Of a DNA stretch of 64,000 nt, positions 1 through 64,000 are shown piece by piece. The stretch lies in NCBI RefSeq assembly GCF_004799345.1, contig NZ_SSMC01000001.1:1240001-1304000 (forward strand). The letters run 5' to 3'. Position 1 is the first letter of the stretch; the number at the start of each line of letters is the position of its first letter. Origin of the DNA: Robertkochia marina. GTDB lineage: Bacteria; Bacteroidota; Bacteroidia; Flavobacteriales; Flavobacteriaceae. A program made the translations under genes and the position numbers. The notes beneath the pieces were generated by a model that worked only from the letters and a program-made list of their open reading frames with translations, ran no database searches and was not told the origin of the DNA.

Positions 1-38
1 AAATCCTGTATTCTTTAAGTTTTACAGAATCACTTGGG

Positions 39-956
39 TTATTTAACCTCCTTGGCATCTACTCCTGAACCGGCATCGGTAGCAATAAGGATGAACCACC
101 AGTCAAATTCACCATTTCCATCGGTGGTCTTTACCAGCATTTCGTTCGCGTCACGTTCAAAGATCTGGTATACATGGTCACCTCCGGTATAGTATCCGAA
201 GAAACCAATTCCGTTAAGAATTAGCACTTCGGTTCCATTAACTTCACTAAGCGCCCAGTTCTCGGTATAATCTCCAAACTGGTAGTTGATGATATCGGCA
301 CCTTCTTCTTCACCTCCTGAACCACCAAGTTCATCGATAAGGTTCACACGACCAAACACATCTCCATTGGTAACATGGGTAAATGTTCCGTCTGCGTTAA
401 AGGTATAACGGTCATCATACATGCCACGTCCTTCTTTTTCATTAGCACCGGCACCATACCACTCAGTTGGGATCTGGCCACCCACCGGTCCGAGACCAAA
501 GTGTCCCGGAGCCTCAGCCTTGATTCTCCATTCACGTGAACCATCGGCATAAAGCATGTCCAATAGATCCTGAGGAGGCTCATAGGTGAAGAGGATCTCT
601 AAAGGCATATTTTTACTGGTAGATAAACCTCCCTGGCCGCTGGCAACTACATTGAGATTATAGGTCTTTAAACCGGTAGAGGTAACCCCGAAAGAGGCTT
701 CGCCTCCTGAGGTGGCTTTAGTAACCCCGTTCAATGTGATCTGATAGGTCACGGCATTGCTGGCCATGGCCTTTACATATACCATACCACTTCCATCTCC
801 GTAAGGATTCGCGTCATCTGCGCCAACAATTTCAACCGCTACTTCCAGGTTACCCGGAGCGTTAATGGGGTCGAGAGTGGCACGATCTTCATGGCACGAT
901 ACCAGTACTATGGCTAAAAGCCATAGTACAGACATCGATCTTATAAATTTTTGCAT
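39..956 (-). CDS. SusE/F-like surface lipoprotein, putative glycan-binding
   Basis: This is a secreted lipoprotein of about 305 residues. A short hydrophobic signal ends in a lipobox (LVSC) near residue 21, so the mature protein is probably anchored in the outer membrane. After it come a PKD/Ig-like beta domain (roughly residues 30-125) and a C-terminal domain rich in Trp, Tyr and Gly (WRIKAEAPGHFGLGP, FDWWFIL), as expected for a carbohydrate-binding surface. It is the last visible gene of the susC-susD operon, 14 bases downstream of the next lipoprotein, and proteins in this place usually hold glycans for SusC/D. The ATG at 956 is preferred over an upstream in-frame TTG at 962. The glycan is unknown; a beta-glucan such as laminarin is only a guess from operon type. 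Confidence 0.75.
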   Translation of the reverse strand: MQKFIRSMSVLWLLAIVLVSCHEDRATLDPINAPGNLEVAVEIVGADDANPYGDGSGMVYVKAMASNAVTYQITLNGVTKATSGGEASFGVTSTGLKTYNLNVVASGQGGLSTSKNMPLEILFTYEPPQDLLDMLYADGSREWRIKAEAPGHFGLGPVGGQIPTEWYGAGANEKEGRGMYDDRYTFNADGTFTHVTNGDVFGRVNLIDELGGSGGEEEGADIINYQFGDYTENWALSEVNGTEVLILNGIGFFGYYTGGDHVYQIFERDANEMLVKTTDGNGEFDWWFILIATDAGSGVDAKEVK

Positions 957-969
957 AATCAATCGTTTA

Positions 970-2568
970 TTATTGAATAACTTCTATATCATCAAAATAG
1001 TACACCTCTTCAGCACCATTGGTTCCGAAATCAGGGAAAATGACTATTCTGCTATACTCAGCGGCCGGATCAAAAGCTCCTGCGCTCATATCAAACGTCA
1101 GGGTTTCCCAACCATTGGCAACTGTTGTTAGAACAGGTAATTCTACTGCAATATCAGCGTTTTCTGCGTTCTCCAATTTAAGCAGGATATTAGCTCCAAC
1201 CTTAGGGGACCAAACTTTTACGCTGACAACAGTTGATGTGCTAAAGTCTATAGCTCCTCTTAAAGCTTCTGAAGCAACACCACCCCAAACTTCAGCACCT
1301 GCGGTTTTAGTAAGCTGCAGAACAGTTGCGCTGGTATTTTCTCCTGATTGGTCAGGATTGGCAATAACAGCAGGCTCTACGCCTCCAAATGGGTACCAGA
1401 TGTTATTAACTCCTGTTTCTTCAAAGGTCATCGGTAAAGACTGTGATTGAAGTCCTACCTGGAAGTCGTCGAAGTAGAAGGTTTCGCCTTGTCCTGCAGT
1501 ACCAAAGTCTCCGAATATTACAACCCCGTCGTAAGAATTGTTTGGATCAAATCCATCGAAAGTACTCATATCAAATGCAAGCGCTTCCCACTGACCGGCC
1601 TTGGTAGTAGTTGCGAATACCTCAGCAAATACGTTTGATGGATCTGCACTGCTCTCGATCTTCAGAAGGATCGGAACACCTGCTCTTGGAGACCATACAT
1701 TTACTGTAATTACGTTTCCATCAGCAAAGTTGATAGGCTCTTCCATTGGAAGGACGGCTCCTGACCATACTTCAGCACCTTCCGGTTTTTGAAGCTCAAG
1801 AACATTTTCACTTGGGTTCGCCTGGCTCATATCAGGATTCGCTACGATATTAGCAAGACCTTCTGCACCGCCAAATGCGATCCACTCATAAGTAAGAGCC
1901 GGATTTTCGAAATCAAGTGGGAACGAAAGGGTTTCAGGAACAGAAATGCTAACATTAAGAACAACAGTCGCTTCAGCAGTACCCGATCCGGCACCTCTTG
2001 CAACCACCTTCACTGTATAAGCACCTTCTGCCGGGTAAGAATAAAGTGCAGTTACACCATCCATAACCGTAGTCATGATAGGCGCACCGTTTTCATCTTC
2101 AACACCCCAGTAGATATCAAACGCAGCTGCGTTCTCTGCAGTAGGGGTTACTTTGGCGGTAAGGTTGGTAGTCTGAATATCCAATACAAGGTTTTCAGGC
2201 TTGCTGAAAGAAATGTCTACAACCTTAGTGAGCTCACTGGTCAATCCGCTGATGCCTATTGCAACAACCTTCATTTCGTAAGATCCTTCGGCATACACGT
2301 GATCTGCACTCTCCCCCGGAGCAACCTGCACAGCAGTTTCATCTTCTACATCTCCAAAAAAGATCTCGAACATGGTGGCGCCTTCAGCCGAAGGGGTTAC
2401 AGTTACAGTACCGCTATCGTCCTGAGCAATATCAAAAGCAATAGCAACGTTGGTCGGTGCTGAAACATCCTGGAATGCATAGGATGTTTCTTCCTTCTCA
2501 CAAGACGAAACCAAAACTAGGGCCGTCAGGGAGAACATATAAATTAATAGATTTTTGAGCGTTTTCAT
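970..2568 (-). CDS. PKD-domain lipoprotein with duplicated C-terminal sugar-binding-like module
   Basis: This 532-residue lipoprotein (lipobox LVSSC, Cys 23) is co-oriented with susD, 22 bases downstream of it. Residues of about 35-215 form two PKD/Ig-like domains, each starting SAPTN/KPENL and containing a conserved A-x-x-F-x-I-x-(F/W)-G pattern. The rest is two tandem copies of one 160-residue module (about 216-375 and 376-532). They share (F)GG...E...IANPD.S, GAEVW.G, V.VWSP..G..ILLK.E, W..L.FDMS...FDP and a YYFDD/FYFDD ending. That ending is typical of jelly-roll sugar-binding modules next to endoglucanases. The protein is probably a surface glycan-binding protein serving SusC/SusD. The binding role is inferred; the duplication is visible directly. 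Confidence 0.78.
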   Translation of the reverse strand: MKTLKNLLIYMFSLTALVLVSSCEKEETSYAFQDVSAPTNVAIAFDIAQDDSGTVTVTPSAEGATMFEIFFGDVEDETAVQVAPGESADHVYAEGSYEMKVVAIGISGLTSELTKVVDISFSKPENLVLDIQTTNLTAKVTPTAENAAAFDIYWGVEDENGAPIMTTVMDGVTALYSYPAEGAYTVKVVARGAGSGTAEATVVLNVSISVPETLSFPLDFENPALTYEWIAFGGAEGLANIVANPDMSQANPSENVLELQKPEGAEVWSGAVLPMEEPINFADGNVITVNVWSPRAGVPILLKIESSADPSNVFAEVFATTTKAGQWEALAFDMSTFDGFDPNNSYDGVVIFGDFGTAGQGETFYFDDFQVGLQSQSLPMTFEETGVNNIWYPFGGVEPAVIANPDQSGENTSATVLQLTKTAGAEVWGGVASEALRGAIDFSTSTVVSVKVWSPKVGANILLKLENAENADIAVELPVLTTVANGWETLTFDMSAGAFDPAAEYSRIVIFPDFGTNGAEEVYYFDDIEVIQ

Positions 2569-2590
2569 ATATAGGTAAATTTGTGTTTAA

Positions 2591-4123
2591 TTAATAGCCT
2601 GGGTTTTGTGGCCAACGGTTACCCGCTAACTCGATCTCTACAGAAGGAATAGGGAACAATTCGTGCTTTCCGGCCTGGAAACCTGGGATGGTTTGAGCGG
2701 CTCTTCCGGTACGAACAAGGTCAAAGAAACGGTGTCCTTCTCCCATGAGTTCTAATCTTCTTTCATCATAGATAGCATTGGTAAGGGCGTTCCCCGAAAG
2801 GGTAACATCAGCCAAACCTGCTCTGCTTCTCACCTGGTTCAGGTATTCTCTTGCCTGCGCATCTCCTAAACCACCGCGGTTAATAGCTTCTGCAGCCATC
2901 AACAGTACATCGGCATAACGAATGGCACGATAGTTTGCCGGGTTGTTAAGGTTAGGGTCACCCGTATTCAGGTCATCCTGTCTTGGGATATACTTACGGT
3001 TAAAGAATCCTGTTTGCTCATATCCGGCAGCTTCATTGTAAACAGATCCGGTAGCCTCGTTCCACGTAACGATATTAAGAATGGAAAGATCTCTTCTGAC
3101 ATCGTTTTCGGCATAGGCGTCATAAGCCTCTTGTGTTGGAACACTGAAACTGAATCCTGAATCGAAATGGAACCCTGAATAGCCTCTTGGCCCCTGGAAT
3201 CCAACAGCAACGTTACCTTCTACACACTGCAAGCATCCAAATCCTGCACCTTGTGTATCGGTGTACTGTACTTCAAAAACAGACTCTGATCCATTTTCTC
3301 CCCTTCGCTCAAAAAGCATTTCATAAGCTTCATTAGGAAGGGTTTCATAGATACCTACTTGTGTAATGTCTGCTCCTACCGGTTGGGTAAGTGCATACTG
3401 ACCGCTATTGATCACCTCCTGAAGTACCGTAGCAGCTTCAGAGAACTTATCCTGATAGAGGTATACTTTTCCAAGAAGCGCTAAGGCAGCTCCTTTTGTA
3501 GCTCTACCAATCTGTCCGTTAGCTGGAGCGTAATCCAATACGCTTGCTGCATAGATAAGGTCTGCTTCGATCTGAGCATACACTTCGGCTTTAGGTGTGC
3601 GCTCTACATTTTGCTCATCACCGAACTGGAATCGTTTATCTACCGCTAAAGGCACATCTCCGAACCATTTTACAAGGTCAAAGTAGTAATACGCTCTCAG
3701 GAAGGTAGCCTCTGCAAGGATGGTCTCCTTACCCGGAAAGTCGATATTGTCTTTAAACTCAAGGATATAATTCGCACGATTTACACCTGCAAAAGTCCAT
3801 GACCAGATATCACGTAATTGCTGATTCACGGGAGTATGGATCATATCATCGATCTCCTGGATCCCGATAACGTCGGTAGCACTCTCGCCCCCGGCAAGGG
3901 TGTTATCTGAAGCGATCTCACCTACCATATTTTTCAGGTATCCCGCTTGCAAAAGGTCATAGGCAGCTACCAGACCCTCGTAATACTCCTCTTCAGTAGT
4001 AAAAAAGCTCTCTGAGTTCTTGTCGAACGAATCCACGTCCACAAAGTCGTCTGTACAGGCCACAGTAGTTACCGCAGCAAGACAGATCATCAACATGTAT
4101 TTTAAAGTGTTGTATTTCATCAT
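2591..4123 (-). CDS. SusD/RagB family nutrient-binding outer-membrane lipoprotein
   Basis: This 510-residue protein has the SusD layout: a lipobox (TTVAC, Cys 23), an N-terminal TPR-rich alpha domain (FLRAYYYFDLVKWFGDVPL is the usual SusD motif near residue 145) and the C-terminal stretch NQVRSRAGL...ERRLELMGEGHRFFDLVRTG followed by FPIPSVEIELAGNRWPQNPGY. SusD forms the lid of the SusC transporter and captures oligosaccharides outside the outer membrane. It follows susC by only 8 bases, so the two are co-transcribed. Two in-frame ATGs lie side by side (4123 and 4120) and either could be used. Confidence 0.97.
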   Translation of the reverse strand: MMKYNTLKYMLMICLAAVTTVACTDDFVDVDSFDKNSESFFTTEEEYYEGLVAAYDLLQAGYLKNMVGEIASDNTLAGGESATDVIGIQEIDDMIHTPVNQQLRDIWSWTFAGVNRANYILEFKDNIDFPGKETILAEATFLRAYYYFDLVKWFGDVPLAVDKRFQFGDEQNVERTPKAEVYAQIEADLIYAASVLDYAPANGQIGRATKGAALALLGKVYLYQDKFSEAATVLQEVINSGQYALTQPVGADITQVGIYETLPNEAYEMLFERRGENGSESVFEVQYTDTQGAGFGCLQCVEGNVAVGFQGPRGYSGFHFDSGFSFSVPTQEAYDAYAENDVRRDLSILNIVTWNEATGSVYNEAAGYEQTGFFNRKYIPRQDDLNTGDPNLNNPANYRAIRYADVLLMAAEAINRGGLGDAQAREYLNQVRSRAGLADVTLSGNALTNAIYDERRLELMGEGHRFFDLVRTGRAAQTIPGFQAGKHELFPIPSVEIELAGNRWPQNPGY

Positions 4124-4131
4124 CAGAGTTT

Positions 4132-7100
4132 TTAAAATTTAAAGTTTAAGCCCAGTAAATAGGTGCGTGGCACAGGATAGAATCCCTGGTCAATACCTCC
4201 ACCAATAGGAGCTCCACTGGAAGCACTCGGATCATAACCGCGGTACTCGGTAAAGGTATACAGGTTGTTCGCCGAAAGATAAATACGGAATTGGTCGATA
4301 CCTACATTTGCCATAGTATCCGGATCAAAGGTGTATCCAAGCTGCACATTCTGAATTCTAATAAAAGACCCATCTTCTACATAGTAATCAGAGAACAGAA
4401 TACTTGAAGTAGCACCGGTGGTCACTCTTGGGTCGGTATTTGTTGATCCCGGTCCTGTCCAACGGTTTAGTACATAGTTCATACGGTTCACCCCGGGAAT
4501 AGCACGCTCGTAGTTACGAACGATCTCATTTCCGACAGATCCGAAGGTGTAAGCGCTAAAGTCAAAGTTCTTATAGTTGAACCCAAGGTTAAAACCTAAA
4601 GTTGCATCAGGGATGGGGTTACCGATATCTGTACGGTCAGTCTCATCAATAACACCGTCTCCGTTGGTGTCTACAAATCTTAACTCACCGGGAGCAGCAT
4701 TTACCTGCGTGGCGTGAGCATCAACTTCTTCCTGGGTCTGGAAAACACCATCGGTCTCATATCCGTAGAAATACCCCAGGGGTTTACCGTCTTCCATTCT
4801 CGAAGGGAAGTCCTGACCTACACCAAAACCTCCTCCGGGAATAAATCCTACTCCGTTGTTTACAGAAAGCACTTCGTTTCTAAGGAAGGTCATGTTATAG
4901 CTGATGTTATAGCTGAAGTCATCAGAAGGGTTGTCAGACCATCCAAGAACAAATTCGAAACCTTCGTTCTCTACGGTACCGGCATTTACTATAGGTAATC
5001 CGGCACCAGGAGCGGCTGCTCCAAGAATTCCGGATACCGGCGGACTTACCAGGAGGTTCTCTGTAGTCTTTTTAAAGTAATCTGCAGTTACGTTCAAACG
5101 GCTGTCGAACATACGCATGTCCATACCAATATCGAGGGTCTTTTGCTCTTCCCACTGTATTAGCGGGTTTGCAAGTATACCTGCAGCAGCACCTAACTCA
5201 AGTGATTCGTCATTGAAATCTCCCGTAATAGAAGGACCACTGAATACATATTCCCCTTCACCGTTAAGTAAAGATCGGAATGCGTTAGCCGGAATTCGGT
5301 CGTTACCAACGATACCGTAACTTCCTCTGAATTTCAGGAAGGTTACTGTACTGCCTTCTCCGAAGAAATCCTCTTCACTAACTACCCAACCTACAGATCC
5401 GGAAGGGAAGTATCCAAAACGATTCTCAGGTCCGAATTTGGTAGAACCATCACGTCTTATCAGTGCAGAGAATAAGTATTTATTCTGGTAGTTGTACTGC
5501 GCTCTTGCAAAGTAAGAAAGCAGTCTTTCGTCGAATTTATCTCCACCATTACGGTAAACATCTTCAACCTCTTCTGCTACATCTACGCTCGCCTCCAGCC
5601 ATTCATTAGTCGGCAAACGGTTTCCTCTGAATCCGCCAAGGTCTCCGCGGGTTCTGAACACAGACATACCTAAAGTCGCTTTAACATTGTGGTCTCCGAA
5701 ATCCTTGTCATAGTTAAGGAATGAATCCCAGGTGTAATCTTTATAGATATCGAAATTCTCAAAAACAGAGTTGTTGGTTCTGTTAAAGGTCTTACCGACC
5801 CCGTAAGAAACGATAGGCTCGAAGAACTTACCGTCTACTTCAGCATAGTTAAACTGAAGGCTGGATTCTGCTGAAAAACCATCTAAGAACTCATAACGTG
5901 CTCCTATCTTACCACTGATACGATCTACAGCAGTCTTGTTATAGGTGTTTTCCATTTGCGCCAACGGGTTAATGATCTCCTGCCCCAAACCGTCAGCCGT
6001 GGTAAATGTGCCATCCGGATTTCTCGGAGCAAATGTTGGGGCGTTATTCAACGCGTTAAAGAGCACAGAGCCCAGGGCATTTTCAGGAAGTGTTCTTCTG
6101 TTGGTGCCGGTATAAAGTACGTTGGTGGTTATCTTCAGATTTTCGATGGGGTCAATGTTGTAGTTGGCCCTTAGCGTAGTTCTGTTGAAGTTAGATTTAT
6201 CTCCCCCCACGATACCATCCTGAGTCAGGTAAGATACCCCGAAAGAGTAACGGGATTTTTCTGTACCTCCTGTCATGGTCAGGTTGTGATTAAAGATGGG
6301 TGCTTTGGTGAATACCTCATCCTGCCAGTCGGTTCCTACTCCAAGATCTCTGATATTTGGGAAGGGGAGAGAGGATCCTCCTGCTGCCGCGGCTTCATTG
6401 GTGATCACCGCATATTCCGTAGCGTTCAGTACAGGGAGCTTTCTGCTGGTTTCCTGGAAACCGCCGTAGGCATCGTAGCTAAATTTCAGGGCAGTATTCT
6501 TTTTACCGGTCTTGGTAGTGATCAGAATAACCCCGTTGGCAGCACGTACCCCATAAATACCGGCAGTAGCATCTTTCAGGACTGTCATCGATTCAATATC
6601 TCCCGGGTTCAATACCGAAAGGTCTTCAATAACGTTCCCATCTACAAGAATCAGGGGTCTGTTATCTCCGTTGGTTGAGATACCTCTGATCCTGATGTTG
6701 GAGGCAGCACCCGGAGATCCCGAGGTGGTGGTGACCTGCACCCCGGCAACCTGCCCCTGGAGGGCCTGTTCTACCCGCTGCGGATTCACCGCTTCAATAG
6801 ATTCGGCGTTAATGGCAGTAACTGCACCGGTTAGTTCTTTTTTGGTTTGTGTACCGTACCCCACAACCACGACCTCATCAAGAGCCTGGGTGTCGGTTAA
6901 AAGGTCAATGTTTAACACAGTAGCATCTCCTACCGTGATCTCCTGGGTTCTGAATCCGATGTAGGAAACAACCAGTGTTGAGCCCCTGGGGACTCCACTT
7001 AAAATAAAGTTTCCGTCAAAATCGGTACTCGTACCCCGAGTTGTGTTCTTAATGGTGATGTTGGCACCGGGAATGGGAATCCCCGTTTCTGCTTCTCTCA

Positions 7101-7182
7101 CCGTACCGCTCAGATCGACTTCCTGAGCCATCAGGAATCCCGAAAAGAGGAAAATAGTGAAGAATATTAGTCTAGCGTTCAT
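4132..7182 (-). CDS. SusC/RagA family TonB-linked outer-membrane transporter
   Basis: This 1,016-residue TonB-dependent transporter imports oligosaccharides across the outer membrane together with the SusD lid. A signal peptide (1-19, ending FLMAQ) is followed by a carboxypeptidase-regulatory-like beta domain (about 24-100, GTVREAETGIPIPGANI), the plug (about 115-225, VVVGYGTQTKKELTGAV and the SusC motif RIRGISTNGDNRPLILVDG) and a long beta-barrel ending in aromatic LGLNFKF. No N-terminal FecR/STN domain is seen, so control by an anti-sigma system is unlikely. The adjacent propeller/HTH gene is the likelier regulator. It heads a four-gene transcription unit running to the left edge. Confidence 0.97.
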   Translation of the reverse strand: MNARLIFFTIFLFSGFLMAQEVDLSGTVREAETGIPIPGANITIKNTTRGTSTDFDGNFILSGVPRGSTLVVSYIGFRTQEITVGDATVLNIDLLTDTQALDEVVVVGYGTQTKKELTGAVTAINAESIEAVNPQRVEQALQGQVAGVQVTTTSGSPGAASNIRIRGISTNGDNRPLILVDGNVIEDLSVLNPGDIESMTVLKDATAGIYGVRAANGVILITTKTGKKNTALKFSYDAYGGFQETSRKLPVLNATEYAVITNEAAAAGGSSLPFPNIRDLGVGTDWQDEVFTKAPIFNHNLTMTGGTEKSRYSFGVSYLTQDGIVGGDKSNFNRTTLRANYNIDPIENLKITTNVLYTGTNRRTLPENALGSVLFNALNNAPTFAPRNPDGTFTTADGLGQEIINPLAQMENTYNKTAVDRISGKIGARYEFLDGFSAESSLQFNYAEVDGKFFEPIVSYGVGKTFNRTNNSVFENFDIYKDYTWDSFLNYDKDFGDHNVKATLGMSVFRTRGDLGGFRGNRLPTNEWLEASVDVAEEVEDVYRNGGDKFDERLLSYFARAQYNYQNKYLFSALIRRDGSTKFGPENRFGYFPSGSVGWVVSEEDFFGEGSTVTFLKFRGSYGIVGNDRIPANAFRSLLNGEGEYVFSGPSITGDFNDESLELGAAAGILANPLIQWEEQKTLDIGMDMRMFDSRLNVTADYFKKTTENLLVSPPVSGILGAAAPGAGLPIVNAGTVENEGFEFVLGWSDNPSDDFSYNISYNMTFLRNEVLSVNNGVGFIPGGGFGVGQDFPSRMEDGKPLGYFYGYETDGVFQTQEEVDAHATQVNAAPGELRFVDTNGDGVIDETDRTDIGNPIPDATLGFNLGFNYKNFDFSAYTFGSVGNEIVRNYERAIPGVNRMNYVLNRWTGPGSTNTDPRVTTGATSSILFSDYYVEDGSFIRIQNVQLGYTFDPDTMANVGIDQFRIYLSANNLYTFTEYRGYDPSASSGAPIGGGIDQGFYPVPRTYLLGLNFKF

Positions 7183-7261
7183 AGAAATGATTTTGTCCTA
7201 TAAAACTATGTAGGAATGATATCATATTCTCAGAATTGACCTCAACAAAATTCATACATCA

Positions 7262-7295
7262 CAAATATTACAATGTTAAATTCCGATTTCATCAA
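7262..7295 (-). promoter_or_regulatory. Tentative susC promoter
   Basis: On the minus strand a TTG (complement of 7293-7295) and TAATATTTG (complement of 7262-7270) are separated by 22 bases. This resembles the Bacteroidota -33 TTG / -7 TAnnTTTG promoter, with one extra base in the -7 box. It would leave an 80-base leader before susC. The match is imperfect. Confidence 0.35.
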
Positions 7296-7375
7296 CGAAA
7301 ACCTTGTAATTGCCTTTGTGGTAAAGGAATTTGGCGTGGTCAACACTCACTGTCTAAGGAAGATTTTAACTACAC

Positions 7376-7417
7376 GTATAGGCGTTTTTACACTTTTGTA
7401 TAGGTGATGTATAGGTG
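7376..7417. promoter_or_regulatory. Three 11-bp-phased direct repeats GTATAGGYG upstream of susC
   Basis: GTATAGGCG (7376-7384), GTATAGGTG (7398-7406) and GTATAGGTG (7409-7417) lie in the 256-base gap between the regulator gene and susC. Their starts are 22 and 11 bases apart, so all fall on the same face of the helix. The layout suggests an operator for cooperative binding, about 100 bases upstream of the tentative susC promoter. The binding protein is not known from sequence; the adjacent HTH regulator is the obvious candidate. Confidence 0.55.
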
Positions 7418-7438
7418 TTTTTCCTCCAAGTTGAGGTT

Positions 7439-10255
7439 TTAAATAGAGAGGATGTATTCGGTAAGGCGTTCTTCGTGGGCCAGATCCATCTTTTTACGCA
7501 AACGATATCGCTTGATCTCGACACTTCTGGCAGAAATGTTCAGTAGTGGGGCGATCTCTTTAGATGATAAATTCAATCGAAGGTAGGCGCATAAGCGAAG
7601 ATCGTTGGATGTTAAATTAGGGTGACGGTCTTTAACCTTCTTCAGAAAGTCCTTATCTGCATTGTTAAAGGCGTCTTTAAACAGGTTCCAGTTGTCCTCT
7701 TCATTGATGTCCTTGTTGATGCTGGTAATAATGGATCTTACTTTCTTTTCGGGATTACCGTTGAGGTTTTTAAGGTTGTCGCGTATCTCGATCAGGAATT
7801 CATTCTTCTTAATGATATTCATGGTAGAGGCGGCCAATTCTCTGCTCTTACTGCTTACATCCTGTCGCAGTTTTTCATTTCTGAGTTTGGTGAGTTCCTG
7901 CTCTTTCTCCAGCTGCTCAAGCCTGTGTTTTTCTTCAGCCTTTTTCAATAAGCCCTCCTGCTTTAGCTGATAATGTCTTTTGTATTGTTGATTGATCAAA
8001 AATCCAAGCAATACCAGGAGTATCAGATAGCACGCGATTGCGATCCTGGAGAAATACCAGGGTGGGAGGATCCTGAATTGATACTCCGCTGTATTCCCGG
8101 TCATTTGATTCCCTATTTTTCCTCGTACCTTAAAAGTGTAATTTCCAAAAGGCAGATTCTCGAATTTCACATTAGGTTGGGTGCTCCAGGAAGACCATTC
8201 TTTATGAATGCCACTGAGCATATATTGATATTGATTGTCTGCATATTTTTTATAACCCGGAATGGCATAGGAAAAAGAGATCTGATTGCTCTTATACGGC
8301 AGTGGAGATGGGTTGTTTAAATGCATGCCGAAAGACGCTGTCTGGTCGCGGGTCGACCGTGATACCTCAGTTAGGCCGATGCTGTATTGGCCTGAGTCTG
8401 TAATGGAGGTATTAAATACCACATACCCGTCTTTACTGGCTATTAAATATTGATTTTGGTCTAAGGCATTGATATGTTCATACCCCCCAATGGCGCGTAT
8501 CTCTTCATAGGGAATGGGTATTTTTTTTATCTGCGGGCTTTCAGTTAATGCTCCGTCTGATATCTGAATAAGGTTTTCTCGTGTAAACAACCACAAGCGT
8601 CCAAAACGGTCGTTGATCATTTTTCCTGAGACATACTGACCGTTGTTAAAGAGGTTTGATAGAAGGTCGCTTTTTTCGAATCCGTTCTCAGCATCAGGGC
8701 AAAATTTGTAGATGCCCTCCTGGTTGGCATAATAGATATCATGGTCAAATTTTGTTAAACCCGAATTCTTCCCCTTTGCCGGTTCGGTGAGCTTCTCTGC
8801 TTTGATCACCTTGGTCAGAGTGGCATCCAGATCGAGTTTATAGAGCCCTTTATATTCATGGCTCATGAAAATTTTTAGGTCATCAGTGATCTCAAAATGT
8901 TTGGAAGAAATAGTAAAACCGGTTATGGGCCGGCTGTAGTTCCAGGTATCATTAGACTTCTCAAGAAGATGAAATCCGTTGTAATTTCCCTGAATGATGC
9001 GGTTGGGTTGGCCGGGAACTGATCTGAAATCCCATGTGCCCGGTACCTGAGAGATCTTAACAGCCTTGGTGCCTTCTATGATAAACGAACCGGAATCATG
9101 CCCGCAGAACAGGGTGTTGTCGTAATAAAATAAGGCCCAAACCTGCGATTTTGTACCCTCGATCAATTGAAAAGAATTTTCACCATCTCTTTGATAAAAC
9201 AGGCCCTGATTTGTTCCCAGGTAAAGAATATCATTAACCTTTATGGAGGTGTATACGGTGCCAAGCTTTCCGTTAGGTTCAATATAGCGTTTAAATGGGG
9301 CCGGCAGGTTGATGCAATTTATCCCGTTATCCATGGCGGTCCATAAGTTGCCCCGTTCGTCCTCAAATAATGACAGTACTGTGTTGTTGCTGAGTCCTGT
9401 GCTTTGATCCAGGTGTAAGCTAACTTCAAGGTCGTTGTTGAGTATAATGGTTCCCTGTGCAATGGTACCCAGGGCGATCATGCCGTTCTGTAATCTTTTG
9501 GCACTATAAATGCCGGGTTCATTACCCACTTCAGGAATGATCACTTTTTCTATCCCGTTTACCTTATCCCAATTGTAAATTCCGTTTTGTTGGGTTAGAA
9601 TGAAAAGGGTGTCACCTCTTTTAATAATTTGCGCGATCCTGGAATTCTTGATCACCGGATCGGTGATCACCGGAATAGCACGGCCTTGTTCCAGTTTCAT
9701 CAGGCCTTCACCCATAGCATGAAAAAAGATGTCATTGTCAAGCTTGATCATTTTGGTTATAGAAAAGCCATCGGTAACAGCCTGTATACTTTGATCTTTT
9801 GTGTTATAACTTAAAATGCGGTTGAGGGATTGAAAAAGGATAAAATCTTCCTGAACGGCAATATTCCAGAATTGCTCATCTTCAATAAGCAGGTCTTTAT
9901 AGGAGTCAGAGAGGGAAGTGTATGCTAACTGTCCGTCGGTTTGAGTTTCCCAATAGCCAAATTCCATATAACAACCTGTAAAGATCTTATCGTCAATGAC
10001 CTTTACTGACCGCATAATACTGTTATTGGGAGAAGGATAGGTAGACCACTGTGCCCCGTTATAGGTTAGTAAACCATCATTATTAGCAAAGTACATCCAA
10101 CCGTTCTCATCCTGATCGATCATCCAGTTTTGATTACCGGCCTTGTATTGTGCCGGACTGTAGCGGTTTACGGGTGGTATTTCCTGGGCGTTCACTTGAA
10201 AAGTAAGACAGGAGAATAAAAAGAGCAGGCCGGTGATCAAATACTTAGAGGGCAT
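7439..10255 (-). CDS. Membrane-spanning beta-propeller / Y_Y_Y sensor with LuxR-type HTH
   Basis: This 938-residue protein looks like a one-piece sensor-regulator. It has a signal peptide (1-23), a long periplasmic domain of repeated propeller blades (about 30-650, e.g. LWTAMDNGINCINLPAPF, the two-component-regulator propeller type), a Y_Y_Y domain (about 665-735, HKEWSSWSTQPNVKFENLPFGNYTFKVRG), one membrane helix (about 739-756), a charged coiled coil and a C-terminal LuxR/GerE helix-turn-helix (about 878-938, LRLNLSSKEIAPLLNISARSVEIKRYRLRKKM). There is no histidine-kinase or receiver domain, so the sugar signal would pass directly through the membrane to DNA. It sits directly upstream of susC on the same strand, and therefore probably controls that locus. 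Confidence 0.88.
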   Translation of the reverse strand: MPSKYLITGLLFLFSCLTFQVNAQEIPPVNRYSPAQYKAGNQNWMIDQDENGWMYFANNDGLLTYNGAQWSTYPSPNNSIMRSVKVIDDKIFTGCYMEFGYWETQTDGQLAYTSLSDSYKDLLIEDEQFWNIAVQEDFILFQSLNRILSYNTKDQSIQAVTDGFSITKMIKLDNDIFFHAMGEGLMKLEQGRAIPVITDPVIKNSRIAQIIKRGDTLFILTQQNGIYNWDKVNGIEKVIIPEVGNEPGIYSAKRLQNGMIALGTIAQGTIILNNDLEVSLHLDQSTGLSNNTVLSLFEDERGNLWTAMDNGINCINLPAPFKRYIEPNGKLGTVYTSIKVNDILYLGTNQGLFYQRDGENSFQLIEGTKSQVWALFYYDNTLFCGHDSGSFIIEGTKAVKISQVPGTWDFRSVPGQPNRIIQGNYNGFHLLEKSNDTWNYSRPITGFTISSKHFEITDDLKIFMSHEYKGLYKLDLDATLTKVIKAEKLTEPAKGKNSGLTKFDHDIYYANQEGIYKFCPDAENGFEKSDLLSNLFNNGQYVSGKMINDRFGRLWLFTRENLIQISDGALTESPQIKKIPIPYEEIRAIGGYEHINALDQNQYLIASKDGYVVFNTSITDSGQYSIGLTEVSRSTRDQTASFGMHLNNPSPLPYKSNQISFSYAIPGYKKYADNQYQYMLSGIHKEWSSWSTQPNVKFENLPFGNYTFKVRGKIGNQMTGNTAEYQFRILPPWYFSRIAIACYLILLVLLGFLINQQYKRHYQLKQEGLLKKAEEKHRLEQLEKEQELTKLRNEKLRQDVSSKSRELAASTMNIIKKNEFLIEIRDNLKNLNGNPEKKVRSIITSINKDINEEDNWNLFKDAFNNADKDFLKKVKDRHPNLTSNDLRLCAYLRLNLSSKEIAPLLNISARSVEIKRYRLRKKMDLAHEERLTEYILSI

Positions 10256-10342
10256 AACGCGGGTAATTACTTCTTGGCCCTAAATATATGAAAATTGATG
10301 TTTTAAGAGTTTTATGACATAACGGTTTACAATAAACATTAA

Positions 10343-11506
10343 TCAGAAGAGTCCTTTAATGAAATCAAAACTCATTCCCACGATGATAACATCAGAACTG
10401 GCACGTGGAGGCAGAAACCTGGAATCATTTAATCGACCCTGTATATATACCGAAAACAGCTCTCCAAAGTAATAGTTCATCCCCGCGTAGAATTGGAGTA
10501 AGCGGTAATCTCCGTTGTAATAGGTGTCGTCTTTAATTTCCCATTGGGCATTTAATCCACCCTCGATCTTGATCCTGGGAGTCAAGGTGTAGCGGTTGAG
10601 AAACTCTACCCCATACACCGGAAAGGATATAATATTATCTTCCTCTATGACTCTGTAAACATCTTCAATATACGCCATGGTTAGAGCAGAGTACAACCGT
10701 GAGTCCTGGTATTGATACCCAATGATCAGGTTGTGTGATGAGGCTTTGTCATTTCCGAGAACTTCGATAAACCGACTGGGTATATTGGCCATATTCCACC
10801 CAACACCTACATTCCAATTTCTATTGAACCTGTAATTCACAGCGGCTCCGTAGTTGGTGTTGGTGCCAAATAACTGGGTTTGGAGAGAGAAGTACAGTTT
10901 CCGGAAGTTGTTTCTGTAAACTACGGCCACATCGGCTCTTCCCGTTCCCTTCCAACCACCATCGGTATTGCCTGCATACACATCAACTCCGCTGCTTCCG
11001 AAAACCGTGAAGGCATCGGTGAACCCGGCAATATCGTAATAAGCCCCCCATTGCTTTCCAAAGCTTATTGAACCGAGTTCCCGGTGTTCAATGCCCAGAA
11101 ACGCTAATCGCTGGGTAAAAGGGTCAGGGACCTGAAATGGAGAACTGGCAAATTCTGCCTTACTGTTGGCGTTGTTGTTAAACCGTGTTCCCTGTGCCAG
11201 GTTAAGTCCGTATTCCAGGCGGGCAAAAACCCTGGTTTTTTTTCCGACATTCCTGAAAAAGGAGGTTCCAAACCTGGGAACGTTTTCACCCAATTCGAAG
11301 GTGTTTGAAAAGTATGACACATGCGCTTGCAGGTGTACGTTGATGGCAATAGAATCGACCAGCCTGTTCTTTCTTCGTATAGAATCCAATATCTCTCGTT
11401 GAACTCCCAAAGAATCCTGCATTTTGTCTTGTTGTGCATTTGCCTTGCCAAAAAAGACAAGGACAACGAAAACACAAACCAGTCTGCATCGAAAAATGAA
11501 ATCCAT
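10343..11506 (-). CDS. Porin-like outer-membrane beta-barrel protein
   Basis: This 387-residue protein has a signal peptide (ending GKANAQ near residue 25), a short polar helix-prone linker (about 26-50) and then alternating beta strands typical of a porin. The pattern RTRVFARLEYGLNLAQG, LAFLGIEHRELGSISFGKQWGAYYDIAGFTDAF matches general bacterial porins, in which the SFGRQ-like loop forms the constriction. The chain ends in IKGLF with a terminal Phe, the usual barrel-insertion signal. It would allow passive diffusion of small solutes. It lies 87 bases downstream of the regulator gene start on the same strand, but a link to the sugar locus is not shown. Substrate unknown. Confidence 0.72.
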   Translation of the reverse strand: MDFIFRCRLVCVFVVLVFFGKANAQQDKMQDSLGVQREILDSIRRKNRLVDSIAINVHLQAHVSYFSNTFELGENVPRFGTSFFRNVGKKTRVFARLEYGLNLAQGTRFNNNANSKAEFASSPFQVPDPFTQRLAFLGIEHRELGSISFGKQWGAYYDIAGFTDAFTVFGSSGVDVYAGNTDGGWKGTGRADVAVVYRNNFRKLYFSLQTQLFGTNTNYGAAVNYRFNRNWNVGVGWNMANIPSRFIEVLGNDKASSHNLIIGYQYQDSRLYSALTMAYIEDVYRVIEEDNIISFPVYGVEFLNRYTLTPRIKIEGGLNAQWEIKDDTYYNGDYRLLQFYAGMNYYFGELFSVYIQGRLNDSRFLPPRASSDVIIVGMSFDFIKGLF

Positions 11507-11708
11507 CGATTTCTGATTAAGTTGAGTGGTTTATTCAAAGATATGAACTAAAAACACTGAAAATGAACAAATTAAATCTAATACTTTCAAAACAAATAGG
11601 TATTTTTATATAGCAATGTTCCATCTACTCCCTTTGATACTTAGTACTTCTTTGCCGTATACCTGAATCCAAATATTTTTTTAAAGACTTTTATAATCAC
11701 TGTTGATT

Positions 11709-13169
11709 ATGCGGAAGAAATACATGTACAGGCTTTTTCTTGTTCTGATATTCATGGTGTGGTGCCCGCTTAGAGGGCAGGATACCCATTACTGGACCAA
11801 TCAATTCGGTACCCGGTCTGCCTTGATGTCCGGAGCCGTGGTTGGCGGTATTTTTGACAATACCATGATATACTACAATCCTGGTGCCCTGGGCTTTTTA
11901 GAAAATACATCCATCACGGTAAATGCAAATGCTTATCGATTCGAAACCATCGTTATTGAAAATGCCCTGGGCCAACAAGCCGATTTCAAAAGTAAAAAAA
12001 TCGGTTCACTGCCCTTGTTGGCCGGAGGAATGATCAACCTGAAGAACCGGAGGCTGAAGATCGGGTATGGGTTTTTGTCGCCGGTTGATTTTGACTTTAA
12101 GGGAATAGCGAGAACGGAAGGGGTTGCAGAGGTATTAAATAACATTGATAGTCCCGGGGAAGAGGAATATGTGGGTGAAACTTCTATTTCGAGTAGTTTG
12201 AAAGAATTGATGGTCATTCTTGGGGGAGGATATAAGATCAGTGATCATTTTTCTGTGGGACTAAGCAATATCGTTACCGCTCGGGTGCGGAGCTATAGCA
12301 GGTCCTGGTCTGCTTATGTCTTTGCAAACAATCCGGAATTGCGTTTAGTAGGGCGTGATGCAGCACAGAATGTCGAATATTTTAATTTTCGTTACAGTGT
12401 AAAGCTGGGGATGTTTTATGTTCGCGGACCATGGCGTTGGGGTCTTACGCTGACCAGCCCATCTATCAATTTGGGGGGGGAGGGTACCACTGCTTCGAAG
12501 GTAGCTCTGCGCAATGCTGTCATAGAAGGACGTGATGAGCGTATTACCGGTCTTGGCACAGCCCGTCAAAAGCTGACATCCACTTTTAAATCGCCGTTTT
12601 CGGCAGCATTGGGGGTAAATTACCGAGATGAACACTTTGGGTTTGGGGTAGCGGTACAGTATTATGATGCCATTGATATTTACAATGTGTTAGACCCTAA
12701 ACCCGGAACCTTTATAAGACCCGCAGAGTTGGCACCGGCCCTTGACGGCCAATTTGCCCTTTCAACACCGGAAGGTGCTAAATCTGTATTCAACGTGGCG
12801 TTAGGATACGAGCATTTCCTGAACGAAAGATTGACCTTGTATCTCAGTGGTCGTACCGATAATTCTTTTTTTAATGCTCAAACCAATCGAATGGGCGGTA
12901 TAGAAACCTCTATAAGCAGCTGGGACCTCTATCATTTAACCGGTGGTATGACGCTTAGAAAAGGTGGGAGTCAAATCAGTTTTGGACTGCTGTTCTCCGG
13001 AGGGGCCGACGATTCCTATATACAACAGGGAAATATTTCCATTCCTACTGAAAAGAACCTTTTGCGAGATACTTTTTATATCACAAAGGCAGAATACTCT
13101 TCCTGGGGTTTTTTAATCGGGTTCACCTATTCATTTCTAAATGCAGAAAAGAAAGAAGAGGCTAAGTAG
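11709..13169 (+). CDS. FadL-like (OMPP1/TodX-type) outer-membrane protein, copy 1
   Basis: This 486-residue predicted outer-membrane barrel has a signal peptide ending near residue 23 and a mature N-terminus reading QDTHYWTNQFGTRSALMSGA. N-terminal 'GTRSALMSGAVVGG...DNTMIYYNPGAL' resembles the FadL/OMPP1 start (asymmetric NPA-like motif, 'YYNPGAL'), a family that admits hydrophobic compounds through a lateral opening. Later segments (SPFSAALGVNYRDEHFGFGVAVQYYDAIDIY, FLIGFTYSFL) are amphipathic strands. A close paralogue with the same opening lies at 20781-22238. The ATG at 11709 is chosen because the only longer start is a TTG two codons upstream. Substrate unknown. Confidence 0.72.
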   Translation: MRKKYMYRLFLVLIFMVWCPLRGQDTHYWTNQFGTRSALMSGAVVGGIFDNTMIYYNPGALGFLENTSITVNANAYRFETIVIENALGQQADFKSKKIGSLPLLAGGMINLKNRRLKIGYGFLSPVDFDFKGIARTEGVAEVLNNIDSPGEEEYVGETSISSSLKELMVILGGGYKISDHFSVGLSNIVTARVRSYSRSWSAYVFANNPELRLVGRDAAQNVEYFNFRYSVKLGMFYVRGPWRWGLTLTSPSINLGGEGTTASKVALRNAVIEGRDERITGLGTARQKLTSTFKSPFSAALGVNYRDEHFGFGVAVQYYDAIDIYNVLDPKPGTFIRPAELAPALDGQFALSTPEGAKSVFNVALGYEHFLNERLTLYLSGRTDNSFFNAQTNRMGGIETSISSWDLYHLTGGMTLRKGGSQISFGLLFSGGADDSYIQQGNISIPTEKNLLRDTFYITKAEYSSWGFLIGFTYSFLNAEKKEEAK

Positions 13170-13264
13170 ATGCGATTTCGAATCGTTCTATGATTCTCCC
13201 ATTAATATTAAGCTATCGTGAAATAGCAGAAAATCTTGTTGTCAGGCAAAACTCTTTATTGTAA

Positions 13265-13278
13265 TATTGCAATCAATA
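13265..13278. promoter_or_regulatory. Inverted repeat TATTG-N4-CAATA upstream of arsR
   Basis: TATTG (13265-13269) and CAATA (13274-13278) form a small dyad about 135 bases before arsR. ArsR-family dimers bind such AT-rich dyads near their own promoter, so this is a candidate operator. The family rule is known; the assignment here is inferred. Confidence 0.3.
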
Positions 13279-13292
13279 AATAGTGTTGGGGG

Positions 13293-13306
13293 TAATACCG
13301 GTATTA
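13293..13306. promoter_or_regulatory. Perfect 14-bp palindrome upstream of arsR
   Basis: TAATACCGGTATTA is a perfect palindrome about 107 bases upstream of the arsR start codon. It could be the operator for ArsR autoregulation or a site for another dimeric repressor. Confidence 0.35.
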
Positions 13307-13413
13307 AGAGTGGGTGGAGGTTAATATACTTCGTTTAATTTCACAATCTTCCTTCAATATTCAACCATTAAAAACCACATACATTACGTTCCGGCTCTAT
13401 AATTTTTGAGTTT

Positions 13414-13743
13414 ATGGGTATTTCAAAAACAGAGATCTTCACCGAAGAACAAAACATGCTGGCAAAGTTTGCCAAAGTATTAGGGCACCCGGCCAGAATT
13501 GCTATTTTAGAGTATTTATTTAAAAGAGAAACCTGCGTTTGCGGCGACCTGGTGGGAGAGATCGGCCTGGCTCAGCCCACTATTTCCCAGCATCTTAAAG
13601 AATTAAAGCAGCTCGGCCTCATCAAGGGTACCATTGAAGGCACCAGTGTGTGCTATTGTGTAGATAAGGTGGCCTGGGCAACAATGAAGCGTGCCTTGAA
13701 CAGCTTCCTGAATCACGATGTACAAAACCCTGAATGCTGTTAA
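13414..13743 (+). CDS. arsR: ArsR-family arsenite-responsive transcriptional repressor
   Basis: This 109-residue winged-helix protein has the ArsR core (AKVLGHPARIAILEYL, then LAQPTISQHLKELKQLGLI as recognition helix). Cys41 and Cys43 in ETCVCGDLV match the arsenite-binding Cys-x-Cys of the ELCVCDL motif, and the tail ends in Cys108-Cys109, which might add ligands. In this family apo-ArsR represses the operon and As(III) binding releases it. It is the first of three tightly spaced genes: 18 bases to the phosphatase/reductase gene, which in turn overlaps the ACR3 gene. Two dyads upstream are candidate operators. Confidence 0.92.
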   Translation: MGISKTEIFTEEQNMLAKFAKVLGHPARIAILEYLFKRETCVCGDLVGEIGLAQPTISQHLKELKQLGLIKGTIEGTSVCYCVDKVAWATMKRALNSFLNHDVQNPECC

Positions 13744-13761
13744 AACCTATATATAAATACC

Positions 13762-14394
13762 ATGATGCTTTTTGAAACATTGGAGAAATATGTTGAAAGC
13801 CTGAACCTGGCTTCAGTTCCCGAACCCCGTCAATCTATTCTTCTTGGGTTGAAGTCAGCCATCGAAAAAATGCTGAAAGAGAAGGGAGAAGTGAATCTCA
13901 ATTTTATATGTACTCACAATTCCAGACGGAGTCACCTGTCTCAGGTATGGGCCCAGGTAGCGGCCTATCATTTCGGCTTCGGACAAAATGTAAGGTGTTA
14001 TTCCGGGGGTACAGAAGCCACAGCCCTGTATCCGGCAGTGGCTGAAACCCTGAAAGCATCCGGTTTTGAGATCGAACAATTAAGTGCCGATAAGAACCCG
14101 GTTTATGCTATTAAATATGGGCCTACTCAACCGGCAGTTATCGGATTTTCCAAGGCCTATGGCCACAGTTTTAATCCGTCTTCTGATTTTATTGCGGTAA
14201 TGACCTGTAATCATGCCGATGAGGGGTGCCCTGTAGTATTGGGGGCCACCTCAAGAGTAGCTCTTACCTATGACGACCCGAAGTATTTTGATGAAACCCC
14301 CGAAAAGATAGCTAAGTATAAGGAACGAAGTGAGCAGATAGCCACTGAATTGTTCTGGGTTTTCAATGAACTTAAATCTGAGATGGAAATATGA
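13762..14394 (+). CDS. Low-molecular-weight phosphatase-fold arsenate reductase-like protein
   Basis: This 210-residue protein carries the LMW protein-tyrosine-phosphatase P-loop C-x5-R-S at Cys50-Arg56 ([14 protein letters not shown]) and a late Asp-Pro ([18 protein letters not shown]) for the general acid. Arsenate reductases of the thioredoxin-coupled type use this fold to reduce As(V) to As(III). Its place between arsR and an arsenite pump, with a 4-base ATGA overlap to the pump gene, supports that role. It is about 70 residues longer than classical ArsC, with an extra N-terminal helix region, as in the form common in Bacteroidota. A pure tyrosine phosphatase function cannot be ruled out. 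Confidence 0.82.
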
Positions 14395-15452
14395 GTACCA
14401 AAAAATTAAGCTTTTTAGACCGAAACCTGACCCTGTGGATCTTTTTGGCCATGGCTATAGGAGTAGGTCTGGGTTATTTTATACCCTCAGTGCCTGAGCT
14501 TATTCAACAATTCGGAACAGGCTCTACCAACTACCTCCTGGCTGTGGGTTTGATCCTCATGATGTATCCACCCCTTGCAAAGGTTAATTATAAACTACTT
14601 CCCAAGGTTTTTAAAGATGTAAAGATCCTTTCCATTTCTCTTGTTTTGAATTGGATCATCGGACCGATTCTCATGTTTGTGCTGGCCCTGATCTTTCTCC
14701 AGGATCATCCGGAATATATGGTTGGGCTAATTCTGATCGGCTTGGCAAGATGTATTGCCATGGTATTGGTTTGGAATGACCTTGCTGAAGGCAGCAGTGA
14801 ATATGGGGCCGGGTTGGTTGCGTTGAACAGTATTTTCCAGGTATTTGCCTATAGTTTTTACGCCTGGTTGTTTATAACCAAATTGCCACCCTTATTCGGT
14901 TACGAAGGCGCTATTGTTGATATTTCCATTGCTACCATAGCAGAGAGTGTGGCCATTTACCTCGGTATTCCTTTTGTGATGGGAGTATTGAGCAGAACCA
15001 TCCTTGTTCCGCTAAAGGGAGAAACCTGGTATACTGAGAAATTCATACCTGCCATTTCGCCCATAACACTCATCTCTTTGTTATTTACGATCATTTTGAT
15101 GTTCTCCTTAAAGGGAGAGCTGATCGTAGAATTGCCCGGAGACGTCCTGGTGATAGCCATTCCGCTTTTAGTCTATTTTACGGTAATGTTCCTAATTGGG
15201 TTCTTTGTGAGTAAGGTCATGGGTGCCGAATATGACAAAAATGCTTCTATAGCCTTTACAGCGGCAGGTAATAATTTTGAACTGGCTATTGCCGTGGCTA
15301 TCGGGGTGTTCGGGCTGAACAGCGGACAAGCATTTGTCGGGGTGATTGGGCCTTTGGTAGAGGTGCCGGCCTTGATCTTATTGGTGCGGGTGGCATTTTG
15401 GTTGAAGAAAAAATATTACGATAAGCCTAAGATGGCCGCTACAGCAGAATAA
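14391..15452 (+). CDS. ACR3-family arsenite efflux transporter
   Basis: This 353-residue membrane protein has about ten hydrophobic segments (first [25 protein letters not shown]) and the ACR3 signature [15 protein letters not shown] with the essential Cys at residue 121. A second signature, [18 protein letters not shown], is near residue 290. ACR3 exports arsenite using the proton gradient, completing the pathway from arsenate reduction. Its start overlaps the upstream gene by 4 bases, indicating translational coupling. The last codons and the 3' flank (15426-15494) recur in similar form at 18090-18156, see the repeat entries. Confidence 0.95.
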
Positions 15453-15494
15453 TCTTTTGTAACTACGAAGGCAGAGCTAAAATAATATAAAGCC
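15426..15494 (+). repeat. Left copy of duplicated ACR3 3' end and flank
   Basis: This stretch covers the last ACR3 codons (P-K-M-A-A-T-A-E-stop) and about 42 bases beyond. It aligns with 18090-18156 over its whole length; by eye 34 of the 44 bases starting at 15429 match, including an identical run GTAACTACGAAGGC, and both end in AAAGCC. The right copy keeps the reading frame (P-K-M-A-T-T-S-K-stop). The 2.6 kb between the copies holds the amidohydrolase gene. Confidence 0.75.
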
Positions 15495-16052
15495 GTTTTC
15501 AAAACCCCAAGGTCGCTGGTTTGAGTTCAGCTCGCGCTGCTGGCCAAAACAAGGTATTTGCGAGGTAAGAAGCCTTGGTTGATTCCAAAAATGACCCCGG
15601 AGACAACATGGATCAAGTAAATACAGGCTATTTCAGTATTTCTTCCCCTTCCCATTATTCTGCCTGATGATGTGCGTTTAAGATTAAAGTCACCAAAAAA
15701 ATATTTTCAAAAATCATATTTTTTATGATTTCCCGGAAGGAAAACATAAAAACAGCTCGTTTATCCGGTCAGAGAGGGGGCAATACACGCGCTTGTTTAT
15801 TTAATATGTATAGATATTGATCTTCTAATGCTGTTGTTCCTGATAAAAGAAGCACATGACTGCTGCATCCAGGAACAGACCTATTTTATAGTATTTTTTA
15901 GGCCGAAGGGTTACTACACCTAGAAATCAACTACTTGTGTCGCAAATAATACCCTTATCTACCATTAATTTCAATTTAATAAGTAAATTACTAGGTAAAT
16001 AGTAAATGTTAACCTCTCAATTCTTACCCTATTTTTTAAAAATTTATACGTC
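15453..16052. other. 600-base gene-free stretch after the arsenic operon
   Basis: No credible gene is seen. It begins with the end of the left ACR3-tail repeat, then has a tRNA-3'-half-like remnant (about 15508-15547) and an AT-rich hairpin at 15711-15731 (AAATCATA, five T, TATGATTT). The last 60 bases before the amidohydrolase are AT-rich and should hold its promoter, but no clear TAnnTTTG box is visible. Confidence 0.5.
15508..15547 (+). other. tRNA 3'-half-like remnant
   Basis: The bases AAGGTCGCTGG-TTTGAGT-TCAGC look like a tRNA variable loop and T-arm (five-pair stem with one G-U, T-loop TTTGAGT instead of TTCGAnT), followed by GGCCA. No 5' half, D-arm or anticodon arm is present, so it is not a working tRNA. 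It could be a relic of an integration site. Similarity by chance is possible. Confidence 0.3.
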
Positions 16053-17804
16053 ATGAAATCAGTCATTTATTTTTTGATAACCAGTGTGTTTATCCTTGTA
16101 TCTTGTAAAGATTCATCAGAGAAAAAGCAAGGCTTGTCCTCGGAATCTAATGAATTACAACAAACCATATTTTTTGGAGGCGACATAATCACCATGGAGG
16201 GAGATGAACCCCAATATGTAGAGGCCCTAGTACAGCAAGACGGGAAGATCGTTTACGTTGGTGATAAGGAGGGGGCTATGAAACAATATGGAGGAAAAGC
16301 AAAGGAGATCGATCTTAAGGGGCAAACCCTTGTTCCCGGTTTTGTGGATGGACACGCTCACTTTGCCAATTTCGGAGGTCAGGCCGTTTGTGCTAATCTT
16401 CTGGCTGAGCCTGACGGTAAGGTAAATACCATTGATGATCTGGTTGCCGCCCTGAAAACGTGGTATGAAGAGAACGGTACTGAGAAAACAGATGGTTGGA
16501 TCGTAGGGATTGGATATGACGATGCCGTATTGAAAGAAGGGCGGCATCCCACGAAGGAGGATCTTGACAAGGTTTCCACAGAACTACCGGTTATGGCCAC
16601 CCATATTAGCGGTCATTTTAGTGCTGTAAACACGAAAGGCCTGGAAATGATCGGTTACGATGCTACTACAAAGGATCCTGCCGGTGGCGTAATTCGTCGA
16701 ATGGAAGGTTCTCAGGAACCCAATGGGGTACTTGAGGAGTTGGCCTCAATACCTCCCATGTTAAAGGTATTAAGTCCGACTGAGCAGAAATGGGTTGATT
16801 ATTATCTTGATAAGGGGCAGGAAATGGCTTTTAGTTATGGCTACACCACTGCACAGGAAGGAAGAGCAATGACTAACCATGAGCAACTGGCTGATTACGC
16901 TGAACGCGGAAAGATGAAACTGGATGTTGTTTCCTATGTTGATTATTCCTATCCTCAGTACCTGCACTCGGCATGGAACAGCCGTGACTATAAGAACCAC
17001 TATAGAATAGGAGGGATAAAGCTTACCCTTGATGGATCTCCTCAGGGGAGAACTGCCTGGAGAACCGAGCCCTACCTGATACCTCCAGACGGACAGAAAG
17101 AAGGGTATAGTGGCTATCCGGCCATTCCTGATGATGAGGATGTGATGGCTATAGTCGATACAGCTTTTGCCAATAACTGGCAACTTCTTATACATTGCAA
17201 TGCCGATGCGTCGGCTGATCAGTTGTTCAGGGCTATGAACAAGGCCGTAAAGCAGTATGGAAATGAAGATAGGAGAACCACTCTCATACACGGACAACTT
17301 ATCCGGATGGACCAGCTAGACAGCTTAAAAAAATACGACATGGTCGGATCCTTTTTTCCTATGCATACATTCTACTGGGGAGATTGGTACAAACAAATTA
17401 TCGGCCCGGAAAAGGCCCAGCAAATAAGCCCAATTAAATCTGCATTGAATATGGGAATTCCCGTGACAAGTCACACGGATGCTCCTGTAGCCCTCCCAAA
17501 TCTGATGATGATCATGCATACTACCGTAAACCGGGTAAGTCGTTCCGGTACCGTAATGGGACCCGATGAAAGGTTAACTCCCTATGAAGCTTTAAAGTCC
17601 ATTACCATTTGGGGGGCCTGGCAACATTTTGAGGAAGAGCGAAAAGGAACTCTATCGGAAGGTAAATTAGCAGATCTGGTCATTTTGGATAAAAATCCAC
17701 TTAAGGTAGATCCGATGACCTTAAAAGATATCAAGGTAGTTGAAACTATAAAGGAAGGGAAGTCGGTTTACCGGATGCCTTCACAAAAGATGGCTTTCAA
17801 ATAG
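16053..17804 (+). CDS. YtcJ-type metal-dependent amidohydrolase lipoprotein
   Basis: This 583-residue protein belongs to the amidohydrolase_3 group. The metal-binding His-x-His is at residues 101-103 (LVPGFVDGHAHF), with further signatures KLTLDGSPQGRTAW, LIHCNADASADQ, TTLIHGQLIR and VTSHTDAPV, the last giving the catalytic Asp. The C-terminal ALKSITIWGAWQHFEEERKGTLSEGKLADLVILDKNPL is the usual second half of the composite beta-sandwich. A lipobox (LVSC, Cys18) sends it to the cell envelope, so it acts on an exported or periplasmic amide or cyclic amide. The substrate cannot be read from sequence. It is a single gene lying between two copies of the ACR3 tail repeat. Confidence 0.9.
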   Translation: MKSVIYFLITSVFILVSCKDSSEKKQGLSSESNELQQTIFFGGDIITMEGDEPQYVEALVQQDGKIVYVGDKEGAMKQYGGKAKEIDLKGQTLVPGFVDGHAHFANFGGQAVCANLLAEPDGKVNTIDDLVAALKTWYEENGTEKTDGWIVGIGYDDAVLKEGRHPTKEDLDKVSTELPVMATHISGHFSAVNTKGLEMIGYDATTKDPAGGVIRRMEGSQEPNGVLEELASIPPMLKVLSPTEQKWVDYYLDKGQEMAFSYGYTTAQEGRAMTNHEQLADYAERGKMKLDVVSYVDYSYPQYLHSAWNSRDYKNHYRIGGIKLTLDGSPQGRTAWRTEPYLIPPDGQKEGYSGYPAIPDDEDVMAIVDTAFANNWQLLIHCNADASADQLFRAMNKAVKQYGNEDRRTTLIHGQLIRMDQLDSLKKYDMVGSFFPMHTFYWGDWYKQIIGPEKAQQISPIKSALNMGIPVTSHTDAPVALPNLMMIMHTTVNRVSRSGTVMGPDERLTPYEALKSITIWGAWQHFEEERKGTLSEGKLADLVILDKNPLKVDPMTLKDIKVVETIKEGKSVYRMPSQKMAFK

Positions 17805-18089
17805 GTTATTACAGGGAGTCCTTAGGCAACATGAAATCATTTATGGATATATTCCAATTGTAAAAAGGGGAGTAGCAAGCGGGCAACGGGCTGAAGCTTG
17901 TTGCTTTTACCCAATATCCCCCTTAGCTTCTATCTGACCTGAAGCAATCATATGTTGCATCTTAAACATTTGGCATGGGCGTTTTTACCACATTTTTATC
18001 ACCAAACCTTGCTTAGATTAGTTCGGCAGGATAAGGCGGCTGATTCAATACTAATAATTGAAAGTCAGACAGATTAAATATCTATTAAC

Positions 18090-18156
18090 CCGAAAATGGC
18101 CACTACGTCTAAATAACCTGCCGTAACTACGAAGGCTTAGCTAAATCAATAAAGCC
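18090..18156 (+). repeat. Right copy of duplicated ACR3 3' end
   Basis: The sequence reads in frame P-K-M-A-T-T-S-K-stop, like the ACR3 end P-K-M-A-A-T-A-E-stop, then shares the GTAACTACGAAGGC run and AGCTAAA...AAAGCC. Upstream the similarity fades and an in-frame stop appears within about 20 bases, so only a gene tail remains. It runs directly into the terminator hairpin at 18151, which may be the original terminator of an ACR3 gene. Confidence 0.7.
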
Positions 18157-18189
18157 TCTTCCCTGATAGCATCGGGGAAGAGGCTTTTC
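18151..18189. terminator. Strong bidirectional intrinsic terminator
   Basis: A 13-base stem (AAAGCCTCTTCCC paired with GGGAAGAGGCTTT) has a loop of about 11 bases and T residues on the right side, A residues on the left. It sits between the convergent amidohydrolase and YtxH genes and could end transcription from both. Confidence 0.85.
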
Positions 18190-18242
18190 TGTATATCACA
18201 AATGATGACCTGTGATGTAAGGGTAAAGGGTGCTTAGTTTTT

Positions 18243-18312
18243 ACTCACCACTCACCACTCACCACTCACCACTCACCACTCACCATTCATCATTCACCAT
18301 TCATCATTCATC
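18243..18312 (+). repeat. Ten-copy 7-base tandem repeat (ACTCACC/ATTCAYC)
   Basis: Six exact copies of ACTCACC are followed by ATTCATC, ATTCACC, ATTCATC and ATTCATC, ending 7 bases before the YtxH stop codon. The unit length of 7 would shift any reading frame, so a coding role is unlikely. It is a simple-sequence array open to slippage. Confidence 0.95.
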
Positions 18313-18319
18313 ATCCAAT

Positions 18320-18688
18320 TCAGGCCTCAGCTTTCTTGCGCAGCTTTTTATTCTTTGCCTTTAGTGCTTTTAATTGGTCTTCCAGTTTTTCAATGAGATC
18401 ATCGGTTTTATAGCTTGCATCGGCTAACAAGGAATTCAGGCGGTCATCAAAGGTTTGTTTGTTAGTAGAAAGCGAACTTGCCACCGTATTGCGCCATTCC
18501 TGTGACTTATTAACAAGAGAGTCTTTTAAATGGCCGGCTTCATTGTATATATTATCCTTGGCAGCATTACTGCTCTCAACAATTCTTCTACGAGTTTCAC
18601 TGCCTTTCTCCGGTGCAAACAACATACCGATTCCTACACCCAGTAGCGTGCCAAACAGAAGGGCACCAATAGTTCTTTCCTGACTCAT
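18320..18688 (-). CDS. YtxH domain-containing envelope protein
   Basis: This 122-residue protein has one N-terminal membrane helix with the YtxH pattern (IGALLFGTLLGVGIGMLFAPEKGSETRRRI) and then a long charged helix-forming tail ending in a lysine-rich stretch (KALKAKNKKLRKKAEA). YtxH proteins are small membrane-anchored proteins linked to general stress in other bacteria; their molecular role is not established. It stands alone, with terminators and repeats on its 3' side. The FAPEKGSETR motif makes the family assignment firm. Confidence 0.9.
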   Translation of the reverse strand: MSQERTIGALLFGTLLGVGIGMLFAPEKGSETRRRIVESSNAAKDNIYNEAGHLKDSLVNKSQEWRNTVASSLSTNKQTFDDRLNSLLADASYKTDDLIEKLEDQLKALKAKNKKLRKKAEA

Positions 18689-19061
18689 AATTCGTGATAA
18701 TTTTTTTAATGATTTATTTCATGGATAAATTTAAAACATTAAAAATCAAAAAGTTATGATTTTGGTCATAAGTTCGTATTAATTCCAAAATGGGCAAAGG
18801 AGCGAAGAAGTAAAGGAGCTGAGGTGCTAAAATGGCATTAGGCCAAAAGGGAAACTTCTTACCTGCCTTTTGAGAACTGAGAACCCGACCCTCAAATACA
18901 TGCTCGTTCCTGTTTACAGGAGTTTGCCGCGTCGGGCTTCACCCGTCTCGCAAAGACGATCAATTCAAACCTATCTCTTAAACCTTCTTACGTCAGGCAG
19001 GCTCGTCCCTGAAACTCGTCCCTGAAACTCGTCCCTGAAACTCGTCCCTCAAACTCTTATC
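18689..19061. other. 373-base intergenic stretch with dispersed repeats
   Basis: No gene is seen. It contains GGGCAAAGGAGCGAAGAAG (about 18790-18808), whose complement pattern recurs near 24180-24215, a GGCAGG half-palindrome near 18995, and a 13-base tandem array at 19002-19066. The right third abuts the stop codon of the Omp85-like gene. Confidence 0.55.
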
Positions 19062-19066
19062 TCAAA
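19002..19066 (+). repeat. 13-base tandem repeat CTCGTCCCTGAAA
   Basis: Three exact copies (19002-19040), a fourth with one change (CTCGTCCCTCAAA, 19041-19053) and a fifth degenerate one follow each other. The last copy enters the 3' end of the minus-strand Omp85-like gene, so the array marks or formed its C-terminal codons. The same motif in opposite orientation is present near 24037-24055. Confidence 0.9.
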
Positions 19067-20120
19067 AAGCTTCCCCAATTCTGAAATAGATACCCCAATC
19101 GCCATCACCAACTGCGGCGTCAAGGCCAATATTCATATGACTTTTTTCAAAGGCGGTAAACCTGAAGCCGGTGCCAATTCCCGGGTATAAGCGCCAGTTT
19201 TGACTTTCTTCCAAAGAACCGTAAAGGGTGGCCAGCCCTAAAAAGCCCACCCATCCGATCCTGGAATTCGCAAAGTTCTTACGGTATTCACCCTGAAGGG
19301 CAAACTTCCCATCACCCCGAAACTCTCCCAGGGAATATCCACGAATATCTTTCTGTCCGATCACTTCCTGTTGTTCAAAATCAATACTTCCCAAACCGGC
19401 TTGCACTGTACCGCGCAGGGCCAGAATATCACGATTATTTGACATGCCCAGGTAGCGATTGAATTCCAGATTGATCTTGTTCGCAGGGGCATCGTTGGAC
19501 AGCCATTCCGGATAATTGATCCATTTGAAACGCATCAGGTAACCCGCACCCGGATAGTAAATGTTCTTCCTGGTGTCTGATAGGAGGATAAGGCTGATCC
19601 CGTTATTAGTATTGTCTGTGGGGTCGCTAACCTCATCCTCAAAAACCGTTTGTGCAACGGTGTGGGTATAGGCAACCCCGCCATAGAGAGAATGATAAAT
19701 TCTGCGTTGCAGCCCGGCATGAGCTACCTTAAAACTTGTAGCAAAATCATAGAGCCCGGGGGGGATGTCGATTCCTTCCATGTAGGTCTGAGAGTTTTGA
19801 TCGCCGGTACCCAGAAAGAAAGAAGCCCGCCAGCGATCCTCCTTAAAGAAGAGTCGGGAGAAGGCAAAGGTAAAAGACGATCCGTTGGTGGTAAAAGCTA
19901 TCAATGCCCCGGCCATAGAATTTGGTGAAATGGTATCCTTTTTACTTAAGGGGAACATCACCATGGGCATAAGACCTCCTTCAAATTTCAGATTCCTGCT
20001 GTAATTAACATAGGGTAGAGGGAGAAACTTCGCCTTTTTATCAGCTGTCTTTTTCTCGGTTTGAGCATGACTTTGAGACAGACCGCATAGGAAGACCAAA
20101 AACAGGATGTAAACTTTCAT
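19062..20120 (-). CDS. BamA/TamA-like outer-membrane beta-barrel (Omp85 C-terminal domain)
   Basis: This 352-residue protein has a signal peptide (MKVYILFLVFLCGLSQSHAQ) and then only a beta-barrel, with no POTRA domains. Strand patterns such as NKINLEFNRYLGMSNNRDILALRGTVQAGLG and the segment IRGYSLGEFRGDGKFALQGEYRKNF correspond to the conserved RGY(x)RG and following strand of surface-antigen D15 proteins. It ends in YFRIGEAF with a terminal Phe. Short POTRA-less Omp85 relatives are common in Bacteroidota; most have no tested function. The gene stands alone. Confidence 0.82.
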   Translation of the reverse strand: MKVYILFLVFLCGLSQSHAQTEKKTADKKAKFLPLPYVNYSRNLKFEGGLMPMVMFPLSKKDTISPNSMAGALIAFTTNGSSFTFAFSRLFFKEDRWRASFFLGTGDQNSQTYMEGIDIPPGLYDFATSFKVAHAGLQRRIYHSLYGGVAYTHTVAQTVFEDEVSDPTDNTNNGISLILLSDTRKNIYYPGAGYLMRFKWINYPEWLSNDAPANKINLEFNRYLGMSNNRDILALRGTVQAGLGSIDFEQQEVIGQKDIRGYSLGEFRGDGKFALQGEYRKNFANSRIGWVGFLGLATLYGSLEESQNWRLYPGIGTGFRFTAFEKSHMNIGLDAAVGDGDWGIYFRIGEAF

Positions 20121-20780
20121 AATTGATAATTCGCATGGTTACCACCATAGGAAGTATCAAGAAGTTGCAAAACGGCCTGATCAGGGATTAAAAACGGTGG
20201 TAACATCTCAGGGTAATGGGAGATGATGCCGATCCTTAAATTTACTTAATTGATCTACACCAACAGGGTATCTCGCTAAAAATAATTAGATCTGTTTCAT
20301 CAAAACCTATGAACGTTCCATACAATGCTATGAGATTGTACCTGCCTGAAGAATTTTTAAGGAAAAAGGTCGTCGGTATGAAGGAGGGTTAATTTCAGGC
20401 AGCATTCCTGTTTTCTTCCGCTTTTTCTTTGGTAGTGGTGGTCTTCTCACCCATTTGTTTAATAAAAAGTAATAAACCAAAAATGGCTAAAGCAATAAAA
20501 AGGTGGTATACTATTACAGGCATATAGAGTTATATTTTTACAATGCAAAACTCTGAAAATCATCACATATATCAATATTTATGTTTTATATAATAAGCAT
20601 AAGAGATTTTTATGTAATGAGGTTTGAACTTTTCCGGGGGAGGAGAGAAAACAGAAGGCATTGGTTTGATACGAACCTCATCTTCGTTGATGAAATGAAA
20701 CTTTCAACGATATTAGGAGTCTGAAGATCATTGAATTGCATACATTTAAGGTGTAGATAATGAGGATAGTATTTCCTTAA
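20121..20780. other. 660-base region between divergent outer-membrane protein genes
   Basis: Besides the small minus-strand membrane ORF at 20395-20523 nothing coding is apparent. AT-rich DNA at 20520-20600 and 20700-20780 should hold promoters for the small ORF and for the FadL-like gene, but no clean TAnnTTTG box was found. Confidence 0.5.
20395..20523 (-). CDS. Small single-pass membrane protein, 42 residues
   Basis: An ATG at 20523 opens a 42-codon frame reading MPVIVYHLFIALAIFGLLLF, then IKQMGEKTTTTKEKAEENRNAA and TGA. It has one hydrophobic helix (residues 3-20) followed by a positively then mixed-charged polar tail, the usual shape of a real small membrane protein. No family is recognised. 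It lies alone in a 660-base gap and has no Shine-Dalgarno sequence, which is normal here. It could be a chance frame, but the clean helix-plus-polar-tail composition argues for a gene. Confidence 0.5.
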   Translation of the reverse strand: MPVIVYHLFIALAIFGLLLFIKQMGEKTTTTKEKAEENRNAA

Positions 20781-22238
20781 ATGAAAAAATATACCTGTTA
20801 CTTTTCAGTACTTTTCTTACTGAGCTTCTCCTGTGTTTTCGGCCAGGATACGCATTACTGGACCAATCAATTCGGAACCCGTTCTGCATTGATGTCGGGT
20901 GCGGTGGTTGGTGGTGCGAGAGATAATACCATGATCTATTACAATCCGGCGGCTTTGGTATTTATGAAGAATACCTCTGTTTCGGTAAATGCCAATGCTT
21001 ATAATGTTCAAAACATAAAGATTGAAAATGCTTTGGGTGAGCAGGCCGATTATCTGAGTAATCAAACCAATTCTGTTCCTTTACTGGCAGGCGGACTAAT
21101 CAGAATGAAGAGTGAAAAGGTAAAGGTAGGGTATGGCATCATGGCCCCTGTTGATTTTAGTTTTAAGGGAATTGCACGTGTTGATAGTAATATCGATGTG
21201 ATCAATGAGGCTGAAAGTCCCGGGGAGGAAGAGCTGGTGGGTGAATCCAGTGTCTCTACCGACCTCAGGGAATTGGCATTTATTTTAAGCAGTTCGACGG
21301 CCTTGAGTGAAAAATGGTCTGTAGGGGTTACCAGTCTCTTTGTTTTCAGATCTCATGTATACAATCGCAGCCTGAATGCCTATGTATTTCCCAATAACCC
21401 GAATTACGATCTGATCGGGGGTAATTTGCTTGAGAATGTTGATTACTATAATTTACGATATGTTCTGAAGCTGGGGCTTCTTTACAGAACGGAGCCGTGG
21501 AGTTTTGGCCTTACCTTTAGTGCGCCTTCTCTTAATCTTTTCGGAAGGGGTACAACAGCTGCCAATATCGCCGCCCGAAACCTGAGGTTTAACTCCATGC
21601 CTGATCGGATTTCAGGAGTGGCTACCGACCGACAGTCAAAACTTAAAACACGGTTCCGATCACCCTGGTCTGCAGCCCTTGGAATCAACTACCGGGGCGA
21701 GCGTTCGGGCATAGGGGTTGCTGCTGAATATTTTGGTGGGGTAGATGTCTATACGATCATGCAGCCTGCAGCCAATTCTTTTGTGCGCCCTGAAAGCCTG
21801 GCTCCCGAACTGGGAAGCGATCTGTTTTTAAATACTCCGGCCGGAGCTTCTCCGGTTTTTAATGTGGCAGCAGGATATGAATACTTTTTGAACGAGCGGT
21901 GGACCCTCTATTTAAGTGCCCGAAACAATATGTCGAATTTTAATCCTGATGTGAATAGAGCTCCCGGGATAAGAACAACATTGAGTAGTTGGGATATTTA
22001 TCATCTTACCTCCGGATTTACCATCAATAATGAGCGAACCAGCATTAGTCTTGGAATTCTTTTAAGCAGCGGCCGGGATGATGAATATGAGCAGCAGGGT
22101 AATCTTGCCCAGGTTCGCGAAAGTGACCTCGTAAAAGGAACGGTAACCATTACCGAGGCGAAATACTTTACCGCGGGAATTCTCTTCGGATTCACCTATT
22201 TCTTTGATCGTTTGCAGTTTGAGAAAAGAGAAAGATAG
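20781..22238 (+). CDS. FadL-like (OMPP1/TodX-type) outer-membrane protein, copy 2
   Basis: This 485-residue protein is a full-length paralogue of the one at 11709-13169. The signal peptide ends near residue 21 (SCVFGQ) and the mature N-terminus is nearly identical (QDTHYWTNQFGTRSALMSGAVVGG, DNTMIYYNPAAL). Roughly half of all residues match by eye, with shared landmarks SPGEEE, SPWSAALGINYRGE, NERWTLYLSAR and SSWDIYHLTSGF. Both have the same predicted barrel and probably import hydrophobic compounds, but in what way their substrates differ cannot be read. It is followed by an intergenic palindrome and the tRNA-Leu gene on the other strand. Confidence 0.72.
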   Translation: MKKYTCYFSVLFLLSFSCVFGQDTHYWTNQFGTRSALMSGAVVGGARDNTMIYYNPAALVFMKNTSVSVNANAYNVQNIKIENALGEQADYLSNQTNSVPLLAGGLIRMKSEKVKVGYGIMAPVDFSFKGIARVDSNIDVINEAESPGEEELVGESSVSTDLRELAFILSSSTALSEKWSVGVTSLFVFRSHVYNRSLNAYVFPNNPNYDLIGGNLLENVDYYNLRYVLKLGLLYRTEPWSFGLTFSAPSLNLFGRGTTAANIAARNLRFNSMPDRISGVATDRQSKLKTRFRSPWSAALGINYRGERSGIGVAAEYFGGVDVYTIMQPAANSFVRPESLAPELGSDLFLNTPAGASPVFNVAAGYEYFLNERWTLYLSARNNMSNFNPDVNRAPGIRTTLSSWDIYHLTSGFTINNERTSISLGILLSSGRDDEYEQQGNLAQVRESDLVKGTVTITEAKYFTAGILFGFTYFFDRLQFEKRER

Positions 22239-22247
22239 TTATGCAGT

Positions 22248-22267
22248 CCTGCCTGCCGGAAGGCAGG
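22248..22267. repeat. Intergenic palindrome CCTGCCT-N6-AGGCAGG
   Basis: A 7-base stem with six-base loop lies 10 bases after the FadL-like gene. A related palindrome (CCTGCC-GCCA-GGCAGG) is at 24021-24036 and a half copy at about 18995. This suggests a dispersed REP-like element, though the copies seen here are few. Confidence 0.6.
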
Positions 22268-22386
22268 TATGCGGTTATGCAATTATACGGGTAAAGCTGA
22301 AAAGGTAATTACAAAAAACAGCAAAAGTGCTGTGCGCTAACTCTTCACGATATTCATGTCACCTGTTACCCGTCACATTAAGACAT

Positions 22387-22415
22387 AAAAAAAGCCCTTC
22401 GTTTGAAGAGCTTTT
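22387..22415 (-). terminator. Intrinsic terminator of the tRNA-Leu gene
   Basis: On the minus strand AAAAGCTCTTC-AAAC-GAAGGGCTTTT forms an 11-pair stem (one G-U) followed by T residues. It starts 3 bases after the 3' end of the tRNA. Confidence 0.85.
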
Positions 22416-22417
22416 CG

Positions 22418-22499
22418 TGCGGGTGAAAGGACTCGAACCTTCACACCTTGCGGCACTAGATCCTAAGTCTAGCGTGTCTACCAATTCCACCACACCCGC
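22418..22499 (-). tRNA. tRNA-Leu (anticodon UAG)
   Basis: The minus strand folds as a class II tRNA: acceptor GCGGGTG/CACCCGC, anticodon stem CTAGA/TCTAG with loop CTTAGGA giving anticodon TAG, a short variable arm (TGCCGCAAGGTGT region) and T-arm with loop TTCGAGT. The discriminator is A, as required for leucine tRNAs. The 3' CCA is not encoded and must be added after transcription. Length about 82 bases. Confidence 0.95.
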
Positions 22500-22597
22500 G
22501 AATTGTGGGTGCAAATATAAGGCATATTTTGATATCACAAAATACAATGGATGAAATTTTCATTTTTCGTATTTTTGGGTAATACAATTGATACTTC

Positions 22598-23989
22598 ATG
22601 GAAAATATAGCGTCGTATATTTCGACACACCAACAACGATTTATTGATGAACTGATCGAACTCCTTAAAATCCCTTCTGTAAGTGCAGATCCGGCATATG
22701 CCGAGGATGTGCTCAATACGGCAGAAGCTGTCAGGGCTGCCCTGCAACAGGCGGGATGCGATCATACCGAGATCTGCGAAACTCCCGGATACCCTATTGT
22801 GTATGGAGAAAAGATCATCGATACCAACCTGCCCACCGTATTGGTTTACGGGCATTATGATGTGCAGCCACCGGATCCGGTGGACCTGTGGGATTCACCG
22901 CCTTTTGAACCTGTGATCAAAAAGACCGAACTCCATCCTGAGGGCGCTATTTTTGCAAGAGGTGCCTGCGATGATAAAGGACAGATGTATATGCATGTGA
23001 AAGCCCTTGAGTATATGATCGCGAACCATGCATTACCTTGTAATGTGAAATTTATGATCGAAGGTGAAGAAGAGGTTGGTTCTGAAAGTCTGGGGTGGTT
23101 CCTGGAGCGAAATCGTGAAAAATTGGCTAACGATGTGATCCTGATCTCCGATACAGGAATGATCTCTAAAGATACACCTTCCATCACCACAGGCCTCAGG
23201 GGGTTGTCGTATGTAGAGGTAGAGGTAACCGGACCAAATCGTGACCTTCATAGCGGACTTTATGGTGGAGCTGTAGCCAATCCGATCAACATTCTCTCAA
23301 AGATGATCGCCCAACTCCAGGATGAAAACAATCATATTACCATTCCCGGTTTTTATGATAAGGTTCAGGAATTAAGTCGGGCAGAAAGAGACGAGATGGC
23401 TAAAGCTCCTTTCTCACTGGAAGGCTATAAAAAAGCACTCGATATTGAAGATGTTTACGGAGAAGCCGGGTTTGTGACCAATGAAAGAAATTCAATTCGT
23501 CCAACCCTTGATGTCAATGGTATTTGGGGAGGTTATACGGGAGAAGGTGCCAAAACAGTCATTCCCGGCAAAGCCTATGCGAAAATTTCCATGCGCCTGG
23601 TCCCCGATCAGAACTGGGAAGAGATCACCCAACTTTTTAAATCGCATTTTGAAGCAATCGCTCCCAAAGGAGTTCGTGTAAAGGTGAAACCACACCACGG
23701 AGGATTTCCTTATGTAACCCCTATTGACAGCGATGGCTATCGGGCAGCCAGTAAGGCCTATGAGCAGACCTTTGGTAAAACCCCTATTCCACAGCGAAGC
23801 GGGGGAAGTATACCCATTGTTTCCCTTTTTGAAAAAGAACTGAAGAGTAAGACCATTCTCATGGGATTCGGGTTGGATAGTGATGCCATTCACTCTCCCA
23901 ATGAACATTACGGAGTCTGGAATTATCTCAAAGGAATCGAGACCATTCCTTATTTCTATAAATACTTTACCGAGATCAAACAAGGGTGA
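22598..23989 (+). CDS. M20-family dipeptidase / metallopeptidase
   Basis: This 463-residue cytosolic enzyme has the M20 (ArgE/DapE/ACY1/CPG2) metal site: His86 and Asp88 in VLVYGHYDVQPPDP, bridging Asp near residue 125 (RGACDDKGQ), the catalytic Glu pair in FMIEGEEEVGS (155-159), Asp in LISDTGM and a C-terminal His in DAIHSPNEHYGVWNY. The central insertion domain (about 200-330, GLRGLSYVEVEVTGPNRDLHSGLYGG) is the lid/dimer domain. The family cleaves dipeptides or short peptides with two zinc ions. A -7 promoter-like box TATTTTTG lies at 22570-22577, just before the start. It is a single gene. Confidence 0.93.
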   Translation: MENIASYISTHQQRFIDELIELLKIPSVSADPAYAEDVLNTAEAVRAALQQAGCDHTEICETPGYPIVYGEKIIDTNLPTVLVYGHYDVQPPDPVDLWDSPPFEPVIKKTELHPEGAIFARGACDDKGQMYMHVKALEYMIANHALPCNVKFMIEGEEEVGSESLGWFLERNREKLANDVILISDTGMISKDTPSITTGLRGLSYVEVEVTGPNRDLHSGLYGGAVANPINILSKMIAQLQDENNHITIPGFYDKVQELSRAERDEMAKAPFSLEGYKKALDIEDVYGEAGFVTNERNSIRPTLDVNGIWGGYTGEGAKTVIPGKAYAKISMRLVPDQNWEEITQLFKSHFEAIAPKGVRVKVKPHHGGFPYVTPIDSDGYRAASKAYEQTFGKTPIPQRSGGSIPIVSLFEKELKSKTILMGFGLDSDAIHSPNEHYGVWNYLKGIETIPYFYKYFTEIKQG

Positions 23990-24326
23990 GGGTGAATTAA
24001 GAGTTCGAGGAACGAGTCTGCCTGCCGCCAGGCAGGTTTGAGGGACGAGTTTGAGTTTGGGGTGATTAGTAATAATCAACTTTGCTCCTTTGCCTCTTCA
24101 CCCAATTGGAATTTGGAATTTGAGTATTGCCTGAAGGATAGCTGGAGTTTACGGTAAATTAGTGATAATTGACTTCGTTCCTTCGCTCCTTCGCTCCTTC
24201 GCTTCTTTGCCCTTTTGGAATTTGGGGCTTGGAATTTTATTCCGGAAATATAGAATCTTAACATTTCAAATGTAACAATCAATGATTGATAGCGTTATAT
24301 AGGCATTCATCAATCATACTGCAGTT
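23990..24326. other. 337-base intergenic stretch with repeats
   Basis: No gene is seen. It contains the palindrome CCTGCC-GCCA-GGCAGG (24021-24036), TTTGAGGGACGAGTTTGAG (24037-24055, inverse of the 19002 array unit), runs of CTCCTTCGCT (about 24178-24203), three AATTTGG motifs and an inverted repeat at 24282-24317 in front of the DUF4407 gene. Confidence 0.55.
24282..24317. promoter_or_regulatory. 9-bp inverted repeat upstream of DUF4407 gene
   Basis: ATGATTGAT (24282-24290) and ATCAATCAT (24309-24317) are exact inverted copies separated by 18 bases and end 9 bases before the start codon. They could form a leader hairpin or bind a dimeric regulator. Confidence 0.4.
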
Positions 24327-25430
24327 ATGTTTAAAAAATTCTTCTGGATGTGTTCGGGGGCCGACCCTGAACTACTCTCACATTGCACAAAAGCTGAACA
24401 GATCAAACAGGCAGGAATAGGAGGCACGGTATTCTTTACGGCCGTCATGGCTTTTATCGCTGCCTCTTATGCCTTATATACTGTTTTTGATACCATATGG
24501 ATCGCTGTGTTTTTCGGGTTGATCTGGGGGTTATTAATTTTTAACCTCGATCGATTTATTGTATCTACCATTAAAAAGCAAGACAATTTCAAGCAGGAGG
24601 CCCTGCAGGCTTTCCCCAGGATCATCCTGGCGGTTATCATTGCGGTGGTGATCTCAAAACCCCTGGAATTGAAGATCTTTGAAAAGGAGATAGACAGGGT
24701 GCTTCTTGAAGAAAAGAACCAAATGACCCTGGATAATAAAGAGCAGTTGGCCCTGCAGTACACTCCGGCTGTCACCAAACTGGAAGAGGAGATCAGCAAC
24801 CTGAAAGAAGAGATTACCCTTAAGGAGGCAGAAGTCAATGCATTGTACGACACCTATATTGCCGAGGCCGAAGGGAGAGAAGGTACTCTTAAAATAGGAA
24901 AGGGTCCAGTGTATAAAGAAAAACGGGAAAAGCACGATGCTTCTTTGGCAGCACTTCAGGAGCTTCGGGAGAGCAATGAAGCACTTATAGCAAAGAAACA
25001 ACAGGCTATAGCCGGGTTACAACTTGAATATGCCGATAAGGTAAAGACCAGCCAGCCGGTCATTGAACGATTTGACGGGCTTATGGCACGGGTAAACGCC
25101 CTTGACGCTTTGCCATGGTTGCCTTCATTCTTTATATTTCTTCTTTTTCTGGCTATCGAGACTACACCCATTTTTGCCAAATTACTGGCTCCCAGAGGAG
25201 AGTATGATATTAAACTTCAGGACCTGGAGGATACTGCCGGGGTGTGGGCTGCTCAAAAGGCATATCAGCGAAATCAGCAACAGACTACCGATGCTGCAAT
25301 AAACGATAAGGTATACGAAGACCTGAAGGAAGATGAAGAGCTGTATCGGTATAAGAGATCCAAAGCACGGGAGATCATGCAGTTTCAGGCAGATGCATTT
25401 TACAACCAGCAAAAAGCAGTGTCTGATTAA
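24327..25430 (+). CDS. DUF4407 membrane protein
   Basis: This 367-residue protein matches the DUF4407 layout: an N-terminal motif FFWMCSGADPELLSHCTKAEQIKQAGIG, two hydrophobic hairpins (about 35-90), a third (about 90-115, FPRIILAVIIAVVISKPLELKIFEKEI), a long charged coiled coil (about 115-255, many Glu and Lys) and a last membrane helix (about 260-285, LPWLPSFFIFLLFLAIETTPIFAKL). The coiled coil should lie outside the cytoplasmic face between helices. The function of the family is unknown. It is followed by the PNPOx-like gene after 27 bases on the same strand and may share its transcript. Confidence 0.88.
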   Translation: MFKKFFWMCSGADPELLSHCTKAEQIKQAGIGGTVFFTAVMAFIAASYALYTVFDTIWIAVFFGLIWGLLIFNLDRFIVSTIKKQDNFKQEALQAFPRIILAVIIAVVISKPLELKIFEKEIDRVLLEEKNQMTLDNKEQLALQYTPAVTKLEEEISNLKEEITLKEAEVNALYDTYIAEAEGREGTLKIGKGPVYKEKREKHDASLAALQELRESNEALIAKKQQAIAGLQLEYADKVKTSQPVIERFDGLMARVNALDALPWLPSFFIFLLFLAIETTPIFAKLLAPRGEYDIKLQDLEDTAGVWAAQKAYQRNQQQTTDAAINDKVYEDLKEDEELYRYKRSKAREIMQFQADAFYNQQKAVSD

Positions 25431-25457
25431 TGGTTACCTTTATGCAAAATTATTGTT

Positions 25458-26006
25458 ATGGGTAAAAAAATGAAGGAGATCCCGGAGCATCTCCGCGAAT
25501 TCATAGGGCGTCAAAAGATTTTTTTCACTGCAACGGCCATGGAAGATGGCCGGGTTAATGTTTCTCCTAAAGGGATGGACAGCTTCCGGGTATTGGGCCC
25601 CAACCGGGTAATGTGGCTTAATCTGACCGGCAGCGGAAATGAGACTGCAGCACACCTGGCCCATAAGAATCGTATAACCATCATGTTCTGTGCCTTTGAA
25701 GGCGCGCCGATGATCCTGCGATTATATGGGCAGGCCAGGGTTTATCATCCGGGGGATAAAGAATTTAAGGAATACATTGATCACTTTCCTCCAATTGCAG
25801 GGAGTCGGCAGCTGTTTGATGTACAGGTAGACCTGGTTCAAACCTCCTGTGGTTTTGGGGTTCCTCTTATGGACTATAAGGGCGATCGCGAAACCCTTAG
25901 AACCTGGGCCGAAGAAAAGGGTCCTGACGGTATTGAACAATACTGGAAAGAAAAAAATACCGTAACCATTGATGGTAAACCAACGGGAATTCCCCTTAAA
26001 AGTTAA
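25458..26006 (+). CDS. Pyridoxamine 5'-phosphate oxidase-like flavin-binding protein
   Basis: This 182-residue protein has the split-barrel fold of the PNPOx family. Signature parts are FIGRQKIFFTATAMEDGRVNVSPKGMDSFRVLGPNRVMWLNLTGSGNETAAHL and ITIMFCAFEGAPMILRLYGQARVYHPG. Relatives bind FMN, F420 or haem and act as oxidoreductases on unknown substrates; the pattern VSPKG next to GSGNETAAH is that of a group of pyridoxamine-phosphate-oxidase-related proteins. Its 3' end overlaps the convergent phosphoesterase gene by 11 bases. Confidence 0.88.
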   Translation: MGKKMKEIPEHLREFIGRQKIFFTATAMEDGRVNVSPKGMDSFRVLGPNRVMWLNLTGSGNETAAHLAHKNRITIMFCAFEGAPMILRLYGQARVYHPGDKEFKEYIDHFPPIAGSRQLFDVQVDLVQTSCGFGVPLMDYKGDRETLRTWAEEKGPDGIEQYWKEKNTVTIDGKPTGIPLKS

Positions 26007-29000
26007 CTCCGAACCGGAATCCGAACCGTGTGTCCTCGTCAGAGGCAAATAAGCTCAGGTCTAAAAACAACAGTCTGCTGGCTACAATATACAGCCCACC
26101 CCCAAAGGAATTCTGCCATTGGTTAAAGGGGTCTTGCGGGTGCCAGACCCGTCCCAGATCGTATCCGCCATATACCCCTATCTGCATGGGGAGAATTCCT
26201 GTTTTGAATTCATTGAAATTATACCGAAGATCCCCGTTAAACACCAGGGAATTTCTTCCGGTAAACCTGTTCAAACGATAGCCTCGTAACCCGGAATTAC
26301 CACCCAGGTAGGCCCCCTGAAAAAATTCAAGGTCATTGGCAATATTTAAATGCCCGGAAATATTGGTTTTTAGAACAAGTTTTTTGTCGGCAGTGATGTT
26401 CTGGTACATCTGCAGTTGCGGCTTCATAAACAAAACCCCCTTAGAAGTTTCTCTGAGGTTAAGCATATAGCCCGTTTGAAACCTGAATAACATCCCTCTC
26501 CTGGGATTTACCGGGAAGTCGTAATTTTCAAACTGATAGTCGGTAGCCAGGCTCAGGTAGGTTTTCCAATCGTAGAGTTTCGGGTCTGTATTAAAATCTG
26601 AAATGAACCTGTCTTTGTTCTCTTCCACTTCAAAAGCCTCAACGCTCATAAAGGTTTCCCACAAGCTGCCATATTCCGATCTTTTTGCTACGCCGACATA
26701 CCCGTTCATGGTACTCATGTTAACGCGATAATAGTCAAATCCAAGGTTCTCACCATCATTGATCGTATTGCTTCCAAATCCGAAAAAGTTTCGGGTAAAG
26801 GTTGAATTCGTTAAACGGACGCCGGTGATAAGATTCATGTGGTTAAACACCCCTGCAAATTCTCCATCGTAATTAAATTCAACGCCTTTGGTTGCAAAAT
26901 GGTAAAAGGCACTCAGTCGATGCTGGCTGCTGAAAGGGTTTCTGTTGAAGCCCATTTTTAGCAGATTGTAACCCGCTCCGGCAATGAACCCTGCATCGGG
27001 GTTGAAGCCAAGTACGGGGTAGAATGACGGACTTTTGGTGATGTTCTTATTGAAGTCGAAATGGTTGAGCTGATAGCTGTCGGTAAAACGTTTTGAAGCC
27101 CCGCTGTTAAATTCTATAGTGTTCGGTTTACTCTTGTGGTCATATAAATGCACCTTTTCACCATTCTCTATCCTGTAAATATCATTGTTTTGACCCCCGA
27201 TGATCTTGATGTCAATAGTTGCTTTTTCTTTGCCTTTTACTTCAATAACGTCATCATCATCCAGGGCATAGATCCAGATCTCCTTTGTTTCTCGGGGATA
27301 GTAGGTCCTGTTAACCAGGGTTGTTGCAGCACGACCATCCTTTATTCTTCGTATGCTGATGGCGGTAGCCCCTTCTTTGAGCCGCTCCACTTCGATCAGG
27401 TCATCTTTATCGGTACCATGAAGGATCACCAACTCTGAAAGCAGTTGGTAATAATCGGCTGCAATAGTTTCCAACAGGTCTCTTCGTTTTTTCAGGATGC
27501 TCTTAATTTCAACCGTGCTGGAATGATCATAAAGTTCAGAAGGGAGGTTTAAAAAAGCATCTTCGATCTTATCATCAGTCAGAGAGGCTTTCAGGTGCCG
27601 AGCCTCTTTAAGGTAAGCGGCCCTTGTGCTGTTTTGTATTAACACCCTGTCCATGGGTAGGGGTTCTACATTAAACCATTCAATGTTTTTTAATTCCGGC
27701 TCATAACGCTGTACCATTCGGGTGGGGGCAGCAAGGGTCCTGGCTGTAGAGAGCAAGGCCCCGTCAAAGTCTGAAAATGCCTGGTCTCGATCTCTTGGTA
27801 TAGGTCTGTAGGTTTTACCACCATCGTGGTGAAATTCTGCCCATCGCCATTGATCTCCATGCCGGTCCCAGTCACCTATAAGCATATCAAAAAGTCGGGC
27901 GCGCAAATAACTGCCTTCATCAAGCCTGTTCTCTTCGTCTTCGCGTAATTCTTTGAACAACTTATCAGTACTCTCTATTTGATCAGGCAGCCCAAAGCTC
28001 TTATTATCTGAGTGGGCATCATTGGGGCGCTCTTCGATCATATACAACTCGTCTCCATAGTCAGTGTTGTATTTTCCAAGGGCCTCTTGCCTGGGGATGT
28101 AGAATAATTTTGGATTGGTATGATAAACTCCTGCTGCCTTAGAAAGGTCTGGTATCACAAAGGCAGCATAAGGGTGGGCCGCCGTAAAGAAATCCATAAG
28201 GAGCTTATCAGGAAGGGTGCCGGTCAGATCTTCTGAGCTGAGGTTTTTATCGTTGAGCACTACAGTTTGAAGAAATTTAACTCCGCTTTTCTTCAGGGCT
28301 CTCATATTGTATTCTCGACCTGCCGCATCCTGAAAGCGCAAGGTCTTTGATTGATGCCCTCCTCCCATCCTTATCGGGGTGAGGCCACCGTATAAGGTGT
28401 CAAGGTTCACGGTAGGTGCCTTGATCCTGATCCCGTAAAGTTCACGATAATGCTCACCCCAGACACTTTTGTGTACCCCAGACACCTCATAGGCATCCTT
28501 CTCGTAGATGGATGCCGATATGGAATCAGGAAAGTTTTCCGGGTAGAAAGATGCTTTGATCACAGGGTCAGCGGCATATACATTTCCTGTAAAGATCGGG
28601 ATGTCGGTATTCTCTGCCGTATAATAACGCACTGTAGAAGAACCATCTTTATACACCTCAAGAACAGCGAAACCCTGTTTCCCATAAGTGAATACAGCAT
28701 CATTGGTTAATCTGGCGGCAGAGGTTTTGGATCCTGAACCTGAGACCACCTGCTTGTAAAACCCACCGTCAATATATTGTAACGTATGCTCATGCCCGGA
28801 TACGAAAACTGCCTTTACAGGAGCTTCCCTGAGCATGGTTTTAATCCGGTTGGTGAAATCCCGATAATAGGTGTTTTGAAGGTCCTGTGTAGAAACACCT
28901 CCATTTTGTCTAACCAGTGCAATGAGAGAGGCAATACCCGGCAAAGGGATCTTTTTCTGAAAGGGGAAAAGATGTTTTTCTGCAGCAAAATACCCCCCGT

Positions 29001-29694
29001 GCGAACCATAGGTGTCTATAGGGTGATGAATAGCGATGATCACGGTCTTGCCTTCCTGCTTTTTGAGCATACTTTCGAACTCGATAAAAAAGCGCTTCCG
29101 GGTTTTAATATCGCAATCGTCATTCATAGTGGGATGTTCATCCCAGTCTTCCAGGTACCATTGAGAATCAATAACGATGAGGTGGGTTTTGTCATTGATG
29201 GCAACCTCGGTAAGTCCACATCCATCTTCCGGAAGAAAGACGTCCTTTTTATCCAGGTAATCCTTTATGAAGTCCTGCTGCCGTTCCAGGCTTTTCAGGC
29301 CATCGTCATACCAGTCATGATTTCCCGGAATAACCACAGCCCTTCCTTTAAAGTTCTTTAAGGCATCTAATTGTGCCGCTATTCTATGCTCTGAAAGACT
29401 GCGATCCGGGTGACTTTTGGGCAGCAATCCTTTTTCGTAAATGTTATCGCCCAGGATCAGGGCAATGTCACTTTCGTTGCCCGATTCAACAGCTGTCTTA
29501 AAGGCACTGATGCCCGGGGTAACCTCTCCTTGTTTTGAATTTCCGGCATCACCCAGGAGAAAAAACCGGGTAGAAAGCTCCTTTTCTTTATTTGAGAACG
29601 GTTCTTGGTTTTTCCGAACCTGTGCTTCGTAAGTGGCACATGAGAAAAAGGCCAAAAACAGCACTGCAAGCAAAAAAGAGCGACCTTGCGTCAT
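25996..29694 (-). CDS. Calcineurin-like phosphoesterase fused to an Omp85-type outer-membrane barrel
   Basis: This 1,232-residue lipoprotein (lipobox FFSC, Cys 19) joins two folds. Residues of about 45-310 are a metallophosphoesterase with all metal motifs: LLGDAGNS, LILGDNIYEKG, IPGNHDWYDDG, IAIHHP and FVSGHEHTLQY. A middle region (about 400-880) contains DWDRHGDQWRWAEF and IPRDRDQAFSDFDG, typical of the linker in this type. Residues of about 900-1232 form a surface-antigen D15/Omp85 barrel (LGGNSGLRGYRLNRFTGRNSLVFNGDLRYNF) with terminal RFGVNF. The phosphatase would sit at the outer membrane. It is unusual and of unknown substrate, although such proteins recur in Bacteroidota. Divergent from the HD-PycTM gene, 56 bases apart. 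Confidence 0.88.
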   Translation of the reverse strand: MTQGRSFLLAVLFLAFFSCATYEAQVRKNQEPFSNKEKELSTRFFLLGDAGNSKQGEVTPGISAFKTAVESGNESDIALILGDNIYEKGLLPKSHPDRSLSEHRIAAQLDALKNFKGRAVVIPGNHDWYDDGLKSLERQQDFIKDYLDKKDVFLPEDGCGLTEVAINDKTHLIVIDSQWYLEDWDEHPTMNDDCDIKTRKRFFIEFESMLKKQEGKTVIIAIHHPIDTYGSHGGYFAAEKHLFPFQKKIPLPGIASLIALVRQNGGVSTQDLQNTYYRDFTNRIKTMLREAPVKAVFVSGHEHTLQYIDGGFYKQVVSGSGSKTSAARLTNDAVFTYGKQGFAVLEVYKDGSSTVRYYTAENTDIPIFTGNVYAADPVIKASFYPENFPDSISASIYEKDAYEVSGVHKSVWGEHYRELYGIRIKAPTVNLDTLYGGLTPIRMGGGHQSKTLRFQDAAGREYNMRALKKSGVKFLQTVVLNDKNLSSEDLTGTLPDKLLMDFFTAAHPYAAFVIPDLSKAAGVYHTNPKLFYIPRQEALGKYNTDYGDELYMIEERPNDAHSDNKSFGLPDQIESTDKLFKELREDEENRLDEGSYLRARLFDMLIGDWDRHGDQWRWAEFHHDGGKTYRPIPRDRDQAFSDFDGALLSTARTLAAPTRMVQRYEPELKNIEWFNVEPLPMDRVLIQNSTRAAYLKEARHLKASLTDDKIEDAFLNLPSELYDHSSTVEIKSILKKRRDLLETIAADYYQLLSELVILHGTDKDDLIEVERLKEGATAISIRRIKDGRAATTLVNRTYYPRETKEIWIYALDDDDVIEVKGKEKATIDIKIIGGQNNDIYRIENGEKVHLYDHKSKPNTIEFNSGASKRFTDSYQLNHFDFNKNITKSPSFYPVLGFNPDAGFIAGAGYNLLKMGFNRNPFSSQHRLSAFYHFATKGVEFNYDGEFAGVFNHMNLITGVRLTNSTFTRNFFGFGSNTINDGENLGFDYYRVNMSTMNGYVGVAKRSEYGSLWETFMSVEAFEVEENKDRFISDFNTDPKLYDWKTYLSLATDYQFENYDFPVNPRRGMLFRFQTGYMLNLRETSKGVLFMKPQLQMYQNITADKKLVLKTNISGHLNIANDLEFFQGAYLGGNSGLRGYRLNRFTGRNSLVFNGDLRYNFNEFKTGILPMQIGVYGGYDLGRVWHPQDPFNQWQNSFGGGLYIVASRLLFLDLSLFASDEDTRFGFRFGVNF

Positions 29695-29750
29695 AACCGG
29701 GGTTTTCTAATTATTTTGTAATATTATGCTTCTATTTAAATGAGCTGTGA

Positions 29751-30932
29751 ATGTCTGAGATCATTGAAAAATCCGAAAATCTGGTAACTGACCTCTTGTC
29801 TAATGAGTTGGGGCAGAACTACCTTTATCACAACCTCAGACATACCCAACGGGTAGTTAAAAATACGAAAGTTCTTATTGAAAATACTCCCGGCCTGACC
29901 GAAGAAGAAAAGGAAGATATTATGGTCGCAGCCTGGTTTCATGATACAGGTTATGTCTCTGATCCCGGTAGTCATGAAGAGGCAAGCGTAAGGATGGTAA
30001 GTGAATTTCTCAAGGAGCAGGGCTTTTCTAAGGATAGGATCGGCAGGATCGGCAATATTATCATGGCAACCAAAATGGAAAGTGACCCTGATTTCCTTAC
30101 GGGGCAGATCCTTCGTGATGCAGACAGCTCCCATCTTGCCAGAGAATCCTATGTTGATATTACAGAATTACTGCGGCAAGAATTAAAGCTAACAGGTCAG
30201 GCAGATTATACTTCCAAGGCCTGGCGTACAGAAAATATCAAGTTGCTCTCTACAGGCCATCATTATTTTACAGACTATGCCCTGGAGCAATGGCAGCCGG
30301 GAAAAGACAACAATCTGAGGGTTCTTCTTGAAGAGGAAAAAAAAGATCAGAAAAGAGGGAAGAAAGAAAAGATCAAAGCCAGGTATAAGTATGAGTTCTC
30401 CGATCGGGGCATACAAACCATGTACCGTATAACCCTGAATAACCATCTCAGACTAAGCTCTATTGCAGATACCAAGGCAAATATCCTATTGTCTGTAAAT
30501 GCGATCATTATTTCGGTAGCCTTGTCGAATCTTATTCCTAAGCTTGACAACCCCAGTAATAAGTTCCTGGTGATTCCCACCATGGTTTTTCTGCTCTTTA
30601 GTGTGATCTCCATCATTTTTGCCATTATGTCGACCCGGCCCAATGTTACAAAAGGAGAGTTCTCTCCTGAGGAGGTAGAAAAGAAAAAGGTGAATTTATT
30701 GTTTTTCGGAACCTTTCACAGCATGCCTTACGAGCAATATGAACAGGCACTTGGGAAACTTATTAAAAGCAATGATGATATCTATGAAGCCCTGACTCGC
30801 GATCTGTATTATCTGGGTAAGGTGCTGGCAAGAAAATACAGATTATTGAGAATGACCTATATGGTTTTCCTGATCGGTACGGTGATCTCTGTGATCACAT
30901 TTATCGTTGCCTATTCATATTACCAGGGTTAA
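29751..30932 (+). CDS. HD-domain protein fused to Pycsar-effector-like (PycTM/DUF5706) membrane domain
   Basis: This 393-residue protein has an N-terminal HD phosphohydrolase domain: His27 and His31 (YHNLRHTQRV), His64-Asp65 (AAWFHDTGY), and Asp123/Asp125 (LRDADSSHL). A charged linker (195-210) is followed by the PycTM pattern, YRITLNNHLRLSSIADTKANILLSVNA at 225-251, with helices at about 245-262, 274-296 and 368-391. PycTM domains are the membrane-damaging effectors of Pycsar anti-phage systems, activated by cyclic pyrimidine nucleotides; the HD part may cleave a nucleotide. No PycC-type cyclase is found in the window. Whether it acts in defence or in a housekeeping role is open. The gene runs divergently from the phosphoesterase fusion. 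Confidence 0.85.
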   Translation: MSEIIEKSENLVTDLLSNELGQNYLYHNLRHTQRVVKNTKVLIENTPGLTEEEKEDIMVAAWFHDTGYVSDPGSHEEASVRMVSEFLKEQGFSKDRIGRIGNIIMATKMESDPDFLTGQILRDADSSHLARESYVDITELLRQELKLTGQADYTSKAWRTENIKLLSTGHHYFTDYALEQWQPGKDNNLRVLLEEEKKDQKRGKKEKIKARYKYEFSDRGIQTMYRITLNNHLRLSSIADTKANILLSVNAIIISVALSNLIPKLDNPSNKFLVIPTMVFLLFSVISIIFAIMSTRPNVTKGEFSPEEVEKKKVNLLFFGTFHSMPYEQYEQALGKLIKSNDDIYEALTRDLYYLGKVLARKYRLLRMTYMVFLIGTVISVITFIVAYSYYQG

Positions 30933-30950
30933 GTATTCGCTCAATAGCCG

Positions 30951-33314
30951 CTAATTGGAGATCGAATCTATCAATTCTTCATAGCTGAGCAGCCGCTCCT
31001 CCGAATTCTTTTTGTAGAGAATACCCACTGAGATTGCCTTTAAGCCACTTACCCCTTGAAGTTCCTCAAGTTCATGGCGGGTAACATCCTGAGAAAGGAT
31101 ACCCTTGGCCTGCAGCAATCTTACATACCTCATGTATTCCTGTTCGTCCTGTTTCAGGGTATAGATAATAGTCATCTTTCCCGGTTGGGTGATTCGTTTT
31201 TTGGTACCCTTTATATGTGCTTTGTCAATCCTTTTTTTAATGATCTCATAACGGGCATTGTAGGTGCCGTCAACATCAAAATGCTTCTCATCCATACGGA
31301 ATTTAATAGAGAGAGGGGTACTGTGTACCAACAGGAGCGATGTTACATCTAATGGGATATCGAGATCCGGTTTAAGGTTGTAATACACATTCTCCATATG
31401 GCACATGGTCTGCAGTTGCCACAGTTTCAGATTTTGAAGGTATACCTCGTCAAAACGATGCTTCGGGGCAATAGATTGCCCTATGTACATATTGTGCTCT
31501 ACGCCATCGGTTTTATACCGCTCAAAATAATGAGGGAACATGGCATAGGCCTCTTCATGTTTCTCATCGATAACCCGGGCCATTTCTTTATTGATCTTCT
31601 TAACAGTATTGTCATAACGTTCCCGTGCCGAATAATACATGCCAAGGTGTTCATTGAGCTGACCTCTGTACAACTGGAGTTGTTTGCTGTAACGCCCTCC
31701 GAATTTTTCAATGGTTTGAAGCGCAGGATGGATTTCTTCATTCAGGAAGTCAACAATGCCTTGTTCTGTATTGGTTTTGAATCTGTTTTTAACTTCATCA
31801 AGGTAGCTGTCCAGACGAAATATATACTCTTCAAAAATGGGTAGTTCCCGCTCTTTCAGACCGCTTTCAAACAGTCTTTTCAAGTCTGACAGCTGATTGC
31901 CAAGGTCTTTTCTTGCAGCACTATTTCTGGCGTCAGAGGAGTTTTTGATATCGATCTGCCCGTATAGGGGGTAGACGTGTTTAAAAGCCACTTCTTTGAG
32001 GGAGGCAGGGTTACCCATGGCGGTTTCCTTAAGATACCTCTTGGCTTCCTGAACAAATTTCCACCGAACACTTCGATGCAGAGAGGTATATTCGCTTTGA
32101 ATGATGGCCTCGATCTGATTTTTCTTTTCCTGTTTGGTCCTGATGCCTGCAGCCACTATGAATGGCATTACATCTATCAGTTTGTTGGCATTAACGCTAT
32201 TGAGCTCTTTCTTTCTGGGAGAGAGCAGCTCTAAAACCCCAAGAAGCTTTTCATCATGGGTGACAGGAGCGAGGATAACGCTTTTAAACCCTTGGTGGTA
32301 GTACGATGCATAAGGTTCTTTTTGCCCGGAAAGGGTATAGTATTTTTCAATATCAGAAATGGCAAAAAACGCGCGTTGTTTCAGAATGTTCTCACGGAAC
32401 TGTAAACACATCTGAGATTCGCAATGCTCATTCGATTCCTGTAGCATAAAACATGGAACATTCTTACCAATCTTTTCAAAGGTGTCCAGGTCTTCATCGT
32501 AATTGATGAACCCTATCTGGAGGCCTTCAACATTGAAAAGCGATTGAAAGATGTTTTCAAAAATCTTAAGACCCAAAAATTCATTGGAATTTGTATTCAA
32601 CAACCAGGTCTTTAGTTCAGAAATGGCACTATCGAGGGTCACATCAAACATGTTGGCGATCACAAAGCCTTTAAACTCCCAGCTGCCGGGAGGAAATTTT
32701 TCCTTCCACAATTCCAGGTTGTCAAAACCGTCGATGAGTTCATCAATATCTTTTGGGGTTAATTCGAGAGACCTTTCGGTAGGATTGAGTTCAACAAAGT
32801 CGGCATTATAGGTAATACGATAATGCTTCATGACCCCGTTCTTATCAGGAATGTCATAGTATAATGGCCTCCTGAATTGTACATCAACGTTGTAATGCGC
32901 CTTTAAGATAACGCTGCAGGCCATTATATAGATATGGCCCTCCGGCATATTCCTGACTTCCAGGTTAAAACCTTCCGGGGCATTGGCCATGATGTTGTCA
33001 AATCGTTTTGACGATTTAAAGATCAGGCCTTCAAAGGGAATGCCGGCTGTTTTGATCTCGTTTTCGGTGAGTACCGAGCTGAAGGAGTCTCTTAAAACAA
33101 GGTCGATCTGAGGCTTGAGCTCCGTCAGGCGATCCATATTGGTAATGCCTTCCCGCAATTCAGGGTATTCTTCTCCTAAGGCAAGTACCTTACGGCCGTG
33201 TTCCAACAGGTCAACATCATTGGTTTCTTCCAAGAGGGTTTCATAACGCTGCATTAGCGTGTTGAAACTGATCTTCATGGTTAAGGGGGAATCCTGTTGT
33301 AGTGCTCTATCCAT
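30951..33314 (-). CDS. GAF-domain protein of unknown function
   Basis: This 787-residue soluble protein contains a GAF-like domain at about 250-410 (LKIFENIFQSLFNVEGLQIGFINYDEDLD ... GFKSVILAPVTHDEKLLGVLELLSPRKKEL). The N-terminal 230 residues and the C-terminal 370 are helical and charged with no recognised family. No kinase, HTH or cyclase signature was found. The first Met and a second one at 33278 (MKISFNTLMQRYE) are both possible starts. It is convergent with the HD-PycTM gene, stop codons 18 bases apart, but the genes need not be functionally linked. GAF domains bind small ligands such as cyclic nucleotides, so a sensing role is conceivable but unproven. Confidence 0.75.
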   Translation of the reverse strand: MDRALQQDSPLTMKISFNTLMQRYETLLEETNDVDLLEHGRKVLALGEEYPELREGITNMDRLTELKPQIDLVLRDSFSSVLTENEIKTAGIPFEGLIFKSSKRFDNIMANAPEGFNLEVRNMPEGHIYIMACSVILKAHYNVDVQFRRPLYYDIPDKNGVMKHYRITYNADFVELNPTERSLELTPKDIDELIDGFDNLELWKEKFPPGSWEFKGFVIANMFDVTLDSAISELKTWLLNTNSNEFLGLKIFENIFQSLFNVEGLQIGFINYDEDLDTFEKIGKNVPCFMLQESNEHCESQMCLQFRENILKQRAFFAISDIEKYYTLSGQKEPYASYYHQGFKSVILAPVTHDEKLLGVLELLSPRKKELNSVNANKLIDVMPFIVAAGIRTKQEKKNQIEAIIQSEYTSLHRSVRWKFVQEAKRYLKETAMGNPASLKEVAFKHVYPLYGQIDIKNSSDARNSAARKDLGNQLSDLKRLFESGLKERELPIFEEYIFRLDSYLDEVKNRFKTNTEQGIVDFLNEEIHPALQTIEKFGGRYSKQLQLYRGQLNEHLGMYYSARERYDNTVKKINKEMARVIDEKHEEAYAMFPHYFERYKTDGVEHNMYIGQSIAPKHRFDEVYLQNLKLWQLQTMCHMENVYYNLKPDLDIPLDVTSLLLVHSTPLSIKFRMDEKHFDVDGTYNARYEIIKKRIDKAHIKGTKKRITQPGKMTIIYTLKQDEQEYMRYVRLLQAKGILSQDVTRHELEELQGVSGLKAISVGILYKKNSEERLLSYEELIDSISN

Positions 33315-33585
33315 AGTACAAAATTAAGAACTGTTAAGCGATTGGTCCTTTACCCTCATCTTTACTTCCATTCCTTAGATGAACCGTTCTGTTTTATCGA
33401 TAAAATACCATATTTAAAAACATGAGCTCCGGATTCATTTTTTGATGTAGCTCGACAAAGCTAAGGATGGGTCAAAACTAGTCTTATTTTGGTGCTCCCG
33501 CTGTAACTTTTGTATCTTAACAGGAAGTGATTTTTTTACTCAGGTACTACCAATGTCAGATTTAAACTAATACGATTCGGGACCG

Positions 33586-34500
33586 ATGTCTACACTTTCC
33601 AGATTCAACAAGGCTTATAAGCATGCGCGGGTGATCCCTTTTAATGATCGGTCCAGATTTATATTTTTCAGTGATTGTCATCGTGGCGACAACAGTTTCG
33701 CTGATGAATTCGCAAACAAGAGGAATATATACTACCACGCCCTCAAGCAATATTTTAAGAAGGGATATACCTATATAGAGCTGGGAGATGGTGATGAACT
33801 CTGGGAGAACCGAAAGTTTGAAGATCTCTTTGAAGCTCATAAGAATATCTATTTCCTGTTAAAGGAGTTTTATGATCTCGGCCGGCTTCATATGATATTC
33901 GGGAATCATGATTTTGTGTATAAGAATGATAAGGTGGTAAAAAAGCATTATGAAACCTGGTGGGATCCGCATGAACAAAGGCAACGCTCCTTTATGCCGG
34001 ACCTGGAGTTTCATGAGGCTATTATACTTCGTCACGAAGAAACGGGGCAGGAACTCTTTTTACTACATGGGCACCAGGCAGATTGGTTCAATTATTTGTT
34101 CTGGCCTTTTGCACGCTTTATGGTTAGAGTTTTGTGGAAGCCTTTACAAGTGGTGGGAATTACAGACCCAACCAGTCCTGCAAAAAACAATAAGGAGCTT
34201 TTCAAGGTGGAAAGGCGTGCAAAGAAATGGATCGCCACCATGCAGAATAAGATCACCATTATCGGGCATACTCACCGGCCTCGGTTCCCGGAACCCGGTG
34301 CTCCCGCTTTGTTCAATGACGGTAGCTGCGTTCACCCGAGAAGCATTACAGGTATTGAGCTTTCTGATGGAGCCTTAAGCCTGATAAAATGGAATATTGA
34401 TACCACGGAGGAGGGGTATCTACAGATCAAACGCAGCGTACTTGAAGGCCCAAGGCAAATATCTGAATACAACCAGGGCTTAAGCCTGAAAAAGGGGTAA
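33586..34500 (+). CDS. Calcineurin-like metallophosphoesterase
   Basis: This 304-residue soluble enzyme has the full set of metallophosphoesterase motifs in order: FFSDCHRGDN (Asp and His), LGDGDELWEN (Asp), FGNHDFVY (Asn-His-Asp), LLHGHQADW (His) and IIGHTHRPRF (Gly-His-x-His). It resembles the UDP-2,3-diacylglucosamine hydrolase-like branch, but it is longer than LpxH and no lipid A role can be deduced. Its TAA is directly followed by the TTA (complement of TAA) of the ferredoxin gene, so the two convergent genes have abutting stop codons. The substrate is unknown. Confidence 0.88.
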   Translation: MSTLSRFNKAYKHARVIPFNDRSRFIFFSDCHRGDNSFADEFANKRNIYYHALKQYFKKGYTYIELGDGDELWENRKFEDLFEAHKNIYFLLKEFYDLGRLHMIFGNHDFVYKNDKVVKKHYETWWDPHEQRQRSFMPDLEFHEAIILRHEETGQELFLLHGHQADWFNYLFWPFARFMVRVLWKPLQVVGITDPTSPAKNNKELFKVERRAKKWIATMQNKITIIGHTHRPRFPEPGAPALFNDGSCVHPRSITGIELSDGALSLIKWNIDTTEEGYLQIKRSVLEGPRQISEYNQGLSLKKG

Positions 34501-34821
34501 TTACACCTCAGGAGCGATCTCTATCTCCAGACCGTCCAATTCAGGCGTTATTTGGATCTGACACCCCAGGCGACTGTTGTCTTTTACGTGAAAAGCTTCG
34601 GCCAGCATCAGGTCTTCATCCATGCTCATCTCAGGCAGAGGATGATCAGAATGAATATAAATCTGGCAGGAAGCACACATAGCCATGCCTCCGCAGGTTC
34701 CTTCCACAGGTAATTCCCAGGCCTTACAAAGTTCCATAAGGTTCATGCCCATATCGGTAGGGGCTTCTACCTTATGTATGGTTCCTTCGCGGTCGGTGAT
34801 GGTGATGTTGATGTCTGACAT
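34501..34821 (-). CDS. Adrenodoxin-type [2Fe-2S] ferredoxin
   Basis: This 106-residue protein binds a 2Fe-2S cluster through Cys43, Cys49, Cys52 (GTCGGMAMCASCQIYI) and Cys87 (SRLGCQI), the C-x5-C-x2-C...C spacing of adrenodoxin-type ferredoxins. It transfers electrons in the cytoplasm, probably with the reductase encoded upstream. The gene has its own -7 box (TACTTTTG, complement of 34839-34846) directly after the upstream terminator, so it seems to be transcribed separately. Confidence 0.93.
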   Translation of the reverse strand: MSDINITITDREGTIHKVEAPTDMGMNLMELCKAWELPVEGTCGGMAMCASCQIYIHSDHPLPEMSMDEDLMLAEAFHVKDNSRLGCQIQITPELDGLEIEIAPEV

Positions 34822-34838
34822 AGAATTAATTTAAAGCG

Positions 34839-34846
34839 CAAAAGTA
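34839..34846 (-). promoter_or_regulatory. -7 promoter box of the ferredoxin gene
   Basis: On the minus strand TACTTTTG matches the Bacteroidota -7 consensus TAnnTTTG and sits 17 bases upstream of the ferredoxin ATG at 34821. No -33 TTG at the normal distance is seen. Confidence 0.6.
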
Positions 34847-34852
34847 ACAAAA

Positions 34853-34873
34853 AAGCCCCGATAAACGGGGCTT
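34853..34873 (-). terminator. Intrinsic terminator between reductase and ferredoxin genes
   Basis: On the minus strand AAGCCCCG-TTTAT-CGGGGCTT is an 8-pair GC-rich stem followed by TTTTG. It ends transcription from the reductase gene just before the ferredoxin promoter. Confidence 0.88.
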
Positions 34874-34894
34874 GCTCTATAGGGTAGTAATGAC

Positions 34895-35947
34895 TTAATT
34901 GATCGTTTTGATCACAGCTTTTTCGGCCTCTTTTCGAGTGCCATCAAAACCATCTATACCGCTCACAGTGGTGTATTTCATTACATATCTTTTTTCAGGG
35001 AAAATACGCTTATAGGCACTTTGACACATCAGGGTAGCTTCGTGAAATCCGCAAAGGATGAGCTTCAGTTTACCGGGATAGGTATTTACATCACCAATGG
35101 CATATATTCCCGGGATATTGGTCTGGTAATCCAGGGTGTTATCAACCTTGATCGCATTCTTCTCGATCTCCAGCCCCCAATTGGCAATAGGCCCCAGCTT
35201 GGGGGAAAGCCCGAACAGGGGAATAAAATGATCGGTTTCGAGCAATTGCTCTTCTGCATCTACTTTCACCGTCACGGCCTCCAGATGCCCGTTCCCGTGA
35301 AGTTTTGTGATCTCTGCAGGGGTGATAAGATTGATCTTTCCAAGTTTCTTTAATTCTTCAACTTTTTCAACTGAATCAAGGGCTCCGCGAAATTCATTTC
35401 TTCGGTGAATGAGGGTTACTTCTGAGGCGACATCAGCAAGGAAGATACTCCAGTCGAGTGCTGAGTCACCGCCTCCGGCAATGACAACCCTCTTATCGCG
35501 ATACACCTCAGGATCTCTGATAATATAGGAGATACCCTTGTCTTCGTATTGGTCGAGATTCTCCAGAAGTGGTTTTCGGGGTTCAAAGCTGCCAAGTCCG
35601 CCCGCGATCGCTACCACGGGGGCATGATGTTTAGTGCCTTTATTAGTGGTAACAATAAAGGACCCATCTTCCTGTTTTTCGATGGTCTCTGCTCGCTCCC
35701 CCAGGGTGAATCCGGGATCAAAGGGTTTGATCTGTTCCATCAGGTTATCTACCAGGTCACCTGCCAGTACTTCCGGGAAACCGGGAATATCGTATATGGG
35801 CTTTTTTGGGTAGATCTCGGCACATTGCCCGCCCGGTTGTGGCAAGGCATCGATAAGATGACATTTAAGTTTTAATAAGCCGGCCTCGAATACAGCAAAG
35901 AGTCCTGTGGGTCCGGCTCCAATTATCAAAATATCTGTTTTAATCAT
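34895..35947 (-). CDS. FAD-dependent ferredoxin--NADP(+) reductase, thioredoxin-reductase-like type
   Basis: This 350-residue flavoprotein has two nucleotide-binding motifs: IIIGAGPTGLFAVFEAG for FAD near the start and VIAGGGDSALDWSIFLADVA for NAD(P)H in the middle, with a late YAIGDVNTYPGKLKLILCGFHEATL binding the flavin again. The catalytic Cys-x-x-Cys of thioredoxin reductase is absent, as in YumC/CT1512-type ferredoxin reductases. It probably reduces the ferredoxin encoded just downstream. The start at 35947 (MIKTDILIIGAG) gives the usual tight N-terminus; an ATG 33 bases upstream (35980) is in frame but would add a non-conserved tail. Confidence 0.9.
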   Translation of the reverse strand: MIKTDILIIGAGPTGLFAVFEAGLLKLKCHLIDALPQPGGQCAEIYPKKPIYDIPGFPEVLAGDLVDNLMEQIKPFDPGFTLGERAETIEKQEDGSFIVTTNKGTKHHAPVVAIAGGLGSFEPRKPLLENLDQYEDKGISYIIRDPEVYRDKRVVIAGGGDSALDWSIFLADVASEVTLIHRRNEFRGALDSVEKVEELKKLGKINLITPAEITKLHGNGHLEAVTVKVDAEEQLLETDHFIPLFGLSPKLGPIANWGLEIEKNAIKVDNTLDYQTNIPGIYAIGDVNTYPGKLKLILCGFHEATLMCQSAYKRIFPEKRYVMKYTTVSGIDGFDGTRKEAEKAVIKTIN

Positions 35948-36044
35948 ATCAAATTCATTTTTGAACCGGTCGTGATGCATGACAATTCAGAAGAAATGAC
36001 ATAAGGCATGTAACGGCTCTGCAATACCACAGCGGTGGATTCAA

Positions 36045-36284
36045 TTAATCTACATTAACTACCTGTTCGATCTGAGGGGCATATTTTTTAATGGTCATCT
36101 CGACACCGCTTTTCAGTGTCATCTGATTCACACTACAGCCTACACAAGTGCCTTCGAGGCGTACCTTTACAAATTTGTCGTTCTCGATGGCAACCAGGGA
36201 GATATCTCCCCCGTCATTTTGAAGAAAAGGCCTGATCTCTTCCAGGGCTTTCTCTACATTGGTTTTAATTTCTTCTGAGGTCAT
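36045..36284 (-). CDS. NifU C-terminal domain Fe-S scaffold protein
   Basis: This 79-residue protein is just the NifU C-terminal (Nfu) domain. Cys47 and Cys50 in EGTCVGCSVNQMTLKSGVE form the conserved Cys-x-x-Cys that carries a transient [4Fe-4S] or [2Fe-2S] cluster. It helps deliver Fe-S clusters to target enzymes in the cytoplasm. It lies 3 bases after the Mrp gene, so both are one operon with linked roles in cluster transfer, in line with the nearby ferredoxin and reductase. Confidence 0.95.
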   Translation of the reverse strand: MTSEEIKTNVEKALEEIRPFLQNDGGDISLVAIENDKFVKVRLEGTCVGCSVNQMTLKSGVEMTIKKYAPQIEQVVNVD

Positions 36285-36287
36285 AGT

Positions 36288-37418
36288 TTATTTTTTATTT
36301 ACAGCAGAACACCCGGCCATGGTCGTGATCTTAATGGCTTCTGTAGGAGGGAGGCTTTCGTTTCTGGAAACAACTTCCTGCACTACATTACGGGTTAGGT
36401 CCTCAAAGGCCTCCTCAAGGGGAGTAGCGGTTTGTAAGGCTGCAGGACGACCGTAATCTCCTGCTTCACGGATGCTTTGTACTATCGGGATCTCTCCAAG
36501 GAAAGGTACTTTAAGGTCGTCTGCGAGCGAACGAGCGCCTTCCTTTCCGAAAATATAATATTTGTTGTCCGGTAATTCTTCCGGAGTAAAATAGGCCATG
36601 TTTTCAACGATACCCAATACCGGTACGTTGATACTTTCCTGTTGGAACATGGCAACCCCTTTTTTCGCATCGGCCAGGGCGATGTTCTGAGGGGTACTCA
36701 CCACTACCGATCCGGTAATGGGTAATGCCTGCATAATGCTCAGGTGAATATCGCCGGTTCCCGGTGGCAGGTCGATCAACATAAAATCCAATTCTCCCCA
36801 GTCGGCGTCAAAGATCATTTGGTTCAATGCCTTTGAAGCCATGGGTCCTCTCCATATAACAGCCTGATCAGGTTGTGTAAAAAAGCCGATCGATAACATT
36901 TTAACTCCGTAGTTTTCTACAGGCTTCATCTTAGATTTCCCGTCAACATTGACCGCCAGAGGTCGGTGGCCGTCTACATCAAGCATGATAGGCATGGAAG
37001 GACCATAGATGTCGGCGTCAAGTAAGCCTACTTTAAAGCCCATTTTAGCAAGGGTTACGGCAAGATTGGCCGTAATGGTAGACTTGCCAACTCCTCCTTT
37101 TCCGGAAGCAACGGCAATGATGTTCTTAATGCCGGGGATGGCCTTTCCTTTGATCTCGGGCTTTTCCGGAGTTTCCACCTTCACATTGACCTTGACCTTG
37201 GCTTTTTGATACACCTTGTCGTGAATGGTCTTTAAGATCTCTACTTCGGTTTTTTTCCGAGCCTGCAGGCTTGGGTTATTGATGGTGATATCAACCACTA
37301 CCTCATCACCGAAACAAACTACATTGGTTACTGCACCACTCTCTATCATATTCTTGCCCTCTCCCGGTGCAGAGATGGTTTCAAGGGCCGCTATAATGTC
37401 TTTCTTGTTTAGCTTCAT
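36288..37418 (-). CDS. Mrp/NBP35-family iron-sulfur cluster carrier P-loop ATPase
   Basis: This 376-residue protein has an N-terminal DUF59 (MIP18-like) domain (about 1-90) and a P-loop NTPase with the deviant Walker A GKGGVGKST at 106-114, LLDADIYGPSMP, IDLPPGTGDIHLSI and VVSTPQNIALADA, all Mrp/ApbC signatures. The family loads and transfers [4Fe-4S] clusters. The NifU-domain gene follows after 3 bases. A good -7 box (TATCTTTG, complement of 37473-37480) is 55 bases upstream of the start. Confidence 0.95.
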   Translation of the reverse strand: MKLNKKDIIAALETISAPGEGKNMIESGAVTNVVCFGDEVVVDITINNPSLQARKKTEVEILKTIHDKVYQKAKVKVNVKVETPEKPEIKGKAIPGIKNIIAVASGKGGVGKSTITANLAVTLAKMGFKVGLLDADIYGPSMPIMLDVDGHRPLAVNVDGKSKMKPVENYGVKMLSIGFFTQPDQAVIWRGPMASKALNQMIFDADWGELDFMLIDLPPGTGDIHLSIMQALPITGSVVVSTPQNIALADAKKGVAMFQQESINVPVLGIVENMAYFTPEELPDNKYYIFGKEGARSLADDLKVPFLGEIPIVQSIREAGDYGRPAALQTATPLEEAFEDLTRNVVQEVVSRNESLPPTEAIKITTMAGCSAVNKK

Positions 37419-37472
37419 GGATTATATTACAGGCAATGCTTTAGATTGCTTTTTTATATTCATTCTAAATTG

Positions 37473-37480
37473 CAAAGATA
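37473..37480 (-). promoter_or_regulatory. -7 promoter box of the mrp-nifU operon
   Basis: On the minus strand TATCTTTG matches TAnnTTTG and lies 55 bases upstream of the mrp ATG. A -33 element was not identified. Confidence 0.55.
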
Positions 37481-37600
37481 CACTATAAGGCTCACATAAT
37501 AAAGGTGCGCCTATAATTGCAATTTTTAGGACTATTGATAATGATTATGGTTGGTGAAGTCGGCGCAAAAATAATGAATTCTGCAGGCCTTTGAAGCGGG

Positions 37601-37948
37601 TTATAGCAACAATTCTTTAGATGGATCCCAGAAATGGGTCTTGAAATCCTGTACCTGATCGTTAACCACCTCAATACCTTCGTTCTCCAGGAGTTGCTGC
37701 ATCAGGTTGGTGCCTTGAAAATGGTGTTTTCCCGTAAGTAAGCCTATCCGATTAACCACCCGGTGCGCAGGTACTTCCTCCATGGTATGGGAGGCGTTCA
37801 TGGCCCATCCTACCATACGTGCACTACCTCCTGTGCCCAGAAAGCGGGCAATGGCACCATAGGAGGTCACACGGCCATGAGGGATCTGCTTTACTACCTC
37901 GTAAACCTTTTGGAAGTAAGACTCGCTTTTTTCGCTATACTTCACCAT
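37601..37948 (-). CDS. Alkyltransferase-like (ATL) MGMT-family DNA-binding protein lacking the active Cys
   Basis: This 115-residue protein is the C-terminal domain of O6-alkylguanine alkyltransferase. It has IPHGRVTSYGAIARFLG (Tyr30 for base flipping), ARMVGWAMN (Arg44 as intercalating finger) and the active-site motif P-A-H-R-V at 60-64, where Ala61 replaces the acceptor Cys of PCHRV. It cannot accept alkyl groups. ATL proteins bind O6-alkylguanine and flag it for nucleotide excision repair. The start overlaps the LysE gene by 14 bases. The substitution is clear; the repair role is from the family. Confidence 0.9.
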   Translation of the reverse strand: MVKYSEKSESYFQKVYEVVKQIPHGRVTSYGAIARFLGTGGSARMVGWAMNASHTMEEVPAHRVVNRIGLLTGKHHFQGTNLMQQLLENEGIEVVNDQVQDFKTHFWDPSKELLL

Positions 37949-38570
37949 AGAATAAACGAATCAGGGTAATGATAAGAAGGATACCCATCAAGGCACTTAA
38001 AATATAATCGGAATACCTGGAGAAATAATCGGTTTTTGATTCCAGCTTATCAAAGTAAAACACATACATATAGAGCATGGCAAAGGTGCCCAGGCCGGCC
38101 GCAATGATAAAGACGGCTATGTCTGTGATCTCGAACTTGATCCACCCTGAAACCTTCCATGCCGCGTTAAGTCCGCAGAAATAGGCGATGGGTAAAACGT
38201 TGAGAAAGGCAATCAGCATGCCTTTAAAAAACAGGTTTTTTCTTTTTACCTCAACCCGCCGTTTCTTTTTTACCTTCTTTTTCCTGGCGGTAACCAAAAA
38301 GTAAACGGCAAAAAAAGCAAAAACACCCAAGGCGAGTTTCAGCAGTATGTCGATCACATAGGGGTTGTTGTAAAGGTATTTTGAGATCAGCACCCCTATG
38401 TAGGCCTGTATCATAACAGAGACAGAGGCTCCGACAGAAAAGATGATGCCTCCCTGTTTGCCTCTTTTAGAACCTGCACGTGCTGCCGAAATATTTACCA
38501 GTCCTGGAAAAACCACCCCCATTAATGACGCAGAAAAAGTGGCAAAGAACAGTATGATAAGATGGGTCAT
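37935..38570 (-). CDS. LysE-family transporter
   Basis: This 211-residue inner-membrane protein has about six hydrophobic helices, with the LysE-like N-terminus FFATFSASLMGVVFPGLVNISAARAGSKRGKQGGI and a charged cytoplasmic loop (residues about 95-115, ARKKKVKKKRRVEVKRKN). The LysE superfamily exports amino acids or other small organic ions. The substrate is unknown. It begins with a TAATG overlap with the trmB stop and ends 14 bases inside the alkyltransferase-like gene, so the three genes are translationally coupled. Confidence 0.85.
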   Translation of the reverse strand: MTHLIILFFATFSASLMGVVFPGLVNISAARAGSKRGKQGGIIFSVGASVSVMIQAYIGVLISKYLYNNPYVIDILLKLALGVFAFFAVYFLVTARKKKVKKKRRVEVKRKNLFFKGMLIAFLNVLPIAYFCGLNAAWKVSGWIKFEITDIAVFIIAAGLGTFAMLYMYVFYFDKLESKTDYFSRYSDYILSALMGILLIITLIRLFYGEV

Positions 38571-39244
38571 TAGCTTAGTTTGAACTTGATATAGGTAATG
38601 GGTTTTCCTTCTTCAAGATACTGTTTTTCATAAAATGTCTGAATTTCGGTAACTTCTTCGGGGCTGCCTTGGTTTTTGTAAACATTATGATTGGCATAAA
38701 GAACTTCTTCCTCCAGTCCGTGCAACAAGCCAAGAGTATATCCATGCATAAACTCGCTGTCAGTTTTTAAATGGAGTATGCCGTCAGGCTTCAGGATCAA
38801 CCTGTAGCGATCCAGGAAGGTCTCATTAGTTAGACGATGTTTGGTTCTTTTATATTTGATCTGAGGGTCCGGAAAGGTGATCCAGATCTCATCGACCTCC
38901 TTGGCCGCAAACAACTTGTCGATGAGCTCGATCTGGGAACGTAAAAAACAAACATTATTGAGTCCCTCTTCCAGGGCTGTTTTTGCACCACGCCAAAACC
39001 GTGCGCCTTTAATGTCAATTCCAATAAAATTCTTTTCGGGGTATTTGCGGGCCATGCCCACGCTGTATTCTCCCTTGCCGCAACCCAACTCTAAAACCAA
39101 AGGATTTTCGTTCTTGAAGAATTTTTTCTTCCACCTTCCCTTGTAATCAAACTTACCCGTAGTTACCTCTTCCCTCGAAGGTTGAATGACATTTGAAAAC
39201 GTCTCATTTTCGCGGAACCTTTTTAGTTTATTCTTACTTCCCAC
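38570..39244 (-). CDS. trmB: tRNA (guanine-N7-)-methyltransferase
   Basis: This 224-residue enzyme methylates G46 of tRNA with S-adenosylmethionine. It shows motif I LELGCGKGEYSVGMARKYP, the NFIGIDIKGARFWRGAKTA that follows, EIWITFPDPQIKYKRTKHRLTN (Asp-Pro-Gln and Lys for catalysis and RNA binding) and LHLKTDSEFMHGYTL. It heads a three-gene unit with the LysE transporter and the alkyltransferase-like protein. A -7 box TAATTTTG (complement of 39266-39273) is 22 bases upstream of the start codon. Confidence 0.97.
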   Translation of the reverse strand: MGSKNKLKRFRENETFSNVIQPSREEVTTGKFDYKGRWKKKFFKNENPLVLELGCGKGEYSVGMARKYPEKNFIGIDIKGARFWRGAKTALEEGLNNVCFLRSQIELIDKLFAAKEVDEIWITFPDPQIKYKRTKHRLTNETFLDRYRLILKPDGILHLKTDSEFMHGYTLGLLHGLEEEVLYANHNVYKNQGSPEEVTEIQTFYEKQYLEEGKPITYIKFKLS

Positions 39245-39265
39245 ATCAACTGTTTAAATTCATGG

Positions 39266-39273
39266 CAAAATTA
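39266..39273 (-). promoter_or_regulatory. -7 promoter box of trmB
   Basis: On the minus strand TAATTTTG fits TAnnTTTG, 22 bases before the trmB ATG. No -33 TTG is seen at the usual distance. Confidence 0.5.
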
Positions 39274-39490
39274 ATTAAATCTTTTGCATAGAAAAATGCC
39301 GTCTTTTGCACATTATCAGAACGATGTGTTGCACCTGCGGCAGTTTCGATGAACGGGGGTGAGCAATATTGATCGCCTCGTTCAGATGGTTGAAAAAATA
39401 AATTATCCGGGTATTTTTTTAAGACTCTTTGTGAATGGTAACCCAATGATCGTTGAGAAACGTAACCTTATTGCAGGGGTCTGACGCGAT

Positions 39491-40579
39491 TTACGGGGCT
39501 TTTTGGCCGGCTTTCATCCTGACGTTTTTATTTACGGTTTTTCCACGTTCAAGGGTGAATGAGAATTCTGAACCAACACCATACACACTTTCCACATAGA
39601 TCTTTTCTTTATGTGCCTCAATAATGTGTTTGACAATAGATAAACCAAGTCCTGAACCTCCCTCTTTACGACTACCGCTTTTATCTACCCGGTAAAATCG
39701 TTCAAAGAGTCTCGGAATGTTTTGCTTTTCAATTCCTTCTCCGTTATCAGTAACACGAATTATGACCTTGTTTTTGATCAGGTCTTCAATACTGACCTCC
39801 GTGGTGCCGTCCTGCTTCCCGTATTTTATGGAATTTACCACCAGGTTGGTGATCACCTGTTGTATCCTTTCCTTATCGGCATATACCCATATGGGGTTTT
39901 TATATTCCATATCAAAGGTCAGGTTGATATTCTTTTTAGCAGCTTTCATTTCCATCATGTCAAAAACATTCTGCACCAATTCCACAATATCAAATTCTTC
40001 CTGATACAGATGGAGATCTCCGGTTTCCAGTTTGGTGATCATGTCGAGGTCGCGAACTATGAAAATGAGTCGTTCAACACCTTTGGCTGCCCGCTGCAGG
40101 TATTTTTTTCGAACGGCTTTATCATCCAAAGCCCCGTCAAGCAGGGTCTCAATATAACCCTGAACCATAAATAATGGGGTTTTCAATTCATGGGAAACAT
40201 TTCCCAGGAATTCTTTACGGTAGCTCTCTCTTATCTTTAGGCTTTCGATCTCGATCTTTTTCTTATTGGCAAACTTTTCGATCTGTTCGGTCAGGGTTTG
40301 CATATCGGTGGTAATAGGCTGATCACGAAAATCGGTCTTTTCAAGCAGGGAAACATCGTCGTAGATACGCTTTACCCTTTTGTAAATGAATTTTTCAACC
40401 CGAATCTGCAGAATAAAGAAAGAGATTAGGAAAAGAATGGCCGCAAACCCCAACAAGGCTCCAAGGTGAAAAATGTCAAAAGCATAGAGAAAGGCCGCCA
40501 GAAGAATAGAACTGAGGCCGGTGATAAACCCCGCGGAGCGCAGGGCGAAGCGGTATGACTTTTTTAATTTAGCGGACAA
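39491..40579 (-). CDS. PhoR-like membrane sensor histidine kinase
   Basis: This 362-residue kinase has two N-terminal membrane helices with almost no periplasmic loop (about 15-60), a linker (YDDVSLLEKTDFRD, HAMP-like), the H box FLGNVSHELKTPLFMVQGYIETL with the phosphorylated His, an N box NLVVNSIKYGKQDG, and G boxes VTDNGEGIEKQNIPRLFERFYRVDKSGSR and GGSGLGLSIVKHIIEAH. The lack of a sensory loop is typical of PhoR/SenX3-like kinases that sense through partners. It is the second gene of a pair, 64 bases after the response regulator, and a possible separate -7 box (TAAATTTG, complement of 40596-40603) is close to its start. Confidence 0.92.
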   Translation of the reverse strand: MSAKLKKSYRFALRSAGFITGLSSILLAAFLYAFDIFHLGALLGFAAILFLISFFILQIRVEKFIYKRVKRIYDDVSLLEKTDFRDQPITTDMQTLTEQIEKFANKKKIEIESLKIRESYRKEFLGNVSHELKTPLFMVQGYIETLLDGALDDKAVRKKYLQRAAKGVERLIFIVRDLDMITKLETGDLHLYQEEFDIVELVQNVFDMMEMKAAKKNINLTFDMEYKNPIWVYADKERIQQVITNLVVNSIKYGKQDGTTEVSIEDLIKNKVIIRVTDNGEGIEKQNIPRLFERFYRVDKSGSRKEGGSGLGLSIVKHIIEAHKEKIYVESVYGVGSEFSFTLERGKTVNKNVRMKAGQKAP

Positions 40580-40643
40580 ATCATAAGGGTTTGGGCAAAT
40601 TTAGGGAAATTTGCAAGGACTTTATTACCAGTCCGGAAAGGGG

Positions 40644-41330
40644 TTATTGCACAAATTTATAACCTACTCCCTTCACGGTCTTAAAATGATCATCTCCGAT
40701 CTTTTCACGAAGCTTTCGGATGTGTACATCTATCGTACGACCACCTACTACCACTTCATTTCCCCATACCTGGTCAAGAATATCCTCTCTTTTAAAAACC
40801 TTACCCGGACGGGAAGCCAGCAGAGAAAGAAGTTCGAACTCCTTGCGGGGCAAAATGATCTCTTCACCTTCTTTGATGATCTTGTATTCATCACGATTAA
40901 TAATGATGTTACCGGCTTTCAGTACATCGTCTTCCTGTTCTTCCTGCTCCTTTAAACGTCTTAAAAGCGCTTTAACCTTACTTACCAGGACCTTGGGTTT
41001 TACCGGTTTGGTAATATAATCATCTGCTCCGGCATCGAAACCGGCTACCTGGGAGTAATCTTCTCCGCGAGCCGTTAAAAAGGTGATTATCGCATTGTTG
41101 AGTTCCGGCATACTGCGCATTTTTTCGCAGGTTTCAATACCGTCCATTTCGGGCATCATCACATCTAAGATGATCAGGTGGGGCTTCTCTTTTTTTGCGC
41201 TGCTTATGGCTTCTACTCCATTGGTAGCAGTAGTTACGTTATAGCCCTCTGAAGACAGGTTGTACCCTACTATTTCCAGGATGTCCGGCTCGTCGTCTAC
41301 TAAAAGGATCTTTATTTCCTTCTTTTTCAT
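40644..41330 (-). CDS. PhoB/OmpR-type response regulator
   Basis: This 228-residue regulator has a receiver domain (ILLVDDEPDILEIVGYNL, phospho-acceptor Asp in LIILDVMMPEMDG, Lys in ITKPVKPKVL) and an OmpR/PhoB winged helix (LPRKEFELLSLLASRPGKVFKREDILDQVWGNEVVVGGRTIDVHIRKLREKIGDDHFKTVKGVGYKF). The match is closest to PhoB/PhoP-like regulators. The start at 41330 (MKKKEIKILLVDD) is chosen because the upstream ATG at 41357 lies inside a near-consensus promoter. It is paired with the sensor kinase downstream and runs divergently from the TonB receptor; the intergenic region has phased Pho-box-like repeats. Confidence 0.94.
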   Translation of the reverse strand: MKKKEIKILLVDDEPDILEIVGYNLSSEGYNVTTATNGVEAISSAKKEKPHLIILDVMMPEMDGIETCEKMRSMPELNNAIITFLTARGEDYSQVAGFDAGADDYITKPVKPKVLVSKVKALLRRLKEQEEQEDDVLKAGNIIINRDEYKIIKEGEEIILPRKEFELLSLLASRPGKVFKREDILDQVWGNEVVVGGRTIDVHIRKLREKIGDDHFKTVKGVGYKFVQ

Positions 41331-41354
41331 ACGATTAATGATTGAATTTCTGCT

Positions 41355-41384
41355 CAAAAGTAAAGATAAAACTATTATTCAAAA
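41355..41384 (-). promoter_or_regulatory. Promoter of the response regulator gene
   Basis: On the minus strand TTTTG (complement of 41380-41384) and TACTTTTG (complement of 41355-41362) are 17 bases apart, a near-perfect Bacteroidota -33/-7 promoter. Transcription should begin near 41350. Confidence 0.75.
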
Positions 41385-41406
41385 GGTCTTAACAATGATT
41401 TAATCT

Positions 41407-41457
41407 GGTAACAAAAAGGTAACATAGGCGGTGTTTAGTCTTAACTCCGGTCTAACA
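41407..41457 (+). promoter_or_regulatory. Pho-box-like array of 11-bp-phased TAACA repeats
   Basis: GGTAACA (41407-41413), GGTAACA (41418-41424), CTTAACT (41440-41446) and TCTAACA (41451-41457) start at intervals of 11, 22 and 11 bases; the missing position (41429) is degenerate. PhoB/PhoP regulators bind tandem heptamers with 4-base spacers, an 11-base period, and TTAACA is the Bacillus PhoP half-site. The array lies between the PhoB-type gene and a TonB receptor gene and could serve both promoters. Confidence 0.65.
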
Positions 41458-41516
41458 TCCGGGCCGGAGATGTGCCGTTATTTTGCAGCAGTAAAACAAA
41501 CGAAGTAATCAAAGTA

Positions 41517-44309
41517 ATGAGAAATCTATTAACGTTTATTGCGATCTTCTGTACCGCGATGACTTTTGCCCAGGATCAGAATGGTTCTATTAGCGGGAAG
41601 ATCCTGGATAAGGAAATGAACGAGGAACCCCTGCCTTTTGCTAATGTTCAGATCGCCGGCTCCACCCAGGGAACCACCACAGACTTTGACGGTCTTTTTG
41701 AACTGACCAATGTTGCCCCCGGTACCTATACCCTTGTGATTAGTTTTGTAGGGTATGAAACCCTTGAATTGACGGATGTTGTTGTTGAGGCCGGTAAGGT
41801 AACAGAGGTGAATACTTCTTTAGGCGCCGGAAGCGTGAGTCTTGATGAGGTGGTAGTAACTACTACTGTACGAAGAGACTCAGAAACGGCCCTGCTCTTA
41901 GATCAGAAAAAAGCGGTTGAAATTAAAGAGAGTATCGGGGCTCAACAGCTCACCAAAATAGGAGTATCTGATGCTGCCACAGCCACCACCAAAATATCAG
42001 GTGTTACCAGTAGTGAAGGTTCGGGAGATGTTTTTATCCGTGGACTTGGAGACCGATATCTGAGTACCACCCTGAACGGGCTGCCAATTCCATCTGATGA
42101 TGTTGACAGAAAAAATATTGACCTTGGATTATTCCCAACCCGGGTGATCCAGAATGTGGGAGTAAGTAAAACCTACAGCGTTGAAAACTATGCAGACCAG
42201 GCCTCAGGAACCGTAGATGTTTCTTCAAGAGAACTGGTAGGTGATCAGGAGTTCAGCGTACGTGTTCGAGGAGGTGCCAACACCAATGTGATCTCCGATG
42301 GGGTTGCAGGTAACTTTAAAGTATCACCAATGCAGAACGAGACCACTCTTGGTTTTTACAACCAAAACAATCTCACGTTTAATAATATGCTTGATCAGAC
42401 CTGGAACACCCAGGAAACCTCAGCTCCTTTTAATGGAAGCGTGGCTGTATCGGCAGGGAAAAAAATTGGAGAGAAACTGAAGCTGTTTTTTACAGGTTCA
42501 CAATCTATCTCACACCAATACCGTGAAGGGATCTTTAAACTCTATGATCAAAACTTCCTGGACGACAGTTTGAACGATGTTACAGAGTACAGGAAGAATG
42601 TAACTACCTCCGGTTTGTTTGATGCTACCTATGCATTTAATTATAACAATAAGATCAAATTCAACACCCTTCTTATCAACACCATCAATGACCAGGTGTA
42701 TGAAGCCGGGCGTGATGGAACAGGTTTGATCTTTGAGGAAACCAACCCGGGAGAAGGATTCTCTCAGTTCATCCGTGACCAGAACCTTAAGCAGACCCGC
42801 CTTTGGGTAACCCAGCTTTCAGGTTCGCATCCATTATTTGAAAAAAATCAAATTGATTGGGCGGTTGGTTATAACCGTGTAGACGCTGATGAACCTAACC
42901 GTATTCGTAACGAGGTGAATTTCATGATGGACTCGGTTCAGTTAGGCAGAACAGGAGGTTTCCAGCAGAGTAAGCGTCTGCAGAAGATCGGAGATGATGA
43001 GTATAACGCTCGTATTAAAGATGTCTTTACCATAAAAGATGAAGAGAACACTCAGATCAGTATAGCCTTAGGAGGTAGTTTCAGGTATAAGGAACGTAAT
43101 TTCTTATCCCAGGTTTACGGGGTTGAAGAGGCTTTCTTAAGTGCAGTAACACCAACTTCTATCGATGATCTTAGTTCAGTATTTGTGCGAAATAACTTTG
43201 TGAATGAACTCCTTGATTTCAATATACAGCCGGTTGATTCTTATGATGCCGATCTTCAGTCAATCGCAGCTTTTACAACCTTTAACCTGGGCATCAATAA
43301 GTGGAATTTTAACCTGGGAGTTCGTTATCAGGATGATGACCTGAAGGTAGCCTATGACGTAGGTAACGTACCCGGACGAATAGGAGAAAACGATAAGGCT
43401 TATCAAAATCTTTATCCAAGCTTTAATGTTAAGTACAGCCTTAGTGAGAATAGCGCGATCAGATTTGCAACCAGCCGTACCATTACACTGCCGGAGTTTA
43501 AAGAGATAGCTCCTTTTGAATATGTGTCTCCAACAGGGCTGATCACCAGAGGTAACCCCGAGCTGGAAGCATCAACCAACTATAACTATGATCTGAAGTG
43601 GGAATATTTCCCGAGTTCATCACAGTTATTGTCATTGGCAGCTTTTTATAAGGAAATTGAGAACCCTATTAACCGTGTGATCACCAGAGGAGCATCAGGT
43701 ATTTTCTCTTATTTCAACACCAGTGACAGAGCGGAGGTTTACGGGCTGGAATTTGAAAGCCGTATTGATCTGCTGAAATCTGAAGAAGAATTGGCCGGAT
43801 ACGATCTTGGCCTGAACCTGAATGCTACCCGTATGTGGCACACCCAGGACCTGAGAGAGATTCGCACTGAAGACGGAAGCCGAATCATCAGAACCTTCCG
43901 TTACAAAGGAAAAACGGAAACCGGACTGCAGGGAGCTGCCGATTGGATCCTGAACTCTACCCTGAATTTTGAGGCTAAATCAGAGAATCCATTCACTGCT
44001 GCCCTTACAGCGAACTATTCTTCAGATAAGATCTTCTCTCTGGGGGGAGCTCCCTTAAACCAGGATCTGAGTGAGACCGAATATAACGATGAGATCATCG
44101 AAAAAGGATTCGTAACCCTTGACCTGGTACTTGGAAAAAGACTGGGCGATCATTGGAACGTTCAGTTCAGAGGACTTAACCTGTTAAATCCTGATATCAA
44201 AAGAACACAATTGGTAAGGCCTGGAAATACAGGAATTGAATCAGATAAGACTGTACGTTCATACACCAACGGATCTGTATTCAGCCTTGGAGTTCAGTAT
44301 ACATTTTAA
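41517..44309 (+). CDS. TonB-dependent receptor with carboxypeptidase-regulatory-like domain
   Basis: This 930-residue outer-membrane transporter has a signal peptide (1-19), a carboxypeptidase-regulatory-like domain (about 24-105, ITGKI-type fold: GSISGKILDKEMNEEPLPFANV), a plug with VFIRGLGDRYLSTTLNGLPIPSDDVDRKNIDLGLFP and a barrel ending SVFSLGVQYTF. It has no SusD partner; instead a beta-helix lipoprotein gene follows. The phased repeats upstream, next to a PhoB-type regulator, suggest induction by phosphate limitation. The ligand is unknown. The ATG at 41517 is preferred over 41472 because it starts a proper signal peptide. Confidence 0.92.
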   Translation: MRNLLTFIAIFCTAMTFAQDQNGSISGKILDKEMNEEPLPFANVQIAGSTQGTTTDFDGLFELTNVAPGTYTLVISFVGYETLELTDVVVEAGKVTEVNTSLGAGSVSLDEVVVTTTVRRDSETALLLDQKKAVEIKESIGAQQLTKIGVSDAATATTKISGVTSSEGSGDVFIRGLGDRYLSTTLNGLPIPSDDVDRKNIDLGLFPTRVIQNVGVSKTYSVENYADQASGTVDVSSRELVGDQEFSVRVRGGANTNVISDGVAGNFKVSPMQNETTLGFYNQNNLTFNNMLDQTWNTQETSAPFNGSVAVSAGKKIGEKLKLFFTGSQSISHQYREGIFKLYDQNFLDDSLNDVTEYRKNVTTSGLFDATYAFNYNNKIKFNTLLINTINDQVYEAGRDGTGLIFEETNPGEGFSQFIRDQNLKQTRLWVTQLSGSHPLFEKNQIDWAVGYNRVDADEPNRIRNEVNFMMDSVQLGRTGGFQQSKRLQKIGDDEYNARIKDVFTIKDEENTQISIALGGSFRYKERNFLSQVYGVEEAFLSAVTPTSIDDLSSVFVRNNFVNELLDFNIQPVDSYDADLQSIAAFTTFNLGINKWNFNLGVRYQDDDLKVAYDVGNVPGRIGENDKAYQNLYPSFNVKYSLSENSAIRFATSRTITLPEFKEIAPFEYVSPTGLITRGNPELEASTNYNYDLKWEYFPSSSQLLSLAAFYKEIENPINRVITRGASGIFSYFNTSDRAEVYGLEFESRIDLLKSEEELAGYDLGLNLNATRMWHTQDLREIRTEDGSRIIRTFRYKGKTETGLQGAADWILNSTLNFEAKSENPFTAALTANYSSDKIFSLGGAPLNQDLSETEYNDEIIEKGFVTLDLVLGKRLGDHWNVQFRGLNLLNPDIKRTQLVRPGNTGIESDKTVRSYTNGSVFSLGVQYTF

Positions 44310-44347
44310 ATCAATAATCAATAATCAATAATCAATAATCAATAAAT
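44309..44347 (+). repeat. 7-base tandem repeat AATCAAT
   Basis: About five copies of (A)ATCAATA follow the receptor stop codon directly, before an AT-rich spacer to the next gene. It is another simple-sequence array with a 7-base unit, like that at 18243. Confidence 0.9.
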
Positions 44348-44373
44348 CTTAATCTTCAATTTAATCTTCAATC

Positions 44374-46347
44374 ATGAAAAGAGCAATTTTAAAAATTAGC
44401 GTGATAGCATCAGTATTTGCCGCGATCGCATTGGTAGGCTGTAGTGATGATGACGGTACCATACCGACTACTCCTCCTGACTTTGGTGGTGAAAATGACC
44501 TTACCGGGCAGATCACTGAAGATACGACGCTTGATGCTGCCATAGCCTATGAACTAACAGGTATTCTAAGTGTAGAAGCAGGTGCAACCCTGACCATCCC
44601 GGCCGGGACTACCATTACTTCTCAGGCGGGTACCGACCGATATATTGTAGTGCAAAAAGGTGCGATGATCGATATTCAGGGTACGGCCTCCAATCCGGTT
44701 GTGCTTACCTCAGAAGATGCTTCTCCAGGAGACTGGGGAGGGCTTGTTATCTGTGGAGATGCTGTAACTTCTTCGGGTATTGATGTGACTGCTGAAGTAG
44801 GTGGTCTCGTTTACGGAGGTGATAATCCTGCCGATAATTCAGGATCTATTAACTACCTGATCATCGAGGGAGCAGGTGCCCAGATCAACTCGGAGTCGCA
44901 GTACAACGGGCTTTCTCTTTATGCCGTAGGTTCAGGAACTTCGATCAATAACGTTGCTATCCTTAATGGAGCTGATGACGGAGTTGAATTTTTCGGGGGA
45001 TCTGTGGAGGTAACCAATCTTTACCTGGAAAATAACGAAGATGATGCGGTAGACTGGACCGAGAGATGGGACGGTGGTGTAACCAATACCTATGTATTAC
45101 ACACTATAGGGGAGTTCTCTACTGCAATCGAAGCAGACGGGGAGAACGCCAATCCTACCATCACTAACTTTACTTCCCTTTCTGAAACAGGAGGGGTAGC
45201 CCTTCAGTTTAAAAAGCAGTCAGGTGCTACTATTACAGGCTTGTCACTTACAGGATATGATACTTCGGTGGATCTGCCAAATGCTGCAGACCCTGCTGCC
45301 CCGACAGAGGCCGAGCTTTCCGTGATCCAGATCGAAGGAGTAACTGCCGATCCGGGGAATAGCTATACCGTGGCTCCGACCGTAGATATTAATGATTTTG
45401 CATGGGTGGCTAACCGCGGTACTGTAGAAGAAAGTGTTCTTCAGGGGTCTGTTTCAGGAGATGTGATCCTGGATCCTAATGTTGCCTATAGCCTGAACTC
45501 TTCTTATATCATTGAGGAAGGTGGATCGCTGACCATTCCTGCTGGTACAAGGATCACTGCTCGTGAAGGAGGAACCGATGTGTTTATTGCGGTTTTAAGA
45601 GGAGCAACCATCGATATTCAGGGAACAGAAACCAACCCGGTTGTCATGTCTTCTGCTAGTGGTAACCCGGGAGACTGGGGCGGACTTACCATTTGCGGAA
45701 ATGCCACCACAACTGCCGGAATTGGAGCCCAGGCTGAGGTAGGTGGCTTTGTCTATGGAGGCGATGATGATACCGAAAGTTCAGGCAGCATCAAAAACCT
45801 TGTACTTTACGGAACCGGAGCCCAGATCAATTCGGAGTCTCAGTATAATGGAATTTCGTTCTATGCTGTAGGTTCGGGAACCACAGTAGAGAACATAGCC
45901 ATCTATAACGGGGCTGATGATGGCGTAGAATTCTTTGGAGGAACAGTGAATGCTAAAAACATCTATCTTGAAAATCTTGAGGATGATGCGGTAGACTGGA
46001 CTGAAGGATGGAGCGGTACCATTACTGATACTTATGTGTCTCATACCGATGCCAACTTCTCTACTGCAGTTGAGGCCGATGGTGAGAATAAGAATCCGCA
46101 ACTGGTTAATTTCACTGCTGTTTCTACAGTAGGAGGGCTTGCCTTGCAGTTCAAGAAAACTTCGGGAGCTACCTTCACTAACCTGTTCGTTGATGGGTAT
46201 AATACAAACCTGGATATGCCTAACGACGGGCCGACCACCAATGTAATAATTGATGGTACTCCGGTTCAGAGTGCTGCTGATGATGTATTTGCCAATGGTA
46301 GTGCCGTTGATATCTCAGGATGGACCTGGATCAATGCTGCTTTGTAA
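44374..46347 (+). CDS. Duplicated parallel-beta-helix lipoprotein
   Basis: This 657-residue lipoprotein (lipobox LVGC, Cys 23) is two tandem copies of a 300-residue module, about 45-350 and 355-657. Both contain GSLTIPAGT-like, ASPGDWGGL.ICG(D/N), AEVGG.VYGGD, GAQINSESQYNG(L/I)S, NGADDGVEFFGG, LENxEDDAVDWTE and FSTA(I/V)EADGEN(A/K)NP. The acid-rich repeats point to a right-handed beta-helix with many aspartates, perhaps for metal or ligand binding. It is the partner of the upstream TonB receptor, 64 bases apart, and is followed by a terminator, so both probably form one unit. No experimental function is known to me for this family. Confidence 0.85.
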   Translation: MKRAILKISVIASVFAAIALVGCSDDDGTIPTTPPDFGGENDLTGQITEDTTLDAAIAYELTGILSVEAGATLTIPAGTTITSQAGTDRYIVVQKGAMIDIQGTASNPVVLTSEDASPGDWGGLVICGDAVTSSGIDVTAEVGGLVYGGDNPADNSGSINYLIIEGAGAQINSESQYNGLSLYAVGSGTSINNVAILNGADDGVEFFGGSVEVTNLYLENNEDDAVDWTERWDGGVTNTYVLHTIGEFSTAIEADGENANPTITNFTSLSETGGVALQFKKQSGATITGLSLTGYDTSVDLPNAADPAAPTEAELSVIQIEGVTADPGNSYTVAPTVDINDFAWVANRGTVEESVLQGSVSGDVILDPNVAYSLNSSYIIEEGGSLTIPAGTRITAREGGTDVFIAVLRGATIDIQGTETNPVVMSSASGNPGDWGGLTICGNATTTAGIGAQAEVGGFVYGGDDDTESSGSIKNLVLYGTGAQINSESQYNGISFYAVGSGTTVENIAIYNGADDGVEFFGGTVNAKNIYLENLEDDAVDWTEGWSGTITDTYVSHTDANFSTAVEADGENKNPQLVNFTAVSTVGGLALQFKKTSGATFTNLFVDGYNTNLDMPNDGPTTNVIIDGTPVQSAADDVFANGSAVDISGWTWINAAL

Positions 46348-46376
46348 TTCACAGCGCACATTAAAATATATGAAAG

Positions 46377-46399
46377 AGCACCCTTCGGGGTGCTTTTTT
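46377..46399 (+). terminator. Intrinsic terminator of the receptor/beta-helix unit
   Basis: AGCACCC-TTCG-GGGTGCT is a 7-pair stem with a stable UUCG loop, followed by six T residues. It ends the unit at 44374-46347. Confidence 0.93.
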
Positions 46400-46407
46400 A
46401 TTTTGGC

Positions 46408-46415
46408 TACTTTTG
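46408..46415 (+). promoter_or_regulatory. -7 promoter box of the LuxE-like gene
   Basis: TACTTTTG matches TAnnTTTG and lies 15 bases before the ATG at 46430 and 9 bases after the terminator stem, so the downstream gene is separately transcribed. Confidence 0.6.
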
Positions 46416-46429
46416 TCAGGAATTCAACT

Positions 46430-47404
46430 ATGGAGAAACAAGAGATTTTTGGCATTAAGAATAACCGGGATTTTGAGGAAGCCTGTTTGCAGGTCTTTCA
46501 ACAGCAGTACCGGGAAAATCGGGTATACCGGAAATTCTGCGATCTGCTTACCCGCACGCCCGAAGAGGTTTCATCTGTAGCATCCATTCCCTTTATGCCT
46601 ATTGAGTTCTTTAAGCAACACAGGATACTTTGCGAGGGAAGGGAAGTGGTACAGACCTTTACCAGCAGCGGTACCACGGGGTCTCAAACCAGTAAACATC
46701 ATGTGCCCGATCTCAGTATCTATGAGCATAGTTTCAGAAGAGGTTTTGAGCAGTTTTACGGTCCTGTAAAAGATTTTGTGGTACTTGCTCTCCTGCCTTC
46801 CTATTTAGAGCGTACCGGTTCTTCTTTGATCTACATGGTTGACGATATGATCAGGGAGTCAGATCATCCGGAGAGTGGATTCTTCTTGAAGGAGATCGAT
46901 GAGCTGGCTGTGCTTTTAAAAAGACTGGATCAGGAAAAGAAAAAGGTGTTGTTGATAGGGGTTTCTTTTGCCTTACTTGACCTGGTAGAGAGGCATCGCT
47001 TCCAATTAAAGCATACCGTGGTTATGGAGACAGGGGGAATGAAGGGTCGCAGAAAAGAGCTCATCCGAGCCGAACTCCACTCCATACTTAAAGAAGGATT
47101 TGGGGTTGGGCAGATCCATTCAGAATACGGTATGACCGAACTGCTGAGCCAGGCGTATTCCAGGGGAGACGGAATTTTTAATACCCCACCCTGGATGCGG
47201 GTGCTTATTCGCGATATGGAAGATCCTTTCTCCTACCTGGAAGATAACAGGACCGGGGGCATTAATGTAATCGATCTGGCCAATATACATACCTGCTCCT
47301 TTATTGCCACACAGGACCTTGGGCGCAGGCATGCTGGCGGTTTTGAAGTCTTGGGCCGCTTTGATAATAGTGATATCAGGGGGTGTAATTTAATGGTCAT
47401 GTAA
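46430..47404 (+). CDS. LuxE-type acyl-protein synthetase / adenylate-forming enzyme-like protein
   Basis: This 324-residue protein resembles the acyl-protein synthetase LuxE. It carries the adenylate-forming motif TFTSSGTTGSQTSKHHVPD near residue 80 and later VVMETGGMKGRRKEL and SEYGMTELLSQAYS, the A5-type signature of that superfamily. LuxE-type enzymes activate a fatty acid with ATP and transfer it to a Cys; no luxCDAB genes are here. In Bacteroidota such genes occur alone, with an unknown carboxylic substrate. The start at 46430 follows a -7 box and a terminator. A longer upstream frame crosses the previous gene and is not credible. Confidence 0.82.
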   Translation: MEKQEIFGIKNNRDFEEACLQVFQQQYRENRVYRKFCDLLTRTPEEVSSVASIPFMPIEFFKQHRILCEGREVVQTFTSSGTTGSQTSKHHVPDLSIYEHSFRRGFEQFYGPVKDFVVLALLPSYLERTGSSLIYMVDDMIRESDHPESGFFLKEIDELAVLLKRLDQEKKKVLLIGVSFALLDLVERHRFQLKHTVVMETGGMKGRRKELIRAELHSILKEGFGVGQIHSEYGMTELLSQAYSRGDGIFNTPPWMRVLIRDMEDPFSYLEDNRTGGINVIDLANIHTCSFIATQDLGRRHAGGFEVLGRFDNSDIRGCNLMVM

Positions 47405-47509
47405 CCACCCCGTTCACAGCTAAAGCTGTGGCCACCCCAGAACCACCCCGAATCACGCTATAAGCGTGATCCACCCCAGAACCACCCCGAATCACACTTA
47501 AAGCGTGAT
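47403..47509 (+). repeat. Three tandem 38-base palindromic units (AACCACCCCGA-hairpin)
   Basis: Units begin at 47403, 47441 and 47480 (spacing 38-39). Each has AACCACCCCG, a hairpin and CCACCCC. The hairpins differ in sequence but remain paired: CACAGC/GCTGTG, ATCACGCT/AGCGTGAT, ATCACAC/GCGTGAT (one mismatch). Preserved pairing with changing sequence indicates that the structure matters. Confidence 0.85.
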
Positions 47510-47512
47510 CCA

Positions 47513-47533
47513 CCCCTCCTTGGAAAGGAGGGG
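47513..47533 (+). repeat. 9-bp hairpin CCCCTCCTT-GGA-AAGGAGGGG, left arm
   Basis: A perfect 9-pair stem with a 3-base loop closes the left repeat array. The same hairpin core is present in the right arm at 47971-47991. Confidence 0.92.
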
Positions 47534-47594
47534 GTAAATTTTAATTCTTTTGAGAGTAGATCGAATATGTAGCATATATTCTATATATTTGAAA

Positions 47595-47957
47595 ATGCGC
47601 TCTAACTTCAATAGAAAATATCAGACGGAATACCGACGAAAGTTGAGAAATGAAGCAACACTTTATGAACGAACTTTATGGAGTAAGTTGCGTGGTCGTC
47701 AACTGGAAGGTAGAAAATTCAGGAGGCAGGCCGGTATAGGGAAATATATAGCAGATTTTTATTGCCCTTCTGAAAAGATGATTGTAGAATTAGAAGGGCC
47801 CTATCATTATACGGATCAAGTCAATGAAAGGGATAAGGAACGTGAATTATATTTCAAAAAATTAGGAATTAAAGTCTTGAGAATTCCAAATCCGCATAGT
47901 GCTGAAGCTCTCCGGAACGTATTAAATGAAATATCCTCTCAATTCAGGCCCGAATAA
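47595..47957 (+). CDS. DUF559 endonuclease-like protein
   Basis: This 120-residue protein is of the DUF559 type, a PD-(D/E)xK-like fold related to very-short-patch repair nucleases. Signature segments are ATLYERTLWSKLRGRQLEGRKFRRQAGIGKYIADFYCPSEKMIVELEGPYH, with Glu25, Asp54, Glu65 and Glu67 in the positions of a metal site (D-x10-E-x-E), then RELYFKKLGIKVLRIPN. It probably cleaves or nicks DNA. It is AT-richer than its neighbours, unlike them in strand context, and enclosed by inverted palindromic repeats. A start at 47595 is preferred because it begins the conserved block; 47550 is a non-ATG extension. Confidence 0.88.
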   Translation: MRSNFNRKYQTEYRRKLRNEATLYERTLWSKLRGRQLEGRKFRRQAGIGKYIADFYCPSEKMIVELEGPYHYTDQVNERDKERELYFKKLGIKVLRIPNPHSAEALRNVLNEISSQFRPE

Positions 47958-47970
47958 AAGCACTAATTAC

Positions 47971-48013
47971 ACCCTCCTTTCCAAGGAGGGTCGCTGATGA
48001 TCTATCATCAGCG
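47971..48013 (+). repeat. Right-arm hairpins ACCCTCCTT/AAGGAGGGT and CGCTGATGA/TCATCAGCG
   Basis: Two perfect 9-pair stems stand side by side (47971-47991 with loop TCC, 47992-48013 with loop TCTA) followed by GGGTGGTT. They mirror the left arm: read on the other strand the order is again ACCACCCC-hairpin-ACCCTCCTTGGAAAGGAGGGT. Confidence 0.9.
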
Positions 48014-48027
48014 GGGTGGTTAAAGCA

Positions 48028-48873
48028 TCACCGAGGCAATTCGAACCGATAGAGCACCCCGCCTTCCCCGTGGCTTCGTTCATCAGAGAGCAGCAGGGTA
48101 TGATGGTCATAAAAGCACAAGCCTTCTTTCTGGGTGCGGTGCTCGAGGTCTATGACCTTGAATTTTGGTACCTCGTCTGTTCCCAGGAAATTGGCAGCCA
48201 GCAATACCTTATCATAAGTTAAAAGTGCCAGGGTTTTTCCGTCCGGGCTGATATCGGCGGCAGTAACCCTGCAGTTATCGTTGTCATCACAGGCCGGGAT
48301 CTCAGCTACTAATTTTGCAGTGTATTTTCCGGAGGCAGCAGGTACGGAGTACACCTTCACCAATTCTTCCTCTTCCTCATTTTCGTCTTTGGAAAAAATA
48401 TATAGCCTGCCCTTGTGGTACACCAGGGCTTCTGCATTGATGGGTTGATTCTTTTTATGTCCGGGGTAGCGGAATTCAATTTCTTCTGCTTCCATATCGT
48501 CTCCGGTTGCTGAGGCCGGATTTGGCAGCTTGTATATAAAAAGTTCATCGCGTTTATAACTATTGTTTCCAATGTCTGCGATGTAAACATTGCCTTTTTC
48601 ATCAGCGGCAATGTCTTCCCAATCTTCATTTACAGCCCCTTTGATATTGAATTCCTTCACGATCTTCCCCTGAATATCCAGGCCGTATAGATGATCCTTG
48701 TTTCCTGAATCATTAATGCTCCAGATCAGATCGCTTCCCGGCACGGTTTCCAGACCTGAGTTTTCACGCATTTCCTCGGGCAACCAGGTGAGCACTTCCA
48801 GGTGATCAGGGATCGTTTGGCTGCAATTAAAAGAGAGTACCCATATTAATATGGAGGTGATGGTCCATTTCAT
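48028..48873 (-). CDS. Beta-propeller lipoprotein (SdiA-regulated-like)
   Basis: This 281-residue protein has a short signal and lipobox (LSFNC, Cys 17), then repeated blades, NSGLETVPGSDLIWSINDSGNKDHLYGLDIQGKIVKEF, DWEDIAADEKGNVYIADIGNN, AEALVYHKGRLYIFSKDEN, AADISPDGKTLALLTYDKVLL and KEGLCFYDHHTLLLSDE. The motif E(D/G)I(A)xDxxGNxYIADIGNN resembles the SdiA-regulated/esterase-like propeller family. No enzyme site is evident, so an extracytoplasmic binding or scaffold role is likely. The gene runs convergently to the LuxE-like gene, with the repeat element between them. Confidence 0.75.
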   Translation of the reverse strand: MKWTITSILIWVLSFNCSQTIPDHLEVLTWLPEEMRENSGLETVPGSDLIWSINDSGNKDHLYGLDIQGKIVKEFNIKGAVNEDWEDIAADEKGNVYIADIGNNSYKRDELFIYKLPNPASATGDDMEAEEIEFRYPGHKKNQPINAEALVYHKGRLYIFSKDENEEEEELVKVYSVPAASGKYTAKLVAEIPACDDNDNCRVTAADISPDGKTLALLTYDKVLLAANFLGTDEVPKFKVIDLEHRTQKEGLCFYDHHTLLLSDERSHGEGGVLYRFELPR

Positions 48874-48928
48874 GTAAAAAATTTACGAACAACCCGCCAA
48901 TTTGGAAAGCGATTTTAAATTTTAACGC

Positions 48929-48936
48929 TATTTTTG
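48929..48936 (+). promoter_or_regulatory. -7 promoter box of the LacI-family gene
   Basis: TATTTTTG fits TAnnTTTG, 27 bases before the ATG at 48964, with TTTG at 48901-48904 (spacer 24 bases, slightly long) as a possible -33. Confidence 0.5.
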
Positions 48937-48963
48937 AATGAATTCAAAAGTTTCCTACACTCC

Positions 48964-49983
48964 ATGAGAAAGAAGATAACCCTAAAAGAGATCTCCAAAC
49001 GATTTAATGTGTCCATTTCCACGGTTTCCAAGGCTCTTAAAGACAGTCCGGAGATCAGTGAACGAACACGTAAACTGATCCAGGAGTTTGCAAAGGAGCA
49101 CAATTATAAGCCTAATAATATCGCCCTGAGTCTTAAGAACCAAAAGACAAAAAACCTGGGGATCGTGTTACCGGAGATCCAGCATTTTTTCTTTTCCTCC
49201 ATTACTACGGGAATTGAGAAGTGTGCCACCAAAAGGGGGTATAATGTGATCATCTGTATCTCTAATGAAACTTTCGAAAAAGAGGTGATCAATATGGAGA
49301 TGCTTGCTAATGGCAGTATTGATGGCTTTATAATGGCCCTTTCTCAGGGAACTCAAAAGGCCGGAGATTTTCACCATATCAAGGAGGTGATCAACCGTGG
49401 GATGCCTGTGGTCATGATCGATCGGGTAACCGAGGAGGTTGATTGTGATAAGGTGATCATTGACGATTTTAAAGGGGCCTATGATGCGGTGAATTACCTG
49501 ATCGATCAGGGAAAGAAGAAGATCGCTATACTTACCATGCCTGATTATATGGGGAGCGTAGGGAAACTGAGAACAGAAGGGTACAAGAAGGCACTTCGGG
49601 ATGCAGGAATTGAGATCGATGAAAAACGCATTGTCAAACTCGATAATTTTTACAACGACTTCGAAGCGGTAGAAGCCTTGTTTAAGGAGAGTGAAGTTGA
49701 CGCTGTTTTTGCCGTTACCGAATTCTTTGCCGTACAGGCCATTAAAATGGCTCAAAAGTCAGGACTAAAAACCCCTGATGATATTGCTGTAATCGGATTC
49801 ACCGATGGTATTATATCTAAAAGCAGCAGTCCGTCACTTACCACCGTCAGTCAGCACGGGGAGGAGATCGGGTATCGCGCAGCCAGCTTATTGATCGATC
49901 GGCTGGAAAACGAAAGTGATGAAGAGCCTCCGTATACCAAAGAGATCATTCAGACAACGATTGTAAAACGCGAATCTGCCTGA
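48964..49983 (+). CDS. LacI-family transcriptional regulator
   Basis: This 339-residue repressor has the LacI helix-turn-helix at the N-terminus (ITLKEISKRFNVSISTVSKALKDSPEISERTRKLIQEFAKEHNYKPNNIA) and a periplasmic-binding-like ligand domain (NLGIVLPEIQHFFFSSITTGIEKCATKRGYNVIIC ... VIIDDFKGAYDAVNYLIDQG ... DIAVIGFTDGIISKSSSPSLTTVSQHGEEIGYRAA). It would bind a sugar and control catabolic genes. The ATG at 48964 starts the HTH block; the extension at 48934 uses TTG and lies inside the promoter. Its stop (TGA) directly abuts the complement of the next gene's TGA, forming TGATCA. Confidence 0.95.
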   Translation: MRKKITLKEISKRFNVSISTVSKALKDSPEISERTRKLIQEFAKEHNYKPNNIALSLKNQKTKNLGIVLPEIQHFFFSSITTGIEKCATKRGYNVIICISNETFEKEVINMEMLANGSIDGFIMALSQGTQKAGDFHHIKEVINRGMPVVMIDRVTEEVDCDKVIIDDFKGAYDAVNYLIDQGKKKIAILTMPDYMGSVGKLRTEGYKKALRDAGIEIDEKRIVKLDNFYNDFEAVEALFKESEVDAVFAVTEFFAVQAIKMAQKSGLKTPDDIAVIGFTDGIISKSSSPSLTTVSQHGEEIGYRAASLLIDRLENESDEEPPYTKEIIQTTIVKRESA

Positions 49984-50892
49984 TCAGGAGGGGTCAATAG
50001 GTAGATAGATATCTGTTACCCATTCCAGGGTATTTCCTCCCATATTGGGATTGTTATAGTACACCTCAAGAGGTTGCTTCAGATAGGGAATGTCCTGATC
50101 TTCCGCATAATCAAAGATGTGGTACCAACTCTTGTTAGAGAACCGGTAGTCTCCATTATAGATGGCTTTTATGGCCGGTCTGGCTTCTATCTGCTTAAAG
50201 AAGATGTCGGGGCTCTCAGGCAGACTGTCTTGCTTTTTAAATGGAAAACAAAAATCAAATTCGATAAGCCGCTTTTCTTCCTGGAATTCCAGAATGTCAA
50301 CCACGGGATTACCATCGGCCTCGAGACCATTAGAAGCAATGAAGCCTGAAAGGTAGCTATAGTCTCTCATCATTTTAAAAGCCTTGTTTTCGGGGGTGGT
50401 CTTTGCCCTGGTACAGGCACAGAACTTAGAAGGTGTAGTTTCTGTACCGGTCACTTCAATATTGAATTGACTGATACTTTCTTCCAGGAACTTCTTATAA
50501 TCCATGACCAGGTTGAGGGTCGTATTTTCAAATTCTGTATCTGTGAAGGGGATGAGTATCCGGTTAACGATCTTGTGACCGGGTTCAGATATGCCTGCCT
50601 TAACGCGGGTGGTGCTGTCATTTAATCTGCTTAGGTTCCACTCTATATTATAGGTCGTTTTGTTCACCGAGAGCTGCTGTGTAAGCTCTCGGTAGGGGAA
50701 TTGAGAGGATACGGTAGTTTCATCTGCAGCTTCGGTCACTGAATCCCAGTTAAGGAGTTCATCATAGGCGTGACCGCTGCTGGTAGAAACATTAAAATAA
50801 ACATTATAATCGCTGGGTTTTATAAGGAAATACCAGGATATCAGTGCCAGCAAGAGCAATCCGAGGATAGCGAATAACCTGTTCATATTCAT
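49984..50892 (-). CDS. Membrane-anchored polyketide-cyclase/effector-binding-like protein
   Basis: This 302-residue protein has an uncleaved N-terminal membrane helix (about 4-26). Residues of about 35-150 look like an SRPBCC/START-type helix-grip fold (VYFNVSTSSGHAYDELLNWDSV), and the C-terminal half (about 165-300, FCFPFKKQDSLPE... AIYNGDYRFSNKSWYHIFDYAEDQDI ... EVYYNNP ... EWVTDIYLPI) looks like a GyrI/AraC effector-binding domain. The combination is the common Bacteroidota form, with no known ligand. It is the last gene of a five-gene operon and starts in a TAATG overlap with the haloperoxidase-type gene. Confidence 0.72.
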   Translation of the reverse strand: MNMNRLFAILGLLLLALISWYFLIKPSDYNVYFNVSTSSGHAYDELLNWDSVTEAADETTVSSQFPYRELTQQLSVNKTTYNIEWNLSRLNDSTTRVKAGISEPGHKIVNRILIPFTDTEFENTTLNLVMDYKKFLEESISQFNIEVTGTETTPSKFCACTRAKTTPENKAFKMMRDYSYLSGFIASNGLEADGNPVVDILEFQEEKRLIEFDFCFPFKKQDSLPESPDIFFKQIEARPAIKAIYNGDYRFSNKSWYHIFDYAEDQDIPYLKQPLEVYYNNPNMGGNTLEWVTDIYLPIDPS

Positions 50893-52241
50893 TATTGGTT
50901 GTTAGCGAGTTCTTCTTGTTTGTTTTTCATTACCAGTTGGTCAACCACAAAGTGGCCCAGAGAGCGCCCTTGTTTAACGCCTACTTCAATAGCTGCGCGG
51001 TAATGTATACCACCATACATTCTGCTGATGGCTGCCTCATCGGCTGCCGAATTAAAAGAAGAAAAGCTTCTTACGGGCAGGCCATAAGGTAGTTCTGTAT
51101 CGTCATCAAAGGCAAAATCATCTCCAAAGATCGAAGTCAGTACGGTGGCAGCTGCTCCTGAAACTACCGAATGTCCGCTGGTGTACTCCGGGAAGGGAGG
51201 AGTTTGCAGGATAGGCTTCCAGTTTTCATCAATGTGCTGGTTGATCAGCGTCTCAGGACGAATGAGGTTGCTTCGGTATTTCTCGTCCCAGCAGCTGATG
51301 AATCCATCAAAGATGGCGATGGAGGTTTTGGTATAGGCGTGCAGGGTAGTCGCAAAATCAAATCCTGATTTTTTGGAAGCGATCTTACATATGCCGATCC
51401 AGTGTGCGCCCGGGGTGATCTTTTTTGTGGCAAACATCAGGTGGCCACGTGTTACTGAAACATACGGATTACAATCCCAGAACTGGGCAATGGCCACTTC
51501 TTCAGAATTGTCGTCAGTAATACGATTGCTCACCTCATAAACCTCCATCAGCTCCTTGTGGAAATCAGACCCTTCTTCCATAGAAAATGCCGGAGGTGGG
51601 GCCGGTTTAAATTGATCAGCTGAATTTAAGACCATGGGTCGGATCTTCATCCAATGCGGCTCTATCCCGTCCATATAGGCCGGTGGAGTGGGTTGCCAAC
51701 GTGATGGGTCGTCACTGTTAACAGTGAATTTGGGCATGGTTCGGGTTTCCTTGTAGTTATCGTTGCCGAGCCACTGTTTTGCCAGGGTAACCACTTGGTC
51801 GGCATACTCTTTAGATGCCTCGAACTCTCTTTCGTTTTGTTCTTGCCATACCCCATAGAGACTGTCTTGAAAAGTTTGCATGCGCTCTTCAGAAAAGATC
51901 AGGCTCTTACTTAGCTCCATATGGGCGATCAGGGCCGCCAATGATGCGTTTACCTCGGGATCTTCACTCGCGGGAATTTCAGGGAGGTGTTCTATCTGTC
52001 CGTATAAGCTGGGGTAGGCCCCGGTATTTCTCGCTATGATCTCATAGGCTGTGATATTGGGGTAGACGTAGATTCTACTCGCCACGGGAGGTGAAAAGAT
52101 ATCATGGATCATGATCTCGGTTACCTTTTCTACCGATTTGTGAAGGTGTTCTTCACTAATGGTTATAGGCGTCTGATCTGAGGAGCATGAGCTTAATAAT
52201 ACTCCTGCAATAGCTATGATGGTATAAATGGTTCTTTTCAT
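50892..52241 (-). CDS. Vanadium-dependent haloperoxidase-type PAP2 lipoprotein
   Basis: This 449-residue lipoprotein (Cys19 in LLSSC) has the PAP2/vanadium peroxidase oxyanion site: Lys321-x6-Arg328-Pro (KYRSNLIRPE), T-S-G-H at 354-357 (EYTSGHSVVSGAA) and Ser406-Arg407-x5-His413 (SRMYGGIHYRAAIE). In vanadium haloperoxidases Lys, Arg, Arg and the last His hold vanadate; the phosphatase Asp after that His is replaced here by Ala. It could oxidise halides with H2O2 or act as an acid phosphatase. It overlaps the FG-GAP gene upstream by 4 bases and the next gene downstream by one, so it is translated as part of the same operon. Confidence 0.92.
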   Translation of the reverse strand: MKRTIYTIIAIAGVLLSSCSSDQTPITISEEHLHKSVEKVTEIMIHDIFSPPVASRIYVYPNITAYEIIARNTGAYPSLYGQIEHLPEIPASEDPEVNASLAALIAHMELSKSLIFSEERMQTFQDSLYGVWQEQNEREFEASKEYADQVVTLAKQWLGNDNYKETRTMPKFTVNSDDPSRWQPTPPAYMDGIEPHWMKIRPMVLNSADQFKPAPPPAFSMEEGSDFHKELMEVYEVSNRITDDNSEEVAIAQFWDCNPYVSVTRGHLMFATKKITPGAHWIGICKIASKKSGFDFATTLHAYTKTSIAIFDGFISCWDEKYRSNLIRPETLINQHIDENWKPILQTPPFPEYTSGHSVVSGAAATVLTSIFGDDFAFDDDTELPYGLPVRSFSSFNSAADEAAISRMYGGIHYRAAIEVGVKQGRSLGHFVVDQLVMKNKQEELANNQ

Positions 52242-55200
52242 GGTTGTTGTGCTTTAATCTGATATACTTCTGCGGGGCCGTTATTGACGGTAACCAGCAA
52301 ATAGGGTTGTTTATTAAGTGTAATAATGTTTAGGTGCCTTACAGCTTTTCCACTAAGATTGAGTCCTGATTCATGGGTCAGTACCTGATTTTCGGCATCT
52401 GTTATCAACGCTCCCGGAAATCCGTCAAACCTTCCGTGATAGGGTTTAACACCAAAGTAATTCCCCGCCGCCAGCACTTCATCTTTTTGGTCATTATTGA
52501 AGTCATAAGAGAGGAAAGTGGTCACCGGAGACTCCTGTAATATATTTGAAAAAGGGATAAATTGAAATCTCCCTCCTTCATTTTTAAGGTACCCTGTTCT
52601 AAGTTCGTTAACCTCCAGTACAGTGGCCTTCTCAAGGATTTCGTCCCCAAAGATCTCTTCGGTGGTTTTACCCGCAAAAGAAGTGTAATCAGTGAATGAT
52701 TTTCTCATGAGTACGGTCATTTGCGAGGCCAGTTCATCAAAGGTTTCCAAAGGATAATAATCTCCGTTCTTTTGGATGCTGACAATGGTTTCTGTAGCCC
52801 CGTTCTTATCAAAGTCACCGTAATGCATGATCAACGGATATTTATGACTTGCTTTGAATTTCGTGTTGGTTCCCCAGTTACCCAGGAGAAGATCGGTATC
52901 TCCATCGCCATCAATATCATGAGGGTGTACAGCCTGCCAAAGTCCTGACACCTTTTCTTCCAATAGGTTTAATTCCTGTAAGCGGCCCGCGCTGAAAGTA
53001 AAAAAACGCGGCGACATCCATTCGCCCACTACAACTAATTCATTTTCTCCATCTCCATTGATATCCTCCCACCGGGCATCGGTGATCATACCCAGGTGTT
53101 CAAGGATCTCAGAAGTATAAACTTCGTATCCGTTTTGCGTATTCTCCAGAAGGGCAGAGGCCGGTATGTTCCCATAGTCGTAGGTAATGGCCTGGTTGCC
53201 TATAAAGAGATCTGTATCTCCATCCTTGTCAAAGTCTAAAGGCAGGATTACAGAGGCGTTGGTATACAGCTCAGGCAAATTAACCTGATTTAGACTGTCA
53301 TTGTTGTTTATAAAAAGCCGGTCTCTTAAAGGGGCACTTTTACCATAGAAATTACCTCCGGCGCTTCCCAGTACCAGGTCATTTATTTTGTCTCCGTTAA
53401 TATCACTGATCAGGGCAGTGACTTCTTCATAGACCGAATCTCTTAGAGCCTCCGGAAGCTCTGTGGCAGTATACCCAAGGTTATTTTGAAGGAATACAGC
53501 ACTTTTATGGAACTTAGAAGAACCGAAATAGAGATCTTCAAGTCCGTCGTTATTCAGGTCTCCTACGGCCGTAGCCGGACCGCGGTCTGAAATGCGATAG
53601 GGAATCAGCTTTTGAGCATTAAAATCAAGGTAATTGTCTTCCTGGTGCACAAAATCGATTCCCAGGGCAGTACTGTCTTTTTCAAACAGTAGTTTGCCCG
53701 GACCGTTATTCTTTAAATATGGCTGTCTGTTGTCTCCCGGCTCAAGGGTCATGATCTGGTCGGTTTTTATATCCTCCCACAGTTCGGTGGTGCCATCGGG
53801 CCAGATGATTCGCAGCGAATCTAAGGTCTGAGCCTGTCCGGTTCCGAGGTGTATTCGCGGTTGAGAGGAAGCCTGAAACCCTTTTACGGGAAACAATTCC
53901 CGATAGGATAAACGGCCTTCTGTATAGCCTAATACCTTGGTTCCTATGCCGTGAGTGTTTGCGCCTTCGAACCGGATATCAAAACTTATTTGATGGTGTT
54001 TCTCATCTGCCTCACTCTTGTTCTCCAGGATCACAGAGGGTTCATTCAGGTTGTTCAGTACAAGGTCAAGATCACCATCGTTGTCAAGGTCGCCCATGGC
54101 CACAGCAGTGGTAATTCTTTCCTTTTTGGCGATCCACTCCCCGGTCCGGTCTTTAAAATGTAGATCGCTGTTTCCTTCAAAAACATAATTGGGGACAACT
54201 CCGGAGGGCATCATATCAAGGGCCTCCTGGTCGATCAGCGAGGTGTTGCTTATCTTGTTCTGTATCTGTTCACTGGAAACAAATCGGACATAATCGAGAT
54301 CATTAGGTCGCTTTGGGATTCCATTGGCAATGAATACATCGAGTTCGGTATCTTTATTGAAATCGCCAAAGAGGGCGCTCCAGCTCCAGTCGGTAGCAGC
54401 GATACCTGACATCAGGGCCTGCTCAGAAAAATAATCGCCCTGACGGTTTATGTGGAGCATGTTTCGGGTGAACTGGTAATGATACCCCAGGTTATTGGTA
54501 CGCATTTTAAGCATTTGTACATTATCATCACCTTCCGAGGCTTTTAAGGGTTTTTCTTCCTCGGGAAGCATGTCTAATGACAGCAGATCGGGATAACCAT
54601 CGTGGTTAAGGTCAGCAATGTCATTGCCCATGGAAAACCTGGAAATATGGCCGAAATGTTCCTTCATAAGTTCTTTAAACGTACCGTCTCCCTGGTTCAC
54701 ATAATAATAATCGTCTTCGTGAAAATCGTTACCGACATAAATGTCGGGGTATCCATCTCTGTTAAAATCGGCTACTCCTATTCCCAGTCCGTATCCGTTC
54801 ACACCGCCGTAAATGCCGGCTTCTTCACTTACATCGGTAAAGGTGTTCCCGTCATTACGAAACAAGCGGTCGCCTGATTCATAGGAGCGTTGCTCCCTCA
54901 GGCTTGCCCTGCCAAAAGATTCCTGGGTATGTATGGCATGGTTGAGGAGGTACATATCCAGATCGCCGTCAAGATCGTAATCAAGAAAGGCTGCATTAGA
55001 GCTGTAGGTATCCAGGTCAAGCCCGTAACTGCCGGCAGATTCTGTAAAGGTCAGATCTCCATTATTGATGTATAATTCGTTGTAGCCCCGCATGCCCTGC
55101 AACCCTACTACAGCACAGACATAAATATCAAGGAGGCCGTCTCCGTTAACATCAGCCATGACCGTACCTGTATTCCAGTCGCTCTTTCCGGCAACCCCTG

Positions 55201-55507
55201 CCTGTTGGGTAATATCTTCGAACCTCATATTTCCCTTGTTCAGGTAGAGTTTGTTCGGGGTCTGGTTTCCGGAGAAATAGATGTCTGCCAGACCGTCATT
55301 GTTAATATCACCCACAGCAACGCCACCACCATTGTAGAAATAGAGGTAGTCCAAAATATTCATGTCATCATCAGGTTCAAGCGTATTTGAAAACCCGATA
55401 CCTGTTTGCTCCTGACTCAATTCCTGAAATACCTTGTTGTCTGAATTGCAGGAGGCCATCCCAAGAACAATAATAAGACCAATCGTTAAAGATTTAAAGC
55501 ACTTCAT
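52238..55507 (-). CDS. FG-GAP/VCBS and ASPIC-UnbV repeat lipoprotein, copy 3
   Basis: This is a 1,089-residue lipoprotein (start MKCFKSLTIGLIIVLGMASC). The N-terminal half has many FG-GAP/VCBS blades with Ca-binding DxNxDGxxDxxxxG loops (VGDINNDGLADIYFSGNQTPNKLYLN), and the middle (about 530-600) is an ASPIC/UnbV domain (GIGTKVLGYTEGRLSYRELFPVKGFQASSQPRIHLGTG ... SLRIIWPDG). Further blades fill the rest. It is full-length homologous to the two genes upstream of it and precedes the haloperoxidase gene. The 55507 start, rather than an upstream one at 55537, gives a clean signal and a 14-base overlap with the preceding gene. Confidence 0.9.
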   Translation of the reverse strand: MKCFKSLTIGLIIVLGMASCNSDNKVFQELSQEQTGIGFSNTLEPDDDMNILDYLYFYNGGGVAVGDINNDGLADIYFSGNQTPNKLYLNKGNMRFEDITQQAGVAGKSDWNTGTVMADVNGDGLLDIYVCAVVGLQGMRGYNELYINNGDLTFTESAGSYGLDLDTYSSNAAFLDYDLDGDLDMYLLNHAIHTQESFGRASLREQRSYESGDRLFRNDGNTFTDVSEEAGIYGGVNGYGLGIGVADFNRDGYPDIYVGNDFHEDDYYYVNQGDGTFKELMKEHFGHISRFSMGNDIADLNHDGYPDLLSLDMLPEEEKPLKASEGDDNVQMLKMRTNNLGYHYQFTRNMLHINRQGDYFSEQALMSGIAATDWSWSALFGDFNKDTELDVFIANGIPKRPNDLDYVRFVSSEQIQNKISNTSLIDQEALDMMPSGVVPNYVFEGNSDLHFKDRTGEWIAKKERITTAVAMGDLDNDGDLDLVLNNLNEPSVILENKSEADEKHHQISFDIRFEGANTHGIGTKVLGYTEGRLSYRELFPVKGFQASSQPRIHLGTGQAQTLDSLRIIWPDGTTELWEDIKTDQIMTLEPGDNRQPYLKNNGPGKLLFEKDSTALGIDFVHQEDNYLDFNAQKLIPYRISDRGPATAVGDLNNDGLEDLYFGSSKFHKSAVFLQNNLGYTATELPEALRDSVYEEVTALISDINGDKINDLVLGSAGGNFYGKSAPLRDRLFINNNDSLNQVNLPELYTNASVILPLDFDKDGDTDLFIGNQAITYDYGNIPASALLENTQNGYEVYTSEILEHLGMITDARWEDINGDGENELVVVGEWMSPRFFTFSAGRLQELNLLEEKVSGLWQAVHPHDIDGDGDTDLLLGNWGTNTKFKASHKYPLIMHYGDFDKNGATETIVSIQKNGDYYPLETFDELASQMTVLMRKSFTDYTSFAGKTTEEIFGDEILEKATVLEVNELRTGYLKNEGGRFQFIPFSNILQESPVTTFLSYDFNNDQKDEVLAAGNYFGVKPYHGRFDGFPGALITDAENQVLTHESGLNLSGKAVRHLNIITLNKQPYLLVTVNNGPAEVYQIKAQQP

Positions 55508-58500
55508 TAAGTCGGTATATTTTGGGTTGATTGTCATTAATGGCAGCTACCAGGTAGGACTTACCATTCTTATCGTGAAAAACTTCCACATGTTTTACTT
55601 CATCTCTTATGAAGAAGCCGCTTTCGTTGTAATTTAACCAGTTAAAGTTCATCTGTCCGTCGCCCAGCAGAACGTTTCCGTAGTTGGCGTCAAGACGGGA
55701 GAACTGTGGCTTAAATTCAAAATTATTACCCGCCATGATCAGGTCTGTGTGACCATCTCCGTTTACGTCTTCTGCACTAATTCCACATACGCAGGATAGT
55801 TGTACCCTGCTGGGAAGGTTTTCTATTCTGTAGTTGCCATCGCCTTCATTGATGGCCATGATCGTTTCTGAGGTGTTAATGATCTTCACCATGGAATTGT
55901 TGATCAGATCTTCCGGGAAGAGTTCATCTATTGCCCGTTGTGCATAATCGGATGCCTTAAGGTTTTCCTTCTTCAGGGATACCAGCTGAGCCGTTAGCTC
56001 TTTTTTCATGTGAATAGGATAGTCTTTGCCATCCTTACGCTGGGTCAGTATTTGTTCAATAGATCCGTTATTGTCGAAATCGTTTATATAGAGCACCATG
56101 GGCTGCTCTTTTGATGGACGATAGATGATATTTGAACCACGGTTGCCGATAATGAGATCCAGGTCTCCATCTTTGTCGAGGTCGGCGCTTTCAATGGTGT
56201 TCCACCATCCTGTTAATTCGTTTAAAGCCGAATCTGTGCGTACCAGTCTCCTGCCGTTATTCTTCAGGATCATAGGGCTGCCCCATTCTGCGACGAGCAC
56301 CAGGTCTTTTTTGCCATCACCATCAGTATCTGCCCATTGTGCATCAGTGATCATACCGGCATCATTCAGGTCATAGGCCAGTCTTTCGGTAACATCATAA
56401 AAGTTGCCGTCGCCTCGATTCTCCAATAGGAGGTGGTCAGGGTTTACACCATAGGTACCAACCACACTTCTGCTTCCAATAAAGAGATCAACATCGCCAT
56501 CAGCATCGAAATCATGAGGGGCAATGACCGAAATATTCTTATAACGGGAGGGGAGGTCGTAGGGAGCCTTTGAAAATTGGCCCTTACCATTGTTCAAATA
56601 CACCCTGGTTACATAGGTATTTTGCTGACCTACCTGGTTACCGCCGCTGCCAACGATCAGGTCCTGGTCGCCATCGTTGTCGATATCGGCAAAGGCCGCT
56701 GCTGTATCTTCCAGACTGGCATCGTTCTGAAAGCTGAGTTGCGGTAAGGCCTTGATTTCGCCGTCTTTTAAATGCCTGTAGATCATTCCCGGCTGTCCTG
56801 CAGCTCCGCCTATGAACACATCCTCATTACCATCACCATCAATATCTCCAATGGCAAGGGAAGGACCCTCCTGGGAGACTTTCGCATTGATGAGCCCTTC
56901 ATAATCGAAATCATTGTAATTATTTTCTTTGTGGCTGGCTAGTTGGAGGCCCTCCACTTCTTCGAAAATCGTCGGTTGTTTTTTCTTCTTATTAGATACT
57001 TCAAAAACAGCTGTTGCCTCTCCGTATTTCAGGGTGATCTCCTGGTTCGGATCTACATCGGTTAGCAATTGGGTTTTGTTGTCCGGCCAGATCACTCTCA
57101 GAGAATCGATCTTTTTGGCAGTACCCAGGCCTATGGTCATTCCGTATTCCATAGATGACTGGAAACCTCTGGAAGGGTTTAGTTCCTGCATATAGTGGTT
57201 CCCGTCAAAATAGAGACGTACCGTACTTCCGATTCCGAATTTGTTTTGGTCGCTGCCTTCAAAATCCAGCTTGAGGTAATGATTTCCGGTAACTTTTTCA
57301 CTGTTGTTTCTGAATAAAAATGCCTCCATGTTTACGTTGTTCACGACAAGGTCGAGATCACCATCATTGTCCAGGTCACCATAGGCACAACCGTTTGACA
57401 TGCTTGGAATATCCATACCCCAATCAGGGGCAGCATTGTTAAAGGTGATGTCTTTTTGGTTGTGGAAGGCGTAATTGGGTAGCGGTACTCTTGGCATTTT
57501 ATTGATAATAGTATCAATGGCCTCCTTTTTACCCGTCAGAGCCATCTTTTGAATGATGTCATTGGCGAAAAAGTCAACAAAATCCAGGTCGGTCAGGTCG
57601 TGATTGATCCCGTTGGTTACATAGATGTCGCGAAACCCATCATTGTCCATGTCGAACATCAGGCCGGCCCAGCTCCAGTCAGTTCTGGCTACCCCGCTGA
57701 AATGTGCGATCTCAGAAAAGCTTCCGTTTCCATTGTTTAATTGCAGGGTGTTTTGAATATACTGCTGAAAGAAATCTTTGCTTTGCTTGAGCTTGAACAC
57801 ATTGTAGCCCTCAAAGGTCATTACAGACTTGACTCTTTCTTCTGGTTCAGGCAGCATGTCGGTGATAAAGATATCGGCATTCCCATCGTTGTTAATGTCG
57901 CCAAAATCCACTCCCATGGCAGAAAGACATAGGTGAGAGGTCCAGCCTTTGATGTCCTCTGTAAAGGTTCCGTCCTGGTTGTTGATATAGAGATAATCTC
58001 TCTCATAAAAGTCGTTAGAAACGTAAATATCCGGGTAAAGATCGTTGTTCACATCACTGATCATAACTCCCAGCCCAAATCCTATCAGGCTGCCATAGAT
58101 CCCGGCATCTTCGCTCACATCGGTAAAGGTACCTCCGTCATTGCGAAGAAGCATATCGCCCACACCTCTGAAAATATAAGGTACACCCTCCCAATCCTGG
58201 GCACGTACATCCCTTTGATGAGCATACCCGAGGCTGCTTACAGGGATATTACTGTTGTTGAGTATATAGGCATCCAGATCACCGTCTTTATCGTAATCAA
58301 AAAAGGTGGCGTGGGTACTGAAGCCTGTTTCCGAAAGGTTGTATTTGGCGGCCTGTTCGGTAAAGGTCAGGTCTCCATTATTGATGTAAAGGTCATTGTC
58401 GTGGTTGTTACCCTCAAGGTTTCCGGCATTGCTTACATAGATGTCCAACAGGCCGTCATTATTAATATCCACCATATTAACCCCCGTAGACCATGGTTTA

Positions 58501-58856
58501 TTACCTTCAACTCCCGCTGCTGCAGAGATATCCTCAAAGACCATGTCTCCTTTATTGAGGAAAAGCTTATTCGGACCCATATTGGCAGTCATATAGATAT
58601 CAGCCAACCCATCGTTATTGATGTCACCAATGGCAACCCCACCTCCGTTGTAAAAGTTCCGGTATTTAAATATGTTGAAATTCTTCTGATTTTCAACCTT
58701 ATTAAAGAATTGAAATCCTGTTTCTTCCGGGGCCATCAGGGAAAACAAGGTCTCTTTGTTTTCGCCTTCGGCAACTTCGGCGTCTTTGTTCTCTGCACAG
58801 GAACTTAGAATTAATGCCAGCAGCGTGGCCAGGTAAAGATTACTTTTTCGGATCAT
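55494..58856 (-). CDS. FG-GAP/VCBS and ASPIC-UnbV repeat lipoprotein, copy 2
   Basis: This 1,120-residue lipoprotein (MIRKSNLYLATLLALILSSC) has the same plan as its neighbours: a first block of FG-GAP blades (GGGVAIGDINNDGLADIYMTANMGPNKLFLN), ASPIC/UnbV (IGSTVRLYFDGNHYMQELNPSRGFQSSMEYGMTIGLGTAKKIDSLRVIWPD) at about 540-620 and a second block of blades with VRIDADGDVDLFIG-type loops. Integrin-like propellers and UnbV modules may bind glycans or other proteins at the surface, but their function is untested. Its first codons overlap the upstream gene's end by 17 bases. Compared with copies 1 and 3 it has an internal KKKQPTIFEEVEG spacer. Confidence 0.9.
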   Translation of the reverse strand: MIRKSNLYLATLLALILSSCAENKDAEVAEGENKETLFSLMAPEETGFQFFNKVENQKNFNIFKYRNFYNGGGVAIGDINNDGLADIYMTANMGPNKLFLNKGDMVFEDISAAAGVEGNKPWSTGVNMVDINNDGLLDIYVSNAGNLEGNNHDNDLYINNGDLTFTEQAAKYNLSETGFSTHATFFDYDKDGDLDAYILNNSNIPVSSLGYAHQRDVRAQDWEGVPYIFRGVGDMLLRNDGGTFTDVSEDAGIYGSLIGFGLGVMISDVNNDLYPDIYVSNDFYERDYLYINNQDGTFTEDIKGWTSHLCLSAMGVDFGDINNDGNADIFITDMLPEPEERVKSVMTFEGYNVFKLKQSKDFFQQYIQNTLQLNNGNGSFSEIAHFSGVARTDWSWAGLMFDMDNDGFRDIYVTNGINHDLTDLDFVDFFANDIIQKMALTGKKEAIDTIINKMPRVPLPNYAFHNQKDITFNNAAPDWGMDIPSMSNGCAYGDLDNDGDLDLVVNNVNMEAFLFRNNSEKVTGNHYLKLDFEGSDQNKFGIGSTVRLYFDGNHYMQELNPSRGFQSSMEYGMTIGLGTAKKIDSLRVIWPDNKTQLLTDVDPNQEITLKYGEATAVFEVSNKKKKQPTIFEEVEGLQLASHKENNYNDFDYEGLINAKVSQEGPSLAIGDIDGDGNEDVFIGGAAGQPGMIYRHLKDGEIKALPQLSFQNDASLEDTAAAFADIDNDGDQDLIVGSGGNQVGQQNTYVTRVYLNNGKGQFSKAPYDLPSRYKNISVIAPHDFDADGDVDLFIGSRSVVGTYGVNPDHLLLENRGDGNFYDVTERLAYDLNDAGMITDAQWADTDGDGKKDLVLVAEWGSPMILKNNGRRLVRTDSALNELTGWWNTIESADLDKDGDLDLIIGNRGSNIIYRPSKEQPMVLYINDFDNNGSIEQILTQRKDGKDYPIHMKKELTAQLVSLKKENLKASDYAQRAIDELFPEDLINNSMVKIINTSETIMAINEGDGNYRIENLPSRVQLSCVCGISAEDVNGDGHTDLIMAGNNFEFKPQFSRLDANYGNVLLGDGQMNFNWLNYNESGFFIRDEVKHVEVFHDKNGKSYLVAAINDNQPKIYRLNEVL

Positions 58857-61800
58857 AATCAGTGGTCTTTATGGGTTCTAAAAAAAGGGGTGTGTCGTTG
58901 TTTCTGCTAACAACCCAATAAGGGCTGCCATTTATGTTTATTGGCTCTATAGCTTTCATAGGGCCTGTCAATCCCGCTATTTGAGCTAATTGAAAATTTC
59001 CTTCCCGGTCGTTCAGTAATACCACACCTCTGTTACTGTCAAGGCGTCCCAGTTGGGTCGAGATCTCATAGAGGTTTCCTACCAGGATAAGGTCATTAAA
59101 TCCGTCCCGGTTCAGGTCGGTTACGGCTATATCATTGACTGTCGAAGTCTGGGCTTCAAAGGGGAGAGGCTTTTTGGTGAAACTGCCATTGCCATCATTG
59201 ATAAAAACAGAGCTTCTTAATTCATTGGTGATCTTGACGTCGGCATTGTCCAGGTTCTCCCGACCGAACAGATCTTCCATGGAAGCTGTTGAAAAATCGG
59301 TGTAGGAGAGGAACCTTTTATTCAGAAAAGGCATTTGCTTACTTAGTTCATCTTTCGAAGAAAATGGGGTTTCAGTGCCTTTGTAGTAATAACTGATCAC
59401 AGTTTCTATACTGCCGTTCCCATCCATATCCTTACGGTACAATCTAAGCGGGGTGTCTTTTTTAGCCCTGAGCCTGGTATTACTCCCCCAGTTTCCGGCT
59501 ACAAGGTCTGGGTGACCATCGTTGTTGAGGTCGGTAACCTTAAGGGTATTCCACCAGCCGTGTGAGTCATCGAGTCCGTTAGTTTTCTGTAGATCGAATC
59601 CTTTTTCGGTATTGATAAGAATAGAAACAGGCATCCAGTGACCCACTGCCAGAATATCAAGGCGATCATCCCGGTTAATATCACTCCAGATTAAATCGGT
59701 CACATTTCCTAAGTTTCTGAGATCGGGTGCCTTTGTATCAGTGATATCAGAAAATTGGCCATCACCATTATTCTCTAAAAGGTATTGAACAGGGGTTGCC
59801 CCGTATTGGTGGGTAGCCAGATCAGAAGCGATCAGAAGATCAAGATCACCATCGTTATCATAGTCTGCCGCCTTCACCCTGGAAGCATTAACATAGAGCT
59901 CTCCAAAGGCATCTTTTTTTTCCAGGAATCCCGTTTCGGTTTGCAGGTATAATTTTGGTTGCAGGGGCCGTCCTGTTCTGTACTCATTGCCCCCATAAAC
60001 CATAATAATGTCATTTAAACCATCTCCGTTAGCATCGATGATCAATTGGTCGGTACCCTCAGAATCGGTGTCTTCCTCAAAAACTTTTGGTGAAGCATTG
60101 ATGAAATTACCTTCGGAAGTCTGATATAGCAAAGAGGCAGGCTGGCGTTTGCCACCTCCGAAGCAAAGGTCGTCCAGGTTATCACCATTCAGATCGCCCA
60201 CTGCAACCCTTGGACCCAGGTTGGTGGAAGCGTATGGAATTAATGGATTTACGTTAAACTCAAGGGTGGGTTGGTCGCGGTGCCTGAACCCTGTATCAAT
60301 GACTGTGTTTTTTAGTAAAGGTGCACTGTTTACGTTCAGAGTATAAGCTGCTTGATCGGGGTTATGATCTTTCCATTGAAGGGTCAATGTGGTGTCTGCC
60401 GGAATTTGCGTAAGCAGCTCCCCACTGCCATCAGGCCAAATGACCCTGAGAGAATCGGCTGTGGTTGAGTTGCCCATACCCAAATGAATACCGGAGGCAT
60501 TGGCAGAAAGATATCCCGCAGTAGGATGATATTCTTGCAATACCGGAGAATTTTCCTTTGAATACAAAATAAGTTTGGCGCCAATGGCCATGGTGTTTTT
60601 ATGAGACCCCTCCAAATGTACAGTGATGGCATTCCCTTCTTCGATATCATTTCGAATGATATAGGCCGGTGCGTTGATGTTATTCACCACCAGGTCGGGG
60701 TCATGGTCGTTGTCCAGGTCTACAGCAAGGGCACCATTGCTAAAAGATGGTGGATGTTCATTCCATTGACCGGGTTGGGTGAATTCATTTCCTCCTGTAT
60801 TTTGAAATAACATATTGGAGGTCTTCTTAGAAGGGAGCTTGTCAATAAATTTCAATTCATCAGCACCCATATTACTGCCCAGTTTTTTCTGGATCTCCTC
60901 ATTGGCAATAAAGCTTACAAAGTCCATATCGTTGGTAGCGCCGGGAATACCATTGGTTATGAACAGGTCACGGTAGGAGTCATTATTGAAATCGGCAGAA
61001 ACAGGAGCCCACGACCATTCACTGGCAGCGATGCCGCTCTGATAGGCGGTTTCTGTAAATACGTTATTCCCCCTGTTAAGGTGAAGGGTGTTTTGCATAT
61101 ACTGTGGCTGGTACCCGTTTCGCAGGTAATTTTGGTAGATGTGGTAGGGGTACTCGAGGCCTGAAGTCTTATAGGTGGATAGATCCTCCGGAAGCATATC
61201 CACAGAAATGATATCCGGAAGCAGGTCGTTATTTATATCTGTAATGGCATTACCCATAGAGAAATGAGAGGTGTGCCCCAGGTGATCACCGTTTTCATGG
61301 ATGTCGGTAAAGGTGCCATCGGTATTGTTGAGGTAGAGGTAATCGTTTTCAAAAAAATCGTTGCCAATATAGAGGTCAGGATAGCCATCGTTATTCAGGT
61401 CTCCTATGCTTATGCCAAGGCCATACCCGGTTTTTCCGTTGTGAATGCCTGAAGCAGCAGTTTCATCTTTGTAAAAACCATCGTGATTTCGGTAAAACCG
61501 ATCTCCTGAAAGAGTGTCCGGAATGTCTCTTAAAGCACCCTTTCCGTAATTACTGCTGGGGTGTACGGAGTGATTGAGCAGATACATATCAAGATCACCG
61601 TCGAGGTCCTGGTCAAAGAAGGCTGCCTGTGTTGAAAAGCCACTAAAATTCAGGCCGTATTCTTCAGCGGCCTCGCGAAAAACAGGAATTCCGTTTTGGT
61701 CCGGCCCCTGGTTCAGGTATAACAGGTTATGTGTGCCTTCGGCAGCTATCGGAGAGACTTTACAGATATACAGGTCAGGGTACCCATTACCGTCAATATC

Positions 61801-62154
61801 AACGATGGTTACTCCCGTGGTCCAACTGTCATCTTGTGTCAAGCCGGACTTTCCGGTGATTACCTCAAATTGAAAATTCCCTTTGTTCAGGTAAAGCTCA
61901 TCCTGTTTTTGATTAGCGGTAAAGTACAGGTCAGCCAGGCCGTCCTTGTTAAAGTCAGCTGTAGCAACACCACCTCCATTATAGAAGTACAAATAATTCA
62001 GGATGTTCAGGCTTTCAGTGTTGCTGATATCGTTGGAAAAAGTGATTCCGGTCGATGACGCCTCCAGGTAGGTGAAAGCTTTGTGCTCTTGTTGACAGCC
62101 CAAGAGCGCCAGGCATATAAGCAGACTGATATGTAGGTTAAGTAGCGTTTTCAT
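58840..62154 (-). CDS. FG-GAP/VCBS and ASPIC-UnbV repeat lipoprotein, copy 1
   Basis: This 1,104-residue lipoprotein (lipobox LLGC, Cys 20) heads the operon. It opens with ATADFNKDGLADLYFTANQKQDELYLN, has about a dozen acidic FG-GAP loops, then ASPIC/UnbV (IGAKLILYSKENSPVLQEYHPTAGYLSANASGIHLGMGNSTTADSLRVIWPDGSGELL) at about 540-610, and closes with further blades. Three such proteins in a row come from tandem duplication with marked divergence. They may form one surface complex or recognise different targets. Nothing in the window tells which substrate is involved; the LacI-type regulator at 48964 could be the controller. The leader region contains a bidirectional terminator-like hairpin. Confidence 0.9.
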   Translation of the reverse strand: MKTLLNLHISLLICLALLGCQQEHKAFTYLEASSTGITFSNDISNTESLNILNYLYFYNGGGVATADFNKDGLADLYFTANQKQDELYLNKGNFQFEVITGKSGLTQDDSWTTGVTIVDIDGNGYPDLYICKVSPIAAEGTHNLLYLNQGPDQNGIPVFREAAEEYGLNFSGFSTQAAFFDQDLDGDLDMYLLNHSVHPSSNYGKGALRDIPDTLSGDRFYRNHDGFYKDETAASGIHNGKTGYGLGISIGDLNNDGYPDLYIGNDFFENDYLYLNNTDGTFTDIHENGDHLGHTSHFSMGNAITDINNDLLPDIISVDMLPEDLSTYKTSGLEYPYHIYQNYLRNGYQPQYMQNTLHLNRGNNVFTETAYQSGIAASEWSWAPVSADFNNDSYRDLFITNGIPGATNDMDFVSFIANEEIQKKLGSNMGADELKFIDKLPSKKTSNMLFQNTGGNEFTQPGQWNEHPPSFSNGALAVDLDNDHDPDLVVNNINAPAYIIRNDIEEGNAITVHLEGSHKNTMAIGAKLILYSKENSPVLQEYHPTAGYLSANASGIHLGMGNSTTADSLRVIWPDGSGELLTQIPADTTLTLQWKDHNPDQAAYTLNVNSAPLLKNTVIDTGFRHRDQPTLEFNVNPLIPYASTNLGPRVAVGDLNGDNLDDLCFGGGKRQPASLLYQTSEGNFINASPKVFEEDTDSEGTDQLIIDANGDGLNDIIMVYGGNEYRTGRPLQPKLYLQTETGFLEKKDAFGELYVNASRVKAADYDNDGDLDLLIASDLATHQYGATPVQYLLENNGDGQFSDITDTKAPDLRNLGNVTDLIWSDINRDDRLDILAVGHWMPVSILINTEKGFDLQKTNGLDDSHGWWNTLKVTDLNNDGHPDLVAGNWGSNTRLRAKKDTPLRLYRKDMDGNGSIETVISYYYKGTETPFSSKDELSKQMPFLNKRFLSYTDFSTASMEDLFGRENLDNADVKITNELRSSVFINDGNGSFTKKPLPFEAQTSTVNDIAVTDLNRDGFNDLILVGNLYEISTQLGRLDSNRGVVLLNDREGNFQLAQIAGLTGPMKAIEPININGSPYWVVSRNNDTPLFLEPIKTTDYDPKK

Positions 62155-62234
62155 TATTGGTTGATCTCCTGATTACCGGTGTTGATTGGTGGCCGGGAGT
62201 CGGGGAGTTCAAACATAGCTTTTTAAACAAAAAA

Positions 62235-62255
62235 AAGCTAACGGTGGGTTAGCTT
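62235..62255. terminator. Bidirectional terminator-like hairpin in a divergent intergenic region
   Basis: AAGCTAAC-GGTGG-GTTAGCTT is an 8-pair stem flanked by an A run on the left and a T run on the right, so both strands end in U-tract form. It lies about 80 bases upstream of the FG-GAP operon and 170 bases upstream of the kinase gene, where a terminator is unexpected unless it acts as an attenuator or insulator. Confidence 0.7.
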
Positions 62256-62427
62256 ATTTTTTTGGCAGTTGTTGATGTTGTAACTATTCGAACTCTTTGT
62301 AAAAATAATCATTTACAACCCCGGTAAAGATTAATAAAGAGTCAAAAAGATTAATGAAAAATTAATAAGCTAAATGAATGACTAAAATCAACTGATGATG
62401 CTGTATATTTTACGAATATTACATGTA

Positions 62428-63693
62428 ATGAAGACCAGGAATTTTTTTATCGGATTGTTCGTGATGTCGGTTGTCGGACTAATCTATGTTCAATACCAGT
62501 TTTTGAGGGTTGGTTTGAACCTGGCTGCTGTGCAGTTTGATAACAAGATGGGGGAGGTGGTTACTGATATAAGAGAGGGCCTGGAATATGAAAATCAATT
62601 GAGTTTTCTCTTAGGAAAGGCCATCACGCAGGATGATAGTTACTTCAGGTTAAGTATCGACAGTGTACAGGATGCCTCCCGATTCTACCTGAATGACTTT
62701 GTTAAGGGGGTGTTGGTCAAGCATGGCGTAAACAGCGATTTCACCTATCGGCTTAAAAATAAAGATACCTTGGTGTATCTTCATAGTCCTGAGGTTTTAA
62801 AATCTGAAGGCAAAGTTTTGAGCTATCCTGTTCATCTGGAAGGCTATTTACCTGCTCTTAAGGATGCTCCGGTGATATTGGAGCTCAGATTCAGTGACCT
62901 GAACTCCTATTTTATGCGGCAGCTTAACGGGCTCACGATACCGGGGGCTATTTTTCTCTTGATCATTACTGCGGTTGTGATATGGGTGCTTAAAGGATTT
63001 TTGCAGCAGCGTTCGCTTATCACGGTGACTAATGAATTTATAAATAACCTCACCCACGAGTTGAAAACCCCGGTGTTTTCCATTGGTTTGGCAACCAAAT
63101 TGCTGGCCGAAAGGGAAGATGTGGATAAAAAGGAGGTAGCCGGTATCATCCGTGTTCAATTAGATAAATTAAAAGCCCAGATAGATCGTGTTTTAGAATT
63201 GGCCGGCCTGGAAGAAAAAGGGGAGGTGCTCAAACGGACCCGACTGGATCTCGCAGCTTTGCTTAGGGAGAGTGCTGAAGAGTTTGAAGGCGTGGCCGCT
63301 TTGGAGGCAGTAGATTTCAGCACGCGTATCCCTGAAGGTCAGGTATGGGTGAAGGGAATGAAATCATACCTGAAAAATGTTACAGATACGCTATTGGACA
63401 ATGCGAAGAAGTATTCAGCTGATCCAAAAAGAATAGTTTTGGCCCTGGAGGCCGATGATAAGTACGCCCGGATTTGTGTGGAGGATAATGGGATCGGAAT
63501 CCCTAAAGAAGATCAAAAACGTATTTTTGAAAAGTTTTACCGGGTAAGCTCAGGAGACCTGCATGCTGTAAAAGGTTATGGGCTGGGATTACATTTTGTA
63601 AAACGGATCACAGAACTGCATAAGGGAAAGGTGTTGCTTAGGAGTCAACCTGGAAGCGGGTCTGTGTTTACCATTCAAATCCCTTTGATTTAA
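62428..63693 (+). CDS. Two-transmembrane sensor histidine kinase
   Basis: This 421-residue kinase has an N-terminal membrane helix (about 5-25), a periplasmic domain of about 140 residues, a second helix (about 172-192, IFLLIITAVVIWVLKGF), the H box NNLTHELKTPVFSIGLATKLL, an N box DTLLDNAKKYSADP and G boxes VEDNGIGIPKEDQKRIFEKFYRV and GYGLGLHFVKRITELHKGKV. The response regulator begins 3 bases after its stop, so the two form one signalling unit. The signal is unknown. The ATG at 62428 begins the signal-anchor; a start at 62395 is also possible. Confidence 0.92.
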   Translation: MKTRNFFIGLFVMSVVGLIYVQYQFLRVGLNLAAVQFDNKMGEVVTDIREGLEYENQLSFLLGKAITQDDSYFRLSIDSVQDASRFYLNDFVKGVLVKHGVNSDFTYRLKNKDTLVYLHSPEVLKSEGKVLSYPVHLEGYLPALKDAPVILELRFSDLNSYFMRQLNGLTIPGAIFLLIITAVVIWVLKGFLQQRSLITVTNEFINNLTHELKTPVFSIGLATKLLAEREDVDKKEVAGIIRVQLDKLKAQIDRVLELAGLEEKGEVLKRTRLDLAALLRESAEEFEGVAALEAVDFSTRIPEGQVWVKGMKSYLKNVTDTLLDNAKKYSADPKRIVLALEADDKYARICVEDNGIGIPKEDQKRIFEKFYRVSSGDLHAVKGYGLGLHFVKRITELHKGKVLLRSQPGSGSVFTIQIPLI

Positions 63694-63696
63694 GTT

Positions 63697-64000
63697 ATGG
63701 AAAAGAATGCATCATTGTTGCTGGTTGAAGATGACCAGGCCTTAGGATACCTCCTGAAGGAGTACCTTGGTATGAAAGGTTTCGAGGTTACTTGGGAAAA
63801 AAATGGCAAAGATGCCCTGGAAATTCTTAAACATGAGCAATTTGACCTGGCTATCCTTGACGTCATGATGCCCGAAATGGATGGTTTTACCCTGGCCGGA
63901 AAAATGGTGGAGGAATATCCCGGGCTGCCATTTATGTTTCTGACTGCCCGCTCCTTAAAAATAGATGTGCTGAAAGGGTTCTCCCTCGGAGCGGTTGATT
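63697..64000 (+). CDS. Response regulator, N-terminal receiver part (cut by window end)
   Basis: The first 101 codons are visible: a receiver domain with LLLVEDDQALGYLLKEYLGMKGFEV and the phospho-acceptor Asp in LAILDVMMPEMDGFTLA, then FMFLTARSLKIDVLKGFSLGAVD. The rest, including the output domain, lies beyond base 64000. It pairs with the sensor kinase just upstream, separated by 3 bases. Confidence 0.95.
   Translation, partial: MEKNASLLLVEDDQALGYLLKEYLGMKGFEVTWEKNGKDALEILKHEQFDLAILDVMMPEMDGFTLAGKMVEEYPGLPFMFLTARSLKIDVLKGFSLGAVD

Follow-up and report, generated by a model that had tools for sequence, protein, structure and literature searches.

A DUF559 nuclease gene between GC-rich palindromes in Robertkochia marina is probably one copy of a widespread small mobile unit

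REP and REPIN sequences and their RAYT (TnpA-REP) enzyme, an HUH/Y1 transposase, are systems of small GC-rich palindromes, solo or paired, that are scattered over a genome and bracket a nuclease gene, with a GTAG tag at the end of the repeat. Rickettsia palindromic elements reside within protein-coding genes. PARCELs are also palindromic DNA in protein-coding genes, as tandem repeats of 25 residues (PMC2996958). According to a 2013 survey, no transposase seems to be dedicated to the dispersed palindromes termed CGTC REPs, which are reported from Bacteroidetes and other groups; the survey identifies RPE-6 with CGTC-1 and RPE-4 with CGTC-4, and describes stems of 8–9 bp that almost always begin with AT, and a CCA tail (PMC3733652). 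Free-standing homing endonucleases occupy conserved sites in filled and empty states; the EDxHD endonucleases, exemplified by I-Bth0305I, are one of six homing families listed in a review (PMC3943268). DUF559 is a widespread domain without an assigned function, of which E. coli K-12 has one, ycjD, whose protein profile retrieved Vsr in 2005 (PMC1189080).

Here we describe a DUF559 gene enclosed by palindromes in Robertkochia marina, within a window of 64,000 nucleotides (contig NZ_SSMC01000001.1, positions 1,240,001–1,304,000), and follow such genes through other genomes. The gene-plus-palindrome unit is larger in scope than this single locus: DUF559 genes are associated with palindromes in several phyla, are present or absent at fixed sites and reside in frame within other genes, and the nucleotides of the palindromes are conserved. 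We propose, with a probability of about 0.72, that the window holds a member of a widespread family of small mobile units, each a DUF559 gene between GC-rich palindromes, accompanied by REP-like solo units and spreading by a cut-and-copy process. Like REP/RAYT systems, these units combine dispersed palindromes with a nuclease gene, but their enzyme is a DUF559 protein of predicted restriction/Vsr-kind fold and they also lie in frame within housekeeping genes. They resemble I-Bth0305I and other free-standing homing endonucleases in profile, fold and the alternation of filled and empty sites; unlike these, they have flanking palindromes and solo palindromic copies, without an intein domain or annotated intron. 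As in Rickettsia palindromic elements and PARCELs, the in-gene units place palindromic DNA within genes, although PARCELs differ as tandem repeats. Each property has a parallel elsewhere, and the combination did not turn up in the open-access literature: our search there, a weak basis for absence, returned no DUF559 paper about palindromes or mobility in the text available, and searches there on palindromic elements carried in frame within genes, on Rickettsia palindromic elements and on homing nucleases of the Vsr type listed none on DUF559 elements.

The element spans positions 47402–48022 of the window and is flanked by two convergent genes outside it, LuxE-like on the left (PF04443; 46442–47404, plus strand; start codon uncertain) and SdiA-regulated-like on the right (48028–48873, minus strand; score slightly below the Pfam cut-off). 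An earlier note on this DNA had described perfect 11-nt ends, and on recheck the outer boxes TAACCACCCCG (47402–47412, plus strand) and CGGGGTGGTTA (48012–48022, minus strand) are indeed exactly complementary. The same note placed the element exactly between the two stop codons. This holds on the left, where the TAA of the LuxE-like gene (47402–47404) lies within the box and is supplied by the element end as claimed, but the stop of the right neighbour (48028–48030) lies 5 nt past the element. The left arm has the three units previously described, spaced 38 and 39 nt apart: ACCACCCC, a hairpin and CCACCCC (47404–47438, plus strand), a second unit of the same plan with a different stem sequence (47442–47477, plus strand) and a third built likewise (47481–47516, plus strand), followed by the palindrome CCCCTCCTT-GGA-AAGGAGGGG (47513–47533, no strand assigned). 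Units 2 and 3 form a 39-nt direct repeat (92%). The right arm, said to carry this architecture in reverse, does so in its palindrome CCCTCCTT-TCC-AAGGAGGG (47972–47990, no strand assigned), hairpin (47992–48013, minus strand) and box, but has one unit rather than three, and its hairpin and palindrome are not separated by CCACCCC. Between the arms, the best inverted repeat measures 24 nt (96%). Folded as single-stranded DNA, the arms give z-scores of −6.3 and −7.2, values that none of 200 shuffles of either arm reached, and the hairpins therefore exceed chance. GC hairpins in both arms thus enclose one intact DUF559 gene, as first reported.

That gene (PF04480; 47595–47957, plus strand) starts at an ATG; the automatic open reading frame listing begins at TTG 47550, and the frame is open. 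Its protein matches PF04480 with an E value of 2.3 × 10−29 (101.9 bits against a cut-off of 20.6) and no other family in the Pfam search; no transposase was detected among the open reading frames and Pfam matches of the element. An Rfam scan up to an E value of 1 gave a single match, inside the DUF559 gene and under the gathering score of the family. GTAG, the tag of REP repeats, is absent from both strands of the window arms (47402–47534 and 47967–48022), a result limited to these arms because the ends of the other 29 units in the genome (below) are fixed by the search pattern.

Among solved structures, the profile of the protein finds 3hrl (E = 3 × 10−27), I-Bth0305I (3r3p; 3.1 × 10−4) and PvuRts1I (0.01). 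The AlphaFold model (pLDDT 88.5) gives a similar picture in Foldseek, with 3hrl the sole match below 0.001 (7.8 × 10−7), followed by two Toxoplasma mitoribosome chains, PvuRts1I and I-Bth0305I at 2 × 10−3 to 8 × 10−3; 3r3p itself has an E value of 5.1 × 10−3, a probability of 1.00 and a TM score of 0.72 by target, with the two mitoribosomal chains ranking between it and 3hrl. Profile and model together place DUF559 near the homing endonuclease I-Bth0305I, with a predicted Vsr/I-Bth0305I-like fold of the restriction/Vsr kind. Residues E25, D54, E65 and H71, all present in the window protein, are conserved across a 36-row DUF559 alignment and may be catalytic; the invariance of D54 is partly due to selection, as it lies inside the stretch used for locus finding, and columns 50–57 of alignment A1 are invariant for the same reason, since loci were picked with peptide patterns of the window protein (for example, KYIADFYC). 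An aspartate is found at the D54 position in the in-gene copies inspected as well.

The earlier note had proposed a search for empty sites, and these exist in the genus. The LuxE-like gene is present in all five genomes examined, for which downstream content was read by eye. In G002, the closest by that gene (75% identical), the SdiA-like gene comes next with neither a DUF559 gene nor units between, so the same junction is empty; in G003 it holds a DUF559 gene that runs the other way and has a unit pair of its own. The flanks of the G003 junction match those of Robertkochia sediminum locus L014, whose DUF559 protein is 54% identical to that of the window. G001 also has a DUF559 gene at this junction, as part of a larger array where a box-bounded stretch of approximately 200 nt recurs on either side as a direct repeat, and G004 has a junction without DUF559 and with a different neighbour. 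In the DUF559 tree, the window and G003 proteins form a starred pair with the G001 protein outside it.

Units also occur away from any such gene. The R. marina genome has five PF04480 matches and 31 strict units (box, gap and palindrome half; reversed-pattern control, 0), of which two belong to the window element and 29 come no closer than 2.7 kb to a PF04480 match. The 31 units hold 27 distinct inner sequences, and their halves pair better with each other than when swapped between units (mean of 4.4 versus 2.3 pairs; maximum of 500 swaps, 3.1), on a stem score that underestimates stems. Repeats at many places with no link to DUF559 had been named as evidence against a mobile unit; taken literally, 29 of 31 units are such repeats, but REP/RAYT systems show solo copies too, so these do not refute the idea. 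A repeat-flanked nuclease gene with dispersed solo repeats, the REP/RAYT arrangement, is indeed what the window element and its host genome present. Of 34 genomes searched, five have the window-type unit and all five carry DUF559; the congener lacking DUF559 (G004) has no such unit, but neither do many of the 34 genomes that carry DUF559, and since the unit type is restricted to the genus and one relative, this co-occurrence rests on five genomes. Some window-type units read CCCCGTC...CCA, as in CGTC REPs, but most stems do not fit the consensus as worded in the text of the survey, compared by eye. Elsewhere in the host genome, two DUF559 copies lie approximately 4 kb apart (L001 and L004; C1, about 384–388 kb) next to genes that look dinB-like and dnaE-like by eye; the L004 match contains an internal stop, and the L001 copy is found at the same place in G002 (L133). 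Two adjacent same-strand DUF559 genes (L003 and L005; C2, about 558 kb) stand by a dihydrolipoamide dehydrogenase-like gene, and G002 has one DUF559 gene (L136) at apparently the same place.

Association with palindromes extends well beyond the genus. Peptide patterns of the window protein yielded 80 DUF559 loci from Bacteroidota, Chloroflexi, Rickettsiales, candidate phyla and many Clostridia; many are from related Clostridia and are therefore not independent. After exclusion of short flanks (5 loci for the inverted-match test and 4 for the hairpin tests), the 300-nt flanks match each other exactly, in inverted orientation, over at least 13 nt at 45 of 75 loci compared with 26 of 2,067 shifted placements, and a GC hairpin with 7-bp arms lies within 250 nt on both sides at 51 of 76 loci compared with 8 of 2,111 placements. 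Other open reading frames of the same loci have the two-sided hairpin in 3 of 204 cases, a comparison with the 51 of 76 for DUF559 whose P value overstates independence because the loci are often related. Palindrome pairs of the CCCTCTCC type are common among the flanks listed, which come from 38 loci. In a Flavobacteriales sample, only 34 of 69 loci pass the two-sided hairpin test compared with 1 of 560 placements (70 were fetched, and L231 was dropped as another kind of match). Against the mobile-unit reading stand this pass rate in Flavobacteriales and the failure of 25 of the 76 loci, 15 of which have no hairpin on either side; among those failing, some show shorter palindromes by eye and L030 none, and the 7-bp arms overlook 5-bp palindromes such as those of metH.

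The longest match between flanks is inverted at 41 of 75 loci, direct at 30 and tied at 4; among the 45 loci with an inverted match of at least 13 nt, the inverted match is longer than the direct one in 33. Boxes face outward in the window and inward in Clostridia, a non-uniformity that counts against the mobile-unit reading and a variation between lineages that every model must accommodate. Palindromes stand on one or both sides of DUF559 in all 10 plasmid records read (of 37 matching; picked for variety) and in the one phage record read (of 2), with those from E. coli in the plasmid collection having them on one side only. The Neisseria copy has flanks in direct orientation, the Sphingomonas unit lies between sufB and sufC, and on a Synechocystis plasmid an annotated DUF1156 gene precedes the unit and, by eye, seems to continue beyond it. 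Pedobacter loci L018, L026, L032 and L033 have direct repeats of 42–87 nt in their flanks; those inspected have ends like AACCTC...GAGGTT, as in miniature elements.

DUF559 occurs in 88 of 296 Flavobacteriales genomes, and 29 of the 95 matches there with E values of at most 1 × 10−15 lie inside frames of at least 500 amino acids. All 29 were read: 10 are in leuS, 6 in metH, 4 in recG and 4 in genes to which no name was given, with one each in ileS, a type I restriction-like helicase, a UvrD-type helicase, a type ISP restriction enzyme and a methylase. Another search added two: one lies in recG of G010, the other, a degenerate copy, in leuS of G006. Pfam scans of seven host proteins place host domains so that they flank or span DUF559 in six, and only after it in L138; the other host genes were named from motifs by reading. 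An intein domain is absent from these seven hosts, as is an Rfam match above the gathering score from the window copy. Many in-gene copies start with box and palindrome and finish with palindrome and box, like the window element, and their stems vary by host yet remain paired in most copies; counting against the mobile-unit reading, those in L129, L144, L161 and L228 have no clear palindrome pair, lost or never present. On quick trees, the copies in leuS, metH, recG and ileS form one clade (support 89, not starred) with branches linked to site: recG copies make one group, metH changes three times and leuS four, all below every shuffle. Vertical descent with recombination could partly account for this site linkage, a further point against the mobile-unit reading. 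The leuS insert of L154 has a second in-frame palindrome pair without a nuclease gene, resembling a non-autonomous copy. In L135, a very large protein resembling a helicase has a weak DUF559 match (E = 1 × 10−4) towards its end, probably a different, fused use of the fold.

Within one genus, metH offers an alternation of filled and empty alleles at the same conserved site, as is known for homing endonucleases. The search in that genus matched 137 of 150 genomes, and 50 loci, made up of the 30 best matches and 20 others selected mainly for long frames, were read as 13 filled, 36 empty and one unparsed; as a share of such a selection, 13 of 50 should not be taken for an occupancy rate among the 137. 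In a quick tree built from 420 columns of neighbouring metH sequence (with a long-branch warning), the filled state requires five changes, four of them forced by starred branches. About eight codons, QAGDKQGN in the commonest empty linker, are missing from the filled alleles, so simple excision would not yield the commonest empty form; the difference would fit a gain that replaced sequence, or an exchange of entire alleles. No target duplication was recognized at metH by eye, and the junctions are ragged. At four-fold degenerate sites, the mean frequency of the majority third base is 0.95 in the palindromes (12 sites) and 0.52 in both the nuclease (17 sites) and the host gene (17 sites). The synonymous sites of the palindromes are thus near-frozen while those of nuclease and host vary, which indicates that selection or copying acts on their nucleotides. 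In L219, the palindromic ends of the metH insert are greatly enlarged and translated, with near-copies on both sides.

These observations partly bear out the earlier proposal of a minimal mobile unit, comparable to REP/RAYT pairs but with another enzyme: the multi-phylum association, the empty and reversed junction, the in-frame copies and the conserved palindrome nucleotides favour it. The best reading is a homing-like or a REP/RAYT-like mobile unit, in which the nuclease would cut hairpin or target; in this sequence analysis we saw no clean insertion with target duplication, and neither transposition nor cleavage was observed. In the mechanism that we suggest, the nuclease would cut a target, which may be an empty site or else a hairpin, whether at the ends of the unit itself or at solo units; repair by the host would then copy the unit into the break and so spread it. 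Inside genes, the unit might be tolerated in a linker and read through in frame. Both in-gene and solo copies could arise from a single enzyme that cuts a hairpin or palindrome if repair then draws on a homologous copy. A more ambitious version makes DUF559 the driver of a new class of mobile element, with the palindromes as its ends and substrate, the nuclease moving gene-bearing and solo units alike, and essential genes invaded in frame and unspliced, where the palindromes would serve as flexible Pro/Gly/Ser linkers; we put this at slightly under even odds. Where the earlier note had the nuclease act on hairpins, cutting of an empty target site fits the in-gene copies at least as well. These copies, linked to site and branch, look like homing, and the solo units look like REP. 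A tentative reading, which we hold at clearly less than even odds, is narrower and overlaps the best explanation: a free-standing homing endonuclease acts at a conserved site (leuS, metH, recG or a gene junction) by cutting its empty allele, and gene conversion copies the whole block, the palindromes being boundary or repair signals only that spread as passengers or by-products of repair. The likeness to I-Bth0305I in profile and fold, the several changes of state at one metH linker and the site-linked DUF559 branches of recG, metH and leuS all suit it, but alone it leaves unexplained both the 29 solo units of the host genome and the palindromes beside DUF559 at unrelated sites in other phyla. 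Those dispersed solo units, with stems that differ yet stay paired, are what a REP/RAYT-like process would be expected to leave. In such a process DUF559 would act on hairpins in single-stranded DNA, for instance at replication forks, and mobilize both solo and gene-bearing units; this is likewise a narrower form of the best explanation, and is further favoured by the presence of DUF559 in every unit-bearing genome of the 34 searched and by the lack of the unit in the DUF559-less congener. We regard it as rather unlikely in this strict form, as there is no HUH/Y1 enzyme, the co-occurrence is limited as described above and the predicted fold is of the restriction/Vsr kind. Nucleases of that kind usually cut duplex DNA.

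Two explanations dispense with mobility driven by DUF559. The placement of the window element between convergent genes and the wide occurrence of solo units would be natural if the palindromes were ordinary bidirectional terminators or REP clusters, a hot spot for insertion at which DUF559 arrived by chance; this is very improbable given that palindromes flank DUF559 within leuS, metH and recG, where terminators would be misplaced, that the synonymous sites of the metH palindromes are frozen and that two-sided palindromes are rare at other open reading frames of the same loci. It is also improbable that DUF559 is a domesticated repair or defence nuclease with palindromes that regulate its expression. 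PADLOC matches (weak; best E value, 1.4 × 10−4) and the ycjD region of E. coli, present at 80% or more in 3,364 of 5,426 genomes, lean that way, against which stand the patchy presence in Flavobacteriales, the in-frame copies in other genes and the several copies per genome, one of them broken. If DUF559 is the engine of a palindromic mobile element, as the best reading would have it, many orphan GC palindromes would be explained, REP-like repeats would gain a second, unrelated enzyme, a selfish gene would live in frame in leuS, metH and recG without splicing and DUF559 could be the missing enzyme for palindromic repeats without a known transposase; what moves such repeats becomes a directly testable question with a 120-residue protein.

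In E. coli, strains without ycjD have an eef operon between sapF and fabI, and ycjD, found in place of that operon, is a gene of undefined role, according to a published report (PMC12817139). A clean empty ycjD site was sought and rejected: the three ycjD-less strains read carry an RND efflux operon beside fabI, so there is no precise junction. Where ycjD is present, it lies between sapF and fabI with GC palindromes downstream, as for the DUF559 units described here; it differs from them upstream (approximately 1935–1980 of L272), where a long hairpin of a different kind is found, CACCTCATTCTGACAA...TTGTCAGAATGAGGTG.
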